From: Dyadobacter luteus
GTDB taxonomy: Bacteria; Bacteroidota; Bacteroidia; Cytophagales; Spirosomataceae
NCBI RefSeq assembly: GCF_003383615.1
Contig: NZ_QNUL01000007.1
Location: 1 to 64,000 of the forward strand
DNA: 64,000 nt
Reading direction: 5' to 3'
Shown here in pieces: positions 1-64,000 of the stretch (the first letter of the stretch is position 1; each line of letters starts with the position of its first letter). The translations under genes and the position numbers were made by a program. The notes beneath the pieces were generated by a model. That model did not search any database. It saw only the letters and a list, made by a program, of their open reading frames with translations, and was not told the DNA's origin.

Positions 1-59
1 CGCTTTTCTAATTGGAGTAAATCCGATTCAGACTCTTTTATAATGTCAGCATATTTCAT
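1..59 (-). CDS. Start of a probable insertion-element transposase gene (partial)
   Basis: An open frame begins with ATG at 57-59 on the minus strand and runs off the window edge, so only about 20 residues are visible, starting MKYADIIKESESDLLQLEKR. This opening resembles, from memory, the N-terminal leader of the helix-turn-helix transposases (IS630-like) common in Bacteroidota, but the catalytic part lies outside the window. A TATATTTG box, which fits the Bacteroidota -7 consensus, sits a few bases before the start. The neighbouring receptor gene ends abruptly just upstream, which fits an insertion event. The identity is an inference from a very short fragment. Confidence 0.4.
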   Translation of the reverse strand, partial: MKYADIIKESESDLLQLEK

Positions 60-83
60 ACTCAAATATACGACTTTTTATTT

Positions 84-338
84 CTAATTTAGTATTATAT
101 AGGTTCCGTTTTTTACATAGGTAAAACAAAAAGCCCCCGAAGAATCGGCCAGCTGGTTGCTACCGCCTTCGATCCGGATAATGGCCCTGTCGAGCGCAAC
201 GCCCTGGTCGTTCAAAACGAAACCCGACAACGCACAATCTTTCTTTTCCTGAAAAGCGAAACCTGCATGCACCAAAAGCATACACATCGAACAGAACAGA
301 ACAGACCTTATTTTATATTTGATCACGAGCGCTTCCAC
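84..338 (-). pseudogene. Truncated TonB-dependent receptor (N-terminal fragment)
   Basis: Only 84 residues remain. A signal peptide (about residues 5-29) is followed by the first strands of a carboxypeptidase-like regulatory domain, the module that precedes the plug in Bacteroidota TonB-dependent receptors. The frame breaks after KNGTY, where the family normally continues, and four unrelated residues lead into a TAG stop. A full receptor would be 700-900 residues, so plug and barrel are missing. The start is GTG directly after the stop codon of the siderophore-interacting reductase; a second GTG four codons later is also possible. The gene was probably the outer-membrane siderophore receptor of this operon, cut by the element at the window edge. 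Confidence 0.7.
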
Positions 339-1169
339 TTACTTTTGCTCAGCCATCTGCTGATGTCTCAAATCATGGAATTTATCCTCGTCCATATCCA
401 GTTTCCAGTAGGCTACAGCATGTTCTGACTTATCCAGATTCCAGTTTTCGCGGAAGTGATTGCGCAATTGTTTGATCGTTTCAAATTCCGCTGCTACCCA
501 AACGTAAGGTTTTACCCCGGCGTCAGGAGTGTTTACATTTAACAAGGCATTGATGAGCAAATCGCCATGTGCGGCTGTCTCATTACGATGCAGCCAGTTA
601 ATTTTCACCTGACTTTCTGTGATAATCTCCTGCTCTTCTTGTGGTCCCGCTATTTCAATCCATGCCTCGCCAGTTGCCGATGCAGGAAGGTTTTCAAGAA
701 TTCCGCTGATTGCCGGAAGTGCCGTTTCATCTCCTCCGAATACAAAGTGATCGGCCGTGTAGGAAGCAAGTCCTTCTCTATACGCAAGACCAATTATATC
801 TCCCGGTTGCACTTTTCCTGCCCAGGCCGAAGCCGGACCATTATCGCCATGCAGAACAAAGTCAATCTGAATCTCACCCGTTTCGGCGTTATAACTTCTG
901 AGTGTATAGGTTCTTACAATCGGTTTTATATCCTGAGGCGGGTGTACTACTTTGCCCGATTCATCCAAAGTCGGTAGTACAGGTCTATCCTGACCAGGTA
1001 ACGGAAGAAAAACTTTCACATGCGCTCCGGGACTCAAACTTTTTCGGCTTGCCGCACGACAGCCTTTGAAAGTGATACTACGCATGTGGGGCGTTACATC
1101 TTTGTAAGCAGTAACTTCTATAGTGTCAAACTGTATAGGTGAAGGGGCCTTATTCTCTGTTTGTTTCAT
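339..1169 (-). CDS. Siderophore-interacting protein (FAD-binding ferric-siderophore reductase)
   Basis: This 276-residue protein matches the SIP/ViuB/YqjH family, cytoplasmic flavin reductases that release iron from imported ferric siderophores. The N-terminal half is a FAD-binding beta barrel containing RTYTLR, the family's flavin-binding Arg-x-Tyr-Thr motif, followed by HGDNGPASAWA. The C-terminal half is the NAD(P)H-binding part, with GDETALPAI and a late YWK segment typical of the family. The length is normal. It is the first gene of a two-gene operon with the truncated receptor and is preceded by a TAnnTTTG promoter. Iron regulation is likely from function, but no Fur site was identified. 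Confidence 0.9.
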   Translation of the reverse strand: MKQTENKAPSPIQFDTIEVTAYKDVTPHMRSITFKGCRAASRKSLSPGAHVKVFLPLPGQDRPVLPTLDESGKVVHPPQDIKPIVRTYTLRSYNAETGEIQIDFVLHGDNGPASAWAGKVQPGDIIGLAYREGLASYTADHFVFGGDETALPAISGILENLPASATGEAWIEIAGPQEEQEIITESQVKINWLHRNETAAHGDLLINALLNVNTPDAGVKPYVWVAAEFETIKQLRNHFRENWNLDKSEHAVAYWKLDMDEDKFHDLRHQQMAEQK

Positions 1170-1222
1170 GAAGGGAACAGTAAAATACTGTATTTTTAAA
1201 TAGACTCTTTATAAATAAATAC

Positions 1223-1252
1223 CAAAGGTAAGCCTCATCCCGGAAAAACCAA
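1223..1252 (-). promoter_or_regulatory. Bacteroidota-type promoter of the siderophore reductase
   Basis: Read on the minus strand, TTG at 1252-1250 is followed after 19 bases by TACCTTTG at 1230-1223. This matches the Bacteroidota -33/-7 consensus and leaves a leader of about 45-50 bases before the start at 1169. Confidence 0.6.
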
Positions 1253-1287
1253 TTGTAAAAAACGGATTATTTATAATGAAGACGGGA

Positions 1288-1307
1288 TTTCTTGTTTAGA
1301 CAAGAAA
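1288..1307. promoter_or_regulatory. Perfect inverted repeat, candidate operator
   Basis: TTTCTTGT and ACAAGAAA form perfect 8-base arms around a 4-base spacer, upstream of the siderophore reductase promoter and downstream of the dehydrogenase-like gene. There is no U-run on either side, so a protein-binding site is more plausible than a terminator. The binding protein is unknown. Confidence 0.35.
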
Positions 1308-1394
1308 TTAAGATACTTTTCATAGACAGATGGTTACTTAGCATGTCTATTGAACAGCGTCACTCTAACATTAGCGCACGGAATTCCTCTTAAT

Positions 1395-2297
1395 TCAGGA
1401 GTTAAGATAATTCTCAATATTGCTCAAAACCTTTTGAGAAAGCCGCTTTTTTGCTTCGGCTGTTGAGCCTGAGCTTCCCTGATAAAGTATTACCCTTTCC
1501 GCAGATTCAAGATCTGAACGGTAAACGCCTATTCCTTCCAGATCAAAAATAGCAAATGAGCTGCCATCCCGTTTCAGCCATTCAGCGAGCGCTTCTTTTT
1601 CAAATGTGGGACCGAGAGAAGTATTGATAAATATGGAGTTAGGCTTTTTGAGTTGAAAATCGTCATGACTGAGTATCAGTGCATTTTTAGGTGTGTGGGT
1701 GGTGATTATATCACAGGTTGCCATCAACTCCGACAAAGACAAGTATGTAATTCCTTTTGCTTCCAGCTCCGGTTTTCTGCTGCGGTTGAAATAAAATACT
1801 TCCATACCAAAGTGCAAGGCCGTTTCTGCCACCATCGCTCCCAATGTCCCCATACCGATAATTCCTATACTCTTTCCTTTCAGTTCTGCCGGAGCTGTGC
1901 GCCATTGGTATTGACCAAAACCTTTGAACAAGGCAATCAGCTGGGCAAACAGAAACTCCACCGTTCCTTCGTCTCCATAATCCCGGACGCCTTTCACAGC
2001 AATACCCAGTTCCCTTGCTCTGGCGATATCGACATTCGCGGCTTTTTCATCATATAAACTGCAGCACATACCGATATACTTTACATTGTACACAGCATTT
2101 AATACCGATGCCGGGATACGTGTTCGCCAGCTGACCAGCACGGCATCTGCGTCGCCGATTCTGAGTATGATTCCTTCTTCGGAACCGGGAACATCATCAT
2201 AAACCACCATCGGAGCCGACGAATACTTCTCGATTTCTGAAAGTTCGGGCTGCGTAAGACCGCAGGAATCTATGATTACAATTTTTTCAAAAGCCAT
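1395..2297 (-). CDS. 2-hydroxyacid dehydrogenase-like NAD-binding protein with altered active site
   Basis: The 300-residue protein has the two-domain layout of D-isomer-specific 2-hydroxyacid dehydrogenases. The nucleotide-binding domain starts near residue 140 with the Rossmann motif GIIGMGTLG (145-153), followed by the family's HTPKN turn (201-205) and a NTS-LG strand near 225. Active members carry Arg in this last motif and a late His; here the Arg position reads INTSLG and no His-Pro-like C-terminal motif is visible, so the usual Arg/Glu/His machinery appears incomplete. Catalysis on a hydroxyacid is therefore doubtful. It starts 11 bases after the HxlR regulator and probably shares its transcript. 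Confidence 0.75.
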   Translation of the reverse strand: MAFEKIVIIDSCGLTQPELSEIEKYSSAPMVVYDDVPGSEEGIILRIGDADAVLVSWRTRIPASVLNAVYNVKYIGMCCSLYDEKAANVDIARARELGIAVKGVRDYGDEGTVEFLFAQLIALFKGFGQYQWRTAPAELKGKSIGIIGMGTLGAMVAETALHFGMEVFYFNRSRKPELEAKGITYLSLSELMATCDIITTHTPKNALILSHDDFQLKKPNSIFINTSLGPTFEKEALAEWLKRDGSSFAIFDLEGIGVYRSDLESAERVILYQGSSGSTAEAKKRLSQKVLSNIENYLNS

Positions 2298-2308
2298 TTT
2301 TCAGAAAA

Positions 2309-2677
2309 TTAAAGATGGCTATACATACCATTACTTTCCTCAATAGCCCAGGTAGCCATAGCTCCGATGACAGGAATCAAACCCTTTCCGCTGGTACTGA
2401 GCTTGTAGGTAACATGTGGCGGAACAACAGGCAGCGCTTCCCGTATCACCAGATTATCCGCTTCCAATTGTTTCAAATGCTGAATCAAAACCTTCTCTGT
2501 AATGGCGGGAATCGCCTTTTTGATCTCGCTGTAACGTTTATCTCCAATAGACAAATGGTACAAAATAATGGGTTTCCAATACCCACCTATCTTCTCCATT
2601 GCATAGGTGACAGGGCATTTTTCCAGGGCATATTGTTTGTTTTCCTGAATCGTAGAAGTCTCTTTAACAGCAGCCAT
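2309..2677 (-). CDS. HxlR-family winged-helix transcriptional regulator
   Basis: This is a small HxlR/MarR-like DNA-binding protein of about 122 residues. The hallmark segment CPVTYAMEKIGGYWKPIIL near the N-terminus contains the conserved Cys often used for redox or electrophile sensing, and the winged helix follows (YSEIKKAIPAITEKVLIQHL, then the wing). I chose the start at 2677 (MAAVKE) because the longer frame to 2755 runs through the divergent promoter region. The regulator diverges from the NmrA-like gene, a common arrangement in which HxlR proteins control the adjacent oxidoreductase. The dehydrogenase-like gene lies just downstream in the same direction. Confidence 0.85.
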   Translation of the reverse strand: MAAVKETSTIQENKQYALEKCPVTYAMEKIGGYWKPIILYHLSIGDKRYSEIKKAIPAITEKVLIQHLKQLEADNLVIREALPVVPPHVTYKLSTSGKGLIPVIGAMATWAIEESNGMYSHL

Positions 2678-2697
2678 ATTGATACATACTTTGGGGT

Positions 2698-2734
2698 AAG
2701 TACTTGTATAAAAGTAAGTACAAAAATACTTTTG
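2698..2734 (+). promoter_or_regulatory. Promoter of the NmrA-like gene overlapping palindromic operator
   Basis: TTG at 2704-2706, 20 bases and TACTTTTG at 2727-2734 form a good Bacteroidota promoter reading toward 2761. The same stretch is built from TACTT/AAGTA words: the palindrome AAGTACTT at 2698-2705, TACTT-N6-AAGTA at 2701-2716 and AAGTA-N6-TACTT at 2716-2731. Such overlapping inverted repeats between a divergent HxlR gene and its target suggest the HxlR operator. On the minus strand TATTTTTG (2728-2721) could serve the regulator itself. Confidence 0.6.
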
Positions 2735-2760
2735 TCTTATCAAATAAAAAAACAATCGAC

Positions 2761-3639
2761 ATGAAAATTACACTTGCAGGTTCTCTCGGGAACATAGGAT
2801 TACCACTTACCAAAAAACTTGTAGCAGCTGGCCACGATGTGAAAGTAATCAGCAGCGCAGCGCATAACCAGTCAGCGATTGAAGCACTTGGCGCCAAAGC
2901 AGCAATCGGTTCTGTATCTGATGCAACATTCCTGACTGAAGCATTTACAGGTGCTGATGCAGTATATGTTATGACACCTCCAAACATGGGTGGTGTAAAT
3001 ATTATTGCGAATACCACCGCTGCAGGCGAAGCTTTCTCAACGGCAATTCAAAAATCGGGTGTTGGCAGAGTAGTGATGCTGAGCAGCATCGGTGCAGATG
3101 TTCCGGCAGGTACCGGTCCTATCGCAGGTTTGCATAACATTGAAAAGATTTACGAAAAACTGGAAAACGTAAACATCACTTTCCTGCGTGCAGGTTATTT
3201 CTTCAATAACCTTTTCAATGATATTCCTTTGATCAAAGGGGCCGGCATCACAGGAGGAAATTATCCTTCTGATGTAAAAATTCCATTGGTTCATCCTGAA
3301 GATATTGCTTCGGCCATTGCAGAAGAACTTGTGAAAGAATCTGTTGGCAAAAACATTCGTTACATCGTCAGCGACGTACGCACGCCGGCCGATCTGGCTT
3401 CTGTATTGGGAAGTGCGGTTGGAAAACCAGAGTTGCCATGGGTTGAATTCACAGACGAACAGGCATTACAGGGCATGACACAGGCCGGTCTTCCTGAAGA
3501 AATGGCCGGACTTTATCAAGAAATGGGAGTGGCTTTGCGTGAAGGAAAATTACAATCTGACTTTGACGCACAAGGTTCGCCGGTAACAGGCCAGATCAAA
3601 CTGGAAGATTTCGCAAAAATCTTTGCACAGGCATTTTAA
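2761..3639 (+). CDS. NmrA-like NAD(P)-binding protein (atypical short-chain dehydrogenase)
   Basis: The 292-residue protein begins MKITLAGSLGNIGLPLTKKL, the glycine-rich beta-alpha-beta turn that binds NAD(P) in atypical SDR proteins such as NmrA and quinone oxidoreductase 2. It lacks the classical YxxxK catalytic pair in the expected form, as NmrA-like members do, so it may act as a redox sensor or quinone reductase. The ATG at 2761 fits the glycine motif; the open frame extends upstream only through the promoter. Its expression is probably controlled by the divergent HxlR protein. A strong bidirectional terminator follows. Confidence 0.85.
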   Translation: MKITLAGSLGNIGLPLTKKLVAAGHDVKVISSAAHNQSAIEALGAKAAIGSVSDATFLTEAFTGADAVYVMTPPNMGGVNIIANTTAAGEAFSTAIQKSGVGRVVMLSSIGADVPAGTGPIAGLHNIEKIYEKLENVNITFLRAGYFFNNLFNDIPLIKGAGITGGNYPSDVKIPLVHPEDIASAIAEELVKESVGKNIRYIVSDVRTPADLASVLGSAVGKPELPWVEFTDEQALQGMTQAGLPEEMAGLYQEMGVALREGKLQSDFDAQGSPVTGQIKLEDFAKIFAQAF

Positions 3640-3640
3640 T

Positions 3641-3834
3641 AGCTATTAGCTGTTAGCGATGAGCTGTTAGCTTATCACCTCTTGCTTTTAAGAGCATACT
3701 TTAAACAACGAAGGCTCTGCGCGAAATTTTACAGCGCGGAGCCTTTTCAGGTTATCGACTATCAGCTTTCAACTCTTATATCTGTTCCGAGTCAATGTCA
3801 AGGCTAATAGCTAAATGCTAACAGCTATCAGCTT
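3641..3834. repeat. Inverted clusters of AGCTATTAGC/AGCTGTTAGC words
   Basis: Stretches 3641-3671 and 3802-3834 are both made of variants of the word AGCTGTTAGC and are inverted relative to each other, flanking the terminator. This is low-complexity intergenic repeat material between two convergent genes; no coding potential is seen. Confidence 0.5.
3711..3748. terminator. Rho-independent terminator between convergent genes
   Basis: GGCTCTGCGC (3713-3722) pairs with GCGCGGAGCC (3734-3743) with one G-U pair and an 11-base loop, followed by TTTT on the plus strand. On the minus strand it is followed by a T-rich stretch, so it may serve both the NmrA-like gene and the serine acetyltransferase operon. 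Confidence 0.8.
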
Positions 3835-3835
3835 T

Positions 3836-4666
3836 TCACGCTGTTTCCTTCACCGTAATCCGAAGCTGGTGTGTGTTGAAAACCTGCGAGTTGGGTTCGA
3901 CGCTTTTGGTCAAAAATACACTTCCTCCGATCACGCTGTTCTTGCCGATTACGGTATTCCCTCCCAGAATGGTGGTGCGGGCATAAATAATCACGTTATC
4001 TTCTACAGTAGGGTGCCGTTTCACTTCCGCAAGACTCTTCGCCACTTGCAGCGCACCCAGGGTAACCCCCTGATAGATACTCACATTTTTACCAATCACG
4101 GTCGTTTCTCCGATCACAATACCTGTACCGTGGTCAATCATAAACGGCACACCAATGGTAGCATTCGGGTGGATATCGATTCCCGTTTTACCATGTGCAT
4201 ATTCGCTCACTATTCGTGGCAACATAGGTACTTGCAACAAACTCAGCTTATTGGCAATACGGTAAACCGTAATCGCATAAAATCCCGGATAAGAAACAAT
4301 TACCTCATTGACACTCGTCGCAGCAGGATCGTATTCATAAATCTTGACGGCATCCTGGCGGAGATCATGGTAGATACTTTCCAGCGAATTGTAAAATTCA
4401 GTCACCACCTCTTCAATTTGCAGTCCGGATGGTTCAAGATAACTCAAAAGAAGATTTTCGAGATCGATCTGATTTTTTTTCAAAACCCCTTCGTACGCAT
4501 TTCTTTTAGGTAAATGGTTGTTGGGAAACAGAAAATGAATGAGGTCGTCCAGCCAGGCAGTGGTGTCGTGAATAGAAGGTGTTGCCTCCCATTCTGCCAG
4601 GTGGGTTTTTCTTAAAATACTCAATAATGACTGCGTATTCGCCTTGTTGCTCATGGTCTGTTTCAT
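3836..4666 (-). CDS. cysE: Serine O-acetyltransferase (encapsulin operon member)
   Basis: The enzyme transfers acetyl from acetyl-CoA to L-serine, giving O-acetylserine, the carbon skeleton for cysteine. The 276-residue protein has an alpha-helical N-terminal domain (about 1-140) and a C-terminal left-handed beta-helix built from hexapeptide repeats. The helix contains the SAT signature IDHGTGIVIGETTVIG with its catalytic His, and the late GGNTVIGKNSVIGGS coils. The length matches the CysE/EpsC family. It may start at 4666 or four codons later at MSNKA. It is the last gene of the encapsulin operon, 65 bases after the cysteine desulfurase; a serine acetyltransferase is also linked to the related Synechococcus srp system. 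Cysteine made with its product is the substrate of the neighbouring desulfurase. Confidence 0.92.
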   Translation of the reverse strand: MKQTMSNKANTQSLLSILRKTHLAEWEATPSIHDTTAWLDDLIHFLFPNNHLPKRNAYEGVLKKNQIDLENLLLSYLEPSGLQIEEVVTEFYNSLESIYHDLRQDAVKIYEYDPAATSVNEVIVSYPGFYAITVYRIANKLSLLQVPMLPRIVSEYAHGKTGIDIHPNATIGVPFMIDHGTGIVIGETTVIGKNVSIYQGVTLGALQVAKSLAEVKRHPTVEDNVIIYARTTILGGNTVIGKNSVIGGSVFLTKSVEPNSQVFNTHQLRITVKETA

Positions 4667-4731
4667 AAAATCCGGCGCCGATCTATAAAAATCAGATCAA
4701 CACCGGATGTAATTTTATAATCTGGAATCTG

Positions 4732-6762
4732 TTACTTCTTTGCGCTCCGCAATCTATACAAAGTATCGACCAACAGGTCTACATCTGCACAGGTATTATA
4801 AAACGCAAGAGAAGGACGAACTGTTGTTTCCACGCCGAATCTTCTCAAAATAGGCTGCGCACAATGGTGACCCGACCGTACAGCAATCCCAACTTTGTTC
4901 AGTTCAGCTCCCACTTCTTCCGTCTGGTATTTGTCAAAAACAAAAGACATCACCGATGCTTTGTTCTGCGCTGTACCGATCAGGCGTAAGCCCGGAATAT
5001 CCTTCAACAGCCCCGTTGCATATACCAGCAAATGATGCTCATAATCATGAATTACATCAATCCCGATTTTATTGACATAATCAATCGCAGCACCCAGCCC
5101 TACGGCGTCGGCGATATTGCCGGTTCCTGCTTCAAATCTGTTCGGAGCATTGTGAAACTGGGTATATTCAAAGGTTACATCCTTGATCATATTACCCCCA
5201 CCCTGCCACGGATCCGTTGTATTCAGCAAATCTTCTTTGCCATAAAGTACCCCGATCCCAGTAGGTCCGAACACTTTATGTCCCGAAAACACGAACCAGT
5301 CGCAATTCAGCGCCTGTACATCAGAACGCATGTGTGAAACCGACTGAGCACCGTCTACCAAAACTCTGGCTCCGGCCGCGTGCGCCATTTCCACAATCTG
5401 CTTCGCCGGCGTAACCGTACCTAATGCATTTGAAACCTGTGTAAACGAAACCAGTTTCGTTCTTGGATTAAGCAATTTGGCATATTCACTCAAAAGAATC
5501 TGTCCATCGTCATCTACCGGAATCACGCGGAGTTTCAATCCCTTTTTTGCCGCCAATTGCTGCCAGGGAACGATGTTGGCATGGTGCTCCAGGTTACTCA
5601 CGATGATCTCGTCGCCGGCATTCAGGTTTTGCGCTCCCCATGTTTTAGCTACCAGGTTAATCGCCTCTGTAGCACCTCTCACAAATATGATCTCATTCAC
5701 CGACCGTGCATTCAAAAACGCTCTGGATTTCTCGCGCGCCCCTTCGTATGCATCCGTAGCTCTCGCTGCCAGCTCATGCGCTGCACGGTGAATATTCGAG
5801 TTTTCATGCTCGTAGAAATACACGATCCGGTCGATCACCTGTTTCGGTTTTTGTGTAGTAGCGGCATTGTCCAGCCACACCAACGGATGTCCGTTCACTG
5901 TTTCCCGAAATACAGGAAAATCACGCTTCACCCGTTCCACATCAAAAACATTTCCTGCTGCATCCTTTACAAGCGGCAGTGCTTTTGAGCCCGTTTGGGA
6001 ATCAAACCCACGACTGGCTGCATACGGATCATGACTTCCAAAACCGGCACCCGACAAAAAGTAATACTGGCTTCCGGCAGAACCGGCATTTAAAGGTACC
6101 TGCGTTTCATTTCTAAAAACTGGTATCTCAGAAAGTATACGGCTCAGATCGTCGCCAAAAGCATTGGATTGCCCGGGCAGCACCGAAGGCGATATACCAC
6201 TTCCTGCCACAGACTGCGGAACCTGCCCGAAACCTGCAGTAGAAGCCGTAGGAACACCAACATGCGGATCATGGAAGCTCGTTTGCGGATTACTCAGATC
6301 CACCGCGTTCCGCTGGTTCACCGCAGACGGTGATATGCCACCCGAAGCTGGTGAAGCTGATGCAGGCTGAGCCGACGACAATGTGGGTTTAAAGAAATTG
6401 TTATCCTCTGCCTGAAAACCACCCAAATTTAAAGCATTGGAACCTGACAATCCGGAAGGCGAAACACCTAACCCGGACACAGGGGCACTGTTTACGGGGA
6501 AATGCGGATCCGGCAGACTTGTCTGCGGATCATTCACATTGAATCCGTTTCCACCAGCAAACAGCGAAGGCAGTTTATCATGAACCAGATTCAGCGCTTT
6601 GCCAAGCCTGGGATGATCTGCCAGGTCAGGAGAAAAATTAGCCGCAGGTACCTCATTCGGCATGAGCTGGAAAAGCTCGTTTGCCAGCTTTTCCAGCTCC
6701 GCTGCATCAGGCACACCACTTATATTTTCTCCGGACGGTATCTGATCAATATTTATACTCAT
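4732..6762 (-). CDS. Cysteine desulfurase with long disordered N-terminal encapsulin-targeting domain
   Basis: Residues about 270-676 form a group II (SufS-like) PLP-dependent cysteine desulfurase that releases sulfur from cysteine as a persulfide. Lys496 in SGHKVFGPTG is the PLP lysine, Cys634 in RSGHHCAQP the persulfide cysteine, and His394 in LEHHANIVPW stacks on PLP. The first 270 residues are a low-complexity Gly/Ser/Pro/Asn-rich extension absent from ordinary SufS (about 400-410 residues). It carries a short amphipathic helix (20-33), repeats of G-[IV]-S-P-S (99-103, 142-146, 189-193) and of NPQTS-x2-DPH (77-87, 157-167). In characterised family 2A systems such an extension loads the enzyme into the capsid. 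The start codon overlaps the end of the encapsulin gene by 17 bases, implying translational coupling. Confidence 0.95.
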   Translation of the reverse strand: MSINIDQIPSGENISGVPDAAELEKLANELFQLMPNEVPAANFSPDLADHPRLGKALNLVHDKLPSLFAGGNGFNVNDPQTSLPDPHFPVNSAPVSGLGVSPSGLSGSNALNLGGFQAEDNNFFKPTLSSAQPASASPASGGISPSAVNQRNAVDLSNPQTSFHDPHVGVPTASTAGFGQVPQSVAGSGISPSVLPGQSNAFGDDLSRILSEIPVFRNETQVPLNAGSAGSQYYFLSGAGFGSHDPYAASRGFDSQTGSKALPLVKDAAGNVFDVERVKRDFPVFRETVNGHPLVWLDNAATTQKPKQVIDRIVYFYEHENSNIHRAAHELAARATDAYEGAREKSRAFLNARSVNEIIFVRGATEAINLVAKTWGAQNLNAGDEIIVSNLEHHANIVPWQQLAAKKGLKLRVIPVDDDGQILLSEYAKLLNPRTKLVSFTQVSNALGTVTPAKQIVEMAHAAGARVLVDGAQSVSHMRSDVQALNCDWFVFSGHKVFGPTGIGVLYGKEDLLNTTDPWQGGGNMIKDVTFEYTQFHNAPNRFEAGTGNIADAVGLGAAIDYVNKIGIDVIHDYEHHLLVYATGLLKDIPGLRLIGTAQNKASVMSFVFDKYQTEEVGAELNKVGIAVRSGHHCAQPILRRFGVETTVRPSLAFYNTCADVDLLVDTLYRLRSAKK

Positions 6763-7666
6763 GGTAGTTTCCGATTTCTACATCTTCCAGCACAGCAATG
6801 GCGTCGTCCACCAACACGGCCAGAGAGCAATACAGTGATACAAGATAAGATGCAATAGCCTTGTCGTTGATCCCCATAAAGCGAACCGATAGTCCCGGTG
6901 ACTGCTCACCCGGCAAGCCTGGCTGATACAGCCCTACTACACCCTGGCGACTTTCGCCCGTACGCATCAGAATTACCTTTGTTTTACCATTTTCGATTGG
7001 CAATTTATCAGAAGGGAAAAGTGGGATACCTCTCCAGGTAATGAATTGTGAACCAAAAAGCGAAACTGTCGGAGGTGGTACGCCTTTACGAGTACATTCA
7101 CGGCCAAATGCTGCAATCGCCTGTGGATGAAGCAGAAAGAAACCTGGTTCTTTCCATACTTTAGAAATCAGTTCATCGAAATCGTCCGGTGTCGGAGGAC
7201 CGATGCGTGTTTTAATACGCTGCGAATCTGCAATGCTGTGCAACAGACCATACTCTTCATTATTGATCAGCTCACTTTCCTGACGCTCCTTGATGCTTTC
7301 TATGGTAAGACGCAGCTGCTCACTGATCTGGTTATACGGCTTGCTGTACAAATCCGAAACCCTGGTATGCACATCCAGCACAGTGTTCACTGCATTGAGG
7401 TTATACTCTCTCGGATTTTCGACATAATCAATAAACGTATGTGGCAGTTCACGCTCATCACGACCCGAACAATCCACCTCGGCGCGGCTGCCTTCTTTTA
7501 CCTTGTTCAATCTGTAAACGCCTGATTCGACAGGAATCCAGTTTAAAAGATGCGTGAGCCAACGCGGTGTGATGGATACCATCTGTGGCACCGTCCGCGT
7601 TGCAATGGCCAACTGCCTGGCTGCTACGTCGCCAAGTGCTGTCTGCTTTTCGTTCAATTTGGGCAT
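6746..7666 (-). CDS. srpI: Family 2A encapsulin shell protein (SrpI type)
   Basis: This 306-residue protein closely resembles the SrpI major membrane protein-like encapsulin of Synechococcus. Recognisable blocks include VAARQLAIATRTVPQ near the N-terminus, TPRWL, NPREYNLNAVNTVLDVHTR, the acidic PTPDDFDEL-VWKEPGFFL-HPQAIAAFGRECTR stretch, SLFGSQFITWRG, and the C-terminal RFMGINDKAIASYLVSLYCSLAVL. The family has the HK97 capsid fold and assembles into 60-subunit T=1 shells about 25 nm across. It lacks the cyclic-nucleotide-binding insertion of family 2B. It is the first gene of the operon and is followed, with overlap, by its cargo enzyme. Sulfur-limitation control is known for the cyanobacterial homologue; here an inverted repeat upstream is a candidate control site. 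Confidence 0.96.
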   Translation of the reverse strand: MPKLNEKQTALGDVAARQLAIATRTVPQMVSITPRWLTHLLNWIPVESGVYRLNKVKEGSRAEVDCSGRDERELPHTFIDYVENPREYNLNAVNTVLDVHTRVSDLYSKPYNQISEQLRLTIESIKERQESELINNEEYGLLHSIADSQRIKTRIGPPTPDDFDELISKVWKEPGFFLLHPQAIAAFGRECTRKGVPPPTVSLFGSQFITWRGIPLFPSDKLPIENGKTKVILMRTGESRQGVVGLYQPGLPGEQSPGLSVRFMGINDKAIASYLVSLYCSLAVLVDDAIAVLEDVEIGNYHEYKY

Positions 7667-8065
7667 TTGAATAATGGTTTGTTTGATTGTACTCCTGTAT
7701 ACTGCACTTATTTAAAAGCTATAATATCCGGTGTTGCCCTGCAAACATACTGGTTTGCATGCTCCCCCTTTTCAGGAGAAAGGCATTGTACCACTTCCAT
7801 TTCTACACGTTGCCACCGGAACGTTGAGTCTAATCACTAAAAGCACTAAAACGGAAACAAATTATACAATTTTCAAAATCAAAACAACAAATCATTATCA
7901 TTCACAAAATATAATTTCGAAAAATTCTCTATAACCTTACTAGATTTCATAGAATAAGGAATCGGGAAACGTACCACCAAAATTTGTATACTAATTCGAT
8001 AGAGTATATGTATTTATAAAATTATCTCTGTACTTTTGGAGCATGAGTAATGAGACACACCAACC
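7667..8065. other. Divergent intergenic region upstream of the encapsulin operon
   Basis: This 399-base AT-rich spacer separates the encapsulin operon from the divergent zinc-ribbon gene. It holds the inverted repeat at 7740-7759 and a TACTTTTG box at 8031-8038 pointing at the zinc-ribbon gene, without a clear partner TTG at 19-21 bases. Short frames read through it are not supported as genes. Confidence 0.5.
7740..7759 (-). promoter_or_regulatory. Inverted repeat with -7 box upstream of the encapsulin operon
   Basis: TGCAAAC-N6-GTTTGCA is a perfect 20-base inverted repeat about 75 bases before the encapsulin start. Its left arm contains TATGTTTG on the minus strand (7749-7742), which fits the TAnnTTTG box, though no TTG lies at the expected distance. 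The overlap suggests a site where a regulator could block or activate the operon promoter. The regulator is unknown. Confidence 0.5.
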
Positions 8066-8497
8066 ATGGTTACCAACGATTTGATTAATGTCTACAAAAA
8101 TGAGGAACTTGCTCTTGAAGCATTCCGTGAGTATCGATTGAGAAAAGGAATCGCCTGCAAAAAATGTGGCTGCAAAGATCACTACTGGCTGGCTTCCAAA
8201 CATCAGTTTCAATGTAAGAAATGTAAATTCAGAACCACATTACAAAGCGGAACCCTGCTGGAAGGCAGCAAACTGCCCGTTTCGTATTTCTTCATCGGAT
8301 TGCATTTGCTGATCCGCAATGAACAGAGCCTGACCGTGGAAGAATTTCAGAAACATACCGGTCATAAGTATACAGAGCCGCTGTACGACCTGCTCCGTAA
8401 GATCAAAACCTATGTACGCAACAACGACCCCAATTCAATCCTGATTGATTTTATAGAAGTAGCCAATCAGAAAATATTCATTTCAAAGGCAGTGTAA
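8066..8497 (+). CDS. Stand-alone IS1595-type transposase zinc-ribbon/HTH protein
   Basis: The 143-residue protein matches only the N-terminal DNA-binding part of IS1595-family transposases. It has a zinc ribbon with CKKCGCK at 52-58 and CKKCKFRTTLQSGTLLEG about 20 residues later, then a helical segment LTVEEFQKHTGHKYTEPLYDLLRKIKTYV typical of the domain's HTH. Complete IS1595 transposases are around 300 residues and carry a DDE/DDN nuclease domain, which is absent here. No terminal inverted repeats are visible, and the gene has its own strong terminator. It may be a remnant, or a domesticated DNA-binding protein. It diverges from the encapsulin operon, so a regulatory role there is conceivable but unproven. 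Confidence 0.75.
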   Translation: MVTNDLINVYKNEELALEAFREYRLRKGIACKKCGCKDHYWLASKHQFQCKKCKFRTTLQSGTLLEGSKLPVSYFFIGLHLLIRNEQSLTVEEFQKHTGHKYTEPLYDLLRKIKTYVRNNDPNSILIDFIEVANQKIFISKAV

Positions 8498-8515
8498 AGA
8501 AGGTATCAGTAAGCG

Positions 8516-8552
8516 AATGGCGGAGATCAGGATGGTCTTCGCCATTTTTTTT
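8516..8552 (+). terminator. Rho-independent terminator of the zinc-ribbon gene
   Basis: AATGGCGGAGA (8516-8526) pairs with TCTTCGCCATT (8536-8546), one wobble pair, followed by a run of eight T. It lies 19 bases after the stop codon. Confidence 0.85.
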
Positions 8553-8561
8553 GTGGGCGCT

Positions 8562-8609
8562 AACCCCGATTTGCAATCGGGGTTGCATGGTTTTGCGTTT
8601 GTAACGCAA
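8562..8609. repeat. Two adjacent perfect hairpins (REP-like)
   Basis: AACCCCGATT-TGC-AATCGGGGTT (8562-8584) is followed eight bases later by TTGCGTT-TGT-AACGCAA (8593-8609). Both have perfect stems and 3-base loops and neither has a T-run, so they look like a repetitive extragenic palindrome unit, not a terminator. Confidence 0.6.
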
Positions 8610-8942
8610 TAAGAAGATTGCATAAGAAGTGATTTAATTGATCGCGTTGCAAATGCTAAAAATCTATGCTGGAACAATCTCAACTACAATGGTCTACCGG
8701 TCAAAAAGACTTATAATCGACATGGAGCAACCAATTCACCATATTATGACAAGCAATCCAACAACTTATCGTAGCGCCTGGAGCTTTTACTTATTATTTT
8801 ATTCGCCTAAATTTAATAACGTTTATTAAAAAAAGGACAATGAAACCCATTAGCTAAATAGACAACATACAGTAAATCAGAAAAGATATCGACTTCACAA
8901 ACTACAATAACCACTAAATCAAACCCTTAACACATTACTCTC
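8610..8942. other. Intergenic region without a supported gene
   Basis: About 330 bases with no intact gene. One frame around 8650-8760 gives a short Asn/Tyr-rich peptide vaguely like an Rhs/YD-repeat fragment, too short and weak to call. The last 120 bases are AT-rich leader to the VOC gene; no clear TAnnTTTG promoter was found. Confidence 0.4.
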
Positions 8943-9368
8943 ATGGCACTCATCAATCCGCACATCAACTTCAACGGTAACGCCGAGGAAGCATTCCATT
9001 TTTACAGATCCGTATTTGGCGGGGAGTTCACAAAGATCATCCGCTTCAAAGAGATAGCAGGCGCTGAACATCCATTGGCAGAAAGCGAGGCTAATAAGCT
9101 TATGCATATTGCTTTATCAATCGGCCCAAATGTGCTGATAGGCAACGACGTCCCGCAATTTATGGGCAAAGTGAATGAAAACGAAAACAGGTCGAAGATC
9201 TCTGTAAGCGCAGAGAGTCGTGAAGAAGCAGACAGATTATTTAGCGGGCTTTCAGAAGGTGGGGCCATAGAAGTACCCATGACTGATAGTCCCTGGGGTT
9301 CCTACTTCGGCATGTTCCGGGACAAATATGGTATTGAATGGATAATTGATTTTACGTCACCGCAGTGA
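8943..9368 (+). CDS. VOC-superfamily (PhnB/glyoxalase-like) protein
   Basis: This 141-residue protein begins with INPHINFNGNAEEAFHFYRSVFGG, split here as INPHINFNGNAEEAFHFY then RSVFGG, the hallmark of PhnB-type members of the vicinal oxygen chelate fold. Two beta-alpha-beta-beta-beta modules follow, and the protein ends with SYFGMFRDKYGIEWIIDF, the second half of the fold. Such proteins form dimers; many are uncharacterised or mediate resistance or small-molecule binding, so the substrate is unknown. The ATG at 8943 places the first conserved strand directly at the N-terminus. It appears monocistronic, with REP-like repeats downstream. Confidence 0.9.
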   Translation: MALINPHINFNGNAEEAFHFYRSVFGGEFTKIIRFKEIAGAEHPLAESEANKLMHIALSIGPNVLIGNDVPQFMGKVNENENRSKISVSAESREEADRLFSGLSEGGAIEVPMTDSPWGSYFGMFRDKYGIEWIIDFTSPQ

Positions 9369-9395
9369 GATTTTAAGTAAGTTAGCATCATGCAA

Positions 9396-9421
9396 AGTCC
9401 CGTGAGGACACGGGCCAGGGA
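9396..9421 (+). repeat. 26-base direct repeat, copy 1 (hairpin-forming)
   Basis: This stretch, containing CCCGTG-AGGA-CACGGG, recurs at 11253-11278 with one base different and in the same orientation. The two copies flank the phosphodiesterase gene. Confidence 0.75.
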
Positions 9422-9445
9422 AGCGCTAATTTCAGTGTTTTTGCT

Positions 9446-9489
9446 GATCCCGTAGGGATCCAACACGAATAGCGCCGGATGTAATCCGG
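9446..9489 (+). repeat. Double-hairpin repeat with conserved linker (copy 1)
   Basis: Hairpin GATCCC-GTA-GGGATC (9446-9460), linker CAACACGAATAGC (9461-9473), hairpin CCGGAT-GTA-ATCCGG (9475-9489). The same architecture with other stem sequences but nearly the same linker recurs in the array at 25673-26028. Confidence 0.65.
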
Positions 9490-9518
9490 GGATGAGGTAT
9501 TGGTAATCCAGTTCACCC

Positions 9519-11108
9519 CTACCTCCTCTTCCTCTCCACCTTCGTAAAATTTACATATCGGTATTCCCCGAGCAGCGATCTTTCAAGGAACAGCTGATAG
9601 CTGCCCCAGGGATATTTCACCTCAGTTTGCAGGATTTCTTTTTTAGATATCGGCGATTTGGAAGCTGTCTTTTTTAATAATTCTTTGATCACCCGACCAT
9701 CCATGCCGGCCGGTAACTGCAGGTCGTATAATGCAAGTACAGTTGGGGCAATGTCAATATTGGAGGTTGGCAGTTTGGATACAAAACCATTCCGGAAGTC
9801 CGGGCCGCTGACCATAAGCAGAATATTGATTTCATAGGGACTCGAACCGCCATGTCCGGCTACACCTCTGGAGAAGTCGGATCCTGCGTAACCTTTACCA
9901 TTTTCCTGGTCGTTCCAGTTCATAGCCACAAGTATGTCGCCTGCCCGTTCGGGGTGATTGTAGTGAATAACATCTAAGGACAATGTGCCACTAACCCAGC
10001 CTTTCATATCTCCTTTTTTAGCAGATTTTGTAAATACTGCTCCCACCCACTCTTCCCCATGCAATGCCTCCACTATCCTTTGAATTTTGTCATTATCATA
10101 ATCCTTTACATAAATAGCACCTTCTGCCACTACCACATCATCCGATTCTTTATCCTGTTTCAGTTTCTTCTCAATCAGAAAATCCGTCAGTCCGACTTTG
10201 CCGGTATGCGTCACAAATCCATGGTCGGTGGATACAATAATGTTGCATTTCTCCTTCAATCCACGCGCTGCCAGCGAATCCAGAATTCTGCCAAACTGAC
10301 TATCTACAAACCGAAGGGAGGCCACAGCTTCAGCGGATCCCATGCCATGTTCATGTGCTGCTCCATCAGGATCCGAATACCAGATTGCATTCACGAGCGG
10401 CCCGTTTTCCTGCAAGCCGTATTTGAAAAGCGCATCTGTAATCCATTGATGTCTTCCGTTCTTATTTTCTTCTTCCGGTGCTGCCCCCAAATCTGCTATG
10501 ATCGCAGCTTTCTTCGATTCAGGCAAAATCAGGATCGGATTAATGATCGCACCATTTCCTACTTTGTGATTTTGTAAAAAAGCTTGTCCACTCGTTCCTG
10601 AGCTGAATACCATCATGCTTTCGCCGGCTTCAGTCAACACCTCTCCTAACGACTGTGCAGTCAGCAATTTACCGGATTCTGACTCTGCTACTCTCATCAG
10701 ATCTCCGTAGGAAGTACCTATAGCAGCATTGGGTTTAACCTTCGGAAAATATACGGCATTGCCCAATATACCATGCGTTCCGGGATAAGAGCCTGTAGCA
10801 TAAGAGGCGGAATTGACCCGGGTTACTGTTGGAAAAACGCTGTGATGCCGCGTTCCCAGCGCAGCGCTTTTTTTGAAAGCAAACAATCTGGGCATTTGCG
10901 CTTCAGTAATGTAGTCAGGACGTAATCCATCAAAGAATACGATCAGTGTTTTGTTACAGGATTTTCCAATTTCTTTTTTATCCAAAAATCGCTTGTCTTT
11001 TGCAACTGAATCAATATATGACACGCGGCTGGCAATAGCAGAACTGGTTACGGAACACAGCAGTAACACCACACATAACAAGCTGAAAATTTTCTCTTTA
11101 TACATCAT
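9519..11108 (-). CDS. Secreted nucleotide pyrophosphatase/phosphodiesterase family protein
   Basis: The 529-residue protein belongs to the alkaline-phosphatase superfamily, type I phosphodiesterase/NPP branch, which hydrolyses phosphodiester or pyrophosphate bonds. A signal peptide spans about residues 5-27. Metal and catalytic motifs are present in order: FFDGLRPD near 58-65, the Thr nucleophile in FPTVTRVNS (about Thr96), DPDGAAHEHG, STDHGF and GHGG. The start is the ATG pair at 11108; the open frame continues further upstream, but only through intergenic repeats. It acts in the periplasm or at the surface; substrate unknown. It seems monocistronic, flanked by direct repeats. A sulfatase-like role is less likely because the CxPxR motif is absent. 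Confidence 0.88.
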   Translation of the reverse strand: MMYKEKIFSLLCVVLLLCSVTSSAIASRVSYIDSVAKDKRFLDKKEIGKSCNKTLIVFFDGLRPDYITEAQMPRLFAFKKSAALGTRHHSVFPTVTRVNSASYATGSYPGTHGILGNAVYFPKVKPNAAIGTSYGDLMRVAESESGKLLTAQSLGEVLTEAGESMMVFSSGTSGQAFLQNHKVGNGAIINPILILPESKKAAIIADLGAAPEEENKNGRHQWITDALFKYGLQENGPLVNAIWYSDPDGAAHEHGMGSAEAVASLRFVDSQFGRILDSLAARGLKEKCNIIVSTDHGFVTHTGKVGLTDFLIEKKLKQDKESDDVVVAEGAIYVKDYDNDKIQRIVEALHGEEWVGAVFTKSAKKGDMKGWVSGTLSLDVIHYNHPERAGDILVAMNWNDQENGKGYAGSDFSRGVAGHGGSSPYEINILLMVSGPDFRNGFVSKLPTSNIDIAPTVLALYDLQLPAGMDGRVIKELLKKTASKSPISKKEILQTEVKYPWGSYQLFLERSLLGEYRYVNFTKVERKRR

Positions 11109-11211
11109 GGTACGTTTTGACAGTTCAATATACCATGAAAAACTGATCAATAGCAACAGGCGCTGATTATGGTTTATTACGCTATTCGGCACCTTCTTGT
11201 CACGAACTGTA

Positions 11212-11565
11212 TATTGTATCAATTTGCAGTTTTGAAAACTACAACTAGCAGAAGTCCCGTGATGACACGGGCCAGGGAGTAACATATACAAATTCGCAAT
11301 TTTGAAAACTTCAAGTAACATATAGTCATAACACGTTTATTACGGTGCGCTGCACCTCAAATTGCAGCTGAATTAATGTTTGCTACAAATACTACGATGA
11401 GCTGCCCCTTTTTCAGAATCAGCATTAACGCTGTTGTGCGCTGTACTCGATGACTGCACGTGGTGTTCTCGCTGCATACCATCAACTTTAACGTTGCAGA
11501 TAGTAAAAACAAAAAATTACTGTCACAGATGGTAGTATATACAAATTCGAAGTTTTGAAAATTTG
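11212..11565. repeat. Three dispersed copies of a ~30-base repeat
   Basis: Imperfect copies of the word ATACAAATTCGCAATTTTGA with a following AAACT tail lie at 11212-11244, 11283-11314 and 11535-11565, all in the same orientation. They occupy the 540-base region between the phosphodiesterase and the peroxidase operon, in which no gene is supported. Confidence 0.6.
11253..11278 (+). repeat. 26-base direct repeat, copy 2
   Basis: Matches 9396-9421 at 25 of 26 positions and lies upstream of the phosphodiesterase gene, so the pair brackets that gene. Confidence 0.75.
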
Positions 11566-11592
11566 GATAACACGCCAAAACCGAACCGATAA

Positions 11593-11628
11593 AAAAGCCG
11601 GAGCTCCATTCAGGATTCTCCGGCTTTT
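11593..11628 (-). terminator. Terminator of the TlpA-DsbD alpha-MauG operon
   Basis: Perfect stem AAAAGCCGGAG/CTCCGGCTTTT around a 14-base loop. Read on the minus strand it ends in a T-run, 23 bases after the peroxidase stop codon. Confidence 0.85.
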
Positions 11629-11650
11629 AAGCATAACGTTGAGCGCGTAC

Positions 11651-12604
11651 TTACTTATTGATAAAACGGTCGTCGGTGAGTGCTTCCAGGAAAGCGACAA
11701 TATCATTCATTTCAGGATCAGTAAGGTTGAGCGATGCGCCCAGCGATAAGTCGCGGTTGATGCTGTTGCTGACAAACTTATCAGGTGTGTTGTAATAAGA
11801 TACCACTTCCTTCAATGTCTTGAACATGGCATTATGCATGTATGGCGCAGTGACTGCTACATTTCTCAAACCAGGAACTTTAAAAAGGCCGATATGTGAA
11901 CTGTCTTTGGTAATCGTGAAACGTCCTGCATCAGCCAGTTCAGCTCCGTTGAACAGACCTATATTCTTAAAACGGTCCGCCGTAAAGTCTTCGCCTGAAT
12001 GACAGGTAGCGCAATTGGCTTTACCGATAAATAGTATACGTCCACGTTTGGCTGCAGGCGTCAGGGCATCTTCATTGCCATCCAGAAAGCGATCATAAGG
12101 CGTATTGGTTGTTTCCAGCGTTCTTTCAAAAGAAGCAATTGCCTTCTGAAGATTTCGCGCATTTACTTCAGCCTTGAATATTTTTTGAAATGCGGCGCTG
12201 TAAAAGTCATTCTTCTTAAGTCTCTCTACCGCTTGTTCAATCGGCAAATCCATTTCGTCATGTGCAGCAAGCGGCCCAAGTACCTGATCTTCCAATGAGC
12301 CTGACCTGCCATCCCAGAAAAAATCTGTACGTCCCGATAAGTTGGTCAATGCCGGACTGTTGCGCGGCAACTTCGTGCCTTTATCCCCTATACTGAAAGC
12401 GGCTGTGTCAGCAAATGCAAATGCCGGAATGTGGCAGGACGCGCAACTGATCGCCTGACCTTTGGACAGTATCGGGTCAAAAAAAAGCCGTTCACCCAGG
12501 TCTTCTTTGGTATCTACTTCTTTGTCCTGCATCTGAAACCCGACTACCGTTGTAAACAGACAGAGCGTCAGCAGAATCACGAAGGTTTTTCTGATCTTTT
12601 CCAT
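11651..12604 (-). CDS. Di-haem cytochrome c peroxidase/MauG-family protein
   Basis: The 317-residue protein has two covalent haem c sites, CASCH at residues 54-58 and CATCH at 198-202, the spacing of bacterial di-haem peroxidases and MauG. A hydrophobic N-terminal segment (about 6-24) exports it to the periplasm. The late PGLRNVAVTAPYMHN block is the usual distal-site region with the axial Met/Tyr candidates. Such proteins reduce hydrogen peroxide with electrons from cytochromes or oxidise protein side chains. It is the last gene of an operon with two other exported redox proteins, 11 bases after the DsbD alpha-like gene. Its role in that set is inferred to be peroxide defence or protein maturation. 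Confidence 0.92.
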   Translation of the reverse strand: MEKIRKTFVILLTLCLFTTVVGFQMQDKEVDTKEDLGERLFFDPILSKGQAISCASCHIPAFAFADTAAFSIGDKGTKLPRNSPALTNLSGRTDFFWDGRSGSLEDQVLGPLAAHDEMDLPIEQAVERLKKNDFYSAAFQKIFKAEVNARNLQKAIASFERTLETTNTPYDRFLDGNEDALTPAAKRGRILFIGKANCATCHSGEDFTADRFKNIGLFNGAELADAGRFTITKDSSHIGLFKVPGLRNVAVTAPYMHNAMFKTLKEVVSYYNTPDKFVSNSINRDLSLGASLNLTDPEMNDIVAFLEALTDDRFINK

Positions 12605-12615
12605 TCTCTTCTATT

Positions 12616-13071
12616 TCAATTGACCTGAAAAGATTCCTGAAATGGGATACAAAGCCCGTCTACATTGCTGCAAAGCAGTCCTTTGATAGTGCCCTTGACA
12701 ACATAGCCAGTATTATTCACCTTTATTTTCTGACGAAACTCCCCTTTATCCTGAAAATAAGTATAAGCAACTTCCCAGGTTGGATCCACCGTTTTTTTGG
12801 GATTAACAGCATTTACATCTCCGACAATGCGGAAGGAATCGGCTGTATCAATCTTAAACTCTGTTGGCAACGGACCAATGTCATTTTTAAAATCTGACGA
12901 ATAGAGCTTCCAGTTTTTTTCTATGCTAGCCGAGAAGATAAGCTCTACCTCATCACCTGCTTTGGCATTTTTATTTGAAACAGATACATTCCATTTGGCA
13001 ATGTCCTCCGCCTCTTGTGCGTGTAGTGTGAAAGAAATCAGTACAAAAAAAAGAAGAAGTCTGGTTATCAT
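12616..13071 (-). CDS. Exported DsbD alpha-domain (DsbC-interacting) protein
   Basis: This 151-residue protein has a signal peptide (about 1-18, ending LHAQ) and then the immunoglobulin-like fold of the DsbD N-terminal domain: W-N-V-S-V strands, KAGDEVELIF, and the closing GTIKGLLCSNVDGLCIPFQESF, which holds the two cysteines of the redox pair. Full DsbD adds a membrane transporter and a thioredoxin domain, both missing, so this is a stand-alone shuttle domain. It lies between the TlpA-like and MauG-like genes and probably passes electrons between periplasmic thiol proteins. The partner transmembrane DsbD is not in the window. Confidence 0.85.
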   Translation of the reverse strand: MITRLLLFFVLISFTLHAQEAEDIAKWNVSVSNKNAKAGDEVELIFSASIEKNWKLYSSDFKNDIGPLPTEFKIDTADSFRIVGDVNAVNPKKTVDPTWEVAYTYFQDKGEFRQKIKVNNTGYVVKGTIKGLLCSNVDGLCIPFQESFQVN

Positions 13072-13180
13072 AAAATATCAGATTGACAGGAAGCTGCGCA
13101 AGTTTAGATTAAACAACTACAGGGCGCATGACATTCGCCCTGCAGTTGTCCCAAACTACCTTGTTACTTAACCCACCTTG

Positions 13181-14491
13181 TTATTTGGAGTTCTTTACTG
13201 ATTTGCTGTTGGAAGCAGCAAATGATGCCGGAACAGGCTCAGCGATCAGCGCGTCGAGATCCTTGTTCCATTTTTTAACGTACTCAGTGAAGTAATCACC
13301 GGTAATCTCCCCTGTGTAGCCTGTGTGAATCTGGCGTACATCTCCTTTTCTGTCAATAATAATCGTTGTCGGGAAAGCCATCATACGGTTCAAAGCAGGC
13401 AATTTTTCTGACGCTACTTTTTTATCCGCAATACCACCGAACAAGATATCATACTCGATACCATATTTCTTTTTCAGCGTTCCCAGCGTGTATTTCGCAT
13501 AAGCCAGGTCATCTTTTTGCTCAAAACCAATGGCAATCGCTTCTACTCCACGCTCTTTGTTGGCCTTATACCACGGAGCCAGGAAGGTCGTCTGATCGGT
13601 GCAGTTAGGGCACCATGTTCCGATGATTTCTACAATCACTACTTTGCCTTTGTATTTGTCGTTGCTCAACGATACATTTTTACCGTCCAGATCAGGTAAA
13701 GTGAAATCCAGTTTACTATAACCTTCTTTCAGGAAAGTTAGCTTGTAAGGATCCGGCAATGCAGCCTGTGCATTTTTGTTTCCTTCAAATTTCGTATTGT
13801 CATAGATTCCGGAGCTGATCACACCAGTGATAGAACCATCTTCATTGATTTTACCTTTATAAACCCTGGGGTTTGGTCCTGAGAAGTGAGAAAGTACAAA
13901 CTCATCACCCTGTACCACACCTTCCAGCTCGCGGCTGTCGCCCACTGTCGACATCACCACACCTGTCAGCTTATTACCTTCCTGTTTCAGGATAGCAATG
14001 TTGTCAGGCATTTTTGCCTTGCTATACACGGCCAGATCCCATTTTCCGGATAAATTATGTTTGGTAGGTTGTTCCTTACCTTTTTCTACAAATCTGTAGT
14101 CTTTACCATGTTCTGCCGAAAACGGAAGTGCGCTTCCACGGAAACCCGGAACCAGACTTCTGTATTCTCCCGTAATCTTCCCGTCCGACTCCACATTGGC
14201 TACCAACGCAGCATCATAGGTATTCATCTTCACGAAGATCGAATCTCCGCTCAACTTGGTCACTTTGAAATCATCGCGTCTTGTACCGTTCAGTAACGTC
14301 AAAACCGGATGCTCTTTGTCTTTGTTGTTATACTCAAAATTGAAAGGGATTCTGGTTTCGCTGATCACGAACTCCCCTCTCCAAATACCCTGCTTCGGAG
14401 ATTTACCGGCTGAATGGTCGTCGGCGAAGGCGAAGCTGCTCAAAAACGTGGCCCCTGCTAACGCCACAGACTTGATCTGGTTGATTTTCAT
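13181..14491 (-). CDS. TlpA/ResA-like exported thioredoxin with N-terminal beta domain
   Basis: The 436-residue protein starts at 14491 with a signal peptide (MKINQIKSVALAGATFLSSF, cleavage near 23). Residues about 30-250 form a beta-rich domain of the kind found before Bacteroidota TlpA-type thioredoxins. The thioredoxin domain from about 260 contains GTWCPNC, with active-site cysteines 294 and 297, and a cis-Pro loop FPTTIIIDRKG. It should reduce disulfides in the periplasm, as ResA/TlpA do for cytochrome c maturation, which fits the di-haem protein in the same operon. A longer frame to 14578 adds residues unlike a signal peptide. A promoter lies at 14652-14682. Confidence 0.9.
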   Translation of the reverse strand: MKINQIKSVALAGATFLSSFAFADDHSAGKSPKQGIWRGEFVISETRIPFNFEYNNKDKEHPVLTLLNGTRRDDFKVTKLSGDSIFVKMNTYDAALVANVESDGKITGEYRSLVPGFRGSALPFSAEHGKDYRFVEKGKEQPTKHNLSGKWDLAVYSKAKMPDNIAILKQEGNKLTGVVMSTVGDSRELEGVVQGDEFVLSHFSGPNPRVYKGKINEDGSITGVISSGIYDNTKFEGNKNAQAALPDPYKLTFLKEGYSKLDFTLPDLDGKNVSLSNDKYKGKVVIVEIIGTWCPNCTDQTTFLAPWYKANKERGVEAIAIGFEQKDDLAYAKYTLGTLKKKYGIEYDILFGGIADKKVASEKLPALNRMMAFPTTIIIDRKGDVRQIHTGYTGEITGDYFTEYVKKWNKDLDALIAEPVPASFAASNSKSVKNSK

Positions 14492-14651
14492 ACAAGTTGA
14501 TTTTGAAAAGATTATAAAAAAGATTGACAATATTCCTTCCGGAAGAACTTCCGAAACATTTACTCGCACCAGGGACATTTGCAGGATTTCCCCCGGTTAT
14601 TCAGGGCTTCATGATAAACTCAGCGTGGCTGTATTATCCTAAAACCTGAGG

Positions 14652-14682
14652 CAAAGATATAGCGTCAAAAAAATGATCACAA
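14652..14682 (-). promoter_or_regulatory. Promoter of the TlpA operon
   Basis: On the minus strand TTG (14682-14680), 20 bases, TATCTTTG (14659-14652). The implied leader is about 150 bases. The remaining intergenic sequence up to 14743 is AT-rich with no gene. Confidence 0.6.
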
Positions 14683-14743
14683 TCATTTGTCTATTAATTT
14701 TATAGATTTAATGGATTTATTCGATTTCATACCACCAAACCGG

Positions 14744-14774
14744 TTGCAATGCCCTGAAAGCCATTCTACTTTTG
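14744..14774 (+). promoter_or_regulatory. Promoter of the DoxX-like gene
   Basis: TTG (14744-14746), 20 bases, TACTTTTG (14767-14774), reading toward 14851. Together with 14652-14682 it makes a divergent promoter pair. Confidence 0.65.
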
Positions 14775-14850
14775 CAACCCGACACACGACTACCGATTTC
14801 GTCCTGAAAAAATGCGTGTGAAGAATTCAATCCTTATTACTCAAATTATC

Positions 14851-16164
14851 ATGTCTGAAAAAGTGACCAACGGGCTTTCCTCGCCATGGAAAGCTTATGA
14901 AAAAATTGCCGTACGCGCAGCCCTGGTGTATGCTGTCGTAAGCACGATCCCCTTCAACCCGGAGTTCTACAGCCAAAACTTCGACGCCGGATTCAATGTT
15001 AATTCCTACCCGTTCCGCTGGCTGGATGTGGTTTCTCAAAACAAACCCTGGTTTTTTGCAAGCCAGGAAGGAAAGAACTATACGGGCTGGTTTATTACTG
15101 TGCTGATATGTATTGCTGCAGGTTTTGCATGGCAACAAATTGATAAGAAACGGAGAAATGACGAAACCGTTTATTATTGGTTTTATACCGCAGCCCGCTA
15201 CGGCGTGGCGTTGAGGATGTCGTGGTTTGCCTGGGCGAAAGTATTTCCTGTACAAATGCCCTTTCCGACGATCAGTCAGCTGAATACCAATCTGGGAGAC
15301 TTCACGCCTGGAAAGTTGTACTGGCTTACGACAGGCGTATCTCCTTTTTTTGAAGTTTTTGCAGGTATATTCGAGCTTGTGGCCACGCTGCTTTTGCTTT
15401 ATCGACGCACTACAACTTTGGGAGCGTTTATGATGATTGCTATTCTCTTACCAATCTGGTTTGTGAATATTGGTTATAACGCGGGTGTGGAACTCACCAG
15501 TCTGCATTTGCTGAGCCTTTCACTTCTGTTACTGGTCAGAGATGCGGGTAAATATTATCAGATCATTATTGAATACAAAGCAGTTGCGCTCACCTACGTT
15601 CAGCAATTTGAACTACCTGCTACCTGGTACAAATACACCAGACTCGCATTGAAATACGGGTTCATATTCCTGTTCGTAATCTACCGTGGTTTTGGTTACG
15701 GGAATCTGTATGCGAGTGGAAAATCATTCAAGCTTCCACTTGCTGATGGGCTCCCGGGTATCAGTGGATTTTACAAGGTATCTGAGTTTAAGCTGAATGA
15801 CCGGTTTATTCCTGAAGCCATCGGCGACACCACAAGGTGGCAAAATGTAGTATTCGAAAAATTCAATTCAATTAGTATTCAGCTTGACAAACCTTTTAAG
15901 CTCAATACTAAAAATTCCATCCGTACCACAGAGTATTACGGGAATATTGGCCGCCATTACTATGGTTACCAGGCGGATACTATTAACAAAGTATTCAAAC
16001 TCAAAAATCGCGCTGACAGCACAGTACAACTAACCCTTAGGTACGAATTGCACGATACAGGGCAGTTTCTCCTGTCTGGTGTAAATGAAAACCGTGACTC
16101 TATTTTTGTTGTTTTAAATAAAATTGAAAAGAAATATCCACTGGAACAGAAAAGAGAATGGTGA
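14851..16164 (+). CDS. DoxX-like polytopic membrane protein
   Basis: The 437-residue protein starts best at the ATG of MSEKVTNGL (14851); the frame also has an upstream ATG at 14812. Hydrophobic helices are spread over about residues 20-40, 75-95, 110-130, 155-180 (including a GVSPFFEVFAGIFELVATLL helix), 190-210, 220-240 and 270-290. The pattern and the FAWAKVFPVQMP-type loop resemble DoxX/SURF4-like proteins, which associate with thiol redox or quinone processes. The C-terminal 140 residues are soluble and beta-rich. It diverges from the TlpA redox operon, which suggests a related envelope redox function, but no substrate can be named. Confidence 0.7.
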   Translation: MSEKVTNGLSSPWKAYEKIAVRAALVYAVVSTIPFNPEFYSQNFDAGFNVNSYPFRWLDVVSQNKPWFFASQEGKNYTGWFITVLICIAAGFAWQQIDKKRRNDETVYYWFYTAARYGVALRMSWFAWAKVFPVQMPFPTISQLNTNLGDFTPGKLYWLTTGVSPFFEVFAGIFELVATLLLLYRRTTTLGAFMMIAILLPIWFVNIGYNAGVELTSLHLLSLSLLLLVRDAGKYYQIIIEYKAVALTYVQQFELPATWYKYTRLALKYGFIFLFVIYRGFGYGNLYASGKSFKLPLADGLPGISGFYKVSEFKLNDRFIPEAIGDTTRWQNVVFEKFNSISIQLDKPFKLNTKNSIRTTEYYGNIGRHYYGYQADTINKVFKLKNRADSTVQLTLRYELHDTGQFLLSGVNENRDSIFVVLNKIEKKYPLEQKREW

Positions 16165-16224
16165 TTTGTAACTTCAGGTTCTGTGGTACAATTCCCGATT
16201 TAGTCCAAAATAGCAGACCCAATC

Positions 16225-16257
16225 TTTGACAATCCAGAATTCTTGCACTTACCTTTG
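16225..16257 (+). promoter_or_regulatory. Promoter of the SAM-riboswitch leader transcript
   Basis: TTTG (16225-16228) followed, 21 bases after the TTG, by TACCTTTG (16250-16257). Transcription would start near 16264, just upstream of the riboswitch. Confidence 0.7.
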
Positions 16258-16290
16258 CAACGTCTTACAATTACTACCTGCGAAGTAAGC

Positions 16291-16395
16291 GTGGATTTAT
16301 AAAGAAAGAGGGAGAGACAGGCTCGTTGAACTCTTAGCAACTTTCCAGGGCGGAATAAGTGCTAACCTGCCTAATTTTAGGAACTATAAATTTAC
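16291..16395 (+). promoter_or_regulatory. SAM-I-family riboswitch
   Basis: The region folds as the four-helix SAM-I aptamer. P1 pairs 16291-16301 with 16385-16395 (11 pairs, two G-U). The AAGAAAG strand leads into P2, where GGGAGAGAC..GGCTC..GTTGAACTCTTAGCAAC carries the conserved GA-rich/GAA and AGCAAC features. P3 pairs TTAGC-CTT-TCC with GGA-AAG-GCTAA (16334-16365) and includes the signature GTGCTAAC. P4 is CCTAA-TT-TTAGG (16370-16381). This class senses S-adenosylmethionine, usually shutting down methionine or cysteine related genes when SAM is abundant. Here it ends 6 bases before a small cysteine-rich ORF, and a terminator follows 120 bases later. Covariance-model scoring was not possible here. 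Confidence 0.85.
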
Positions 16396-16401
16396 AAAAT
16401 C

Positions 16402-16491
16402 ATGTACAACAACTTTTGTTCAACTCGTCCTGTTTTATGTCGTTCTAACAGCAAAGGGAAATGCTGCCCTAACGATAAGTGGCGAAGCTAA
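16402..16491 (+). CDS. 29-residue cysteine-rich leader peptide/small protein
   Basis: An ATG six bases after the riboswitch P1 helix opens a 29-codon frame containing four cysteines at positions 6, 13, 21 and 22 (with FCSTRP, LCRS, GKCCPNDKWRS). It ends 24 bases before a rho-independent terminator. The position right behind a SAM riboswitch and before a terminator suggests either a leader peptide whose cysteine codons sense cysteine supply, or a small protein directly regulated by SAM. No clear antiterminator pairing with the ORF was found. I do not recognise a named family. Confidence 0.65.
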   Translation: MYNNFCSTRPVLCRSNSKGKCCPNDKWRS

Positions 16492-16513
16492 TTGCAAGCT
16501 CATAGAGCAACAA

Positions 16514-16549
16514 TCCCGGTCGGGGTTATCTGATCCTGACCGGATTTTT
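16514..16549 (+). terminator. Terminator after the cysteine-rich leader ORF
   Basis: CCGGTCGGG (16516-16524) pairs with CCTGACCGG (16535-16543), one wobble, followed by TTTTT. It separates the riboswitch/leader unit from yceI, 53 bases before the yceI start, so readthrough would be needed to express downstream genes from the leader promoter. Confidence 0.8.
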
Positions 16550-16602
16550 AAAATTTACTAGTCTATAAAATCAATAGAATTAATATATTAAATAAAAATA
16601 AC

Positions 16603-17241
16603 ATGAAAAAGATACTTATCCCCATTCTTTCACTGACCGCTTTCGGTCTGGTTTCATTTACAAATCCATCGGATAAAACCGCAAAAGAAGCTTCTTACGC
16701 TGTGGACGCGAAACAAAGTAAGCTGGTATGGCACGCTAAAAAAGTAACCGGTGAGCATTCAGGAACGGCGCCGATCAAGCAGGGATCGCTCATCTTGAAC
16801 GACGGAAAGTTGAAAGGTGGCAACTTTGAAATCAGTCTGAAAGACCTTACGGTGACGGATATCACCGATCCAGAATACAACGCAAAATTGGTAGGACACC
16901 TCAAAAACGATGACTTCTTCGCCGTTGACAAACACCCTGTTGCAAAACTACAAATCGTATCTGCGACACCTTCCGGAGCCAACAAATACGATGTAAAAGG
17001 CAAACTGACGATCAAAGGCGTAACCAACGATATCACCTTCCCTGCTGAAGTGACCAGCAATGGTAAAGCGGTAACCGGCAAGGCAAAAATCGCCATTGAC
17101 CGTACCAAATATGATATTAAATACAATTCGAAGAGCGTATTCTCCTCTATCGGAGACAAAGCGATTGATGATGTATTCAATCTTGATATATCGCTGGTAG
17201 CGGCAGAAACAGCAACTACCGCCAAAGCGAAAACCAAATAA
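16603..17241 (+). CDS. YceI-family exported lipid-binding protein
   Basis: The 212-residue protein has an N-terminal signal segment and a YceI lipocalin-like barrel (about 30-200): YAVDAKQSKLVWHAKKVTG, KGGNFEISLKDLTV, LKNDDFFAVDKHP, KGKLTIKGVTNDITFP and the late FDRT-like IDRTKYDIKYNSKS. The family binds polyisoprenoid-type lipids in the periplasm and often accompanies cytochrome or quinone functions. The tail is Ala/Lys/Thr-rich. It lies behind the riboswitch, leader ORF and terminator, so it may be expressed only on readthrough or from a promoter I did not find. The function here is otherwise open. Confidence 0.92.
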   Translation: MKKILIPILSLTAFGLVSFTNPSDKTAKEASYAVDAKQSKLVWHAKKVTGEHSGTAPIKQGSLILNDGKLKGGNFEISLKDLTVTDITDPEYNAKLVGHLKNDDFFAVDKHPVAKLQIVSATPSGANKYDVKGKLTIKGVTNDITFPAEVTSNGKAVTGKAKIAIDRTKYDIKYNSKSVFSSIGDKAIDDVFNLDISLVAAETATTAKAKTK

Positions 17242-17255
17242 TTACACCTCCAATC

Positions 17256-17387
17256 CTGATTTGATGATGTGCAGGCGAAGTAGCTAACACTACACTTTTT
17301 ATTTCAACAGCAGAAAGCGACAGGAACTGCAGGCTCCCCAGTCCTTTGTAAAGTTGCTCTAAGAGTGCCCGTGCATCATCAAATCAG
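17256..17387 (+). other. Candidate structured RNA element of unknown class
   Basis: CTGATTTGATGATG (17256-17269) is perfectly complementary to 17374-17387; three more pairs, two of them G-U, extend the helix inward to 17272/17371. The wobble pairs hold on the plus-strand RNA only. The enclosed 98 bases can form AAGTAG/CTACACTT (17278-17298) and GGAACTG/CAGTCC (about 17323-17344) hairpins. A long closing helix over a multi-hairpin core is the layout of riboswitch-like leaders. It lies between yceI and the TonB-dependent receptor. No U-run follows, so it is not a simple terminator. I could not match it to a known class. Confidence 0.45.
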
Positions 17388-17544
17388 AATAACGTTTACC
17401 ATATAGCGTTCATACGCTTCCCGCACTTCATTCAAATTCGATCTGAATCTCTGGTGTACCGCAATCGTCGCCAGTCTGACTTATCCCTTTTACAGTTTTT
17501 AGAAATCGCGAGGCATATAACATGCTTCCAAAACCTGTCATTGA

Positions 17545-20298
17545 ATGAAAAACTATTTTTTACTCCTTTTACTTTTTATCTCCACTGCCACGCTCGCCCA
17601 GCAACGCATTATCACGGGTCGGGTTACGGCCTCCGAAAACGGCGAGCCATTACCGGGAGTGAACATCACCATCAAAAATACACGCCAGGGCACCATCACC
17701 GACGGCGACGGAAAATTCACACTGACTGTCGTAAAAGGCGAGACTTTGATTTTCTCCTTCATCGGTTTTCTGGCAAAGGAAGTGCCTATTCATGCTTCCA
17801 ATGAATACAATGTGGCACTTCAGACAAGTACGCACACATTGGGCGAAGTACAGGTTGTAGGCTCACGCAATGCGAACCGCACCAAACTGGATTCTCCCGT
17901 TCCGGTGGATGTAATTGATTTGAAACCACTTCTGGAATCCGCACCGCAGGTGAGTATCACACAACTTTTACAATACGTATCACCTTCTTTCCATTCAGTA
18001 AACGGAAGTAATGCCGGAGATGCGGGCTCTGCGCTGAACCTTTCTCAACTCAGAGGATTGGGAGTGGATCAGGTGCTGGTACTTGTAAATGGCAAGCGTC
18101 GCCACAAAAGCTCTAATATTAACTGGGGAGGATTGGGTAATGGCGCGACGGGCTATGACCTGAATTCCATTCCAACCGCCGCTATTGAAAGAGTTGAAAT
18201 CCTGAGAGACGGAGCTGCCGCTCAATATGGCTCTGATGCGATTGCCGGGGTAATCAATATTGTATTGAACAAAAGCACTGAGCAACTTACCATCAGTTCT
18301 ACGGCCAGTACACGTCGTCGCGGTGATGGTACCACCACTCGTACGAATGCCAACTATGGTTTTGCGTTAGGAAAAACAGGAGGTTATCTCAACACTACAG
18401 CTGAATTTGCTACGCAGGCTATCGCGCTTTTACCAGGTAATGACGATGCCGGATTATACCTGGGACCAGTGTACGGAGGCGGTGCGAATACCCGTAATTA
18501 CGATGCTATATACACCAAAGAAATTGACGAAGCGATTCTGGCGAGCAGAGGTATTGACCGCCATTTTTTTGACCGTCGCGCAGGTGGTTCCAACAAGGCT
18601 AAGGATGCACTTTTGTTCTTCAATGCAGCCATTCCATTGAGACAAAATGCAGAGGTGTATGCTTTCGGAGGGATCAGTCATCGTAACTCGCAATTTACAG
18701 CAGTATACCGTCTGCCGGGCTGGACAGAGCGTAACAACTCATTCCTCTACCCCGACGGCTTCCTGCCTGCCATGGAAAACATCATTTCTGATAAATCGCT
18801 GGCGGTAGGTATCAAAGGTAAAATCCGTGACTGGGATGTAGATATTTCCAATGTTTACGGGAAAAACGATTTTGGCAACGTGATTACCAATTCTCTGAAT
18901 GCAAGTTTGGGTTTGAAAACGCCGAGGACATTCGATGCAGGGAGCTACAATGCCAGCCAGAATACAGGAAGTATCGACATCAGCCGCTATTTTGACAAAG
19001 TATTGAAAGGGATCAACGTAGCATTCGGAGCGCAGTACCGTGTTGAAACGTATCAGATCATTGCAGGGGAATCGGCCTCCTATTCCAAAGGAGATTTGAG
19101 AACCGTATGGGGATTGGATACAACAGCAACCGGTATTATTTACAATACCAATGAAGGACAAATCGGATTGAACGGACTTTCTCCGGGTTCTCAAATTCAC
19201 GCAGGCTTTCGTCCTGAAAATGCTGTGAACGTAAACCGCTCGATCCTGGCCGGCTACGTAGATGTGGAAGCAAATATTACTCAAAACTGGCTGGTATCCG
19301 GCGCCTTACGACTTGAAAATTTCTCCGGGCTGGGTAACGTAACGACCTACAAAATTGCAACCAAGTTCAATATTTCGGATCGTCTGGGTCTGCGCGGATC
19401 ACATAATACGGGTTTCCGTGCTCCTGACCTTGCCCAGTATTATTATACTGAAACTTCAACCAGTTTTCAGCAGGGCCGCGCTATCGACCAGGTCACTGCC
19501 TCCAACCAAAGTGCCGCTACCCGTGCACTCGGTTTCCCAACACTTACACCTGAAAAATCAAAAGGTTATACACTAGGAATCACCACGCAGCCTTTCAGAA
19601 ACTTTGAACTGACTGCAGACGCATATCTGGTAGATGTAAACAACCGTGTGGGAAACACAGGAAATTTCTCGGCAACGGATGTGAACCTGCCACTAGAAGT
19701 GCGTAATCTTTTTGTACAGACAGGAACAACGCAGGCCAAATTCTTCTATAACTCATTCAGTACAAGAACGAAAGGATTGGAGATTACTGGTAGCTACCGT
19801 ACACCATTCAGAGGCGGCGCACTGAACCTGTTGTTGGGAGCCAATTTTGTAAGAAATGAAGTAACCAGCGTGAACACACCGGCAGGACTGGAAGCTTACC
19901 GCTATATCATTTTCAACGACGGTGAAAAAGCGCGGGTAACTTCGCACATTCCTGGTCAGAAGATTAATGTACAGGGAACTTACAAACTTGGAAAACTGAC
20001 CTATATGGCACGTGCTATTTATTTCGGCTCCGTAACGACAGCTTCAGCCTTGAATGCAAATTTCCCTCAGCCCGATTATTTCTACCAGAAACTGAAACCT
20101 ATCTGGGTTGTGGATGCGTCAGTAGCTTATTCGTTCACAAAGTCGCTGCAAGGTGTAATTGGTGTAAACAATGCTTTCAACCAATTGGGCGACTATACCG
20201 ATCCTTCTCTGAATCCACGTAACAATCCTTCAATCATAGGCTTGCAGAACGGCAGCGCGGGAATTCAGCCTTTCATTCGTATCACCGCTAAACTTTAA
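17545..20298 (+). CDS. TonB-dependent outer-membrane receptor
   Basis: This 917-residue receptor has a signal peptide (1-19, ending TLAQ), a carboxypeptidase-like regulatory domain (about 20-105: ITGRVTASENGEPLPGVNIT), a plug (about 115-235) with ERVEILRDGAAAQYGSDAIAG and INIVLNKS, and a beta barrel to a terminal FIRITAKL strand. It imports an unknown ligand through the outer membrane with TonB energy. It is a classical TonB-dependent receptor, not SusC: it lacks the SusC-specific extended N-terminal signatures and has no SusD partner. A DUF4397 lipoprotein follows 25 bases later. The SAM riboswitch upstream suggests, but does not prove, a sulfur-related ligand. Confidence 0.93.
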   Translation: MKNYFLLLLLFISTATLAQQRIITGRVTASENGEPLPGVNITIKNTRQGTITDGDGKFTLTVVKGETLIFSFIGFLAKEVPIHASNEYNVALQTSTHTLGEVQVVGSRNANRTKLDSPVPVDVIDLKPLLESAPQVSITQLLQYVSPSFHSVNGSNAGDAGSALNLSQLRGLGVDQVLVLVNGKRRHKSSNINWGGLGNGATGYDLNSIPTAAIERVEILRDGAAAQYGSDAIAGVINIVLNKSTEQLTISSTASTRRRGDGTTTRTNANYGFALGKTGGYLNTTAEFATQAIALLPGNDDAGLYLGPVYGGGANTRNYDAIYTKEIDEAILASRGIDRHFFDRRAGGSNKAKDALLFFNAAIPLRQNAEVYAFGGISHRNSQFTAVYRLPGWTERNNSFLYPDGFLPAMENIISDKSLAVGIKGKIRDWDVDISNVYGKNDFGNVITNSLNASLGLKTPRTFDAGSYNASQNTGSIDISRYFDKVLKGINVAFGAQYRVETYQIIAGESASYSKGDLRTVWGLDTTATGIIYNTNEGQIGLNGLSPGSQIHAGFRPENAVNVNRSILAGYVDVEANITQNWLVSGALRLENFSGLGNVTTYKIATKFNISDRLGLRGSHNTGFRAPDLAQYYYTETSTSFQQGRAIDQVTASNQSAATRALGFPTLTPEKSKGYTLGITTQPFRNFELTADAYLVDVNNRVGNTGNFSATDVNLPLEVRNLFVQTGTTQAKFFYNSFSTRTKGLEITGSYRTPFRGGALNLLLGANFVRNEVTSVNTPAGLEAYRYIIFNDGEKARVTSHIPGQKINVQGTYKLGKLTYMARAIYFGSVTTASALNANFPQPDYFYQKLKPIWVVDASVAYSFTKSLQGVIGVNNAFNQLGDYTDPSLNPRNNPSIIGLQNGSAGIQPFIRITAKL

Positions 20299-20323
20299 TC
20301 CAACCTTCGTTAATTCTCAGACA

Positions 20324-21130
20324 ATGAAAATGAATACATTCCAATTATCGAAAAGGATCCAGTCGGTGTTGCTGTTCGTGCTGGGCGCGACTGCCCTAAC
20401 GGGCTGTGAAGACACCTCCTACCTGGACATTGATGCGGCCGACAGACCTCCGCTAAGCGCTTACATTAGTTTTGTAAATGCCCGTCCGGTTAATGCAGGA
20501 ATCAGTTTCTGGACGTTCACAGATAAAATCACTCCAACGCCAGTGGCGATCAACCAGGCTTCTGAATACTACCCGACTGTATTCGGAAGTGTACAGATTA
20601 ACATAACAGAAGGGAATAATACCAGTTATAAAGCATCGTATCAGTTTGGCAACAGCGCTACGTTTTCAGCCACCGGCAGACCGAACGGACCTATCGCCAC
20701 TTTTTACCACACTGTAGTGGCTGCCCGCACCAGCAAAAACAACGCCGATTCACTGATCCTTTTTTATGATGATCTGAAAGCGCCGGATGCAGGTAAAGCT
20801 AAATTACGATTTGTGAATCTCTCACCGGGTGCAGGAACACTGAACGTACTGAAAGATAAAACACCTCTCTTCACCAACGTAGCCTACGGAAGGGCTGCCA
20901 ATTCATCCCTTAGCGGAGAAACACTCAGTGCCTGGTCACTTGGGCCATTCCAAAGTGTGGATCCGGGATCTTACCCACTCAATTTTACCAATGCAACCAA
21001 CGGCAACACTACCGGCAGTACTTCTACTATCACATTGGAAGCAGGTAAAATTTACACCGTCTTCACAAACGGATTGTTACAAGGAACACCGGAGTTCGGC
21101 GTCAAAGTGATCGAACATCCTGTGAAATAG
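20324..21130 (+). CDS. DUF4397-domain lipoprotein
   Basis: The 268-residue protein has a lipobox LTGC with lipidated Cys28, so it is anchored in the envelope. The body contains two repeats of the DUF4397 type: YISFVNARPVNAGISFW early and LRFVNLSPGAGTLNVLKDKT later, ending in AGKIYTVFTNGLLQGTPEF. DUF4397 proteins are cell-surface beta proteins with no firm function. It follows the receptor by 25 bases and is closed by a terminator, so the two probably form an operon and may act together in ligand capture, as SusD does for SusC. Confidence 0.85.
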   Translation: MKMNTFQLSKRIQSVLLFVLGATALTGCEDTSYLDIDAADRPPLSAYISFVNARPVNAGISFWTFTDKITPTPVAINQASEYYPTVFGSVQINITEGNNTSYKASYQFGNSATFSATGRPNGPIATFYHTVVAARTSKNNADSLILFYDDLKAPDAGKAKLRFVNLSPGAGTLNVLKDKTPLFTNVAYGRAANSSLSGETLSAWSLGPFQSVDPGSYPLNFTNATNGNTTGSTSTITLEAGKIYTVFTNGLLQGTPEFGVKVIEHPVK

Positions 21131-21153
21131 ATAATTGGTGATGGAAGTTGAAT

Positions 21154-21187
21154 ACTCCGTGATGGGTTTCCCATTGCGGAGTTTTTT
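21154..21187 (+). terminator. Terminator of the receptor-lipoprotein operon
   Basis: ACTCCG/CGGAGT outer stem with an inner ATGGG/CCCAT stem, followed by six T. Confidence 0.85.
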
Positions 21188-21271
21188 GTTTTGAGCAGGT
21201 ATGTCCGCGAAGGTTACAGTATTTTGCCACGGATCGCACACATGGACACCGATATGGTATTATCAGACAAT

Positions 21272-21298
21272 AAAAAGCTCCGGCCAAACGACCGGAGC
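21272..21298 (-). terminator. Terminator of the small ACT/NIL-like gene
   Basis: GCTCCGG (21277-21283) pairs with CCGGAGC (21292-21298); on the minus strand the stem is followed by TTTTTA. Confidence 0.8.
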
Positions 21299-21336
21299 AT
21301 ATAAAGACAACAACAAAATGTGAATGTCCGCAATAC

Positions 21337-21564
21337 TTAACCTTCCACCAGCGCTACATTTTTGGAACGCATCAGACGTACAACTGAATTAAATTTGACC
21401 AGATCGGAAGCTTCAAAGCGCAGGATACCCACCACATCTTTCCCAATGCTGCTGAAATTAAGATGACTGATACGAACTCCCTGCACAGATTCTACCAGGG
21501 ATGTGATATGATGAATACTTTGGGACTTAGGATAAGTCAGTTTCAATTGATAAGTGTTTTCCAT
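21337..21564 (-). CDS. Small ACT/NIL-like domain protein (75 residues)
   Basis: The sequence alternates strand-helix-strand: YQLKLTYPKS, a helix around HHITSLVESV, VRISHLNFSSIGKDVVGILRF, a second helix and a final VALVEG strand. This beta-alpha-beta-beta-alpha-beta pattern is that of ACT, RAM or NIL ligand-binding domains; NIL domains bind methionine in MetN transporters. I cannot assign a ligand. The gene is convincing because it has a promoter at 21626-21656 and its own terminator. It is isolated from neighbours on its strand. Confidence 0.65.
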   Translation of the reverse strand: MENTYQLKLTYPKSQSIHHITSLVESVQGVRISHLNFSSIGKDVVGILRFEASDLVKFNSVVRLMRSKNVALVEG

Positions 21565-21625
21565 GACATTCAGCTGTTTTGTTGATTATATTTTTCTATT
21601 TAGTCTACTAACTTTATATAGTATA

Positions 21626-21656
21626 CAAATATAAAGATGTCACCAGTATCTCCCAA
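21626..21656 (-). promoter_or_regulatory. Promoter of the small ACT/NIL-like gene
   Basis: On the minus strand TTG (21656-21654), 20 bases, TATATTTG (21633-21626), with a leader of about 55 bases. The rest of this 300-base divergent region is AT-rich; TACATTTG at 21810-21817 may serve the desaturase gene, but no TTG sits at the usual distance. Confidence 0.65.
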
Positions 21657-21863
21657 TCATAAACAATGAAATATCTGCAACGTACCACCACACAGATTAA
21701 GAAAAATAACAATAACCAAAATTCACATTATCAATGCATTAAGTATCATCATACAAAATATTACCCCTTCCCTCTTGCATGATTAATAGCAAATATTAAA
21801 ACGCTTGTTTACATTTGTACATATACTCTATATTTTAACTATACTATTACAGTATTTCTTGTG

Positions 21864-23072
21864 ATGAATCTCAATTACATGGCCATCGCAGTACCCTTTT
21901 TCTTAACCTTTATTGCCATTGAATATCTGGTGGCAAAGAAGATGGGCAGAAAAGTTTTCCATTTCAATAGCTCCATAGCGAACATGAATGTGGGCATCGC
22001 AGAAAGGCTCATTGATATGTTTACAGCAGCTGCTTTTTATTTTTTCTACGAGTACCTTCATCAGCACTACGCTATTTTCGACATCAAAGCTACCCTGCTT
22101 ACCTGGATCGCACTCATTCTGGCCACTGATCTTATATGGTATTGGTACCACCGGTTTGGTCATAAAGTCAATCTGTTCTGGGCCTTTCACGTAGTACATC
22201 ATACCAGCGAAGAATTCAATTACACAGCCGGAACGCGTATCACTATTTTCCAGGCTGTGGTCAGAACCTTGTTCTGGGCAGTTTTGCCTGTTATTGGTTT
22301 TCCGGCCCCCATGATCACCACCATGCTTATCGTACATGGGCTATACCCATTTTTTACTCATACACAACTGATAGGTAAACTTGGAATTCTTGAATATATC
22401 CTGGTGACCCCTTCTCATCACAGGGTACATCACGCGAGTAATGAAGCTTATCTCGACAAAAACTTCGGTGATATGTTTATCATCTGGGACAAGATTTTCG
22501 GAACCTTTCAGGAAGAGGAGGAAGAAGCAAAATACGGTCTTACCAAGCAACTCGACAGCTACAGCTTCCTTTGGCAGCATTTCCATTATCTGGTGGAATT
22601 GTGGTACGCAGCCAAAGCGAAAACAGGTATTATCAATAAAGTGAAGCTCTTTTTTGGGAGCCCCGCGGATTTCGATCCGGAAGTACGTGCCATTGTAGAA
22701 AGAAAATTTCTCTCGAAGCATAAGGTACGTGTCAGTACACAAAAGTTCAGGACGTACGTACTGGTTCAGTTTTCAGCCATGCTCATCATGCTTTTTTTCC
22801 TGCTACTGTTTGAGCATCACACCGACTTGTTTCTTCAACTGATGGCTGCGCTGGTCATTCTGGTGACGCTGATCAACTGCGGAGCCATTCTGGAACAACG
22901 CCGCTGGGTATTTTTTCTGGAACTGGTAAGAGGTTTTCTCATTGTCTTTACCACCTTTTACTATTTCCCTCACCCCACCACCTTTGTCTTGCTAAGCCTG
23001 TTTACAGTAGGTTCACTGGTTTATTTTTCAACATTACAGCGACAGTATCTCAATACGATCTATGGCCGATAA
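21864..23072 (+). CDS. Sterol desaturase/fatty acid hydroxylase family membrane enzyme
   Basis: This 402-residue di-iron membrane oxygenase has the three histidine boxes of the family: HRFGH, HVVHHTSEEFN and HRVHHASNEAYLDKN, which bind two irons. Hydrophobic segments lie before and between the boxes, and several more helices fill the C-terminal 110 residues, an extension beyond the usual 250-300-residue core. It would hydroxylate or desaturate a lipid in the inner membrane; the substrate is unknown. The ATG at 21864 is preferred over the GTG codon just before it. A PIG-L deacetylase gene starts 20 bases downstream, so they may be co-transcribed. Confidence 0.9.
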   Translation: MNLNYMAIAVPFFLTFIAIEYLVAKKMGRKVFHFNSSIANMNVGIAERLIDMFTAAAFYFFYEYLHQHYAIFDIKATLLTWIALILATDLIWYWYHRFGHKVNLFWAFHVVHHTSEEFNYTAGTRITIFQAVVRTLFWAVLPVIGFPAPMITTMLIVHGLYPFFTHTQLIGKLGILEYILVTPSHHRVHHASNEAYLDKNFGDMFIIWDKIFGTFQEEEEEAKYGLTKQLDSYSFLWQHFHYLVELWYAAKAKTGIINKVKLFFGSPADFDPEVRAIVERKFLSKHKVRVSTQKFRTYVLVQFSAMLIMLFFLLLFEHHTDLFLQLMAALVILVTLINCGAILEQRRWVFFLELVRGFLIVFTTFYYFPHPTTFVLLSLFTVGSLVYFSTLQRQYLNTIYGR

Positions 23073-23092
23073 TCCCTAATCCATGTACGCCT

Positions 23093-25597
23093 ATGAAACC
23101 AGTTCTGCGTCATTTTCCATTACCTGTAATCCTATTGATCGGAATGGCTATTTCAAAAAATATATGGGCTCAGGTTCCGTCCTGCGCATCTTCATCAGAA
23201 ATTCTGCTGGACATTCAACGACTCAATGTGTTGGGTAATGTGCTGTACTTCGGTGCGCATCCGGATGACGAAAACCCGACTTTCATCGCGTACATGTCCA
23301 ACGAAAAGCATTACAATACCGCCTACTTTTCTCTTACAAGAGGCGACGGAGGACAAAATGCGCTGGGTACTGAAATCAAGGAAAATCTGGGAATCCTACG
23401 TACACAGGAATTGCTCCAGGCCAGAAGAATAGATGGTGGGAAACAATTTTTTTCGAGAGCCATTGATTTTGGATTTTCAAAGAGTGCAGAAGAGGTATTT
23501 ACCATTTGGGATAAAGAAAAGATATTGTCAGATGCGGTTTGGGTGATACGTAAATTCCAACCTGATGTGATCGTAACACGCTTCCCTCCTGACGAGCGTG
23601 CAGGACACGGGCACCATATTGCCTCTGCCATTCTGGCTGAAGAAGCGTTTGATGCGGCAGCCGATCCTGCCCGTTTTCCGGAACAGTTGCAATACGTAAA
23701 ACCATGGAAAACCACCCGGCTCGTATGGAATGCCGGTATGTGGTGGAATCAGAGACGTGATGAAGTGGATGAAAAAGATGCTAGAGAATGTATCAAAGTA
23801 GATGTGGGCGTGTTCAATCCGGTACTCGGAAAATCGTACGGAGAAATAGCAGCAGATAGCAGAACAATTCATAAATCGCAGGGATTTGGTACAGCAGGAT
23901 TCCGCGGCTCACTGATTGAGTATTTCAAACATGTAAAGGGAAAAAAAGCGCATGAAGACCTTTTTGATGGAGTCAATACCAAGTGGAGTCGCATCGGCAA
24001 CACTTCTCAAATTCAGAATCTGGTCAATGACGCCATCCGGGATTTCAGGTATAATGACCCTTCCGCATCTATCCCAACCTTGCTTAAACTCAGATCGCAG
24101 ATTGAACAACTTCCTGAAGCTTACTGGCGGGGGGAAAAGTTGCAGGACATTAATAAATTGATTCAGGAAATTCTCGGATTATATGTTTCTGTAAAATCCA
24201 ACGATTTTGCATTTAGTCCCGGAGATCGTGCACGATTGCACATAGAGGTTACCCACCGATCGTCGGTACCTGTTTCACTTACCAAAATAGTTCTTCCTTT
24301 CGCTAAAAAGGATTCTGTTGTAAACCTGGCATTGAACAAAAATCAAAAAACAGAATTCACAACTACTGTTACAATACCCGCAACGACTTCCTACTCGCAA
24401 CCCTATTGGCTCGAAGAAGAAGGTACCTTAGGGGTTTTCAAAATTCGGGACCAGCAGTTGACTGGACTTGCAGAAAACAAGCCGGTGGCAGAATCATGGT
24501 TTAGTTTTAACGTCGGCGGCGAAGAAATACGGTTCTCTGTGCCGGCTGTATTTCAAAAGACAGATCCACTGCTTGGCGAAATTTACCAGCCGCTGGCTAT
24601 AACACCACCGGTTTACGTTGCGACAGACGAAAAGGTATATCTGTTTGATGGCAGCAACAGTAAAAAAGTGAAAGTGACAGTTAAATCGGGAATTGATCAA
24701 CTAACTGGTGAAGTACGCCTTAAACTACCCAAGGGCTGGAAAGCCAGCCCGGCGTCACAGCCGGTAGACTTATTGGTGAAAGGAGCTGAACAATACTTTC
24801 ATTTCGAGCTTTTCCCACCCGACTATGCAGATGAGGCAGAGATACATGGTGAGGTTGTAGTTGGAGGAAAAACTTATAATCAGAGTCTGAATGTAATCAG
24901 CTATCCACACATTCCGACACAAATCAGCTTTCCGCAAGCGCGTTCGAAAGTGGTAAAAGTGGATATTCATAAAAACGGACAGCTTATCGGCTATCTCAAA
25001 GGAGCCGGGGACATGGTTCCTTCCAGCCTGCAACAAATTGGCTATGACGTTTCTTTGCTTGATGATACCAATATCACAACTGAAAATCTGCAGCATTTTG
25101 ACGCAGTGATCGTAGGTGTGAGAGCCTACAATATGGTAGAAAGGCTAAAGGTGCTTAATCCGATATTGCTCCAATACGTTGAGAATGGCGGGAACCTGAT
25201 TGTTCAGTATAATTCGGATCAGGGATTATTGATGAACAATTTCGGTCCGTATCCTTTTACAGTCAGTAACAAAAGAGTTACGGTTGAAAATTCTGAAGTA
25301 CGCTTCCTGAATAAAAACAGTAAGGCACTTAACTATCCCAACAAAATCACGGAAAAGGATTTTGAGGGCTGGGTGCAGGAACGTAGTTTGTACCAGCCTG
25401 AAAATTGGTCGGATCAATATGAAACACTCATTTCCTGCAACGATCCTGGCTGCGAAAAGCTGGATGGCGGTATTCTAATTGCCAAATATGGGAAGGGGAA
25501 TTATGTGTATACAACCATGAGTTGGTTCCGGCAATTACCTGCCGGCGTGCCTGGGGCGTATCGGGTATTTTCAAATCTGATATCGCTGGATCGGTAA
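23093..25597 (+). CDS. Secreted PIG-L (LmbE-like) deacetylase with C-terminal accessory domains
   Basis: The 834-residue protein has a signal peptide (about 1-26) and an N-terminal LmbE/PIG-L domain (about 40-270). It carries the zinc motif GAHPDDEN and the later GHGHHIASAIL, whose histidines complete the metal site. The family removes acetyl groups from N-acetylglucosamine-type amines. The remaining 550 residues are beta-rich modules, including a part near 560-620 like NPCBM/NEW3 or alpha-galactosidase-associated domains, and a C-terminal ThuA/glutamine amidotransferase-like region (YDVSLLDDTNIT to YTTMSWFRQLP). This long architecture is common in Bacteroidota. It acts outside the inner membrane on an unknown glycan. 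Confidence 0.88.
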   Translation: MKPVLRHFPLPVILLIGMAISKNIWAQVPSCASSSEILLDIQRLNVLGNVLYFGAHPDDENPTFIAYMSNEKHYNTAYFSLTRGDGGQNALGTEIKENLGILRTQELLQARRIDGGKQFFSRAIDFGFSKSAEEVFTIWDKEKILSDAVWVIRKFQPDVIVTRFPPDERAGHGHHIASAILAEEAFDAAADPARFPEQLQYVKPWKTTRLVWNAGMWWNQRRDEVDEKDARECIKVDVGVFNPVLGKSYGEIAADSRTIHKSQGFGTAGFRGSLIEYFKHVKGKKAHEDLFDGVNTKWSRIGNTSQIQNLVNDAIRDFRYNDPSASIPTLLKLRSQIEQLPEAYWRGEKLQDINKLIQEILGLYVSVKSNDFAFSPGDRARLHIEVTHRSSVPVSLTKIVLPFAKKDSVVNLALNKNQKTEFTTTVTIPATTSYSQPYWLEEEGTLGVFKIRDQQLTGLAENKPVAESWFSFNVGGEEIRFSVPAVFQKTDPLLGEIYQPLAITPPVYVATDEKVYLFDGSNSKKVKVTVKSGIDQLTGEVRLKLPKGWKASPASQPVDLLVKGAEQYFHFELFPPDYADEAEIHGEVVVGGKTYNQSLNVISYPHIPTQISFPQARSKVVKVDIHKNGQLIGYLKGAGDMVPSSLQQIGYDVSLLDDTNITTENLQHFDAVIVGVRAYNMVERLKVLNPILLQYVENGGNLIVQYNSDQGLLMNNFGPYPFTVSNKRVTVENSEVRFLNKNSKALNYPNKITEKDFEGWVQERSLYQPENWSDQYETLISCNDPGCEKLDGGILIAKYGKGNYVYTTMSWFRQLPAGVPGAYRVFSNLISLDR

Positions 25598-25628
25598 CGG
25601 GAATGCGTTGTAAATCATTTTTGGTGTT

Positions 25629-26074
25629 CAACCCCATCCGGGGTTGGTATGTTAAAATAATCCATATTCCTTCGCCGGGTTTCCACCCGGCGCTATTCGT
25701 ATTGAAGCCCTACAGGCTTCTGTGCCTCAATCCGAACTCCAAAAACGGCAGGGGTTGCTTCGGTATACCTTATCATTTCATACAACCGGGCTACACCCGG
25801 CTCTATTCATGTTGAAGCCCTACAGGCTTCTGTGCCTAAATCCGAACTCCAAAAACGGCAGGGTTTGCTTAGGTATACCTTATCGTTAATACATCCGGGT
25901 TACACCCGGCTCTATTCATATTGAAAGCCTTCCGGGCTTCCGCTCATCAATCCAATATCTTCACACTTCAATCATTTTCGCAAACCCGGCAGGGTTTGAA
26001 TACGAATAGCCAGGGATAAAATCCCTGGTTGTTCACGATTAGGCTGATTTCTATGCCAACCCCGGCAGGGGTTG
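25629..26074. repeat. Dense array of REP-like hairpins with ~110-base tandem units
   Basis: This gene-free 525-base gap between convergent genes holds at least eight short hairpins. They include CAACCCC-ATCC-GGGGTTG (25629-25646), CGCCGGGT/ACCCGGCG (25673-25692), GAAGCC-CTACA-GGCTTC (25704-25720 and again 25814-25830), CAAACCC/GGGTTTG (25981-25998), CCAGGGAT-AAA-ATCCCTGG (26010-26028) and CAACCCC/GGGGTTG (26057-26074). The GAAGCC hairpins recur at about 110-base spacing with nearly identical flanks, so three units are in tandem. Hairpin pairs are joined by a conserved CTATTCGTATTG-type linker. There is no coding potential. Confidence 0.85.
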
Positions 26075-26122
26075 AACGGACACTCTTATAAATTCAAAAT
26101 TACCCTGTCAATAAATACTCTT

Positions 26123-29100
26123 TTATTTCAACAGCAACTTCTTTGTAATTACCTTATCTCCCATTTCTATACGGACAAGGACCACACCACTGCCTACCCC
26201 GGACAAATCAAAAACTGCCCTTTCTGAAGTCAGAAGCAAACGCCCCTTAAGATCATAAATATAGATTTCCCTGATAGTCGCTGAAGTTTTGACATGTCCT
26301 CTACGGCCTTCATCTACCCATGCGACTACGTCCATTTCAGCATCTGCTACCTGTACCGACCTTACCCGCGAATATTCAGTTTCACCACTCCAATCCTCCT
26401 GACGCAGCCGGTAGTAATTCAGACCTTTCAGCGGAGCTTCATCGGAAAATGAATAATCCTGCAATTGAGAAGTATTCGTTTTCCCCACTACAAAACCTAT
26501 CTGATTCCAGACCGATCCATTGGCACTTCTTTCTATGTAAAACCCTTTATTATTGGTTTCGGAGGTTGTCCGCCAATTAAGCCTTACCTGCTTTCCATTG
26601 GCCTTTGCCTCAAAAGAAACCAATGTTACAGGCAAGGTTGAGTCATAAATCAAACTCACTTCAGTAGTTCCATATTCTACTTTCCATCCTGCAGGGAGGC
26701 CTGTTACTGAACTGAACGTACCGACGATATTAGCAGCCTTCAGAATAACAACTTTGTCTCCATCCTTGCCCGTATGCGTAATAAATACAGCCAATGCTCC
26801 ACCTAATGTTGCTGTTTTCAGTACCTCGATCTGATCGAAATCTATGCCGGCGATATCGGCTCCTTCCACCTCAATTTCCAGCGTTCCTCCTGTAAAAGTC
26901 CGGTTTTCGGTAAAGGTGATTATTCCAGGTGAAAACCCTGGTACCACTTTACCACCCAAATGCAGGAAATCAATGACTTCCACCCTTCCTGTGCCTTTCA
27001 GGATTCCACCCGGATTATTTTTAAACTTCCCTTCTGAATAAGTCGGGGTAGACTGCGTCATCATGACCGGTATCGGATTCGCTTCGGAACCAATTTCCAG
27101 TAAACCAGAATTTTCAAACTCTGTAGCAATGAGATACAATCCTTCTTCCGCTTTACCTATACGAATCTCCCCTCCGGTAGCATTCAAAAAAGGACTCATG
27201 GTATTGATCCCGGATTTCCCGACACTATCCACCAGACCGATATATATTTTACCATGATTCGTTACCGTCGCATGCGCATTCATCAACCCTTCCAATGAGG
27301 TACGATCAATTCGTAAAGTCCCTGAAGAAGCGTTATTAAAATGGGTATTCATAAACATACCGTATACGCCGGCTTTCTTGTTAGCTCCAATAGCTATATT
27401 ACCCTGATTGGTAAAATTCCCCGCCTCAAAATCCTGCCATATACCAGCTCCGCCAACATTATCTATCTGAATATTACCGGTAGTCGCATTTGTAAAGGTA
27501 CCTATACCCGAAATACCGAAATTATCAGTACTTCCGATCCCTTCCATCGTAATTGCGCCCTCATTGTCGAATTTCCCCGTGTTGTTATTCAACAAACCCC
27601 TGTGCCTGAAATTAGAAATTTTTATTACACCTGTACTCTTATTATTAAATTCACCGGTATTACTGATACCGTGCGCTGCCAGGGCAATTGCTCCTAATGT
27701 TATGGAACCTGCATTGACGAATTTTCCAGCATAATTGCGAATGCCCGAAATATTTCCGTGATCCAAGTGAATAGTTCCGGTTGTTTCATTCCTGAATTCA
27801 GCTTCATTAAAAATCCCATGTTCTTTCATAGCTCTCACTGCACCGAGTGTCATCGCAGCAGAATTAACAAAGACAGCATTGGCAGTATTATAGATTCCTA
27901 TTTGTTCGCAATCATCTATTTTGATATGACCGCTTTCGGTATTGTAGAAACGATCGGCATTCACAATCCCGCGATTACCAACACTTTCGCTTGCGCCAAT
28001 AGACAGTAAAGCCTTGTTAGAAAAAATCCCGTTTCCATGATTCAAAGCATTCTCTGTTGACCGTAGGATTGCGATTTGACCTGCATTGTTATTAAAATCT
28101 GCCCGACTTAAAATGCCATGCACACCTGCACTCGCGGTGATTCCGATTCGAATTGTAGCGTTGTTAGTAAAGGTTCCTCCATTGTGATAAATGCCTGCTT
28201 CCGTTGTACGGTCAATACGGATATTTCCGGAATTATGATTAAAGATCGCGTCATTCCTGATACCAAAAGTGCCTGCACCAGCTATCCCTCCAATGGTAAT
28301 TTCTCCTGAGTTAGAAAATGTTCCTGCTGCATTTCTCACTGCTGCAACTGATGTGTGATCGGTCTGAATAACTCCTCCGGTATTGGTAAATATTCCTTCA
28401 TTAAAAATACCATGTACTCCGGAAGTATTATTCAAGCCCATGGAAACAAGCCCTTTCGTTGTGAATGTCCCTGCAGAAGTATTGTAAATTCCCGTATCAG
28501 TAAAACGCTCAATTTTGAATTCACTACCTGTTTCATTAGTGAGCGCTCCCTGATTAATGATTCCATACAGTCCTACATTTGCTGTCGATCCAAGAATCAG
28601 TTTACCGCTATTTTGTATCGTTCCGCGATTATTGAATCCCGCAGTGAGGGCAAACGGAGAAGTATAAGAAACCGAGCCGTCTACGTTTAAACTGCCTCCG
28701 GATTGAATCACCAAAACAACTCCGGTCTCAACCAGAATTGATTTGGATTCTGCAGAAGTAGCGCTGCTTATCAACGGGTCTCTGCTGGTATCCGGTATCA
28801 CCACATCCGTAGTAACATCTGGTACTCCGGATGTCCAGTTTCGGCTATCATTCCAGACTGAACTCTCCGTGCCCGTCCACGTCGTACTGGTCGCATCACC
28901 CGGCCCTCTTAGCTTTTGATAAGTAAATGGTACTGAGTAAGTACAGGACGGTATCGTAACGCCCGCGTACAGCGTGGATGTTCCAACGGGAACATTTTCA
29001 TTCGGTGTGAAAGTATTCGGGAATGAATACGTACCCGCGGATATGGTACGTAAACTATCTGTAAAAATGCCCGAAATACCACGCCCTCCGGGAGCCGAAA

Positions 29101-30073
29101 AGGAAAAAATGGGATCAGGTGAATTCCTGACCACTGTGTTGCCATTACTTACGGTGCCAGATACCGCTCCGTATTTTAGAGCAGCTGAATTTGTAAAAGC
29201 ACCACTATTTGTCAAAACATCATCAACCTGAATAAATCCTCCGTTAGCAATGCTTCTTCCTGACAGATTTACCAAACCATTTCTGAGGATCAATATTTGT
29301 CCGCAACCATGATTGGTTAATGTTCCATTATTCTGAAAAGCTGCGGTTCCTGTTTCAGTATATCGCCCAATGTCAAGTTTTCCGCCATTTTCCAATGTAC
29401 CTGTATCATTAAAAAAACCATAAACTGAAGATCGGTTAACACGAACGATACCCGAAGCGTGATTGGTAAATACTCCCTGATTTCTGATACCGTATTGGCC
29501 TATACTTTCGCTTTCTCCAATGATCAGACTACCCCAATTGACAAAAGACGCAGCAGTTATATTGTATAATCCGGCTCCGGAGGATCTTTCAATCCTGATT
29601 TTTCCGGTGGCTGTATTTTCAAATTCCTTCTGGTTAAATAAGGCAAACTGACCTTCATTAATGGGGGAACTAAAAATAATATCTCCATTATTGATAACTG
29701 TTCCCTTATTGTTCAGTCCGGCTGTAAACGACGAAGGTGTGGTAAATGCTACTGCACTTAGTATGCTGATGCTGTTATCAATAGCAATTGTCAGGGTCGC
29801 ATTATCGCCAACAAAAACTGATTTCACTACTACAGAAGCACCATGGCCAATCACAGGCTGATTCACTGCACTGGCGATAACAACGTCATCTTCTTCACCT
29901 GGCACGCCTCCCTGCCAGTTTGCAGCATTGTTCCAGCTGGTATTTTCGGCTCCTGTCCATGTTTTTTGGGCGTATACATTGGTGGAAAAGAACAGGAATA
30001 AGGGCAGTATGACCCACAGATTCTGCCTTATCGCATTTCTTTTGAAAGGGGCTAAACGTATAAATTGTAACAT
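26123..30073 (-). CDS. Giant repeat-rich surface protein with type IX secretion C-terminal signal
   Basis: The 1316-residue protein starts at the ATG at 30073, with a signal peptide ending near VYAQ. Two WTG-x-E-x-S-x-W-N..NW..GVP modules (about residues 36-65 and 402-432) each open a long region of degenerate repeats of 35-40 residues with pattern GI-x-N-x-G-x-F-x-N-x2-G-x-I-x-I-x3, a likely beta-helix or beta-roll. A fibronectin-like LPVTLVSFEAKANGKQVRLN domain and a C-terminal type A sorting domain ending VLVRIEMGDKVITKKLLLK follow. It should be exported by the type IX system and attached to the cell surface, probably for adhesion. No catalytic motif is visible. Confidence 0.85.
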   Translation of the reverse strand: MLQFIRLAPFKRNAIRQNLWVILPLFLFFSTNVYAQKTWTGAENTSWNNAANWQGGVPGEEDDVVIASAVNQPVIGHGASVVVKSVFVGDNATLTIAIDNSISILSAVAFTTPSSFTAGLNNKGTVINNGDIIFSSPINEGQFALFNQKEFENTATGKIRIERSSGAGLYNITAASFVNWGSLIIGESESIGQYGIRNQGVFTNHASGIVRVNRSSVYGFFNDTGTLENGGKLDIGRYTETGTAAFQNNGTLTNHGCGQILILRNGLVNLSGRSIANGGFIQVDDVLTNSGAFTNSAALKYGAVSGTVSNGNTVVRNSPDPIFSFSAPGGRGISGIFTDSLRTISAGTYSFPNTFTPNENVPVGTSTLYAGVTIPSCTYSVPFTYQKLRGPGDATSTTWTGTESSVWNDSRNWTSGVPDVTTDVVIPDTSRDPLISSATSAESKSILVETGVVLVIQSGGSLNVDGSVSYTSPFALTAGFNNRGTIQNSGKLILGSTANVGLYGIINQGALTNETGSEFKIERFTDTGIYNTSAGTFTTKGLVSMGLNNTSGVHGIFNEGIFTNTGGVIQTDHTSVAAVRNAAGTFSNSGEITIGGIAGAGTFGIRNDAIFNHNSGNIRIDRTTEAGIYHNGGTFTNNATIRIGITASAGVHGILSRADFNNNAGQIAILRSTENALNHGNGIFSNKALLSIGASESVGNRGIVNADRFYNTESGHIKIDDCEQIGIYNTANAVFVNSAAMTLGAVRAMKEHGIFNEAEFRNETTGTIHLDHGNISGIRNYAGKFVNAGSITLGAIALAAHGISNTGEFNNKSTGVIKISNFRHRGLLNNNTGKFDNEGAITMEGIGSTDNFGISGIGTFTNATTGNIQIDNVGGAGIWQDFEAGNFTNQGNIAIGANKKAGVYGMFMNTHFNNASSGTLRIDRTSLEGLMNAHATVTNHGKIYIGLVDSVGKSGINTMSPFLNATGGEIRIGKAEEGLYLIATEFENSGLLEIGSEANPIPVMMTQSTPTYSEGKFKNNPGGILKGTGRVEVIDFLHLGGKVVPGFSPGIITFTENRTFTGGTLEIEVEGADIAGIDFDQIEVLKTATLGGALAVFITHTGKDGDKVVILKAANIVGTFSSVTGLPAGWKVEYGTTEVSLIYDSTLPVTLVSFEAKANGKQVRLNWRTTSETNNKGFYIERSANGSVWNQIGFVVGKTNTSQLQDYSFSDEAPLKGLNYYRLRQEDWSGETEYSRVRSVQVADAEMDVVAWVDEGRRGHVKTSATIREIYIYDLKGRLLLTSERAVFDLSGVGSGVVLVRIEMGDKVITKKLLLK

Positions 30074-30098
30074 ACCGATGGTGATTAAATGACACATG

Positions 30099-30129
30099 AC
30101 CAGACCCGGCTCAAACTACCGGATCTGGT
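30099..30129 (-). terminator. Hairpin downstream of the peroxiredoxin gene
   Basis: ACCAGACCCGG (30099-30109) pairs with CCGGATCTGGT (30119-30129) with a 9-base loop. The T-run is poor on both strands, so it is a weak or factor-assisted terminator. Confidence 0.45.
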
Positions 30130-30229
30130 TCCTGAATTTTAGCTATTTGAATTAGAGTTAATGCAGATTTATAAAGTGCTTTGGCTTCATTATCGCAAAA
30201 CCCAACACTTTTAATGACACTGCAACTTG

Positions 30230-30895
30230 TCAGTTTTTGCCTGGCTGCGGAATAATTCTCAGGTAAGGTTTCAGGGTTTCCCACCCCTCAGGATACTTCT
30301 CTTTTGCCTCAGCATCCGATACTGCGGGAACGATAATGACATCCTCACCATCTTTCCAGTTGACAGGAGTAGCCACACGATGTTCGGCAGTGAGCTGCAT
30401 TGAATCCAACACACGCAGGATTTCGTAGAAATTGCGACCTGTGGTCATGGGGTAGGTTAGATTGAGTTTGATTTTTTTATCCGGTCCTACGATAAATACA
30501 GAACGAACCGCCTGATTCGTAGCAGCAGTGCGGCCTTCCGAACTACCTGGTTCATCAGCTGGCAACATATCGTACAATTTTGCGACAGCCAGTTCGGGAT
30601 CACCAATCATGGGATAATTCACTGCATAACCCTGCGTCTCTTCGATGTCCTTTTCCCACTTCAGATGGCTCTCCACAGGATCTACGCTCAATCCGATCAC
30701 TTTGCAATTCCTTTGCTCAAACTCAGGAGCCAGTTTCGCCATATAACCAAGTTCAGTGGTACAAACCGGGGTAAAATCCTTCGGATGGGAGAATAAAATA
30801 GCCCAGCTGTTTCCAATCCATTCGTGGAAATGAATAGGTCCATGTGTGGTATCAGCGTAAAAGTCGGGTGCCGTGTCGTTTAATCTGAGGCTCAT
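30230..30895 (-). CDS. 1-Cys peroxiredoxin (Prx6 type)
   Basis: The 221-residue enzyme starts MSLRLNDTAPDF and has the peroxidatic cysteine Cys45 in the motif DFTPVCTTELG. The C-terminal half, with YPMTTGRNFYEILRVLDS and TPVNWKDGED, is characteristic of the Prx6/1-Cys subgroup. It reduces hydrogen peroxide and lipid peroxides in the cytoplasm. The frame extends 40 codons upstream, but the start at 30895 matches family length and N-terminus. It is probably monocistronic; no OxyR site or TAnnTTTG promoter was recognised. Confidence 0.95.
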   Translation of the reverse strand: MSLRLNDTAPDFYADTTHGPIHFHEWIGNSWAILFSHPKDFTPVCTTELGYMAKLAPEFEQRNCKVIGLSVDPVESHLKWEKDIEETQGYAVNYPMIGDPELAVAKLYDMLPADEPGSSEGRTAATNQAVRSVFIVGPDKKIKLNLTYPMTTGRNFYEILRVLDSMQLTAEHRVATPVNWKDGEDVIIVPAVSDAEAKEKYPEGWETLKPYLRIIPQPGKN

Positions 30896-30950
30896 GTCTA
30901 GGGAAGTTAAAGTTTTTAAAAGTTGAGTTGAATTATGGATCTCAACCGTC

Positions 30951-31148
30951 TTAGAACAGCACATAGCGCCGTTTACAGATTTCACATCTGTAAGTTTCGG
31001 GTTTGATGTGACCAAGGGAAATCACTTGCACAAACCGGTAACCTGTCGACTTTTGGGAAGAAACGATCAGATTCCCTCCGCAATGCGTACACCGGATTCC
31101 GATGACAGTTCGTGTTATAATAATTTTGTCCAGATCAAGAAGGCCCAT
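30951..31148 (-). CDS. Small zinc-ribbon protein (65 residues)
   Basis: The sequence has two CxxC knuckles, CTHCGG near 20-25 and CEICKRRYVLF at the C-terminus, spaced as in a rubredoxin-like zinc ribbon. Between them lies a basic/aromatic stretch that could contact nucleic acid. The frame lies 55 bases upstream of the peroxiredoxin start on the same strand. No family name can be given; the regular cysteine spacing makes it a plausible real gene. Confidence 0.55.
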   Translation of the reverse strand: MGLLDLDKIIITRTVIGIRCTHCGGNLIVSSQKSTGYRFVQVISLGHIKPETYRCEICKRRYVLF

Positions 31149-31284
31149 AACGCCATAAAAGTGATCAGGAACACGAAGCGGTCAAAAACTCAGGGACGAA
31201 CGTGAGTAAAAAGGGACGAAATGGGGGAAGTTTGGGAAGTAGGTGGCGGGTGGCGACGCTTTTTTTAGCGTTGGGCTGGTTTTT

Positions 31285-31508
31285 GGCTATGGACGATAGG
31301 AATTGTTACTTAAATTGAGCAATAGGCTATTTTGACCATGGACGATGGAGTAACTGCTAAAAATGAGTAGTGGGCTATTTTTGACCACAGACCATGGTGT
31401 TGCGCTTAATATGAGCGTTCTACTGTTTTGGCCATAGACGACGAAGTGATCACTTAAAAGGAACATTGGAATACATTGGCCACAGACCACATTAATTCTC
31501 AGTTTTCC
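31285..31508. repeat. Degenerate 47-49-base tandem repeat (about 4.5 units)
   Basis: Units start at 31285, 31334, 31383, 31430 and 31478, each opening with a variant of GRCCATRGACSAT and three ending in a TATTTT-like or GTTTT stretch. The frame of 120 codons that crosses the array has no protein-like features. The flanks (31149-31284 and 31509-31651) hold further low-complexity CCAGCCCA/GGGCTGG words and no gene. Confidence 0.7.
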
Positions 31509-31651
31509 AGGTAATAACCGGGGTTGTCCATTGTCTGACCTAATGCCAAGCCAGCAATAAGCAAAAAAACCAGCCCAGCCCAAAACCCCGTCGTCCTTGG
31601 TCAAAAACTCCCACCAAGCCAGCAACAAGCCAACCATTCCAAAAGCCACCC

Positions 31652-32386
31652 CTATTCAATCCCCAACGCCCTCAACAGCTCATCCCTATACGATTTCCCG
31701 ATCGGAAGTTTGACATCCGAAAGGATCAGCTCTGTCGGAAATATGTCCGCTATCAGATGGGTATTCACTACATATCGTCTGTGGATACGGAGAAATCGTT
31801 GCGAATCAAGCTGCTCCAGAAAATCATTGATGCTCGACCTTACTGTCACTTTTTTTTTCGTAGATAAATACAGAACGACATAGTTTGCCTCGCTTTCAAT
31901 GTAGATCAGTTCTTCGAAATAGACCTTTCTGAACACGTACCCATCCTTGACAAACATAAATTCTTTCCCATTCCGGGCTGCCGGTTTAGCCACTCCCGGC
32001 TTATTATCCTGCTTTCTGAAATTATTAACAGCAATCTCAATCGCGGCATATAACTCCTCTTTCGTGAAAGGCTTCACAATGTAGGCATGAGGATTCACCT
32101 TCTTTGCTCTGTCTATCGTTTCGATGTCGCTATTGGCTGTCAGAAAAATAAAGGGCAGCTGATGCGTTTCATTCAGCTTTTCTCCGATATCAACCCCATC
32201 TTTGCGTCCCGCCAGCTGAATATCCAGCAGCAACAGATCCGGCTTTTCACTCTCCACCATTTCCAATGCCTCGGTATAGTTAATTGCCGGACCGCAATAT
32301 TCATAACCCAGCTCCTCCAGTGTCCCGGTGATGGTTCTGGCGATAACGAGTTCATCTTCTACAATTCCTATTTTAAGATTAGCCAT
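31652..32386 (-). CDS. LytTR-family response regulator
   Basis: The 244-residue protein has a receiver domain (about 1-120) with acidic pocket Glu10/Asp11, phosphoacceptor Asp55 in LLLLDIQLAG and the Lys of YIVKPFT. A Lys/Pro-rich linker leads to a LytTR DNA-binding domain (about 145-244: FVFKD-like MFVKDGYVFRKV, ESEANYVVLYL, FLRIHRRYVVN). It starts 6 bases after the sensor kinase gene and is its cognate output. Targets are unknown; the adjacent polysaccharide locus is a candidate. Confidence 0.95.
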   Translation of the reverse strand: MANLKIGIVEDELVIARTITGTLEELGYEYCGPAINYTEALEMVESEKPDLLLLDIQLAGRKDGVDIGEKLNETHQLPFIFLTANSDIETIDRAKKVNPHAYIVKPFTKEELYAAIEIAVNNFRKQDNKPGVAKPAARNGKEFMFVKDGYVFRKVYFEELIYIESEANYVVLYLSTKKKVTVRSSINDFLEQLDSQRFLRIHRRYVVNTHLIADIFPTELILSDVKLPIGKSYRDELLRALGIE

Positions 32387-32392
32387 CAGGGT

Positions 32393-35300
32393 TTAGTCTA
32401 TATTTTTCCGCACTTCGCGATTTGTAAAGTTGATTGTAAACCGGGCACCGCCATTGGTTTCATACAACACTTTCCCTCCTACCTGCCTACTCAGGTCGTT
32501 CACCAATTGCAGCCCCAGCGTCTTTGTTCTTGCCATATCATATTCAGCAGGAAGGCCTCCGCCATTATCGGAATACTTCAATGCATACGTTCCTACACCG
32601 ATCTCACTCACATCAATCTGCACACGTCCCTCATCTACATCTTTGAATGCGTATTTGAAAGAATTGGTCAACAGCTCATTCAGGATCAGACCAAGTGGTA
32701 CAGCCGTATCCATATCTAAATTCATCGGAGGGACATTTACCTGTACAGAAACAGACTTTTGCGATTGAAATACACCATAGACCTGTCTGCTCAGGTCGTC
32801 TATAAACCGCTTCAGGTCAATGGTACTGATGTTTTCAAACTGATAAAGATTCTGGTGAATCAGTGCAATACTTCTGACGCGGTTCCGTCCTTCCTGCAAA
32901 GCTTCCCTTGCTTTTTCGTCGGTTAAAGTTTTACTCTGCAGCTCCAGCAAACCTGAAATCACCTGCAGATTATTCTTTACTCTGTGATGAATTTCCTTCA
33001 TCAATACATCCTTTTCGAGCAGCAAAGCCGACTGCTCCGACAACGATTCCTTCAACTGGGCAGTCCGTTCACTCACCGTTTGTTCCAATTTCCTTTTTTC
33101 TTTTGCCAAACGTTTCAGTCTTAATCTGACCAGGAGATAGATACCCGAAACCAGCTTTATGACAACAATCAGAATAAACCACCACTGAAGATAGAACGGC
33201 CTGAGCACATCGATCGGAATTGTCAGTTCGCGCTCATTCCATATCCCCTCCCTGTTTTGCGCCTTTATGTGGAGTACAAAATGACCATAAGGTAATCCGC
33301 TGATGCGCACCGAATTCTCGTTAATATAATTCCAGTCGTGGTCCAAACCTTCTATCCTGTACGCATAGCGATGCCCCTCTTCCCTGGTAAAATCAATCAA
33401 CTGAAAATCGAGTGTAAAAAACAGATCATCAGGATCTAAAATAATATGAGGTTTTTGAATTAAATCTGTTGTTTTATTGATCAAAGCATCTCGTTCACCG
33501 ACAAACTGATTAAACTCCACGATTTTCAAAGGTGCCTGTAATGCTGAACTATCTGTTTTAAAATCTTTCGGATCGAAACCATTCACACCATTTAGCCCGC
33601 CAAAAAACAAACGCCCGTCACCTGCCCTGAACGACGAAGTCCTGTTAAACTCATTGTGGGAAATTCCATTCAGTGTGGTATAAGTATTCATGGCAAAACT
33701 GCTGCGATTGAAGCGTGTCAATCCATAATCTGAACTTACCCAAAGATTTCCAAAATCATCAGGCTCAATTCTGTAGAGTACATCGGAGGGAAATCCGGCA
33801 GTGATATTAAATTGTTTCGATTCATTATTCACCGGATTCCAACTGTAAAGTCCTTCGCCATTTGTAGCCAGCCAGAACACTCCATTCGCATCCTGCCAGG
33901 CATCCAGGAGTGTTAACCCATCCAAAAAGGATGATTTCAGCTTAGTCATAGACCATATGAACGGTACATTTCCATTCCGGGCTTCCACCTTCTTGTTTTC
34001 GAATTGATACAAGCCATTCTCCGCAACCGCCCAGGTCTGTGCCTTATTTCCTCTGAAAAACCGGTATACAAATTTCGCTTCGGGATCTGAGCCGGTTGAT
34101 ATGGAATCAAAACTACCTTTTACTGAATTGAACATGAAGAAACCATCTGAACGCCCAAGCAGTAACAAACTGTCGTTCAACGAATACATTGACCATATTT
34201 CCGTACCTCTTTTATCAGGATACCGTATAATGCTGTTTTTTTCGGGATCGATAACAGAGAGGTTATAGCTACCGGTGTAAAGCTTTGAGTTGTGTTTAGC
34301 TAAAGCATAATTGATATAGCTGTGTTCTATACTTTTGGTCCTACCATTTTGCCTGAAAAAGGTATGCGTCCACAGGTTCGCTATTACATTTCCTGTGTGC
34401 TCTGCGTAAATACCTCTCACCTGCGGATTCTGTTCGGCTTTCTGTTGAGATGACGAAAACCAGGTTTCAAATCTGTTCTTTCGCACCGTAAGTTGCATGA
34501 CGCCTGAAGAAGTACAGAGCCAGATATTGCCGAGTTTATCAGAAAAAAGCCTGTAAATAAACAGATTCTCGAATCCTTTCAATTCGGACTTTTCCAATAT
34601 CCTGACAAAAGCCTTTCTGTTCCATAAATACAGAGCATCTGCCGCATCGTAAAACGCTGTAACCTCGCCGGCAGTAGCAGTCCAAACCTGGTACCAGTAC
34701 CGGCCTTTTACCGGTTTCAGATGGTATTTGTCAAAATCTGAAAAACGCACTAACTGACCACTATTCGTAAGTTTGTCTGCTTTAAAAGAATCGGGATTTG
34801 AAGCATGATTATAGGTGATCAGCAGCTCATTTTCATCTGTGAAACCAACCGGCAACGACCTGAGGACATTTCGCTGGCGAAAAACTGTGACCTTCTGTTC
34901 TTCTACCAGATATTGCTCATCTGCATTACTGAACTTCAAAAGTGCTAGTCCCTTAATGAAAGTACTAAACGGGCCTGTCTGACGATAATCAATTAAAGAA
35001 TGTTTCCCATTCCAATCCTTCATTTCAAATTTTAGTCTGAACCCTTTTTTGGCAGAATACCGCCAGTAACGGAAAGGTGACGCCGTCAGAAAAATAACAT
35101 CATCGGTGCCATCGTTGGCCACCCAGTATACATCCTTTTCACGGAAAGGCAGATTTTTGAAAGTTTGCGAGAGTGTCTTCACTTCTCTGGAAGTGGCATC
35201 TACAACATCCACCTTCCCGTTGGTAGTAAGCTGAAAGCCCGTGCTCCCATACATCACAAAAAGGCGATTGACATCATCCTTTGCCAGCTGTACTACCTTA

Positions 35301-35602
35301 TTATCCTGTAGTTGATTTCGCTGTCTGGTCAGCAACAGGCATTTCCCTCCATCATAGCGATTGAGACCATTTCGGGTACCAAACCATAAAAAACCGGCGT
35401 CATCCTGCACACCACAAAATACTTCGTGCGATGCAAGCCCATCTTCAATGGAAAGCCATCGTTTGGTAATGATATAGTCGGAAGTCGACCGTGCTGAATC
35501 TACCTGCGCTGACAAAAAGTTTGTGCTGACCAGGAAAGCAGCAAGTATCAGGCAAAAAATCAGCCTGTACTGTCTTTTTGACGACTGGAAAAAACCGGTC
35601 AT
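32393..35602 (-). CDS. Propeller-type sensor histidine kinase (Reg_prop/Y_Y_Y, HisKA_2)
   Basis: The 1069-residue membrane kinase has a signal segment (about 10-33) and a large periplasmic region of two-component-regulator propeller blades (examples: FLWFGTRNGLNRYDGG, NLWVSSDYGLTRFN). A Y_Y_Y domain (about 735-800, ending GHFVLHIKAQNREG) precedes a transmembrane helix (about 808-828) and a coiled coil. The HisKA_2 dimerisation domain has the His in EIHHRVKNNLQ near 872, and the ATPase domain has NELLTNSFKYAF and SDNGGGLP. It is a sensor of HTCS-like build but not a hybrid: no receiver or AraC domain is fused. Its partner is the LytTR regulator 6 bases downstream. It probably senses a glycan breakdown product. 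Confidence 0.93.
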   Translation of the reverse strand: MTGFFQSSKRQYRLIFCLILAAFLVSTNFLSAQVDSARSTSDYIITKRWLSIEDGLASHEVFCGVQDDAGFLWFGTRNGLNRYDGGKCLLLTRQRNQLQDNKVVQLAKDDVNRLFVMYGSTGFQLTTNGKVDVVDATSREVKTLSQTFKNLPFREKDVYWVANDGTDDVIFLTASPFRYWRYSAKKGFRLKFEMKDWNGKHSLIDYRQTGPFSTFIKGLALLKFSNADEQYLVEEQKVTVFRQRNVLRSLPVGFTDENELLITYNHASNPDSFKADKLTNSGQLVRFSDFDKYHLKPVKGRYWYQVWTATAGEVTAFYDAADALYLWNRKAFVRILEKSELKGFENLFIYRLFSDKLGNIWLCTSSGVMQLTVRKNRFETWFSSSQQKAEQNPQVRGIYAEHTGNVIANLWTHTFFRQNGRTKSIEHSYINYALAKHNSKLYTGSYNLSVIDPEKNSIIRYPDKRGTEIWSMYSLNDSLLLLGRSDGFFMFNSVKGSFDSISTGSDPEAKFVYRFFRGNKAQTWAVAENGLYQFENKKVEARNGNVPFIWSMTKLKSSFLDGLTLLDAWQDANGVFWLATNGEGLYSWNPVNNESKQFNITAGFPSDVLYRIEPDDFGNLWVSSDYGLTRFNRSSFAMNTYTTLNGISHNEFNRTSSFRAGDGRLFFGGLNGVNGFDPKDFKTDSSALQAPLKIVEFNQFVGERDALINKTTDLIQKPHIILDPDDLFFTLDFQLIDFTREEGHRYAYRIEGLDHDWNYINENSVRISGLPYGHFVLHIKAQNREGIWNERELTIPIDVLRPFYLQWWFILIVVIKLVSGIYLLVRLRLKRLAKEKRKLEQTVSERTAQLKESLSEQSALLLEKDVLMKEIHHRVKNNLQVISGLLELQSKTLTDEKAREALQEGRNRVRSIALIHQNLYQFENISTIDLKRFIDDLSRQVYGVFQSQKSVSVQVNVPPMNLDMDTAVPLGLILNELLTNSFKYAFKDVDEGRVQIDVSEIGVGTYALKYSDNGGGLPAEYDMARTKTLGLQLVNDLSRQVGGKVLYETNGGARFTINFTNREVRKNID

Positions 35603-35776
35603 TGTTTAGAAGAGATCAAATACCTCTTATGCGGAGGGAAGTTAGCGATAACGTAAGTTGTTCAGCTCAACCGGCAAACCTGAGAGTCACCAATTGAGTA
35701 ACAATGATACGTAAATCCATCAGAACTTAAAAGGAACTGAAGCGATCGGTTACATAACGATCATCAGATTTATATC

Positions 35777-35822
35777 AAAAAACAACCTCGCCATAGTCCT
35801 TCTCAGGCTGTATGGCGAGGTT
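35777..35822 (-). terminator. Terminator at the end of the pectin locus operon
   Basis: Perfect AACCTCGCCATA/TATGGCGAGGTT stem (35784-35795 with 35811-35822); on the minus strand it is followed by TTTTTT. It separates the pectin operon from the kinase/regulator pair. Confidence 0.85.
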
Positions 35823-35845
35823 AAAATCCATTTAAATGCAATCTG

Positions 35846-37498
35846 TTATTTCACTCTCCAGCGCGGATCGCCCACTGTACGTCGTCCGGAGAAAGCCACA
35901 TCTTTGAAGTTGAAGTTCAATCCCGTATAAGGACTTACCCAAAGGTCAGTAGCCTTTTTGGCATAGGTACCAACAGGAAAACCAGGCAACTCACCACCTG
36001 CCACGAATGCGAAATCGGATGTAGCAAACGAATTAATAAAGCTCAGCGTAGTGGCTTCCAATCCTGCCAAACCTCTGATCGCATAGGATTGCGTGCTCGC
36101 CTCATCCCATGCATGACCGAATACCGAATTTTTAACAGAAATACCTTCCTTTACATTACTGCGTTGGCCGGCCGTTCCCCGCCAGTTGAAAAGCGTACCG
36201 CCCGATATCAGAAACTCACTGAAAGTACAGCTCTCAATGGTCACTTTTTTCGAATTCTGACGGGAAGTCAAAAATGCATTCACTTTACTGAAAGTGCTGT
36301 TTTCGAACAGAATTTCATCCACTGCAGCCATTCCTTCACCATCAGTATCTGTAGTGAGCAAGCCATATCCACCAATGTTATATACCAACGAATTGCTGAT
36401 AGTATATTTATTGATAAATGCCTGTGTACGAATCCGCAGAATACCTCTCAGTTCAGAAATTGTGCAATCATCAAAAACCAGTTCCTTCACAGTCGTGAGC
36501 GCAGATGGGGACGGATTGAATACATATGCACTGGCAATACCCGAACCAATGATCTGCACACCCTGGAATTTCACAAGATCCAGCGTCACTCCGTTAGCAA
36601 TGTTCCAGTTGCAGTTGATCAACGTAGCTGGTTTTTCTTCAAAACCCTGTGCCGACGCAATGGTGATGGATTTATCCAGCGCCACAGTGGGTGTATTATA
36701 ACTCACTCCCTTTTTCAACACAATCACTGATCCCGAAGGTGCTGCAGCCAAGGCCGTAGCAAGGGCAGTAGGGTCTTCACTTTTTGTAAGATTGATCACA
36801 CCAGGCGCAGTCAGATCAATACCAGCTTTCAGGGTCGTGTATACCTGCCAGCCACGTAGCTCTTCCCCGCTGTAAATAGCAGCCTGGTAAGAAGTAAGCG
36901 GAGTAAGCCCATCCACAATCGCAGTGCCCGCCTGTTGTTGCGCAGCCGTTACCGCCACTTCTTTCAAGGGTTTCAGCAGCTTCAGATCCGTACCCGCAAA
37001 CAGTTTAATTTTCGAAACCGGGGTACTGCCTCCGGGCTGCCACTTCACTTTCAGTGCTTTATCTATCACATCATTTCGGGTAGGCGTAACCTGAATGCTC
37101 GGAAAACGCTCCGTGCTCACACTTCCCAGATTCGACACCTTACTATCGTACTGAGAATCAGCAGCATGTGCTTTGGCTCTCACCTGATACAACATATTCC
37201 AGAATAACGGGTCACCGTTCAGCGTAGCCTCATCGAGCACCACATAGTTCGTATCTACTTTCAGCGTGTAGTCAACCGTACGGAAAGTATCACGGCTTAC
37301 CTCAATGGTATAGGAATTAGCCGCCTTAATATTTCCCATATTCACAATAATTGTATTGCGCTCAGCGGTCAGATCTTTGTTCAAAACAGGCATAAACAGC
37401 CTTGTCACCGGATCCGGCAGTTCTTCCTTGCAAGCTACGATTGAGAACATCAATCCCAGTCCAAGAAGCATGTTCTTCATCAGTTGTATATTCTTCAT
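35846..37498 (-). CDS. DUF5123/DUF4957-type beta-helix surface lipoprotein
   Basis: The 550-residue protein has a lipobox ending at Cys23 (SIVAC). Residues about 30-225 contain two fibronectin-like domains (SYTIEVSRDTF, LKVKWQPGG, LTPLTSYQAAIYSG). Residues about 235-550 form a right-handed beta-helix with repeats such as DCTISELRGILRI and NSTFSKVNAF, ending NFKDVAFSGRRTVGDPRWR, the DUF5123 pattern. These lipoproteins occur in pectin utilisation loci and are pectate-lyase-like in fold; whether this one binds or cuts is not evident. It lies 19 bases after SusD and ends the operon. Confidence 0.82.
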   Translation of the reverse strand: MKNIQLMKNMLLGLGLMFSIVACKEELPDPVTRLFMPVLNKDLTAERNTIIVNMGNIKAANSYTIEVSRDTFRTVDYTLKVDTNYVVLDEATLNGDPLFWNMLYQVRAKAHAADSQYDSKVSNLGSVSTERFPSIQVTPTRNDVIDKALKVKWQPGGSTPVSKIKLFAGTDLKLLKPLKEVAVTAAQQQAGTAIVDGLTPLTSYQAAIYSGEELRGWQVYTTLKAGIDLTAPGVINLTKSEDPTALATALAAAPSGSVIVLKKGVSYNTPTVALDKSITIASAQGFEEKPATLINCNWNIANGVTLDLVKFQGVQIIGSGIASAYVFNPSPSALTTVKELVFDDCTISELRGILRIRTQAFINKYTISNSLVYNIGGYGLLTTDTDGEGMAAVDEILFENSTFSKVNAFLTSRQNSKKVTIESCTFSEFLISGGTLFNWRGTAGQRSNVKEGISVKNSVFGHAWDEASTQSYAIRGLAGLEATTLSFINSFATSDFAFVAGGELPGFPVGTYAKKATDLWVSPYTGLNFNFKDVAFSGRRTVGDPRWRVK

Positions 37499-37517
37499 TT
37501 CTGATTCACTTTAAATG

Positions 37518-39332
37518 TTACTGAAATCTGTATCCGCTGTTATCCAATTTTCCCTGACTGTTTGTAATTGCCTCCGCCGGAATCGGGAAAATGTAGCGTG
37601 CCACGCCCGGTTGCGGTCCGTTGTAGTGATTTGCCCAGTCTTTGGTAATCCACTCCGCATAGGTAGTCAGGTTACTGTGAAGCGATATCAGGAATGGCAC
37701 GCGTGTCCAGCTGTCATCAGGGATACCGATATATTTTCTGTTCGGATTCAGAATTTCAAACTCACCACTTGCATTCCTGCGCCAGTACATATAGTCGGGA
37801 TACTGAGCATATTTTCCAGTCACATTGAAAGATTCATCCGCCATCTTCTTCAGTTCATTGGCCGTTTCTTCCATTTTTTTAGAATACAGATTCCAACGGA
37901 TCAACTCATATTTACGGATCATTTCGCCACCAAATTCCCAACCACGTTCATCCACAAGTGCATTGAAAAAAGCATCTTTTGAAGCAGCTACATTCGTTAC
38001 ATACTGATCCACTTTTGTATTCCAGTTCGTTTGAGCAAATGCTCTTTTACGTACACGTTTCAATGCTTCCTGTGCTTTTTCTGTCGGACCATTCAGTTCG
38101 TTTTCAGCTTCTGCAAACATCAGCAATACATCAGGATAACGCAGCATCGGCCAGTTGATACCCGTTCCTTTCGCAGTGGATGGTCCCGGAGGGGTTGTCA
38201 GGAAATGGCGGCTCCACTTGCCCTGCGCGATGTTGTTTACACCGGATACAAACACCTTCTGAAAGCTTGTATTGACCTTATAAAATGCACAGGTAACATC
38301 TCTGCGAATATCCGTAGTATCGAACGAGAAGTAGTAAGTAGGCGGAATAGACATATAGTTGTTTCCTGAGCCATAGCTATGTGATGCTGTAGTACCACCA
38401 TCAACGGTGATCCCGATATTCCATGCTACATCACCATTACCCAGCGCAAATGGAATTTCGAACAAAACATCACTGTTAACCGGACTGATAAACTTACTTT
38501 GGTTCATAAAAACCTGACGATAATCCGTCGGAAGTTCTCTGTCTTTCAGCGTAATCAGCTTTTCAGTATACGTTCTGGCAATGGCGTAGTAATCTTTGTA
38601 ATCTGATTTACGCTCCATTTTCAGATCCGGTGTCAGATAGTAACCACCGCGCTGCAACGCCAGGCGACCTATCATACCCAACGTAAACTCGCGGTTAACT
38701 TGCTCAATCCCAAAATTCACCTGATCAGCCCAAAGCATCTTCTCTTCGATTTTGGTCAGATCTTCGATCTGCTGACTCAGGATCAGGTTACGATCTTCAC
38801 GGGAAAGAAAGAAATCCTGACCTGCTTTCGGCGCGAGACGTACGTTAGGAACATCACCGAAATAATAGATCAGCATGCTGTACCAGTAAGCACGAAGGGT
38901 ATACATTTCACCCAGCATGTGATTCATCTGGCGTTTGGAAGCCACATCGCCTGATTCAAGCAATTTACTCGCCTCTATACCTTCAATCGCAATGTTACAG
39001 TCGCGGATGGAGGTATAGGCAGAGTTCCAGAATTGTCTCAAATCTCCGTTTCCTGGTAAAGCCTCCAGATTCCATATCTGATGGCGATCCGCTGTAGCGC
39101 CCCAGCCACTCTGGCGTTCAATGTCAGTATTACCCGTCATGTTGTTGGAAAGTCGCGAGCGGAAACCATCCGTTCCGAAAGAAACATAGGCAGCATTTAC
39201 TCCCTTGCGGGCGTCCTCTACGTTGGAATAAATGTAGTTGGTGTCAAAAGTAGAAAGTGATTCGGGCTCCAGAAAATCTTTACAGGAGCTCAATCCGATC
39301 ATTACGGCAATTAGAATATATATCCTTTTCAT
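37518..39332 (-). CDS. SusD/RagB-family glycan-binding lipoprotein (pair 2)
   Basis: The 604-residue lipoprotein begins at 39332 with a signal ending in LSSC (Cys17). It has the SusD layout: N-terminal SusD-like region (KDFLEPESLSTF, RDCNIAIEGIEAS), a TPR-like helical core (LGEMYTLRAYWYSMLIYYFGDVP, RYPDVLLMFAEAENEL) and a C-terminal RYIFPIPAEAITNSQGKLDN motif. It sits on the outer membrane as the lid of the SusC transporter encoded 19 bases upstream. The longer frame to 39416 overlaps that gene and is not preferred. Confidence 0.95.
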   Translation of the reverse strand: MKRIYILIAVMIGLSSCKDFLEPESLSTFDTNYIYSNVEDARKGVNAAYVSFGTDGFRSRLSNNMTGNTDIERQSGWGATADRHQIWNLEALPGNGDLRQFWNSAYTSIRDCNIAIEGIEASKLLESGDVASKRQMNHMLGEMYTLRAYWYSMLIYYFGDVPNVRLAPKAGQDFFLSREDRNLILSQQIEDLTKIEEKMLWADQVNFGIEQVNREFTLGMIGRLALQRGGYYLTPDLKMERKSDYKDYYAIARTYTEKLITLKDRELPTDYRQVFMNQSKFISPVNSDVLFEIPFALGNGDVAWNIGITVDGGTTASHSYGSGNNYMSIPPTYYFSFDTTDIRRDVTCAFYKVNTSFQKVFVSGVNNIAQGKWSRHFLTTPPGPSTAKGTGINWPMLRYPDVLLMFAEAENELNGPTEKAQEALKRVRKRAFAQTNWNTKVDQYVTNVAASKDAFFNALVDERGWEFGGEMIRKYELIRWNLYSKKMEETANELKKMADESFNVTGKYAQYPDYMYWRRNASGEFEILNPNRKYIGIPDDSWTRVPFLISLHSNLTTYAEWITKDWANHYNGPQPGVARYIFPIPAEAITNSQGKLDNSGYRFQ

Positions 39333-39351
39333 TTTAATATCTGATTTGAAA

Positions 39352-42300
39352 TTAGAATGTAACATTAAGACCGACAGTGTAAGAGCGGCTGCGAGGGAAT
39401 GACGAATAGTCGACACCCGGCGTAAGTCCCTGATAACCTGAGCTGCGCGAAGTACTCACCTCAGGATCGTAACCTGTATACTTGCTCCACAAATGAAGAT
39501 TGTTACCCGTTACATACACACGGAACTGAGACATTTTCAATTTTGAAATCCATCTTTGCGGGAAAGAATAACCAAGGTTCAGGTTGTTGAGACGAATGAA
39601 TGAACCATCTTCAACAGCCCATGAGTGAATTACCGTTTGCGCATCGCCCATTCCGTGTGGAGACCAGATATTTTTACCCTGGTTCATCTGAGCCAGTTGC
39701 TCCAGATCTGTTACGATTCCTCCGGCAGTGCCTGTGTACGAACCATCCACATCCAGATAAGTGAAGCGGTTTTCCATCGACATCATCGAAAGCAGGTTTC
39801 CATGTGTTACACGGCGGAACTGATTGTACTGGATTTTACCTGTGTTGTATACATCGTTTCCATACGACCAGTTGAAGAACACGGACAAGTCAAATCCTTT
39901 GTAACGGCCATTTAACCCAAAACCTCCCTGCGCCTTCGGAAGGGTGTTACCAATTACCTGGCGATCCTGACTGTTGATCACGCCGTCGCCATTGATGTCT
40001 TTCAACTTAAGGAAACCCGGACGAATATTTGCATTACCCGCAATACCTCCTGAGTTTGGAACCCCATCCTTCAGTATGTATTTATTTGAGACCGCATCGT
40101 AGGAAGAGAAGTCCGCAGTACTATAGAAACCCTCTGTGGTGTAGCCATATACATCTCCGATTGTTCCGCCTACTTTCAGGTAGAAGTCATCCTGATCACG
40201 CAGATCGGTACTTGCCCAGTTGGATTGGAAGAAGCGCTCCTGCGTTCCGTCCAAAGCTTCGATCTTCGCTCTGTTACGACCAATGTTAAAATTAGCTGAA
40301 AGTGAAAAATCCTGTTTGTCAACCAGATAAGCTGTCAAACCAAGCTCAACCCCACGGTTGGAAGTCCTTCCGACGTTGTTCCACTGTGTAACGAAACCTG
40401 TGCTGGATGGAATGGCTGATCTCAACAGCAGGTCTTTGGTTGTATTATGATAAAGGTCAAATGCACCTTCCAGTCTGTGTTTAAAAAAGGAGAAATCAGC
40501 GCCGGCGTTACGGTTGATCGTCGTTTCCCAAACCAGGTTCGGATTGTACAGTGTAGTTCCGGAAGGCGTATAATAGGTATTGTCAAAGTTCCCAAAACCA
40601 GGTCCTCTCAATGTTGATCCCTGGAACAAGAACTGTGTTGCTGTAGCATCAATACGGTCATTTCCGGTTGCACCATAACTTACTCTCAACTTAAACTCAT
40701 CAATCGCTCTAACACTTTTCAGGAACGGTTCTTCTGAAAGTTTCCACGCCACAGCTGCTGCCGGGAAGAATCCAAGACGGTTTTCAGGCGAGAATTTACT
40801 CGACGCATCTACCCGGAATGTACCAGTTACAATGTATCTGTCTTTCCATGCGTAGTTCACACGCCCGAACCCTGAAGACCTGTTTGCATTAGTGAGTTCA
40901 CGGGTTTCGAGCCTGTCTGTACGACCAAAAGTCATGTTGGCAAACAGCTCGCGTGGCTCGATAGACTCACGAAAATCTTCAGCACGCACAAAAGCATAAT
41001 TACCTCCCGTAGAATAAATCTCCTGACCCAACAGAAAGTCAACCTTATGAGAACCGAAGGCCTCCGGACGGTAATTAAGTGTATTCAAAAAACGGAAAGA
41101 TTTCAACTCCTGATCTGTCTTCTCACCAATAGGAAGGCTACTTCCGTTGTTGAAAGATTCGCCTGTCAACGGTCCGTAGAAACGCTGGTTTTTATCAAAA
41201 GACAGAGAACCGGTAAATGTCGACTTCACATCCAGATTCTTCAATACTGACCAGCCAACAGCACCGCTGAAAACGTAGTCGTTGGTAGCGCGCTTGCGCC
41301 AATCCTGTTTTACCAGCTTCACCGGGCTCACCAGACTGAGCAGGAATGACTGAAAATCATCATCGTTACCAATGGCTGTCAGGTCAATATCAAGCTCATC
41401 CGCGATACCATTCGTAGGACGGGTTTGTACCGCATCTTTGATATTAATTTGCGCATTACCCGAAGTTCCGGCTCCATCTACGACAGTATTGGTTACACGG
41501 GCCATTCCTTCAAATTTCAGCTTTTTGGATATGTTCTGATTCAGCTTGAAGTTTAAAACATTACGCTTGAAAGCAGAACCAGTCAACAGTCCCTGGTCTG
41601 TATTGTTGGTAAGACTGAGACTGACTTTTGTATTTTCGGAACCACCGCTCAAACTCACATTGTGGTATTGCGAGGTACGCGGACTACCGAAAAGTTCATC
41701 CTGCCAGTCGGTGCCTCTTTTAGTTTGGTACAAGTCGTAATCTTCATATTTACCAAAGAACTTTTCGAAATTCCGAACATCAGTGGCTGATCTCAGTTTC
41801 GCTCTTTCGTAATTGACCATTACATACTCGTAGGGAGAAAGCACTTCATATTTCCGGTTTTTGGGTAGCAATTTGTATTGCATAAATCCATTATAAGAAA
41901 CGGAAACCTTCCCCGCTGTAGGATTTTTGGTCGTGATAACAATAACCCCATTAGATGCCTGCGCACCATAAATAGCAGTAGCCGAAGCATCTTTCAAGAC
42001 GTTAATACTCTGAATATCAGATGGCGGAATATCGCGTATGCTATTTACGATGAAACCATCCACCACATACAAAGGTGAGTTATCCTGCGTGATCGATCCA
42101 CCTCCGCGTACACGAATCACCACTTCTGCATCAGGAGAACCATCGGAAGTCAGTACACTTACCCCGGGCATACGGCCCGTCATCGCCTGCGCGGCGTTGG
42201 CAACAGGTATGTTTTTCAGATCGCGACCTGACATGGTGGCTACAGACCCGGTCATATCCGTTTTCTTTACAGTTCCGTAACCGAAGTCAACTACCACAAC

Positions 42301-42636
42301 CTCTTCAAGTTTATTGGCGTCATCTTCCAGAACGATGTCTATCTTCGATTTTCCGTTTACCGGCACTTCACTGGTGATCATCCCGATAAAACTGAAAACA
42401 AGCACTGCATCATTGGTAGCACTGATCGTATAAGCACCTTTCGCATCGGTAGTGGTTCCGTTTGTACCGCCCTTTACGCGAACGGAAGCTCCCGGAAGTC
42501 CTTCTTTATCCGTCACTGAACTTACGATTCCGGAAACTTTATGCTGTGCAAAACCAGGCGCAGCGCACAGCAGGCAGCAAATGACCAAAACCCATCTGTT
42601 GGCTTTGGGGAGGATTTGTAGAATTGGTATTTTCAT
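39352..42636 (-). CDS. SusC/RagA-family TonB-dependent transporter (pair 2)
   Basis: The 1094-residue protein has a signal peptide (1-31), a carboxypeptidase-like domain (VSGIVSSVTDKEGLPGASVRV), the SusC hallmark DFGYGTVKKTDMTGSV, a plug with INVLKDASATAIYGAQASNGVI, and a long barrel ending SYTVGLNVTF. It imports oligosaccharides together with its SusD. Unlike pair 1 it lacks an STN domain, so it should not signal to FecR. A 264-base AT-rich gap with two AAAAGAGGAT words separates it from the upstream SusD of pair 1; no clear promoter was found there. Confidence 0.96.
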   Translation of the reverse strand: MKIPILQILPKANRWVLVICCLLCAAPGFAQHKVSGIVSSVTDKEGLPGASVRVKGGTNGTTTDAKGAYTISATNDAVLVFSFIGMITSEVPVNGKSKIDIVLEDDANKLEEVVVVDFGYGTVKKTDMTGSVATMSGRDLKNIPVANAAQAMTGRMPGVSVLTSDGSPDAEVVIRVRGGGSITQDNSPLYVVDGFIVNSIRDIPPSDIQSINVLKDASATAIYGAQASNGVIVITTKNPTAGKVSVSYNGFMQYKLLPKNRKYEVLSPYEYVMVNYERAKLRSATDVRNFEKFFGKYEDYDLYQTKRGTDWQDELFGSPRTSQYHNVSLSGGSENTKVSLSLTNNTDQGLLTGSAFKRNVLNFKLNQNISKKLKFEGMARVTNTVVDGAGTSGNAQINIKDAVQTRPTNGIADELDIDLTAIGNDDDFQSFLLSLVSPVKLVKQDWRKRATNDYVFSGAVGWSVLKNLDVKSTFTGSLSFDKNQRFYGPLTGESFNNGSSLPIGEKTDQELKSFRFLNTLNYRPEAFGSHKVDFLLGQEIYSTGGNYAFVRAEDFRESIEPRELFANMTFGRTDRLETRELTNANRSSGFGRVNYAWKDRYIVTGTFRVDASSKFSPENRLGFFPAAAVAWKLSEEPFLKSVRAIDEFKLRVSYGATGNDRIDATATQFLFQGSTLRGPGFGNFDNTYYTPSGTTLYNPNLVWETTINRNAGADFSFFKHRLEGAFDLYHNTTKDLLLRSAIPSSTGFVTQWNNVGRTSNRGVELGLTAYLVDKQDFSLSANFNIGRNRAKIEALDGTQERFFQSNWASTDLRDQDDFYLKVGGTIGDVYGYTTEGFYSTADFSSYDAVSNKYILKDGVPNSGGIAGNANIRPGFLKLKDINGDGVINSQDRQVIGNTLPKAQGGFGLNGRYKGFDLSVFFNWSYGNDVYNTGKIQYNQFRRVTHGNLLSMMSMENRFTYLDVDGSYTGTAGGIVTDLEQLAQMNQGKNIWSPHGMGDAQTVIHSWAVEDGSFIRLNNLNLGYSFPQRWISKLKMSQFRVYVTGNNLHLWSKYTGYDPEVSTSRSSGYQGLTPGVDYSSFPRSRSYTVGLNVTF

Positions 42637-42900
42637 ACTGATTCAAGTTAAAATTGGTGATTAATTCTTTAAAAAATTCATGGGTAAAAGAGGATATTGA
42701 ATCAAGTCATAGCATAAAAGAGGATTGGTTACACAAATAGAAAAAGATTATTAATTATTCGATTAATACTATTTAAAATAGAGTATAGTAATAGAAAACC
42801 CAAGGTCATCCCAAGCCTCCAATTCAATTGGAACAGCTGAAATGAGGATTAATCACAGTTAAAAAATTTCAATTCCGACTATCTGCAAACAGTCGTACTT

Positions 42901-44577
42901 TTAGTTGTAACCAGGATTTTGTACAAACTCTGCTTTATTCTGCAGCACGTCAATTTCTACTCTTGGAATAGGTCGCAACAAATGGAATTCCTTCACATTC
43001 GGTGCCGCATCCAAATTGTATTTATTGAGTCTTTCCAAAAGTTTACCTGTTCTTTTCAGGTCAAACCAGCGGAGCTGTTCTCCAGCAAATTCTCTTGCTC
43101 TTTCATCCAGAATAAAATCCAGCGTGATATCAGATGCAGTAACTTTCATCTCCGCCACCTTACCGGGAAGTGCTGCCCTCTCGCGCAAAACATTGAGATA
43201 GGATGCAGCATTGGCAGTATTATTTAACTTCAAACTTGCCTCGGCAGCAATAAGATACATCTCCGCTAAACGGATTACGAATGCATCACGCTTGCTCACA
43301 ACCACATCCTTGCCGGCCCGGGAAGGATCCGCAAATTTGCGAAGGGCTGCAAAGCGGTGACGTGGTACAGTCGGTAATCCGCTCGACTGGTAGATATCAT
43401 TCGCATCAAAAATGGTATAGGGTTTAGATTTTCTGTAAGCTTCAGTAACCAGGCGTTTTGCTATAACAGCAATGGTGTCCCCCAAGGCAAACCCCTGCGG
43501 AAGTGTGGCAGGATCGTTGGCTCGCCATACCGTGCGGAAAGTTCCATTCCAGCGGGCATCTTTGGTCTCATCATACATGTCCAAAAGGTATTTCGAAGGC
43601 ATATACTGGATCAAAGGACGGCCTGTTTCCAGGTCATACTGCCAACCTTTGAGTCCTACAAAATTGGGCAGATAAAGCAAATGCCCGTGGTTGCCGCCCT
43701 CCCATAGCCAGAAATAGCCCAGGTCATCGTAACGGCCATAGTCATTCAGCGTATTGTTTTCAGAGTAGTTGACAAACCAGACCACTTCGCTATTCGTATT
43801 TCCATTGCTGTTTTCAATGTTCCACAAAGCGTAATAGTCGCTCATCAGCTTGTAATTGTAGTTTTTGATGACACGATCTGCCATGGTCAAAGCCTCGGTA
43901 TTCATGTTGCGGGTCAGGTACAACCGGGCAAGAAAGCCGGCTACTGCGGGCTCTGTAATACGACCGCCCTGGGGCGTAACAACACCTTGTAATTTACCAA
44001 GCGCTGATTCGAGGTCAGCAAAAATCAATTTATAAACCTCATCCACCGGAGCACGTAAGGCGGTCATTTCCGGTGCGGTCGTTTCCTCGGTTCTCAATGG
44101 AACTGCACCGAAAGTTTCAACAAGATGGTAATAATAAAACGCTCTCAGAAAACGTGCTTCGCCCTCTCTCTTTGTTTTTAATTCAGGAGAAAGCGCAGAC
44201 TCTCCTATACGGTTAATCGCGATGTTACAGGTGTTAATTCCTTTGAAAAAGCTCTTCCAGACAAAGAAAAGACCATCGTTAGTTGCCTGTAAATTAGGGT
44301 TATAATCATAAAAAGGATAAGAACCGGCAGCGGTATTGCCGTACAACATTTCGTCCGTTCCGGCCTCCGTCAGCAAATGCCCGATTACCTTTCCATACCA
44401 GATCCTGGTTGGCGCATAACAGGCATTCACGAGGCTTTCCATCCCTTCAGCGGTTTTATAGAAAGTGTCGCCGGTTACGGTATTATTGTTGGTCTCTTCC
44501 AGAAAATCTGAACAGGAGGAAAGCATGAAAGCAAACAGAAAAACAACTGTTGCCGCTGTATATTTAATAAGCTTCAT
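42901..44577 (-). CDS. SusD/RagB-family glycan-binding lipoprotein (pair 1)
   Basis: The 558-residue lipoprotein starts at the ATG at 44577 (a TTG three codons earlier is less likely) and is lipidated at Cys22 (MLSSC). SusD features include SDFLEETNNNTVT, NTCNIAINRIGE, ARFLRAFYYYHLVETFGAVPL, VIRLAEMYLIAAEASL and the C-terminal LLRPIPRVEIDVLQNKAEFVQNPGY, written here as LLRPIPRVEID then NPGY. It follows its SusC by 43 bases. It captures glycan fragments at the surface. Confidence 0.95.
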   Translation of the reverse strand: MKLIKYTAATVVFLFAFMLSSCSDFLEETNNNTVTGDTFYKTAEGMESLVNACYAPTRIWYGKVIGHLLTEAGTDEMLYGNTAAGSYPFYDYNPNLQATNDGLFFVWKSFFKGINTCNIAINRIGESALSPELKTKREGEARFLRAFYYYHLVETFGAVPLRTEETTAPEMTALRAPVDEVYKLIFADLESALGKLQGVVTPQGGRITEPAVAGFLARLYLTRNMNTEALTMADRVIKNYNYKLMSDYYALWNIENSNGNTNSEVVWFVNYSENNTLNDYGRYDDLGYFWLWEGGNHGHLLYLPNFVGLKGWQYDLETGRPLIQYMPSKYLLDMYDETKDARWNGTFRTVWRANDPATLPQGFALGDTIAVIAKRLVTEAYRKSKPYTIFDANDIYQSSGLPTVPRHRFAALRKFADPSRAGKDVVVSKRDAFVIRLAEMYLIAAEASLKLNNTANAASYLNVLRERAALPGKVAEMKVTASDITLDFILDERAREFAGEQLRWFDLKRTGKLLERLNKYNLDAAPNVKEFHLLRPIPRVEIDVLQNKAEFVQNPGYN

Positions 44578-44620
44578 ATCTGTCAAAATTAGATTTTATA
44601 CTGCTCTACAGATGTCTCTT

Positions 44621-47600
44621 TCAAAAATTAACATTCAGTCCTACAATCAGTTGCTTCGTAAGAGGATAATCCACTGAACCTCCGCGCTCAGGATCATAAT
44701 CTTTGATTTTACTGAAAGTCACAAAGTTTTTCGCCGTTCCATATATTGTCACACCATTCATCGGAGTCTTCTTCAGGATTGACGAAGGCAGGCTGTAACT
44801 CAATCTTATATCTTTGATTTTCCAGAAAGATCCGTCCACATATTTAAGCGTCGACAAAAACTGATCTGTTCTGCTGATCCATGGTCTCGGATAGGAATTG
44901 GTAGGATTCTCCGGCGTCCAGTAATCTACAACTGCCGTTGTTCCTCCGGGGTAGTAATAGCCGTAGTAATCACTGGCAATAGTTTGTCCTACTCTTGCAT
45001 ATACCAGTACGGAAAGGCTAAGATTTTTATAGGTAAAGTTGTTTGTAATTCCCCCACTCCACTTCGGCGATGCCTGTCCGAGCACTACTCTGTCGTCGCT
45101 GGCAGTGATTTTACCATCATTATTCTGATCCTTTACCTTGATCTCACCCGGCAGTTTATTGTATTTCTGAGCTTCTTCCTTTTCGGCAGTCTGCCATATT
45201 CCTGTCTTCTCATAATCGTAGAAGACACGAAGCGGCTTTCCTACAAACCAGGCTTTTGAAACATCATTTCCACCGGTACTCAATGCAACGATCTGCTCTT
45301 TGAAAGTGGCAAAATTGATGTCAGTGGTCCAGGTGAATTTATTGGATGCATAATTTCTTGTTGAGACGATCACATCTATTCCGCGTGTTTTCGTCTTTCC
45401 TACATTATCTACCGTTGTACTGAAACCGGTAAGTGAAGGCAGGATTCTGTCCATCAGCAAATCTTTCGTATTAGTCTGATACGCATCAACGGAACCCACT
45501 ATACGATTAGCAAAAAATCCAAAATCCAGCGCAAAGTTGACTGTACCGGTTTTCTCCCAGCTCAGGTTTTTGTTAGCAAGTAATTTAGGCCAGTAACCGA
45601 ATGCCGGCGTCTCATCAAATGAAAATGCTACACGACTCAAACCACCCTGTGTTTGGTAGGCTGCAATCGCACTGTTTCCGGAAACACCATAACTTACACG
45701 AAGCTTCAGATCCGACAAGGTATTCCCGCTACCGGAAAGAAATGGTTCTTCCATAATTCGCCATGCGGCTGCCACCGAAGGAAAGTACGCCCATTTGTGT
45801 CCATCTGCCAGTACAGAAGCCCCGTCACTTCTCAGAGATGCTGTCAGCAGATAGCGGTCTTTAAATTTGTAGTTTACTCTTCCAAAAAAGGACGCCAGTG
45901 CACTTTCCGTCAAACTGCTTTTGGTAATAATGTCTTTTGTATTCGTTCCCAGGTTATAAAACAGAGAAGACGAAAACGGCTGATCTTTGCCTTCGCCTGA
46001 AAAATTCATGTAACGGTAACTGATCATACTCGTTCCCAACATTGCGTTAAAAGAATGGTTGCCTGCATCTTTCGAATAGTTCAGTACATTTTCCCACGTC
46101 CAGCTTCTGTTTTTCAGATCGACAAGTGCAGAACGGGAGTAACCGTTGTTAACTCCCGCCAATGTTGTATTCGCACCTTCGAAAATTCCCTGCTGACTGT
46201 TAAACAGGTCCAGTCCAAAACTCGATTTTACTGACAGGTTTTTGACAATAGCCCACTCCGCAAAACCCAGCATAAAAACTCTGCTGCTTGTCGTTTTATT
46301 GGAATAGTTATCAAGACTTTCGTCCAAAAGAGGATTAAGTGCCAGCGATCCCGGAAACGGCATTCTGTTGATCGAACCATCTTCATTATACGGAATACCC
46401 AAAGTTGAATTTTTGATCAGGTTCCAGAAACTGGTATTCCGGCGTTGCTGTGTGGATGAGTTAAAGTTTAAAACCATTCCTAATTTCACATTGTCCAATA
46501 CCTGATGATCCAGGTTCAAATGCTGTATAAACCTCCTCAGCTGATCGTGACGCATAGAGCCTTTCTCATTAAAGTATTCTGATGACAATCTGAATTTTGT
46601 CTTTTCGTTCCCTCCTGATATCGCCAGGTGATTGTTCTGAACCATGCCTTTATGGAGCATCAGTCCTGCCCAGTCGGTATCCACACCAGCATTGATATTA
46701 TCCATTGCCACATTAAAAATCGTAGCATCATCGGCCGGACTGTTCCATTGCCCGTTGGCTCTGTAGGCCTCGCGGGTAATGGCTACAAACTGATCCGTGT
46801 TCGTTACACGCTGGTAGTTTGTCGGATTGTTGATCCCTATATAATTGTTGAATTCGATTTTGGTTTTACCGGCTTTTCCACTTTTGGAAGTAATTAAAAT
46901 AACGCCATTTGCACCTCTTGAACCATAAATAGCAGTAGAAGAAGCGTCTTTCAGTACTTCGATGGATGCAATGTCATTGGGGTTAATATCAATATAGGAG
47001 CCATATTGTATACCGTCCACAAGAATCAACGGCTGATTGGAAGCATTCAAAGAACGATTCCCTCTGATCGTGAAATTCATAGCAGCCCCGCTTTCTCCGC
47101 TGGCACGGGTAAGATCCATACCAGCCACTTTGCCTTGCAGGGTTTCAAGTACATTGGTAACCGGGGTGGAGGTAATCTGTGATTCCTTGATAGATACGAC
47201 CGAACCTGTGAGATCCGCCTTCTTCACCTGACCATAACCTACCACCACCACTTCATCCAATTTGCTGATATCGGGTTGTAGTGTCACATCCAGCACCGAC
47301 TGCTTTCCCACTGCCACCTCCTGACTGTTATAGCCTACAAAAGAGAATGTTAGTATCGTTTCGTCGTTCTCTACACCCAGTTTAAAACGTCCTTTGTCAT
47401 CGGATATCGTTCCGGTTTGAGTCCCTTTGATGATCACACTCACACCCGGCAACACTTCACCTTTCTCATCCTTTACCAAGCCTGTGATCTGGCGCAGCAT
47501 CGCCGGATTTTCAGGAAGGAGCGTTTCTGCCTCGCCTACCTGTTTGCTATCCAGGATAATTTGCCCATTGATGATTTTGTAAGTAAGCTGAAGCGGGGGC

Positions 47601-47929
47601 AACAGTTCCTTCAATACGTCGGACAATCTGGCTTTTTTCAGTTCAATACTGACGGGGCGTTCGGACCCGATGTTACGTGAGCTGTATACAAACTTTACAC
47701 CGGTCTGCTTTTCGATACTTCCCAGAACAGTACGTAATGGCGCCTTTTCGGCATGAACAGACACGGAAAGATTCAGCAGCTCCTGAGCTGTAACAATATG
47801 CGCTCTGGAAACTCCGGCGAATACAATCAAAATAAAAAGCTGATAAACAGAAAGCTTCATAATTGTAAAAAAAATAAGCGCATAGCGGTCATCCACCCAT
47901 ACCGATTGGGTTGAGTTATTTTTTTTCAT
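44621..47929 (-). CDS. SusC-family TonB-dependent transducer with STN domain (pair 1)
   Basis: The 1102-residue protein starts at 47929 (MKKNNSTQSV) with a long signal region to about residue 49. An STN (secretin/TonB short N-terminal) domain (about 52-115: LRTVLGSIEKQTGVKFVYS) is followed by a carboxypeptidase-like domain, the SusC motif VVVGYGQVKKADLTGSVVS, a plug with IEVLKDASSTAIYGSRGANGV, and the barrel. The STN domain contacts a FecR anti-sigma factor when ligand binds, which fits the FecR/FecI genes directly upstream. It thus both imports glycan fragments and signals their presence. Signal length and the second Met at residue 24 leave the exact start open. Confidence 0.96.
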   Translation of the reverse strand: MKKNNSTQSVWVDDRYALIFFTIMKLSVYQLFILIVFAGVSRAHIVTAQELLNLSVSVHAEKAPLRTVLGSIEKQTGVKFVYSSRNIGSERPVSIELKKARLSDVLKELLPPLQLTYKIINGQIILDSKQVGEAETLLPENPAMLRQITGLVKDEKGEVLPGVSVIIKGTQTGTISDDKGRFKLGVENDETILTFSFVGYNSQEVAVGKQSVLDVTLQPDISKLDEVVVVGYGQVKKADLTGSVVSIKESQITSTPVTNVLETLQGKVAGMDLTRASGESGAAMNFTIRGNRSLNASNQPLILVDGIQYGSYIDINPNDIASIEVLKDASSTAIYGSRGANGVILITSKSGKAGKTKIEFNNYIGINNPTNYQRVTNTDQFVAITREAYRANGQWNSPADDATIFNVAMDNINAGVDTDWAGLMLHKGMVQNNHLAISGGNEKTKFRLSSEYFNEKGSMRHDQLRRFIQHLNLDHQVLDNVKLGMVLNFNSSTQQRRNTSFWNLIKNSTLGIPYNEDGSINRMPFPGSLALNPLLDESLDNYSNKTTSSRVFMLGFAEWAIVKNLSVKSSFGLDLFNSQQGIFEGANTTLAGVNNGYSRSALVDLKNRSWTWENVLNYSKDAGNHSFNAMLGTSMISYRYMNFSGEGKDQPFSSSLFYNLGTNTKDIITKSSLTESALASFFGRVNYKFKDRYLLTASLRSDGASVLADGHKWAYFPSVAAAWRIMEEPFLSGSGNTLSDLKLRVSYGVSGNSAIAAYQTQGGLSRVAFSFDETPAFGYWPKLLANKNLSWEKTGTVNFALDFGFFANRIVGSVDAYQTNTKDLLMDRILPSLTGFSTTVDNVGKTKTRGIDVIVSTRNYASNKFTWTTDINFATFKEQIVALSTGGNDVSKAWFVGKPLRVFYDYEKTGIWQTAEKEEAQKYNKLPGEIKVKDQNNDGKITASDDRVVLGQASPKWSGGITNNFTYKNLSLSVLVYARVGQTIASDYYGYYYPGGTTAVVDYWTPENPTNSYPRPWISRTDQFLSTLKYVDGSFWKIKDIRLSYSLPSSILKKTPMNGVTIYGTAKNFVTFSKIKDYDPERGGSVDYPLTKQLIVGLNVNF

Positions 47930-48043
47930 AACTTTAAATGTTTTGTTCAAACCATCAAAATTTTGACAAAATCTCCCTGTTCTGCTGACCGGCAAAGTCA
48001 GCGGAGTTCAACGGATTTCCGGGAATTTCAGGGGAAACACAAG

Positions 48044-48077
48044 GCTGATCATGGGGCAAACATGGTCAGCTTTTTTT
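48044..48077 (+). terminator. Plus-strand terminator-like hairpin between FecR and SusC genes
   Basis: GCTGATCATG (48044-48053) pairs with CATGGTCAGC (48061-48070), followed by seven T on the plus strand. All nearby genes are on the minus strand, so it is oriented against them; a second small hairpin GCTGAC/GTCAGC lies at 47984-48002. Confidence 0.55.
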
Positions 48078-48130
48078 ATTTCATGGAAATGTCATTACAT
48101 AGGCATTGTTCATTTAAAAATACTGTCAGA

Positions 48131-49150
48131 TCATTGCATGTGAGCACATCCTTCACCTCCGATTCGGATCACTGTTCCTTGTCTGGCATAATGTGTTTTA
48201 GTGGCCGCGCAAATCATATCCAGCTGCTGATATAATGTAAAGCCAGCCAGACTCGCCGTTAACGGACAATCTTTAATTTTCTCTTTTTCTAATTGTATAT
48301 CAATACCGTACGCCTTTTCCAAAACAGCAACAACGGCAGATAAAGGCTGATCCTGAAACTCGAATACAAGCATTTCCTTTTCAGTTTTTTCTTCCTGAAT
48401 AAGCTTTGGAATTTCTACCAATCCTGCCGTCAGCGATTTTTCAACTTCTTCGTAAACCGCTTTCTGATTAGGCGTGATCACAAGCTCTTCATTTTTTTCC
48501 GCCGACTTTCTGAAAACCGCAACCCTGCCCGTAACCACCTCCACCGACACCTCACTTGCATTTTGACCGGCTTTTACAAAAAAACTGGTTCCTAATACCT
48601 TGGTGACAACGTTCCCTGTGTAAACGTAAAACGGTCTGGCTGGCATTTTTTCTACCTTAAAAAAGGCATCTCCGGAAAGATACACCTCACGCTTATCACC
48701 ATCCTGCTGTATTCTGTATTCAACAGAGGCTTTGGGAGAAAGTTTTACTTCGCTGCCATCCGGCAATGTCACAGTTATCTCTTTGGTTGAATTGTTGACC
48801 CTGGTTTCCCATCCAATCTTGCCAAACAAACCATCTCCCGGCAGTTGCTTCTCTTTTATTCCTATAAATACTCCTATCAGAATCACCACCGATGCAGCAA
48901 TGCCCAGCCAGCGATAGACAGGCAATTTTCTGCTCATTTCTACAGAATCCGATTCTTCATTGTCTCTGATCTGTCCCTGAATCGCCTTCCACAAAGTGGG
49001 TTCCAGAGAATCTAAATCAGTGTCCTCCAAAGGTTCACGCTCCTCATTGCGGGTAATGGCGTACCAATGCTCCACAAATAACCTCTCCTCTTCGGTACAG
49101 GTACCTTCGTCGTATTTCTTCAGTAAATGAGAAAATTCTTTCCGGCTCAT
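48131..49150 (-). CDS. FecR-family anti-sigma factor
   Basis: The 339-residue protein has a cytoplasmic N-terminal region (about 1-78) that binds the sigma factor, one transmembrane helix (about 81-98), and a periplasmic FecR domain (TVTLPDGSEVKLSPKASVEY, YLSGDAFFKV, VLGTSFFVKA). A C-terminal DUF4974-type domain (LVFEFQDQPLSAVVAVLEKAYGI, written here as FEFQDQPLSAVVAVLEKAYG) should contact the STN domain of SusC pair 1. It keeps FecI inactive until ligand binds. It lies between the sigma factor and the SusC gene. Confidence 0.95.
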   Translation of the reverse strand: MSRKEFSHLLKKYDEGTCTEEERLFVEHWYAITRNEEREPLEDTDLDSLEPTLWKAIQGQIRDNEESDSVEMSRKLPVYRWLGIAASVVILIGVFIGIKEKQLPGDGLFGKIGWETRVNNSTKEITVTLPDGSEVKLSPKASVEYRIQQDGDKREVYLSGDAFFKVEKMPARPFYVYTGNVVTKVLGTSFFVKAGQNASEVSVEVVTGRVAVFRKSAEKNEELVITPNQKAVYEEVEKSLTAGLVEIPKLIQEEKTEKEMLVFEFQDQPLSAVVAVLEKAYGIDIQLEKEKIKDCPLTASLAGFTLYQQLDMICAATKTHYARQGTVIRIGGEGCAHMQ

Positions 49151-49282
49151 TGAGATTTATTCGCTTCTGAATACATGACAGCAAAGTCCGTCACCGACCG
49201 CAAATGATTTAATTAAATATCAAAAAGTTTATATAAAAAGACATCGATAGAATTACATCTCTACGATTTATCCAATAAAAAT

Positions 49283-49858
49283 TTATTTTAATCTTAAAAC
49301 AATCAACAGAAGAACCAGATATTCCTGAAAAAACGGTTTCAATGCTTTTAGCGCATGACTGATATGATATTCCACCGTGCGCTCCGAGATTTGTAACTGC
49401 GAGGAAATTTCCCGCGCAGATTTAAATTCAAACCGGTTCAGAATAAATATCTCTCTGGTTTTGTCAGGAAGCTCTTTCACCTGCCTGTTCACTGAGGACA
49501 CCAAATCATTGAAAGCAACCTGATGATCGGTGTTATAATCCATCGACGGTGATGACTGCACGTGTACCACATACTTTTCCTTCACCAGCCGGCTCCGGAA
49601 AACATTGATGATAGAATGCCTTAAAGAGCTAGTCAGATATGCCTGTGGGTTCTCCACAAATATGCTATGCCGGTTCTCCCATAGCTTTACAAACAAATCC
49701 TGCACAACATCTTCAGGGTTGTCTGTGGAAGGCAGCTTGTTATGAGCAATAACTAGTAACCTTTTCCAATGACGCAGATATATCTCCTGAAAAGCCACTT
49801 CGTCGTCGGCTCTCAGGAGATTAAATAATGCTGTATCGCCCAGGTTCTTGTAGTCCAT
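49283..49858 (-). CDS. ECF RNA polymerase sigma factor (FecI-like)
   Basis: The 191-residue sigma-70 family protein has region 2 (AFQEIYLRHWKRLLVIAHNKL region, with NPEDVVQDLFVKLWENR) and region 4 (LPDKTREIFILNRFE, SSQLQISERTVEYHISHALK). With the FecR protein 132 bases downstream and the STN-containing SusC it forms a cell-surface signalling system that switches on the locus. The hydrophobic tail LVLLLIVLRLK is slightly unusual. Confidence 0.95.
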   Translation of the reverse strand: MDYKNLGDTALFNLLRADDEVAFQEIYLRHWKRLLVIAHNKLPSTDNPEDVVQDLFVKLWENRHSIFVENPQAYLTSSLRHSIINVFRSRLVKEKYVVHVQSSPSMDYNTDHQVAFNDLVSSVNRQVKELPDKTREIFILNRFEFKSAREISSQLQISERTVEYHISHALKALKPFFQEYLVLLLIVLRLK

Positions 49859-50046
49859 TTCGCTTTGCCTAAGAAACAGTTAACAAAAAATGAAAATTAT
49901 ATTATGGAAAGTATAAATAATATCAAATCAAGATTCCATATCAATTTGCATCCATTTTTGCTATTGAATCACCAGTAAAGCAGGGTAAAACAAAATTTAC
50001 TCTTTAAAACTTATAAAAAATTTATTTCTTTCTGTATTCTGTTTGG

Positions 50047-51036
50047 CTATCGTTTTCCAGAGGGGAAAACTTTATTCATAAAATCCTTGATGGCGACCAA
50101 TGTAGGCTCAAACCATGGGTTGAAAAACATGAATGTATGCGGTGCATCAGGAAAAGATTTGATGGTGTTATAGGTACCATGTCCGTCCAGCACTTTAATA
50201 AAATCCGTTCGCCCCGCATGCATCCTGTCGACAGAACTGTTAATAAAAATGGTAGGCGGCGTACTACTGCCAACGTGAGCCAACGGAGACGCTTCCTCCC
50301 AGATCTCACGCCGTTCTGCTTTTGAATAGCCAAACCAATAGGTTCCTGCCGAAATGGATTTACTGTCATTCCCTTCTCCCGATTCCGGGTGAACGAAGGA
50401 AAGAGTACCGTCTATATCTATCACCGCCTGAACAGTACTTGGATACTTTGCATTTTCAGGATCGGGACCGTCATACTTTTTATTGCCGTTGGTAGCACCG
50501 GTAAATGCAGCCAGCTCACCTCCGGCAGAAAACCCGAGGATCGCAATACGCGCGGGGTCGATACCGTATTGAGCTGCATTGGCTTTGATCCAGCGAACGG
50601 CCGCTTTCACATCATACACCGCTGCCGGGTACAAAGCTTCGGTTGATAACCGGTAGTCGGCGGTGATCGCAATAAAACCCTTATCTGCCAGGCGACGGGC
50701 AAGCGTAGCGTTATGCGTACGGTCACCGGAACGCCAACCACCACCGTGAATCATCAGTATGGCAGGCGCCTTGGCTTGTTTTTCTCTTTTCCTGTAAATG
50801 TCAAGCAAAAGCTTTCGGTCTTTATTAATGGTACGATAAGGCACGTTGCGAAGCACGGTCACGCTGGCGGGCATAGTGGAATCTGCCAGGGTAATCGAAG
50901 GATGGTATTTTAATTCCTTCTGATAGGATCCTGCCACCGTAAAGCTGGTATCAGGCACTCCCGATGGCTGAATCTGCGCAAGAGCTGGTAATGAACCTGC
51001 TACCAAGGCAATCGTCCAAAAGCGTTTTCTTAACAT
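50047..51036 (-). CDS. Secreted alpha/beta-hydrolase esterase (BD-FAE-like)
   Basis: The 329-residue enzyme has a signal peptide (1-20, ending ALA). The oxyanion motif HGGGW (97-101), nucleophile Ser170 in GFSAGGE, a late Asp in NSSVDRMH and a His in DAPHTF make the catalytic triad. This set matches the feruloyl/acetyl esterases of Bacteroidota carbohydrate loci. Placed directly after the pectinesterase, 25 bases away, it most likely removes acetyl groups from pectin. Substrate assignment is by context. Confidence 0.88.
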   Translation of the reverse strand: MLRKRFWTIALVAGSLPALAQIQPSGVPDTSFTVAGSYQKELKYHPSITLADSTMPASVTVLRNVPYRTINKDRKLLLDIYRKREKQAKAPAILMIHGGGWRSGDRTHNATLARRLADKGFIAITADYRLSTEALYPAAVYDVKAAVRWIKANAAQYGIDPARIAILGFSAGGELAAFTGATNGNKKYDGPDPENAKYPSTVQAVIDIDGTLSFVHPESGEGNDSKSISAGTYWFGYSKAERREIWEEASPLAHVGSSTPPTIFINSSVDRMHAGRTDFIKVLDGHGTYNTIKSFPDAPHTFMFFNPWFEPTLVAIKDFMNKVFPSGKR

Positions 51037-51061
51037 CGTATTGATCGTGTAAAGTGGATAA

Positions 51062-52075
51062 TCAAAGTGTTTTGGGGTCCCAGCCGGAGAAAATATTCTG
51101 CAAGGTATACTTTGCTCTTTCTGCCTTGGTAAGTTGTTTTGACCAGCTTACACGTGTCTTGGGACTAGCACCGGGCCCAGTACTATTGTATTCAGCATAG
51201 AACGTAGTTTTCTCTTTTTCAGGAAACATTTTATCACCCTTCCACGGATCCCAGCCTTCTTTCACAATATGCGCTCCCAATTCAGTATCAATAAACACCG
51301 TTTTGCAATACGGACGCCACGGTCTGCCCAGATAAACCTTCGTTGCTTCCTCAGCCGCAGTAAGTTTACAATTGAAAAACACATAACCGAATGGCTGTTT
51401 TTGGGTTGTCGAAGCGGCTGTTACATAGGAGTTGGACAAACTTTTGATCTCGCAGTTACTGAAAACGACGGTTGCCTCTCCGAAAAGAAAATCGGTAGTA
51501 CCAGTGATCAGGCAGTCTTTGAAATAGTTACGCCCATCTTTGGAAGTATATAATGTATCCTGATTACCCAGAATATTACAGTTACTTACCACAATTCTGT
51601 CCGCTTCGGTGGCCAGTGCAACGGCCTGCCCTACTCTTCCTGCGGTATTCTCAATAGTCAGGTTTTGCAGCACGCAGTCATTTGCCTGAACAAGTACCGT
51701 ATAAGAAGTGTAGGTACTGTATTTTGCATTTTGTGTAAAATCCTTGCCCGGAAAATCTTTACCGGAATAATCATTTCCTGTAATAATGGTTGACTCTTTA
51801 CTTTCACCGATCAGAGCGATATTTTTCTTCCAGGCAGGTATCACGAGTTTTTCTTTATACGTACCTTTTTTGATGCTGATGACAGCCTTAATCTCCGAAT
51901 GATCTCTGACCGCATTCACAGCTTCCTGAATGGTAGTGTAGTCACCGCTGCCATCCTGAGCAACTGTAAATTTCTGTTCAACAACCTGAACCTGCGCCAA
52001 CGAAGCGCTCCAAAGCAATACCGAGGCAAATAGGAAGCCTACTTTTTTAAACATATTAGTTTGATTTGTTTTCAT
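51062..52075 (-). CDS. Pectinesterase (carbohydrate esterase family 8)
   Basis: The 337-residue enzyme removes methyl esters from homogalacturonan. It has a signal peptide and a right-handed beta-helix with the CE8 active site: Gln150 in GRVGQAVAL, Gln172 and Asp173 in GNQDTLY, Asp195 in TTDFLFG and Arg251 in YLGRPWRPY (numbering from the start at 52075). The length is typical. The start at 52075 overlaps the preceding esterase gene by 20 bases; an in-frame ATG at 52054 would remove the overlap. It is the clearest evidence that this locus targets pectin. Confidence 0.96.
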   Translation of the reverse strand: MKTNQTNMFKKVGFLFASVLLWSASLAQVQVVEQKFTVAQDGSGDYTTIQEAVNAVRDHSEIKAVISIKKGTYKEKLVIPAWKKNIALIGESKESTIITGNDYSGKDFPGKDFTQNAKYSTYTSYTVLVQANDCVLQNLTIENTAGRVGQAVALATEADRIVVSNCNILGNQDTLYTSKDGRNYFKDCLITGTTDFLFGEATVVFSNCEIKSLSNSYVTAASTTQKQPFGYVFFNCKLTAAEEATKVYLGRPWRPYCKTVFIDTELGAHIVKEGWDPWKGDKMFPEKEKTTFYAEYNSTGPGASPKTRVSWSKQLTKAERAKYTLQNIFSGWDPKTL

Positions 52076-53006
52076 TGATAATACCGATTTCCGTAAGCCA
52101 TGCCTCGCAAAGAGAAGTCCAGAGATTGGTTGATCCCGGATTATTTCTGAGTGCTATGGCGTGTCCGCCCTGATTAAATATATGCAAACTGGAAGGAATC
52201 TGATGATCCAGCAATGCCTGATAAAATAACATACTATTTTGAGGCGAAACGGCCTTATCGTTAAATGCATGTACCAGAAAAGCCGGCGGTGTATTTTTGG
52301 TAACCTGCTTATGCAAAGAATACTGATTAACCAATGCCTCCGACGGAGACGGTCCCAAAAGATTATCGCGGCTTCCTTTGTGTGCGTATTTACCTAAATC
52401 TATGACCGGAGATATCAACAACATAAAATCTGGGCGGAATTTAAACTGATCGTGACTATCGTTGTTTTTTGAGAAATCAGTTTCAAAAGTGCCCAAAGTA
52501 GCTGCCAGATGCCCGCCTGCTGATGTTCCCAATACACCTATTTTATTCGGATCGATACCCCACTGATCCGCATGGGCGCGTATCATCCGCATCGCACGCT
52601 GTGCATCCTGCAAAGGTGCTTTTTCCCTTTCTTTCAAATCCGGAGAAAGTGGCAATCGGTGATCAAGTACGAACGCATTAATTCCCAGTGTATTGAACCA
52701 CTTGGCCAACTGAAAACCACTGATATTGAATGATAAATGGTGATAACCTCCGCCGGGAATGATCAGTACCGCCGCCCTTTTATTCTCTTGCACCGAAGTA
52801 AAAAAAGCATGTATACGGGGATTTACCACCTGAAACAGACGCTCGTTATTGATACTGTCTTTCTGACTCAGGCCTTTTGAGTTCGGCAACTTCCCCTGCG
52901 GCCACAATGGAATCACCTCCTGTGCAGATATATCGAAGCTCAGAAACAGATAGAAACAAAAGACAAATACAGCTTTTACAATTGATTGTACACTTATATG
53001 ATTCAT
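52056..53006 (-). CDS. Secreted alpha/beta-hydrolase esterase (acetylxylan/pectin acetylesterase-like)
   Basis: The 316-residue enzyme starts at 53006 with a signal peptide ending ISAQ. Its oxyanion segment PGGGYHHL (84-91), nucleophile Ser162 in GTSAGGHLA, Asp in AFNDKAV and His in GGHAIA give a complete triad of the Axe1/BD-FAE type. It is the first gene of the run esterase-pectinesterase-esterase and overlaps the pectinesterase frame. Deacetylation of pectin or hemicellulose is the likely job; the longer frame to 53066 has no better signal. Confidence 0.87.
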   Translation of the reverse strand: MNHISVQSIVKAVFVFCFYLFLSFDISAQEVIPLWPQGKLPNSKGLSQKDSINNERLFQVVNPRIHAFFTSVQENKRAAVLIIPGGGYHHLSFNISGFQLAKWFNTLGINAFVLDHRLPLSPDLKEREKAPLQDAQRAMRMIRAHADQWGIDPNKIGVLGTSAGGHLAATLGTFETDFSKNNDSHDQFKFRPDFMLLISPVIDLGKYAHKGSRDNLLGPSPSEALVNQYSLHKQVTKNTPPAFLVHAFNDKAVSPQNSMLFYQALLDHQIPSSLHIFNQGGHAIALRNNPGSTNLWTSLCEAWLTEIGIINENKSN

Positions 53007-53212
53007 GCCGGACAGCTTTCCATTAATTTTATGTGTCACTAAAATAGTTGACGATACTATAGACACGTAACCATATATTCGACCGCAAAAAATTTTAATA
53101 ATTATTTGAATAGCACAAATAAAACCTAACTATTGGGTGAGATTCTTTGAAGATTTTACTTTGTAAGCCAAAACGGAAGTGTCCGGAAGAAACATCAATC
53201 TACAGATAGTTT

Positions 53213-54337
53213 ATGAAGAAACCCTACCTCATCGCCGGCCTTGGAACAATGGCACTCGTCGCTATTTTTATAACCTATTTATACATGGGTAAAGCTTTTG
53301 AGGCAAAACCCTGGGAGCCCGAAAAACCTTATCCCTACAAATCGGAAGACGTTACATTTGAAAACAAACCAGCAAAAGTTAAACTCGCAGGAACACTCAC
53401 TTTGCCATCTGAAACCGGCAAATTCCCTGCGGTTATTTTGATTACAGGAAGTGGACCTCAAAACAGAGATGAAGAAATACTCGGACATAAGCCGTTTCTT
53501 ATTCTGGCGGATCACCTTACCAGAAATGGCATAGCTGTATTGCGTTACGACGACCGTGGAACTGCGTCTTCTACCGGTGACTTTCAAAGTGCAACCGGTG
53601 TTGATTTTTCTATGGATGCGGAAAGTGCTTTGGCTTATCTCAAAACGAGAAGCGACATTGACACAACACGGATTGGGCTGATTGGGCACAGCGAAGGAGG
53701 CATGGTGGCAACACTGGTAGCTGCCCGAAGAGCCGATGTTGCATTTATGGTATTGCTTGCCAGTCCGGCAGTAAATATTCTTAAAGGGTTAGTGACGCAG
53801 GATAGTCTCATTGCCCGCTCATTCGGGGTTTCAGAAAAAGAGGTGGAAGAAATGAAAAAAGTAAACCGGCAAGTATATGAACTTGCAGCCAGCGATATCA
53901 GTAACGACAGCCTGAAAAGCCAATTGACAATACTTGCAAAAAACAACGAATTGAAACTTCCAGGCCAACTGATTCCTCCGGGTGTAACCAAAGAACAAAT
54001 GATGGAAGCAAACATTCAGAGATTTTCTTCGCCCTGGTTTCGGTACATCATCGACTATGACCCTGCGGTAGATCTTGCGAAGATAAAATGCCCCGTATTG
54101 GCACTCATCGGTGAAAAAGACCTGCAGGTAACGCCTTGGGACAATCTCCCACTTACCCAATCTATTTTAAAAAATGCAGGAAATACGAATGTCGTAGCCA
54201 AAGAACTGAAAAATCTCAACCACTTCTTTCAGGAATGTGAGACCGGTTCTCCCAAAGAGTATGCTGACACCAGCCAGATGTTCGCATCGACGATGCTGTC
54301 AGAAATATCGGCCTGGTTGAATATCCGGATTAAGTAA
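53213..54337 (+). CDS. Membrane-anchored alpha/beta hydrolase
   Basis: The 374-residue protein has an N-terminal anchor (about 5-24), then an alpha/beta-hydrolase fold with GSGPQNRDE around the oxyanion hole, nucleophile Ser160 in GLIGHSEGGMVA, Asp in IGEKDLQVTP and His in NLNHFF. It resembles the esterase/dienelactone-hydrolase-like proteins of the S9-related group. Substrate unknown. It diverges from the pectin esterases and may or may not be part of that locus. Confidence 0.87.
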   Translation: MKKPYLIAGLGTMALVAIFITYLYMGKAFEAKPWEPEKPYPYKSEDVTFENKPAKVKLAGTLTLPSETGKFPAVILITGSGPQNRDEEILGHKPFLILADHLTRNGIAVLRYDDRGTASSTGDFQSATGVDFSMDAESALAYLKTRSDIDTTRIGLIGHSEGGMVATLVAARRADVAFMVLLASPAVNILKGLVTQDSLIARSFGVSEKEVEEMKKVNRQVYELAASDISNDSLKSQLTILAKNNELKLPGQLIPPGVTKEQMMEANIQRFSSPWFRYIIDYDPAVDLAKIKCPVLALIGEKDLQVTPWDNLPLTQSILKNAGNTNVVAKELKNLNHFFQECETGSPKEYADTSQMFASTMLSEISAWLNIRIK

Positions 54338-54353
54338 CCCAACACAGAAATAA

Positions 54354-54391
54354 GGAAACTCCAAACTTACCTAAAGTTTCCCCATTTCTTT
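54354..54391 (+). terminator. Weak terminator after the hydrolase
   Basis: GGAAACT (54354-54360) pairs with AGTTTCC (54375-54381) with a 14-base loop, followed by a T-rich CCATTTCTTTT tail. Confidence 0.5.
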
Positions 54392-54488
54392 TAACCTCAT
54401 TATTAAGCTATAATGAATAAAATTTAACACATCATTTACCGGCGAACTTCACACTGAGTTAAAATTGCAATCTCATATTTGTGCCGAT

Positions 54489-55676
54489 ATGAGGACATTT
54501 CGCACTTTCGGCATCGTATTTTTGACCTGGGTTTTATGGCTTCTGGTCTCCCAGTATTTTTTCTGTAACAGATATTCATTCCCGGATCCGGTGGCGTTTG
54601 AAGGATCTGAAATCTTTAATCCTTACGATTCGTTAAATCCCGCTCACTGGGTTAAGGGAAATTTCCATGCACATGCCCATGCCTGGAACGGTATCACCAA
54701 CGGACATGGAACGGCGGAAGATATACATGCAGCTTACGATTCACTGCAATATGGCGTTCATTGCGTTTCCAATTATCATCAGATTGATACCACTCACAGC
54801 ACTTCACTGGCAACCTATCTGCCCGCCTACGAGCATGGCTACAACATCCGGAAAACACACCAGCTCGTATTGGGAAGTACGGGTGTACAATGGATTGATT
54901 ACCTGTTTCCGCAAACGGTTCATAACAAACAGCACGTACTTAATCAGTTGAAACAATGGGGAACCGTTACTATTCTGAATCACCCCGGTCTTAGAACCGG
55001 TTACACTGATGAAGATATGGCACAACTGGAAAATTACGATTGTATGGAAGTTCTGAATCCTTCAGTCACTTCCACAAGCGCCTGGGATGCAGCCCTATCC
55101 GCTGGAAAGCGGGTTTTTATTGTCGGAGATGACGACATCCATAATGTACTGACAAAAGAGCGCCTTGGTACGATGTGCACGTTTGTTAATCTTCCGAAAA
55201 AATCAGGACAAAATGTCCTGGAAGCCTTACGTACAGGAAAAAGCTACGGAGTCAAAATCGGGAAGGAACAGGATTTAACTGATATGCCTTATCTCAAAAA
55301 ACTTACAGTAAATGTGGATTCTGTATTGGTAGAAATGAGTCATCCCGCCAACGAGATTTATGTAACCGGGCAGGAAGGGAAAACGCTAAGCAAGAAGCAC
55401 GGTGCTGACCAGATCAGATTCAGAATCTCCAAGGACGATCATTATGCCCGTACTACCTTTCATTACACCAACGGTACCAGTATATATCTGAACCCGGTTT
55501 TCTTCACATCACCTTCCGGTTACCAGCCAGGTGTGCCGGTAATTCATCATCAGGAAACTTTGCTGTACCGTACTGTTGGTATACTTATTCTCGGGACATG
55601 GATGGCTCTGATCTGGAGACTAACGGCCGGCAACCGTCCGCAGAGGTTCAGGCTACGCCGATTGGTTTTCAGATAA
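54489..55676 (+). CDS. Membrane-anchored PHP-domain phosphoesterase-like protein
   Basis: The 395-residue protein starts at the ATG at 54489 (an upstream TTG is unlikely) with an N-terminal membrane helix (about 6-26). The PHP metal-binding fold begins with GNFHAHAHAWNG (57-68) and continues with NYHQID, ILNHPG and VGDDDIH, giving the usual His/Asp metal ligands. A second hydrophobic segment near 365-385 lies close to the C-terminus. PHP proteins hydrolyse phosphodiesters or phosphomonoesters; this exported-looking form has no assigned substrate. It precedes a GT39-type gene by 13 bases, so they likely form an operon. Confidence 0.82.
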   Translation: MRTFRTFGIVFLTWVLWLLVSQYFFCNRYSFPDPVAFEGSEIFNPYDSLNPAHWVKGNFHAHAHAWNGITNGHGTAEDIHAAYDSLQYGVHCVSNYHQIDTTHSTSLATYLPAYEHGYNIRKTHQLVLGSTGVQWIDYLFPQTVHNKQHVLNQLKQWGTVTILNHPGLRTGYTDEDMAQLENYDCMEVLNPSVTSTSAWDAALSAGKRVFIVGDDDIHNVLTKERLGTMCTFVNLPKKSGQNVLEALRTGKSYGVKIGKEQDLTDMPYLKKLTVNVDSVLVEMSHPANEIYVTGQEGKTLSKKHGADQIRFRISKDDHYARTTFHYTNGTSIYLNPVFFTSPSGYQPGVPVIHHQETLLYRTVGILILGTWMALIWRLTAGNRPQRFRLRRLVFR

Positions 55677-55689
55677 AACAGGGACCCAA

Positions 55690-57234
55690 ATGACCTCAAT
55701 CCGTACGTTTGTCCAGAACATTTCTGAAAAACATTTTCTTACCTGGATTATAGTAGTCAGCACTGGTTTACGCCTGCTCGCCGCATCAACAACAAGTCTG
55801 GGAAACGACGAGGTCTATTATTTCACCTATGCCGTTCAGCCAGACTGGAATCATTTTGACCATCCTCCGCTTGTCGGCTTATTGATCAGATTATTCACTT
55901 TCAACCTGACGATCCTCAATGAAGTAACTGTAAGACTGGCAGCTATTGCAGGCGCCGCATTGAATACCTGGCTGATTACTCGCTGCGGGAAATTACTGCT
56001 AAACGCACGCGCAGGAATACTTGCCGGACTGTTGTACAATGTCTGTATCTACACCAGCATCATTTCAGGAACCTTTATCATTCCGGATTCTATTCAGCTC
56101 ACGTTCTGGTTGCTCGCCTTACTGACTGCTTTACAAACTGTAGGTACGTCCATACCCCAAGAGTTAAACCGTAAATTAATCGTTTTCGGAATCTACACAG
56201 GATTGGCGATGATGTGTAAAATTCATGGCGCGTTTCTATGGTACGGTATGCTTGGTTTTATTGTTTTTCAGAAACCATCCTGGCTCAAAAACCGCGGACT
56301 TTATATAGGCTTACTCGCGAGTCTGGCGATCATTTCACCCATATTATTCTGGAATATCAACAATGATTTTATTACCTGGCGCTTTCATAGCGAACGCGTG
56401 GAGGTAAATCAGGGCTTTAACTTCAAATCCTTTCTGGTAACAACCATCGGGCAAATCGCTTACATGAATCCGGTTATTTTTGTAGCCGTCCTGTTCGCCT
56501 GGATTCAATACAAATCGGACTGGATCAAAAGCGAAATGTTCTGCTTGCTCATGTGGATTAGTTTGCCAATTATTATTTGCACGTTGTTTATTTCCATGTT
56601 CAGGTCTACATTACCTCACTGGAGCGGCCCGGGGTTCATCGGACTGCTACTACTCACGGCCGTATCGGCAACTTCCGGTCATTCTCAACTGCTCCAAAAA
56701 CTAATTCGTATATCAGTAGCGTTTGCGATTTTTGTATTTTTAGCCGGGCCTCTGCTGATCAACTTCTATCCCGGAACACTCTCTCCCGCACCTGATGAAA
56801 AATTGGGTGAAGGAGATTTCACACTGGATATGTACGGTTGGAACCAACTTTTACCTGCTTTTCAAAAGATTCGTAATCAGGATATTACCGAAGGGACAAT
56901 GTCTGCAACAGCACCTGTGATTGTTCACAAATGGTTTCCGGGAGCACATGTTTTTTACTATACGGCCTATCCTCTGCGTATGCCCATACGCGGTGTTGGT
57001 AACATGCAGGATCTGCATAAATTTGTGTGGATGAATACATTATCCATGCCGATCAGCACAGGTGAGAATGCCTATTACATCGCTACATCTAATAATTTTA
57101 TCGATCCGGTCAGTCTTTTTTCCGAAACATTTTCATCCATAGAAAAAGCTGAGACCATAGCTCAATACCGAAGTGGAAAAACGGCACGATACTGGTACGT
57201 CTACAGGCTGTGCGAAGCGAAAAAAAGCCTATAA
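55690..57234 (+). CDS. GT39/ArnT-like membrane glycosyltransferase
   Basis: The 514-residue polytopic protein has the family's acidic loop GNDEVYYF near residues 38-45 followed by DWNHFDHPPLVGLLIRLF, the arrangement of dolichyl-phosphate-mannose mannosyltransferase-like enzymes such as ArnT. About ten hydrophobic helices follow up to residue 360, then a soluble C-terminal domain. It transfers a sugar from a polyprenyl phosphate donor to a lipid or protein in the periplasm. The upstream PHP gene is probably co-transcribed. A donor-making GT2 enzyme is encoded at 59816-60802 on the other strand. Confidence 0.88.
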   Translation: MTSIRTFVQNISEKHFLTWIIVVSTGLRLLAASTTSLGNDEVYYFTYAVQPDWNHFDHPPLVGLLIRLFTFNLTILNEVTVRLAAIAGAALNTWLITRCGKLLLNARAGILAGLLYNVCIYTSIISGTFIIPDSIQLTFWLLALLTALQTVGTSIPQELNRKLIVFGIYTGLAMMCKIHGAFLWYGMLGFIVFQKPSWLKNRGLYIGLLASLAIISPILFWNINNDFITWRFHSERVEVNQGFNFKSFLVTTIGQIAYMNPVIFVAVLFAWIQYKSDWIKSEMFCLLMWISLPIIICTLFISMFRSTLPHWSGPGFIGLLLLTAVSATSGHSQLLQKLIRISVAFAIFVFLAGPLLINFYPGTLSPAPDEKLGEGDFTLDMYGWNQLLPAFQKIRNQDITEGTMSATAPVIVHKWFPGAHVFYYTAYPLRMPIRGVGNMQDLHKFVWMNTLSMPISTGENAYYIATSNNFIDPVSLFSETFSSIEKAETIAQYRSGKTARYWYVYRLCEAKKSL

Positions 57235-57263
57235 AAAAGCCGGCAAAATACATTCGCCGGCTT
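57233..57263 (-). terminator. Terminator shared by convergent genes (prfC side)
   Basis: AAGCCGGC (57237-57244) pairs with GCCGGCTT (57256-57263); on the minus strand it is followed by TTTTTT and serves prfC. On the plus strand the T-run is weak. Confidence 0.8.
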
Positions 57264-57312
57264 CTCACTATGAAATCTATAGCAGCTCTGTTATCGAACT
57301 ATATGCTTTGAT

Positions 57313-58908
57313 TTAAATTCCTACTTCCGTTTTGAATTCCGATGTAAAATGGAAATGAATCGCAGGATTGTTCTCTCTGTTCATACGAATCATCCATTCC
57401 GACTCAGCCAGAAATACCGGATTTCTGTCTTTATCAAAAGCGATCTGGTTACCTTTCAAACGAACAAACTGATCCATCGCAGGTTTATCGTCTGCAGTAA
57501 GCCAGCATGCGCGCGAAATGTTCATCGGTACCCAGCGGCATTTCGCTCCATATTCGTGCTCCAAACGATATTGAATTACATCAAACTGAAGTTCCCCTAC
57601 TGTTCCAACAATTTTTCTGTTTCCAAGATCAAGGTTAAATAACTGCGCTACTCCTTCATCTGTCAACTGTTGAATTCCTTTTTCCAACTGTTTGGACTTC
57701 ATTGGGTCCAGATTTATCAACTCCTTAAAAATCTCAGGTGAAAAGCTGGGAATACCTGAAAACTGCAGCTTCTCCCCTTCTGTAAGTGTATCACCGATTT
57801 TGAAGTTACCTGTGTCATACAAACCAACCACATCACCAGGGAAACCTTCATCCATCACACTCTTATCAGAAGCCATGAAAGTAAAAGGACTTGAAAAACG
57901 GACGTCTTTGCCCAACCTTATATGTTTGTAAAACTTACCTCTTTCAAACTTGCCGGAGCAGATGCGAAGAAAAGCAATACGGTCGCGGTGACGCGGGTCC
58001 AGGTTAGCGTGGATTTTGAAAATAAATCCTGTAAACTTCGGCTCCGTAGGTTCTACAGGACGAACATCAGTAGGGCGTGGCTGCGGAATAGGCGATATTT
58101 CGCAGAAAGTATCCAGCAATTCCTTAATACCGAAGTTGTTGATTGCGCTACCGAAAAATACAGGAGCAAGCTCTCCACTTTGATAAGCTTCCTCAGAAAA
58201 TTCATCATAAACCCCTTCAACAAGCTCCACATCTTCCAATAATTGCAAGGCATCACGCTCGCCGACAAGGTCAGTCAGACTATCATCTTCCAGACTCACT
58301 TTTGCTACATTGCTCTCAATCTTGGTTTTATTGATGGCGAAGAAATAGAGCATTTGCTCATAGAGGCTATATACCCCTTTGAACTGCGCGCCCATGTTGA
58401 TCGGCCATGTAAGCGGACGAACTTTGATTTTGAGTTTGGTCTCCAGTTCATCTAACAGCTCAAATGCATTACGGCCTTCTCTGTCCAGCTTGTTCACAAA
58501 CACGATCACAGGCGTATTACGCATGCGGCAAACCTCCATCAATCGTTCCGTTTGCTCTTCCACACCCTTCACACAGTCAATCACAAGAATTACGCTATCG
58601 ACAGCCGTAAGTGTACGGTAGGTATCTTCAGCAAAGTCCTTGTGACCGGGTGTATCCAGAATGTTGATCAGCAAATCGCGGTATTCAAATGTCATTACCG
58701 AAGTAGCCACCGAAATACCACGCTGCTTCTCAATCTCCATAAAGTCGGAAGTAGCAGTCTTTTTAATCTTATTGGACTTTACGGCACCGGCAGTCTGAAT
58801 CGCACCTCCGAAAAGAAGTAGTTTTTCAGTCAGAGTCGTTTTCCCGGCATCCGGGTGACTGATAATCGCAAATGTCCTGCGTTTCTTTATTTCCTGTAAA
58901 TTACTCAT
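57313..58908 (-). CDS. prfC: Peptide chain release factor 3
   Basis: The 531-residue GTPase recycles class I release factors after translation termination. GTP motifs are HPDAGKTT (18-25), DTPGHKDF and NKLDRE, and the C-terminal region has the RF3-specific [21 protein letters not shown] end and [16 protein letters not shown], distinguishing it from EF-G (about 700 residues). The length is standard. It is preceded by 245 bases without a gene except the pyrophosphatase terminator, and CAAAGATA at 59068-59075 could be a minus-strand -7 box without a clear partner. Confidence 0.97.
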
Positions 58909-59082
58909 CTATTGTTTTTTATCTTCTTTCGTACAGATCAATAAAAAGCATTTTGACCTGCTCCGTTCTTTATTGACAGCACGTTACAGATAACTCTGTG
59001 GTTGTCTTTATCATCTCAGTGTCTCCCTGTGTAAGCTGTAACCAGCGGCTCAACCAGAAATTTTGCACAAAGATAAGCATAA

Positions 59083-59111
59083 AGAAAAGCCGTCCCTATA
59101 TGGAACGGCTT
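59083..59111 (-). terminator. Terminator of the inorganic pyrophosphatase gene
   Basis: AAGCCGT (59087-59093) pairs with ACGGCTT (59105-59111), extended by CC/GG; on the minus strand TTTTCTTT follows. Confidence 0.75.
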
Positions 59112-59153
59112 AAATTGCTTTATGGTCAGCTATTTAGTAGACTGAACTTCCTC

Positions 59154-59765
59154 TCAGTAGAAAGAATGCTTGTAATCTTCAACCGAAGTCATAATTACTT
59201 CATGCGCTTCTTCTTTACCGTAAACATTGGTGATTTCGATATGTGCTTTCTCGCCGGGAAGGTTTTTGTAAGTCAGGAAGTAGTGCTTAAGGCGCTCTAC
59301 GATACCCTCAGGAAGCTGGCTCAGGTCAGAGAAACCGCCATAAACTTCATCTCCTTTCAAAACAGCGATAATTTTATCATCTGCCTCTCCACCATCGATC
59401 AAACGAATACCGCCGATTGGCTTAGCCTGACACATGATATCTCCGTGAGAAATGATTTTTTCGCACAATACCAGGATATCAAGCGGATCACCATCTCCCT
59501 CTGTAACATCACGACCAGAACGCTCTCGTGCAAGAGCAGCGATTTTTTCTGCGCAATAGGTTTTTGGGATAAATCCGTAAAGTGCCGGTACAATGTTGGA
59601 ATACTTTTGCGGGCGGTCGATCATCAGATAACCCGTAGCTTTATCTATTTCGTATTTTACTGTATCTGTCGGAACAATTTCAATAAATGCTGTAACCAGT
59701 TCAGGTGCATTCTCTCCCATTGGAATACCATGCCAGGGATGGGCTTTGTGTACGTTAGCGATCAT
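59154..59765 (-). CDS. ppa: Inorganic pyrophosphatase (family I)
   Basis: The 203-residue soluble enzyme hydrolyses pyrophosphate to phosphate. The family I signature D-G-D-P-L-D (91-96) carries the metal-binding aspartates; VKYEIDKATG and the YGFIPKTYC stretch supply the substrate-binding Lys and Tyr residues. The length is slightly above the 175-residue bacterial norm but usual for this group of Bacteroidota enzymes. The GT2 gene lies 50 bases upstream on the same strand. Confidence 0.96.
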   Translation of the reverse strand: MIANVHKAHPWHGIPMGENAPELVTAFIEIVPTDTVKYEIDKATGYLMIDRPQKYSNIVPALYGFIPKTYCAEKIAALARERSGRDVTEGDGDPLDILVLCEKIISHGDIMCQAKPIGGIRLIDGGEADDKIIAVLKGDEVYGGFSDLSQLPEGIVERLKHYFLTYKNLPGEKAHIEITNVYGKEEAHEVIMTSVEDYKHSFY

Positions 59766-59815
59766 TATTTAATGTATAAAAGGCTTAACTTGCTACTACT
59801 TATTATTTTGAGTGT

Positions 59816-60802
59816 TTATATTTTATTCGTTTCTCCTGCTTTGTCAGAAATCAGATAATCACCTGTTTTATTCACCGACTGCTTCACAAACAATTCCCCA
59901 ATGAAACCCGCCAGGAATAATTGCGAGCCTACTGTAATTGCTACCAATGCCAGGAAGAACATTGGGTTTTCTGTTACATTTCTGAATGGCTCATGGGACA
60001 CATAAATCTTGTAAATTTTTGAAGAGATCAGCCAAAATGCGATTAAACTCCCGAAAAAGAACATCAGTGTTCCCAGACTGCCAAAAAAATGCATGGGTCT
60101 GCGACCAAATTTATTAACAAAAGCGATGGAAAGTAAATCCAGAAAGCCGAAAATAAACCTTTCCAGACCGAATTTTGTATGACCGTACTTTCTTGCCTGG
60201 TGTTGTACTACTTTTTCTCCGATTTTTGCAAAACCGTTCCATTTGGCAATCACAGGAATATAGCGGTGCATCTCTCCGTAAATGGTGATATTCTGAACCA
60301 CTTCCTTGCGATACGCTTTCAGCCCGCAATTGAAATCGTGTAACGTCACACCTGAGATTCCTCTGGTGGCTGCATTGAAAAGCTTGGTAGGAATTGTTTT
60401 CGTGATCGGATCGAAACGTTTCTTTTTCCAACCTGATACAAGATCGTAACGTTCGTCAGTAATCATCTTGTATAGCCCTGGTATTTCATCCGGGCTATCC
60501 TGTAAATCAGCATCCATTGTAATCACAACCTGCCCTTTTACTGCCTGAAATCCAGTTTGTAAAGCAGCTGTTTTACCATAATTACGGACAAAGCGCATGC
60601 CACGGATGCAGGGATTTTTACGGGAAAGTTCTGAAATAACAGCCCATGACTGATCCTTACTTCCATCGTCGATAAACAGAATTTCGTAAGTAAAGTTATT
60701 AGCAAGCATCACACGCTCAATCCACGCGCTAAGCTCCGGCAATGACTCTTCTTCGTTGAATAGCGGAATTACTACGGAAATCTGAATACCAGAGTCAATC
60801 AT
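59816..60802 (-). CDS. GT2 polyprenyl-phosphate glycosyltransferase (DPM1/ArnC/GtrB-like)
   Basis: The 328-residue protein has a GT-A domain with VVIPLFNEEES (10-20), DDGSKD (45-50) and the metal motif DADLQD (97-102), followed by two C-terminal transmembrane helices (about 240-260 and 280-305). This is the build of enzymes that load a sugar onto polyprenyl phosphate. The charged lipid could feed GT39-type transferases such as the one at 55690. The gene is followed by ppa and preceded by trmN6 on the same strand. Confidence 0.92.
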   Translation of the reverse strand: MIDSGIQISVVIPLFNEEESLPELSAWIERVMLANNFTYEILFIDDGSKDQSWAVISELSRKNPCIRGMRFVRNYGKTAALQTGFQAVKGQVVITMDADLQDSPDEIPGLYKMITDERYDLVSGWKKKRFDPITKTIPTKLFNAATRGISGVTLHDFNCGLKAYRKEVVQNITIYGEMHRYIPVIAKWNGFAKIGEKVVQHQARKYGHTKFGLERFIFGFLDLLSIAFVNKFGRRPMHFFGSLGTLMFFFGSLIAFWLISSKIYKIYVSHEPFRNVTENPMFFLALVAITVGSQLFLAGFIGELFVKQSVNKTGDYLISDKAGETNKI

Positions 60803-60866
60803 GAATAAATAAAACGGGGAAAATCTCCAACTTTCTTTTAAAGCCCAAAGTTCGCATTTTTCCTGA

Positions 60867-61589
60867 TCAAAATATCAAATAAAAGTCTTTCAATAAATCT
60901 TTAAATGCGTCGGTATAGGTATTCTCTTGTGTGTTGTAGATATGCAAAACAGAATTAACAATCTGACTATCAGAAATATATTTCCTCGAAAAGGTCATAA
61001 TATGCCTGAATGGTTTTTTACTGCTATTATGCTGAAGAATGAGTGAATCAGCTAAAAACCAGCCATCAACCAACGCTTTTTGAAGAAACACACCCGCTTC
61101 GTCAACTGGCAGCAGAATATGAAATTTGCCCTCATCGGTTAACAGTCTGTCGATAGCTGTCAGTAATTCGTCAAAAGTGAGCGAAGTGGCATGATGCGCC
61201 TTGTTTTTTTGCTGATCCGGAGACAACAGATCTGACTGAAAAAAAGGCGGATTGGTGATGATACAATCGTATTTTTTATTGGGTTCATAAGACTGTATAG
61301 ACTGATGAAAAACCTGAATACGTTCGGCAAATATACTTTCCTGTAAATTTTCGGTTGCCTGGTTAAACGCGTCGTCATCCAGCTCTACAGCATGTATTTC
61401 CGCGTTAGAATTGCGTTGCGCTGCCATCAGTGACAGTAAACCCGTTCCAGTTCCGATGTCCAGAATATGTTCAGCCTCGCCAAGATCCGCCCAGGCACCC
61501 AGTACACAGGCATCTGTACACACTTTCATGGCCGACTGCCCCTGATGTACGGTAAATTGCTTAAACCTGAAATACGAATTCTTTGCCAT
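60867..61589 (-). CDS. trmN6: tRNA1(Val) adenine-37 N6-methyltransferase
   Basis: The 240-residue class I methyltransferase has the SAM-binding DIGTGTGLLSL (44-54) and the adenine-specific NPPF motif (113-116). The N-terminal FRFKQFTVHQGQSAMKVCTDACVLGAW block, split here as FRFKQFTVHQGQS and MKVCTDACVLGAW, is specific to the TrmN6/YfiC group, which methylates A37 of valine tRNA. It begins 3 bases after the RNase HI stop codon, so they are co-transcribed. Confidence 0.93.
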   Translation of the reverse strand: MAKNSYFRFKQFTVHQGQSAMKVCTDACVLGAWADLGEAEHILDIGTGTGLLSLMAAQRNSNAEIHAVELDDDAFNQATENLQESIFAERIQVFHQSIQSYEPNKKYDCIITNPPFFQSDLLSPDQQKNKAHHATSLTFDELLTAIDRLLTDEGKFHILLPVDEAGVFLQKALVDGWFLADSLILQHNSSKKPFRHIMTFSRKYISDSQIVNSVLHIYNTQENTYTDAFKDLLKDFYLIF

Positions 61590-61592
61590 CGA

Positions 61593-62234
61593 TTATTTTC
61601 TACCGAAGTCAGCAGGATTTTCACCCCAATATTCCGTTTCCCATTTCAGGATCGGGTTGGTAAATTTATTGGCTGCCAGCCACCTTTCGGCACGCTGCAG
61701 CATTTCAAAAACCGGCTTGTTGCGCGGTGTGAGTTCCAGCTTGGTATTGGCGTGCTTCTTCTTAATCCAGGCAATCGCCGTCCGGGAATCGCTGTAGATG
61801 GGCAGGTTACTTTCTTTTTTTTGTAGGTAAGCAAGTCCGTGCACAATCGCCAGAAACTCACCAATATTGTTGGTAGCATCTTTGAAAGGCCCCTGAAGAA
61901 ATATTTTGGTCCCCGACTGTAAATACACGCCCTGGTATTCCATATCGCCGGTGGCCGTATTCCAGGCGGCGTCTACCGCAATGGCTTCTTTCAATGGTTT
62001 TCCTATGCTTGCGGGTGGAAGTGTGGTAGGTTTGGGCGCTTCCTTCTGCCCTGCACGTGCTACAAACTCCCAATAATTACGCTGAATGGCATTTTCAGCA
62101 TCCTGTAGTGAATCGAAAGATTTATAACGCGCATCCTCAAAACCCTTGATCTGCGCCTCACACTCCTTCCAGTCAGTGAAAACACCCGTTTGCCTTCCCT
62201 GCCACACTACATAAAATTTAGTCTTTTTTGCCAT
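61593..62234 (-). CDS. rnhA: Ribonuclease HI with N-terminal hybrid-binding (viroplasmin) domain
   Basis: The 213-residue enzyme has a viroplasmin-like RNA/DNA hybrid-binding domain (about 5-47: FYVVWQGRQTGVFTDW) and a C-terminal RNase H domain with acidic residues Asp88, Glu126 (NNIGEFLAIVHGL), Asp149 (YSDSRTAI) and Asp209 (ENPADFGRK). It degrades RNA in RNA-DNA hybrids. The layout matches eukaryote-like RNase H1 proteins common in Bacteroidota. The trmN6 gene follows immediately. Confidence 0.95.
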   Translation of the reverse strand: MAKKTKFYVVWQGRQTGVFTDWKECEAQIKGFEDARYKSFDSLQDAENAIQRNYWEFVARAGQKEAPKPTTLPPASIGKPLKEAIAVDAAWNTATGDMEYQGVYLQSGTKIFLQGPFKDATNNIGEFLAIVHGLAYLQKKESNLPIYSDSRTAIAWIKKKHANTKLELTPRNKPVFEMLQRAERWLAANKFTNPILKWETEYWGENPADFGRK

Positions 62235-62288
62235 AAATTGATGTCAAACCTATTATCAGATTCTTTGCCTGAGAGCGACAGAATCTTG

Positions 62289-63521
62289 TCACGCTTCTTC
62301 TTCCCAAACCTTACACAAATTCACAATCACCTCCACTGCCTTTTCCATATCCTGCACCGAAACCCACTCCAAACGTGAATGAAATGCGTGTTCGCCAGCA
62401 AAAATATTAGGGCAAGGTAAACCCATGAAAGACAACCGCGATCCATCGGTACCACCCCGGATACTTCTGGCTGTGGTTTCTAGTCCACTTCGTTTCATTG
62501 CTTTGATTGCATTCTCAATTACTTGCGGGTGCTGATCCAGGATTTTTTTCATGTTTCTGTATTGCTCCTTCACAACAAGTTGCGCAGAAGAACCGGGATA
62601 ATGCTGAAGTACTTCATTAACAATACCTTGCAGCATGTCTTCTTTTTCTTTTAAACCTTCTTCAGTAAAATCACGTATGATAAACTCTATAATCGCCTGC
62701 TCCTGAATACCTTCAAAATGAACGGGATGAATAAACCCTTCCTTATCCTGAGTTGTTTCCGGCGACAAACTATCTTTGGGTAAAGAGGCCAGAATATCAC
62801 CCGCAATTTTCAGCGCGTTTTCCAATTTTCCAAATGCATAACCCGGATGCGTACTCACACCGGTGATGGTAATTCTGGCACCATCTGCGGAGAAAGTTTC
62901 ATCTTCCAGTGTACCCACAGCTTCCCCATCCACAGTGTAGCCATAATCTGCACCCAATTTTGCAAGATTCACCTGCTCTGTCCCACGCCCTACCTCTTCA
63001 TCTGGTGTAAACAAAATTTTGATATCCCCATGTTTGATCTCCGGATGCTGCATCAGATACCAGGCTGCCGTCATGATCTCAGCAACTCCCGCTTTGTTGT
63101 CAGCTCCGAGTAATGTAGTGCCGCTTGCTGTGACGATATCATTGCCAATCTGATTTTCGAGATCATGCAACTCATTCTTACGTAATATCTGTGTAGGGTC
63201 GTCGGGCAATACAATATCCGTTCCGTCCCAATGCTGATGTACAATTGGCTTCACATTTGCACCGGTCACGTCAGGTGAAGTATCGACATGTGAGCAGAAG
63301 CATATTACCGGAACATTCGGCTTATTGGAATTACCCGCAATTGTGGCATATACATAACCATGCTCATCCAAATGAGCATCGGCAATACCCATTTCCTGCA
63401 ATTCCACCACAAGCAGATTGCTCAGATCACGCTGCTTTGCAGTACTCGGAAAGGTTTCAGAATGCGGATCAGATTGCGTATCAATTTGCACGTAGCGGAG
63501 AAAACGGTTGAGAACGGACAT
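62289..63521 (-). CDS. pepT: Peptidase T (tripeptidase, M20B)
   Basis: The 410-residue zinc enzyme cleaves the N-terminal residue of tripeptides in the cytoplasm. Metal ligands are visible: His78 and Asp80 in CSHVDTSPD, Asp141 in LLGADNKAGVAEI, the Glu pair near 175 in FTPDEEVGRGTE, Asp in YTVDGEAVG and a late His in GEHAFHSRLEW. Length and motif order are standard for PepT. It is the first gene of the minus-strand housekeeping run at the window end. Confidence 0.96.
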   Translation of the reverse strand: MSVLNRFLRYVQIDTQSDPHSETFPSTAKQRDLSNLLVVELQEMGIADAHLDEHGYVYATIAGNSNKPNVPVICFCSHVDTSPDVTGANVKPIVHQHWDGTDIVLPDDPTQILRKNELHDLENQIGNDIVTASGTTLLGADNKAGVAEIMTAAWYLMQHPEIKHGDIKILFTPDEEVGRGTEQVNLAKLGADYGYTVDGEAVGTLEDETFSADGARITITGVSTHPGYAFGKLENALKIAGDILASLPKDSLSPETTQDKEGFIHPVHFEGIQEQAIIEFIIRDFTEEGLKEKEDMLQGIVNEVLQHYPGSSAQLVVKEQYRNMKKILDQHPQVIENAIKAMKRSGLETTARSIRGGTDGSRLSFMGLPCPNIFAGEHAFHSRLEWVSVQDMEKAVEVIVNLCKVWEEEA

Positions 63522-64000
63522 GGGGTTAGGAGTTAAAAATGAGAAGTTAAGAATTAGGAGTTAAGACTTGGTAGTTAAGAAGTTAGAAGGAGTTTTAGGA
63601 GTTAGTTTTCAGGCAATCCCCTTAGGGATGCAATTTTGATAGGAATAAAACGTCTCAACAAAATTCCGGAGTAACATTGCATGCTTACAGCATTTCGAAT
63701 TCATTTCATACTTATTCGGCTACCGAAATTGCATCTCTACCGAGATTAGTAAATACATCAAACATCTTGCCATCGTGCCAATAATTCATACGGTAGATTA
63801 ACACAATTACACCCCGCACAAACAATTCTCTCAGGGATGTAATTTTGGTAAAATGAAACGCCACAGCAAATCCCGGAGTGCTGTAGGTACGTAACGTTGC
63901 ATGCTTACAGCATTTTCGGATTCCTTACGTATTCTAATCCGCTACCAAAATGCATCCCGATGGGATTCAAATATTCGATTCATTGTAAAATAATTCCGTA
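63522..64000. repeat. Fold-back repeat elements in terminal intergenic region
   Basis: No gene is seen. 63526-63605 is low-complexity sequence rich in GGAGTTA/AAGTTA. Two related fold-back elements follow. In copy 1, 63624-63643 is inverted at 63719-63738 (16 of 20 pairs). In copy 2, the AGGGATGTAATTTTGGTA arm at 63833-63850 is inverted near 63942-63960. Both share an identical 19-base core starting TTGCATGC at 63677 and 63897, giving a 220-base period. Confidence 0.65.

Follow-up and report, generated by a model that had tools for sequence, protein, structure and literature searches.

The window analyzed here is a 64,000 nt stretch of Dyadobacter luteus DNA (contig NZ_QNUL01000007.1, positions 1 to 64,000), in which a promoter, a SAM-I riboswitch, a short ORF with tandem cysteine codons and a terminator lie ahead of genes for a YceI-family protein, a TonB-dependent receptor and a DUF4397 protein. 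The features of the locus are as follows:

16225..16229 and 16250..16257, forward strand: Bacteroidota-type promoter, TTTGA and TACCTTTG, kept in 19/19 syntenic Dyadobacter loci
16271..16288, forward strand: 5-pair hairpin upstream of the aptamer (fold)
16291..16395, forward strand: SAM-I riboswitch (Rfam match RF00162 and fold)
16291..16301 paired with 16385..16395, forward strand: P1 helix of the aptamer, 11 pairs as folded
16402..16491, forward strand: leader ORF of 29 codons, MYNNFCSTRPVLCRSNSKGKCCPNDKWRS, with its ATG at 16402; conserved
16462..16467, forward strand: TGC TGC, tandem Cys codons, proposed control codons; Cys-Cys (CC) in 13/13 loci
16516..16549, forward strand: intrinsic terminator, 12-pair stem and T5 (fold and sequence)
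16559..16581, forward strand: imperfect palindrome TAGTCTATAAAATCAATAGAATT, possible operator, with matches at 18/19 loci
16603..17241, forward strand: YceI-family gene, nearest downstream (PF04264, 91.5 bits)
17256..17387, forward strand: long hairpin element with apical GGRANTGCAGGCTC, 5' of the TonB receptor gene
17545..20298, forward strand: TonB-dependent receptor, 917 aa (PF00593, PF07715, PF13715)
20324..21130, forward strand: DUF4397 protein, 3' of the receptor (PF14344)

The two promoter motifs are of the TAnnTTTG type given as the Bacteroidota consensus (PMC9723704), and bear out the promoter proposed in a first-pass annotation that had been made from the letters of the window. The stretch around the small hairpin that follows is similar in several loci, both with and without an aptamer. 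Divergent from the locus, on the reverse strand at 11651..14578, lie genes for a di-haem cytochrome c peroxidase, a protein with a DsbD N-terminal domain and a redoxin, and these neighbors are kept beside the locus in 12 relatives (the peroxidase was not called in L152). At 14812..16164 is the gene for a 450-aa protein without a Pfam match, homologues of which (30–34% identity) adjoin counterparts of this window's SusC/SusD-like pair in two other loci (L136 and L341).

A covariance search of the 64 kb window gave a single match to RF00162 at the gathering threshold, at 16294–16392 on the forward strand, with a score of 71.9 bits (gathering score 44.4, E 7.4e-15) and spanning the full model from 1 to 108. 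The aptamer stretch folds no better than its shuffles (z -0.39), so its identity as SAM-I comes from the covariance match, which by the model is certain, and SAM binding is predicted. Between 16160 and 17560 no Rfam family besides SAM reached its gathering score, and four more matches with E ≤5 were all far below theirs. The SAM aptamer of the first-pass annotation was recovered in this way, the fold gave the 11 pairs it had counted in P1, and its 29-codon ORF with four cysteines was found where expected, with a gap of 6 bases between the end of P1 and the ATG. That start is about 140 nt past the transcription start inferred from the promoter, so the ORF is not leaderless; it has two tandem Cys codons only, with no poly-Cys tract, and the peptide has no match in Pfam. 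SAM-I riboswitches are generally understood to control enzymes or transporters directly. The aptamer described here resembles the S-box family (RF00162) in being complete and above the family cut-off, but differs in that the first translated product is a leader peptide with Cys codons, and in that the 3' strand of P1 lies within the start region, with no classical antiterminator/terminator pair seen.

A DNA pattern for the C-terminal motif CCPxDxWR was run on 48 Dyadobacter genomes, with the reversed pattern as a control, and matched at 16 places in 15 genomes, compared to one match for the control. Matches were accepted as the true peptide if they were short, ATG-started frames ending in WRS-stop at this locus, which left 13; the other three (G006, G015 and G040:C7) were dropped because the motif is not at the end of their frames. 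The peptide is present in 13 of the 48 genomes, always at this one locus and always ending in CCPxDxWRS-stop. Over the last nine codons, pS is 0.84 and pN only 0.12 in the 13 genomes, and the residues C, C, P, D, W, R and S are invariant, with synonymous variation beneath them (both Cys, four Pro, two Asp, four Arg and two Ser codons are used). Codons 2–20 are looser (pN/pS 0.35/0.47 in one group and 0.22/0.42 in the other), and in one genome (G032) the peptide is a 14-codon form, MSHQRCCPADAWRS, in which the motif is retained and the N-terminal half is gone. Judged by these substitution patterns, the leader peptide is under selection; the first-pass annotation had staked its reading on conservation of the frame and cysteines in relatives, and both the frame and the cysteines at the C-terminus are indeed kept there.

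In a sample of 390 genomes from the order, the pattern matched in 17 genomes, 4 of them Dyadobacter, and among the 368 genomes outside Dyadobacter none of the 13 matches was a short frame ending in WRS-stop. A collection of named genomes gave 32 matching stretches, 9 from Dyadobacter and 23 from others. All of these 23 underlie a frame of 245–630 codons that is read otherwise, and ten of them end in WRS-stop (among these L130 is ATG-started with 16 codons, and L107 and L119 start with GTG); in view of the longer overlapping frames, the 23 were taken as by-products that probably lie inside larger genes. The search for the same peptide behind SAM riboswitches of other Bacteroidota, as proposed in the first-pass annotation, was successful within Dyadobacter, where SAM-I precedes the peptide in six genomes, and gave no true match in the 368 genomes from other genera.

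The aptamer core is absent in the remaining seven of the 13 peptide genomes, four of which still have the 5' strand of P1, GATTTATA. Orthologues of the TonB receptor (at least 83% identity) occur in 19 of the 48 genomes, and all 13 peptide genomes are nested within these 19. The other six have neither aptamer nor peptide, but in all six the promoter and, ahead of the receptor, the hairpin element are retained; the palindrome box is in matching form in five of them and divergent in G008, and in G002 it comes directly after the promoter. The YceI gene is missing from this position in several relatives. Since the promoter is kept before the downstream genes in six genomes without riboswitch and ORF, these two elements are better described as a leader than as a separate gene, and the promoter appears, from this comparison, to serve the YceI and receptor genes downstream of the leader. 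The same six genomes speak against the first-pass view of a compact unit that is self-contained and has a terminator to itself, and the reading as a self-contained gene was not favored. Nor is it likely that the riboswitch controls a small thiol or metal-binding protein acting in trans, with the terminator ending its own mRNA, although the first-pass annotation had also raised a small thiol protein: this would account for the conservation at the peptide level, where CCPxDxWRS is kept beyond what attenuation by codon counting needs, for the strong terminator immediately after the ORF at this locus, and for the peptide being kept in seven genomes without the aptamer, but not for the promoter of the six genomes that lack the ORF, nor for the confinement of the peptide to a single locus in the genus with no true copy outside it, and the repeated finding of Cys leaders ahead of metY-like genes (see later) points to action in cis.

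On a tree of the receptors, rooted at midpoint only, the three states (aptamer and peptide, peptide alone, neither) need 4 changes compared to a mean of 9.4 when shuffled. G008 is the sister of G035 (99/97) among the aptamer genomes, and G002 groups with the seven peptide-only genomes in one clade (100/100), the inner order of which is not resolved. One simple history would start from an ancestor with aptamer and peptide, after which one clade lost the aptamer and three lineages lost the whole leader.

The long hairpin upstream of the receptor has a fold z-score of -4.5, and its apical GGRANTGCAGGCTC is common to all 19 orthologous loci. By eye, its outer stems vary between species yet remain paired, and its loop pattern was found in 6 of 241 genomes of the order sample, the D. 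luteus genome included. From these features it is a candidate cis-regulatory RNA. The palindrome box, 3' of the leader terminator, has a form like TAGTCTAT-N7-ATAGATTA, and with up to two mismatches the D. luteus genome has ten matches at nine places, including this one, compared to none for the reversed control; three of the places are 5' of SusC-type receptor-like genes. That the box is the site of a sulfur or iron–sulfur regulator is a guess. Four loci without SAM-I or peptide (L160, L161, L162 and L166) show, by eye, a similar stretch around GTCCGRTAACCACCTNYCCGGNC between the promoter and the box.

The stem of the leader terminator (12 pairs, 16516–16543) is followed by ATTTTT and folds at -20.8 kcal/mol, where shuffles give -10.0 ± 2.2 (z -5.0), in agreement with the terminator of the first-pass annotation. 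It begins 24 nt beyond the stop codon, and given the usual ribosome footprint, a ribosome at the leader stop would presumably not cover it. In a scan, a hairpin with a T-run was found in only two of the six aptamer loci (G000 and G013), and a strong terminator comparable to that of this locus was found at only one other aptamer locus, G013. Six of the seven peptide loci without aptamer have a weak hairpin and T-run (-2.7 to -6.5 kcal/mol), and at four of the seven (G040, G018, G032 and G011) this extends over the Trp-Arg codons and the stop, where it would be covered by a ribosome finishing the ORF. Across the peptide loci the terminator is poorly conserved, and no antiterminator was seen in the fold of this locus.

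The survey of SAM-I sites in Bacteroidia began with 183 sites, three from the D. luteus genome and the rest from two lists, each contributing 30 loci and 60 further places; both lists were used in part, among the matches listed, with the best scores first in the second. One site at a contig edge (L036) and one caught by a sanity filter (L276) were dropped, leaving 181. Leader ORFs, defined as frames of 10–74 codons with an ATG, GTG or TTG at +5 to +14 from the aptamer end, were found at 78 of the 181 sampled sites, and at 28 of the 181 a short ORF with tandem cysteines begins 7–14 nt after SAM-I; by a hand tally from the site labels, these 28 represent 21 genomes and 12 families. In all 28 the last CC pair is 0–9 codons ahead of the stop, tracts of seven cysteines occur (L046, L049 and L222 are examples), and the sites L057, L224, L233 and L247 of family f12 have a GTG start. 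Two Cys leaders after SAM-I (L288 of family f69 and L303 of f61) lie outside the order of Dyadobacter, and so the arrangement is not confined to that order. CC leaders are absent at 153 of the 181 sites, including both of the other SAM-I sites in the D. luteus genome, and only one of the six Dyadobacter metY leaders surveyed (L051, L056, L232, L234, L242 and L243) has CC.

The position of the start is itself distinctive. Among 72 sites with a TATAA-type 3' strand of P1, 21 have an ATG at +9, compared to 2 of the other 109 sites, and the TATAA-type sites have eight ATGs altogether from +13 to +40. Within leader ORFs, CC was counted 28/4/8 by frame and CCC 17/0/0 (in-frame count first), and a variant restricted to ATG starts at -2 to +17 gave 61 ORFs, with CC by frame 25/4/6. 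Sham anchors placed further downstream gave CC ORFs in 4/32, 4/41, 3/30 and 0/26 cases. Runs of (TGY)3 occur at 18/181 sites, against a shuffle mean of 1.8 (maximum 7 in 200) and 7/181 on the reverse strand, while single CC pairs occur at 47/181, against a shuffle mean of 34.6 and 61 on the reverse strand; the (TGY)3 excess alone is not clean, and the frame test is stronger. Pairing between the Cys tract and downstream RNA did not stand out among the 28 CC leaders (mean z -0.39, below -1.5 in 3/28). Short ORFs are common, and 50 of the 78 counted behind these aptamers lack tandem cysteines, as might be expected if the frame in D. luteus were a functionless one that lies behind the riboswitch by chance; this is most improbable, however, given the codon-level conservation in 13 genomes, the excess of pattern matches over the reversed control and the restriction of CCC to the reading frame.

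Target genes were assigned by short motif expressions for MetY, MetX, MetH and MetB, drawn from no library, which left 47 of the 181 sites without assignment and 5 without a gene, and nine target proteins were compared, along with the peptide, to Pfam. By this crude assignment, CC leaders are found at 16 of 33 metY-like sites and at none of 96 metH, metX-like or metB-like sites (61, 22 and 13, respectively; Fisher p 1.1e-11). At L277 no gene was found by the script, and a metY start was read in the sequence. Other genes behind CC leaders encode PAPS reductase (L233 and L244), a cysteine-desulfurase-like class-V aminotransferase (L252 by Pfam, L266 by the same start sequence), YceI (this locus and L272), TonB-receptor-like proteins (L270 by a Plug domain, L262 by CarboxypepD and similarity to a receptor-like protein of this window) and an amino-acid permease (L057), and at L224 and L247 there is a weak ATP-grasp-like match under the Pfam cut-off. 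YceI proteins with 55% identity to that of this locus are encoded behind SAM-I in L342 and L339, and the leader of L339 (L260) ends in a single Cys. At L226 the MetX-like gene itself begins at +9, using the geometry of the leader ORF directly. MetY takes up sulfide directly, so a response to cysteine would be biochemically reasonable there. For seven pairs of metY leaders, pN/pS ranged from about 0.5 to 1.4 and the Cys codons persisted in several, and such weak constraint fits codon counting in the metY group; the L260/L272 leaders, which precede YceI, are under tighter constraint (0.08/0.27). By its layout, the D. luteus locus would be a member of a Bacteroidota architecture that combines SAM-I with a Cys-codon leader, mostly before metY-like genes.

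On balance, we think it probable, by a little, that 16262–16549 is the 5' leader of a YceI/TonB-receptor/DUF4397 operon, the genes of which would be co-transcribed, and that it reads first SAM and then cysteine by way of the leader peptide. With SAM bound, P1 would close 6 nt before the AUG and keep ribosomes off the leader ORF; at low SAM, the AU-rich 3' strand of the helix would be freed and the ORF translated. The translating ribosome would then reach the tandem Cys codons, 7 codons ahead of the stop, where it may stall or pass slowly, either because Cys-tRNA is scarce or through nascent-chain arrest by the CCPxDxWRS end. Stalling at this point would decide the expression of the uptake genes, and the candidate means are the terminator, Rho, or release of the ribosome-binding site. 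The coupling of SAM sensing to cysteine-dependent attenuation, which had been suggested in the first-pass annotation, gains from the recurrence of the geometry before sulfur and uptake genes and suffers from the poor conservation of the terminator. The occurrence of the peptide without an aptamer in seven genomes means that SAM control is dispensable, and since four of the seven keep the 5' strand of P1, the helix could form permanently there, which fits badly with P1 merely blocking the ORF. In addition, P, D, W, R and S are more conserved than codon counting would require, which suggests a nascent-chain effect, besides codon counting or instead of it.

Taken further, the last point leads to an arrest peptide as such, in which the nascent CCPxDxWRS, right at the stop codon, would halt the ribosome on sensing a ligand (thiol state, a cysteine-bound metal or SAM are candidates) in the manner of CruR, a Cys-containing copper uORF with a conserved C-terminal motif that precedes a TonB-dependent transporter (PMC9426467). 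The invariance of the motif to its final residue in 13/13 loci with pN far below pS, the lesser constraint on codons 2–20, the shortened form in G032, the persistence of the motif without the aptamer, and the position before a TonB receptor as in CruR are all in its favor. Against this are the weak constraint on the seven metY leader pairs and the want of a Pfam match, by which the peptide is not DUF2946, and it has no RAPP or CXXC motif; we regard this explanation as doubtful, though not far-fetched. As described in PMC9426467, CruR has a DUF2946 protein with CXXC and RAPP, responds to copper and involves Rho, with no riboswitch in that account, and the leader peptide studied here has none of these motifs. 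Under the preferred reading, a two-signal leader, an arresting C-terminus would be one of the two means of stalling.

In mycobacteria, short polycysteine ORFs are reportedly leaderless, cysteine-responsive attenuators (work said to be by Canestrari in 2020). They share with the present leader a short Cys-codon ORF before the regulated genes, but here the ORF lies behind SAM-I and has two tandem Cys codons in place of a long tract. In uORFC-8-2, upstream of cysS in Rhodobacterales, an intrinsic terminator likewise comes after two tandem Cys codons, and ribosome-mediated attenuation has been proposed (PMC8632094); this motif, which has a two-stem structure, differs in its phylum and its target (YceI is next here, not cysS), and the account given there includes no aptamer. 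The pairing of a riboswitch with a leader ORF has a parallel in M. tuberculosis, where B12 riboswitches and translated uORFs jointly modulate the downstream gene, with termination-reinitiation named in that account (PMC11260477); the ligand is B12 and not SAM, and the abstract mentions no Cys codons. In Sinorhizobium, the metA SAM-II riboswitch has a terminator between two start codons (PMC9373788), which is similar in outline; however, it is of the SAM-II class, both starts are in frame, and the abstract reports no Cys leader. A search of open-licence literature (few subscription papers and no preprints) found no report of SAM-I with a cysteine leader among the titles and abstract openings listed. 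SAM-I riboswitches and cysteine-responsive short ORFs are known separately, and their combination is apparently new, as far as a search of that breadth can indicate.

More tentatively, and as something possible rather than probable, the comparisons made here may reflect a previously undescribed two-input sulfur gate of Bacteroidota, in which the P1 helix of SAM-I controls translation of a Cys-codon leader, and in which the leader of Dyadobacter became a CCPxDxWRS arrest peptide that has outlived the riboswitch in one clade. The natural series of aptamer with peptide, peptide alone, and neither offers material for testing how such a gate evolves. If it is real, metY, PAPS reductase, cysteine desulfurase and TonB-dependent uptake would answer jointly to SAM and cysteine, and the TonB receptors and YceI proteins concerned, whose substrate is not known, would be expected to have a sulfur-related role. 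Many SAM-I switches of Bacteroidota would then first control a cysteine-reading leader, forming a compact gate with two inputs where cysteine and methionine metabolism branch.
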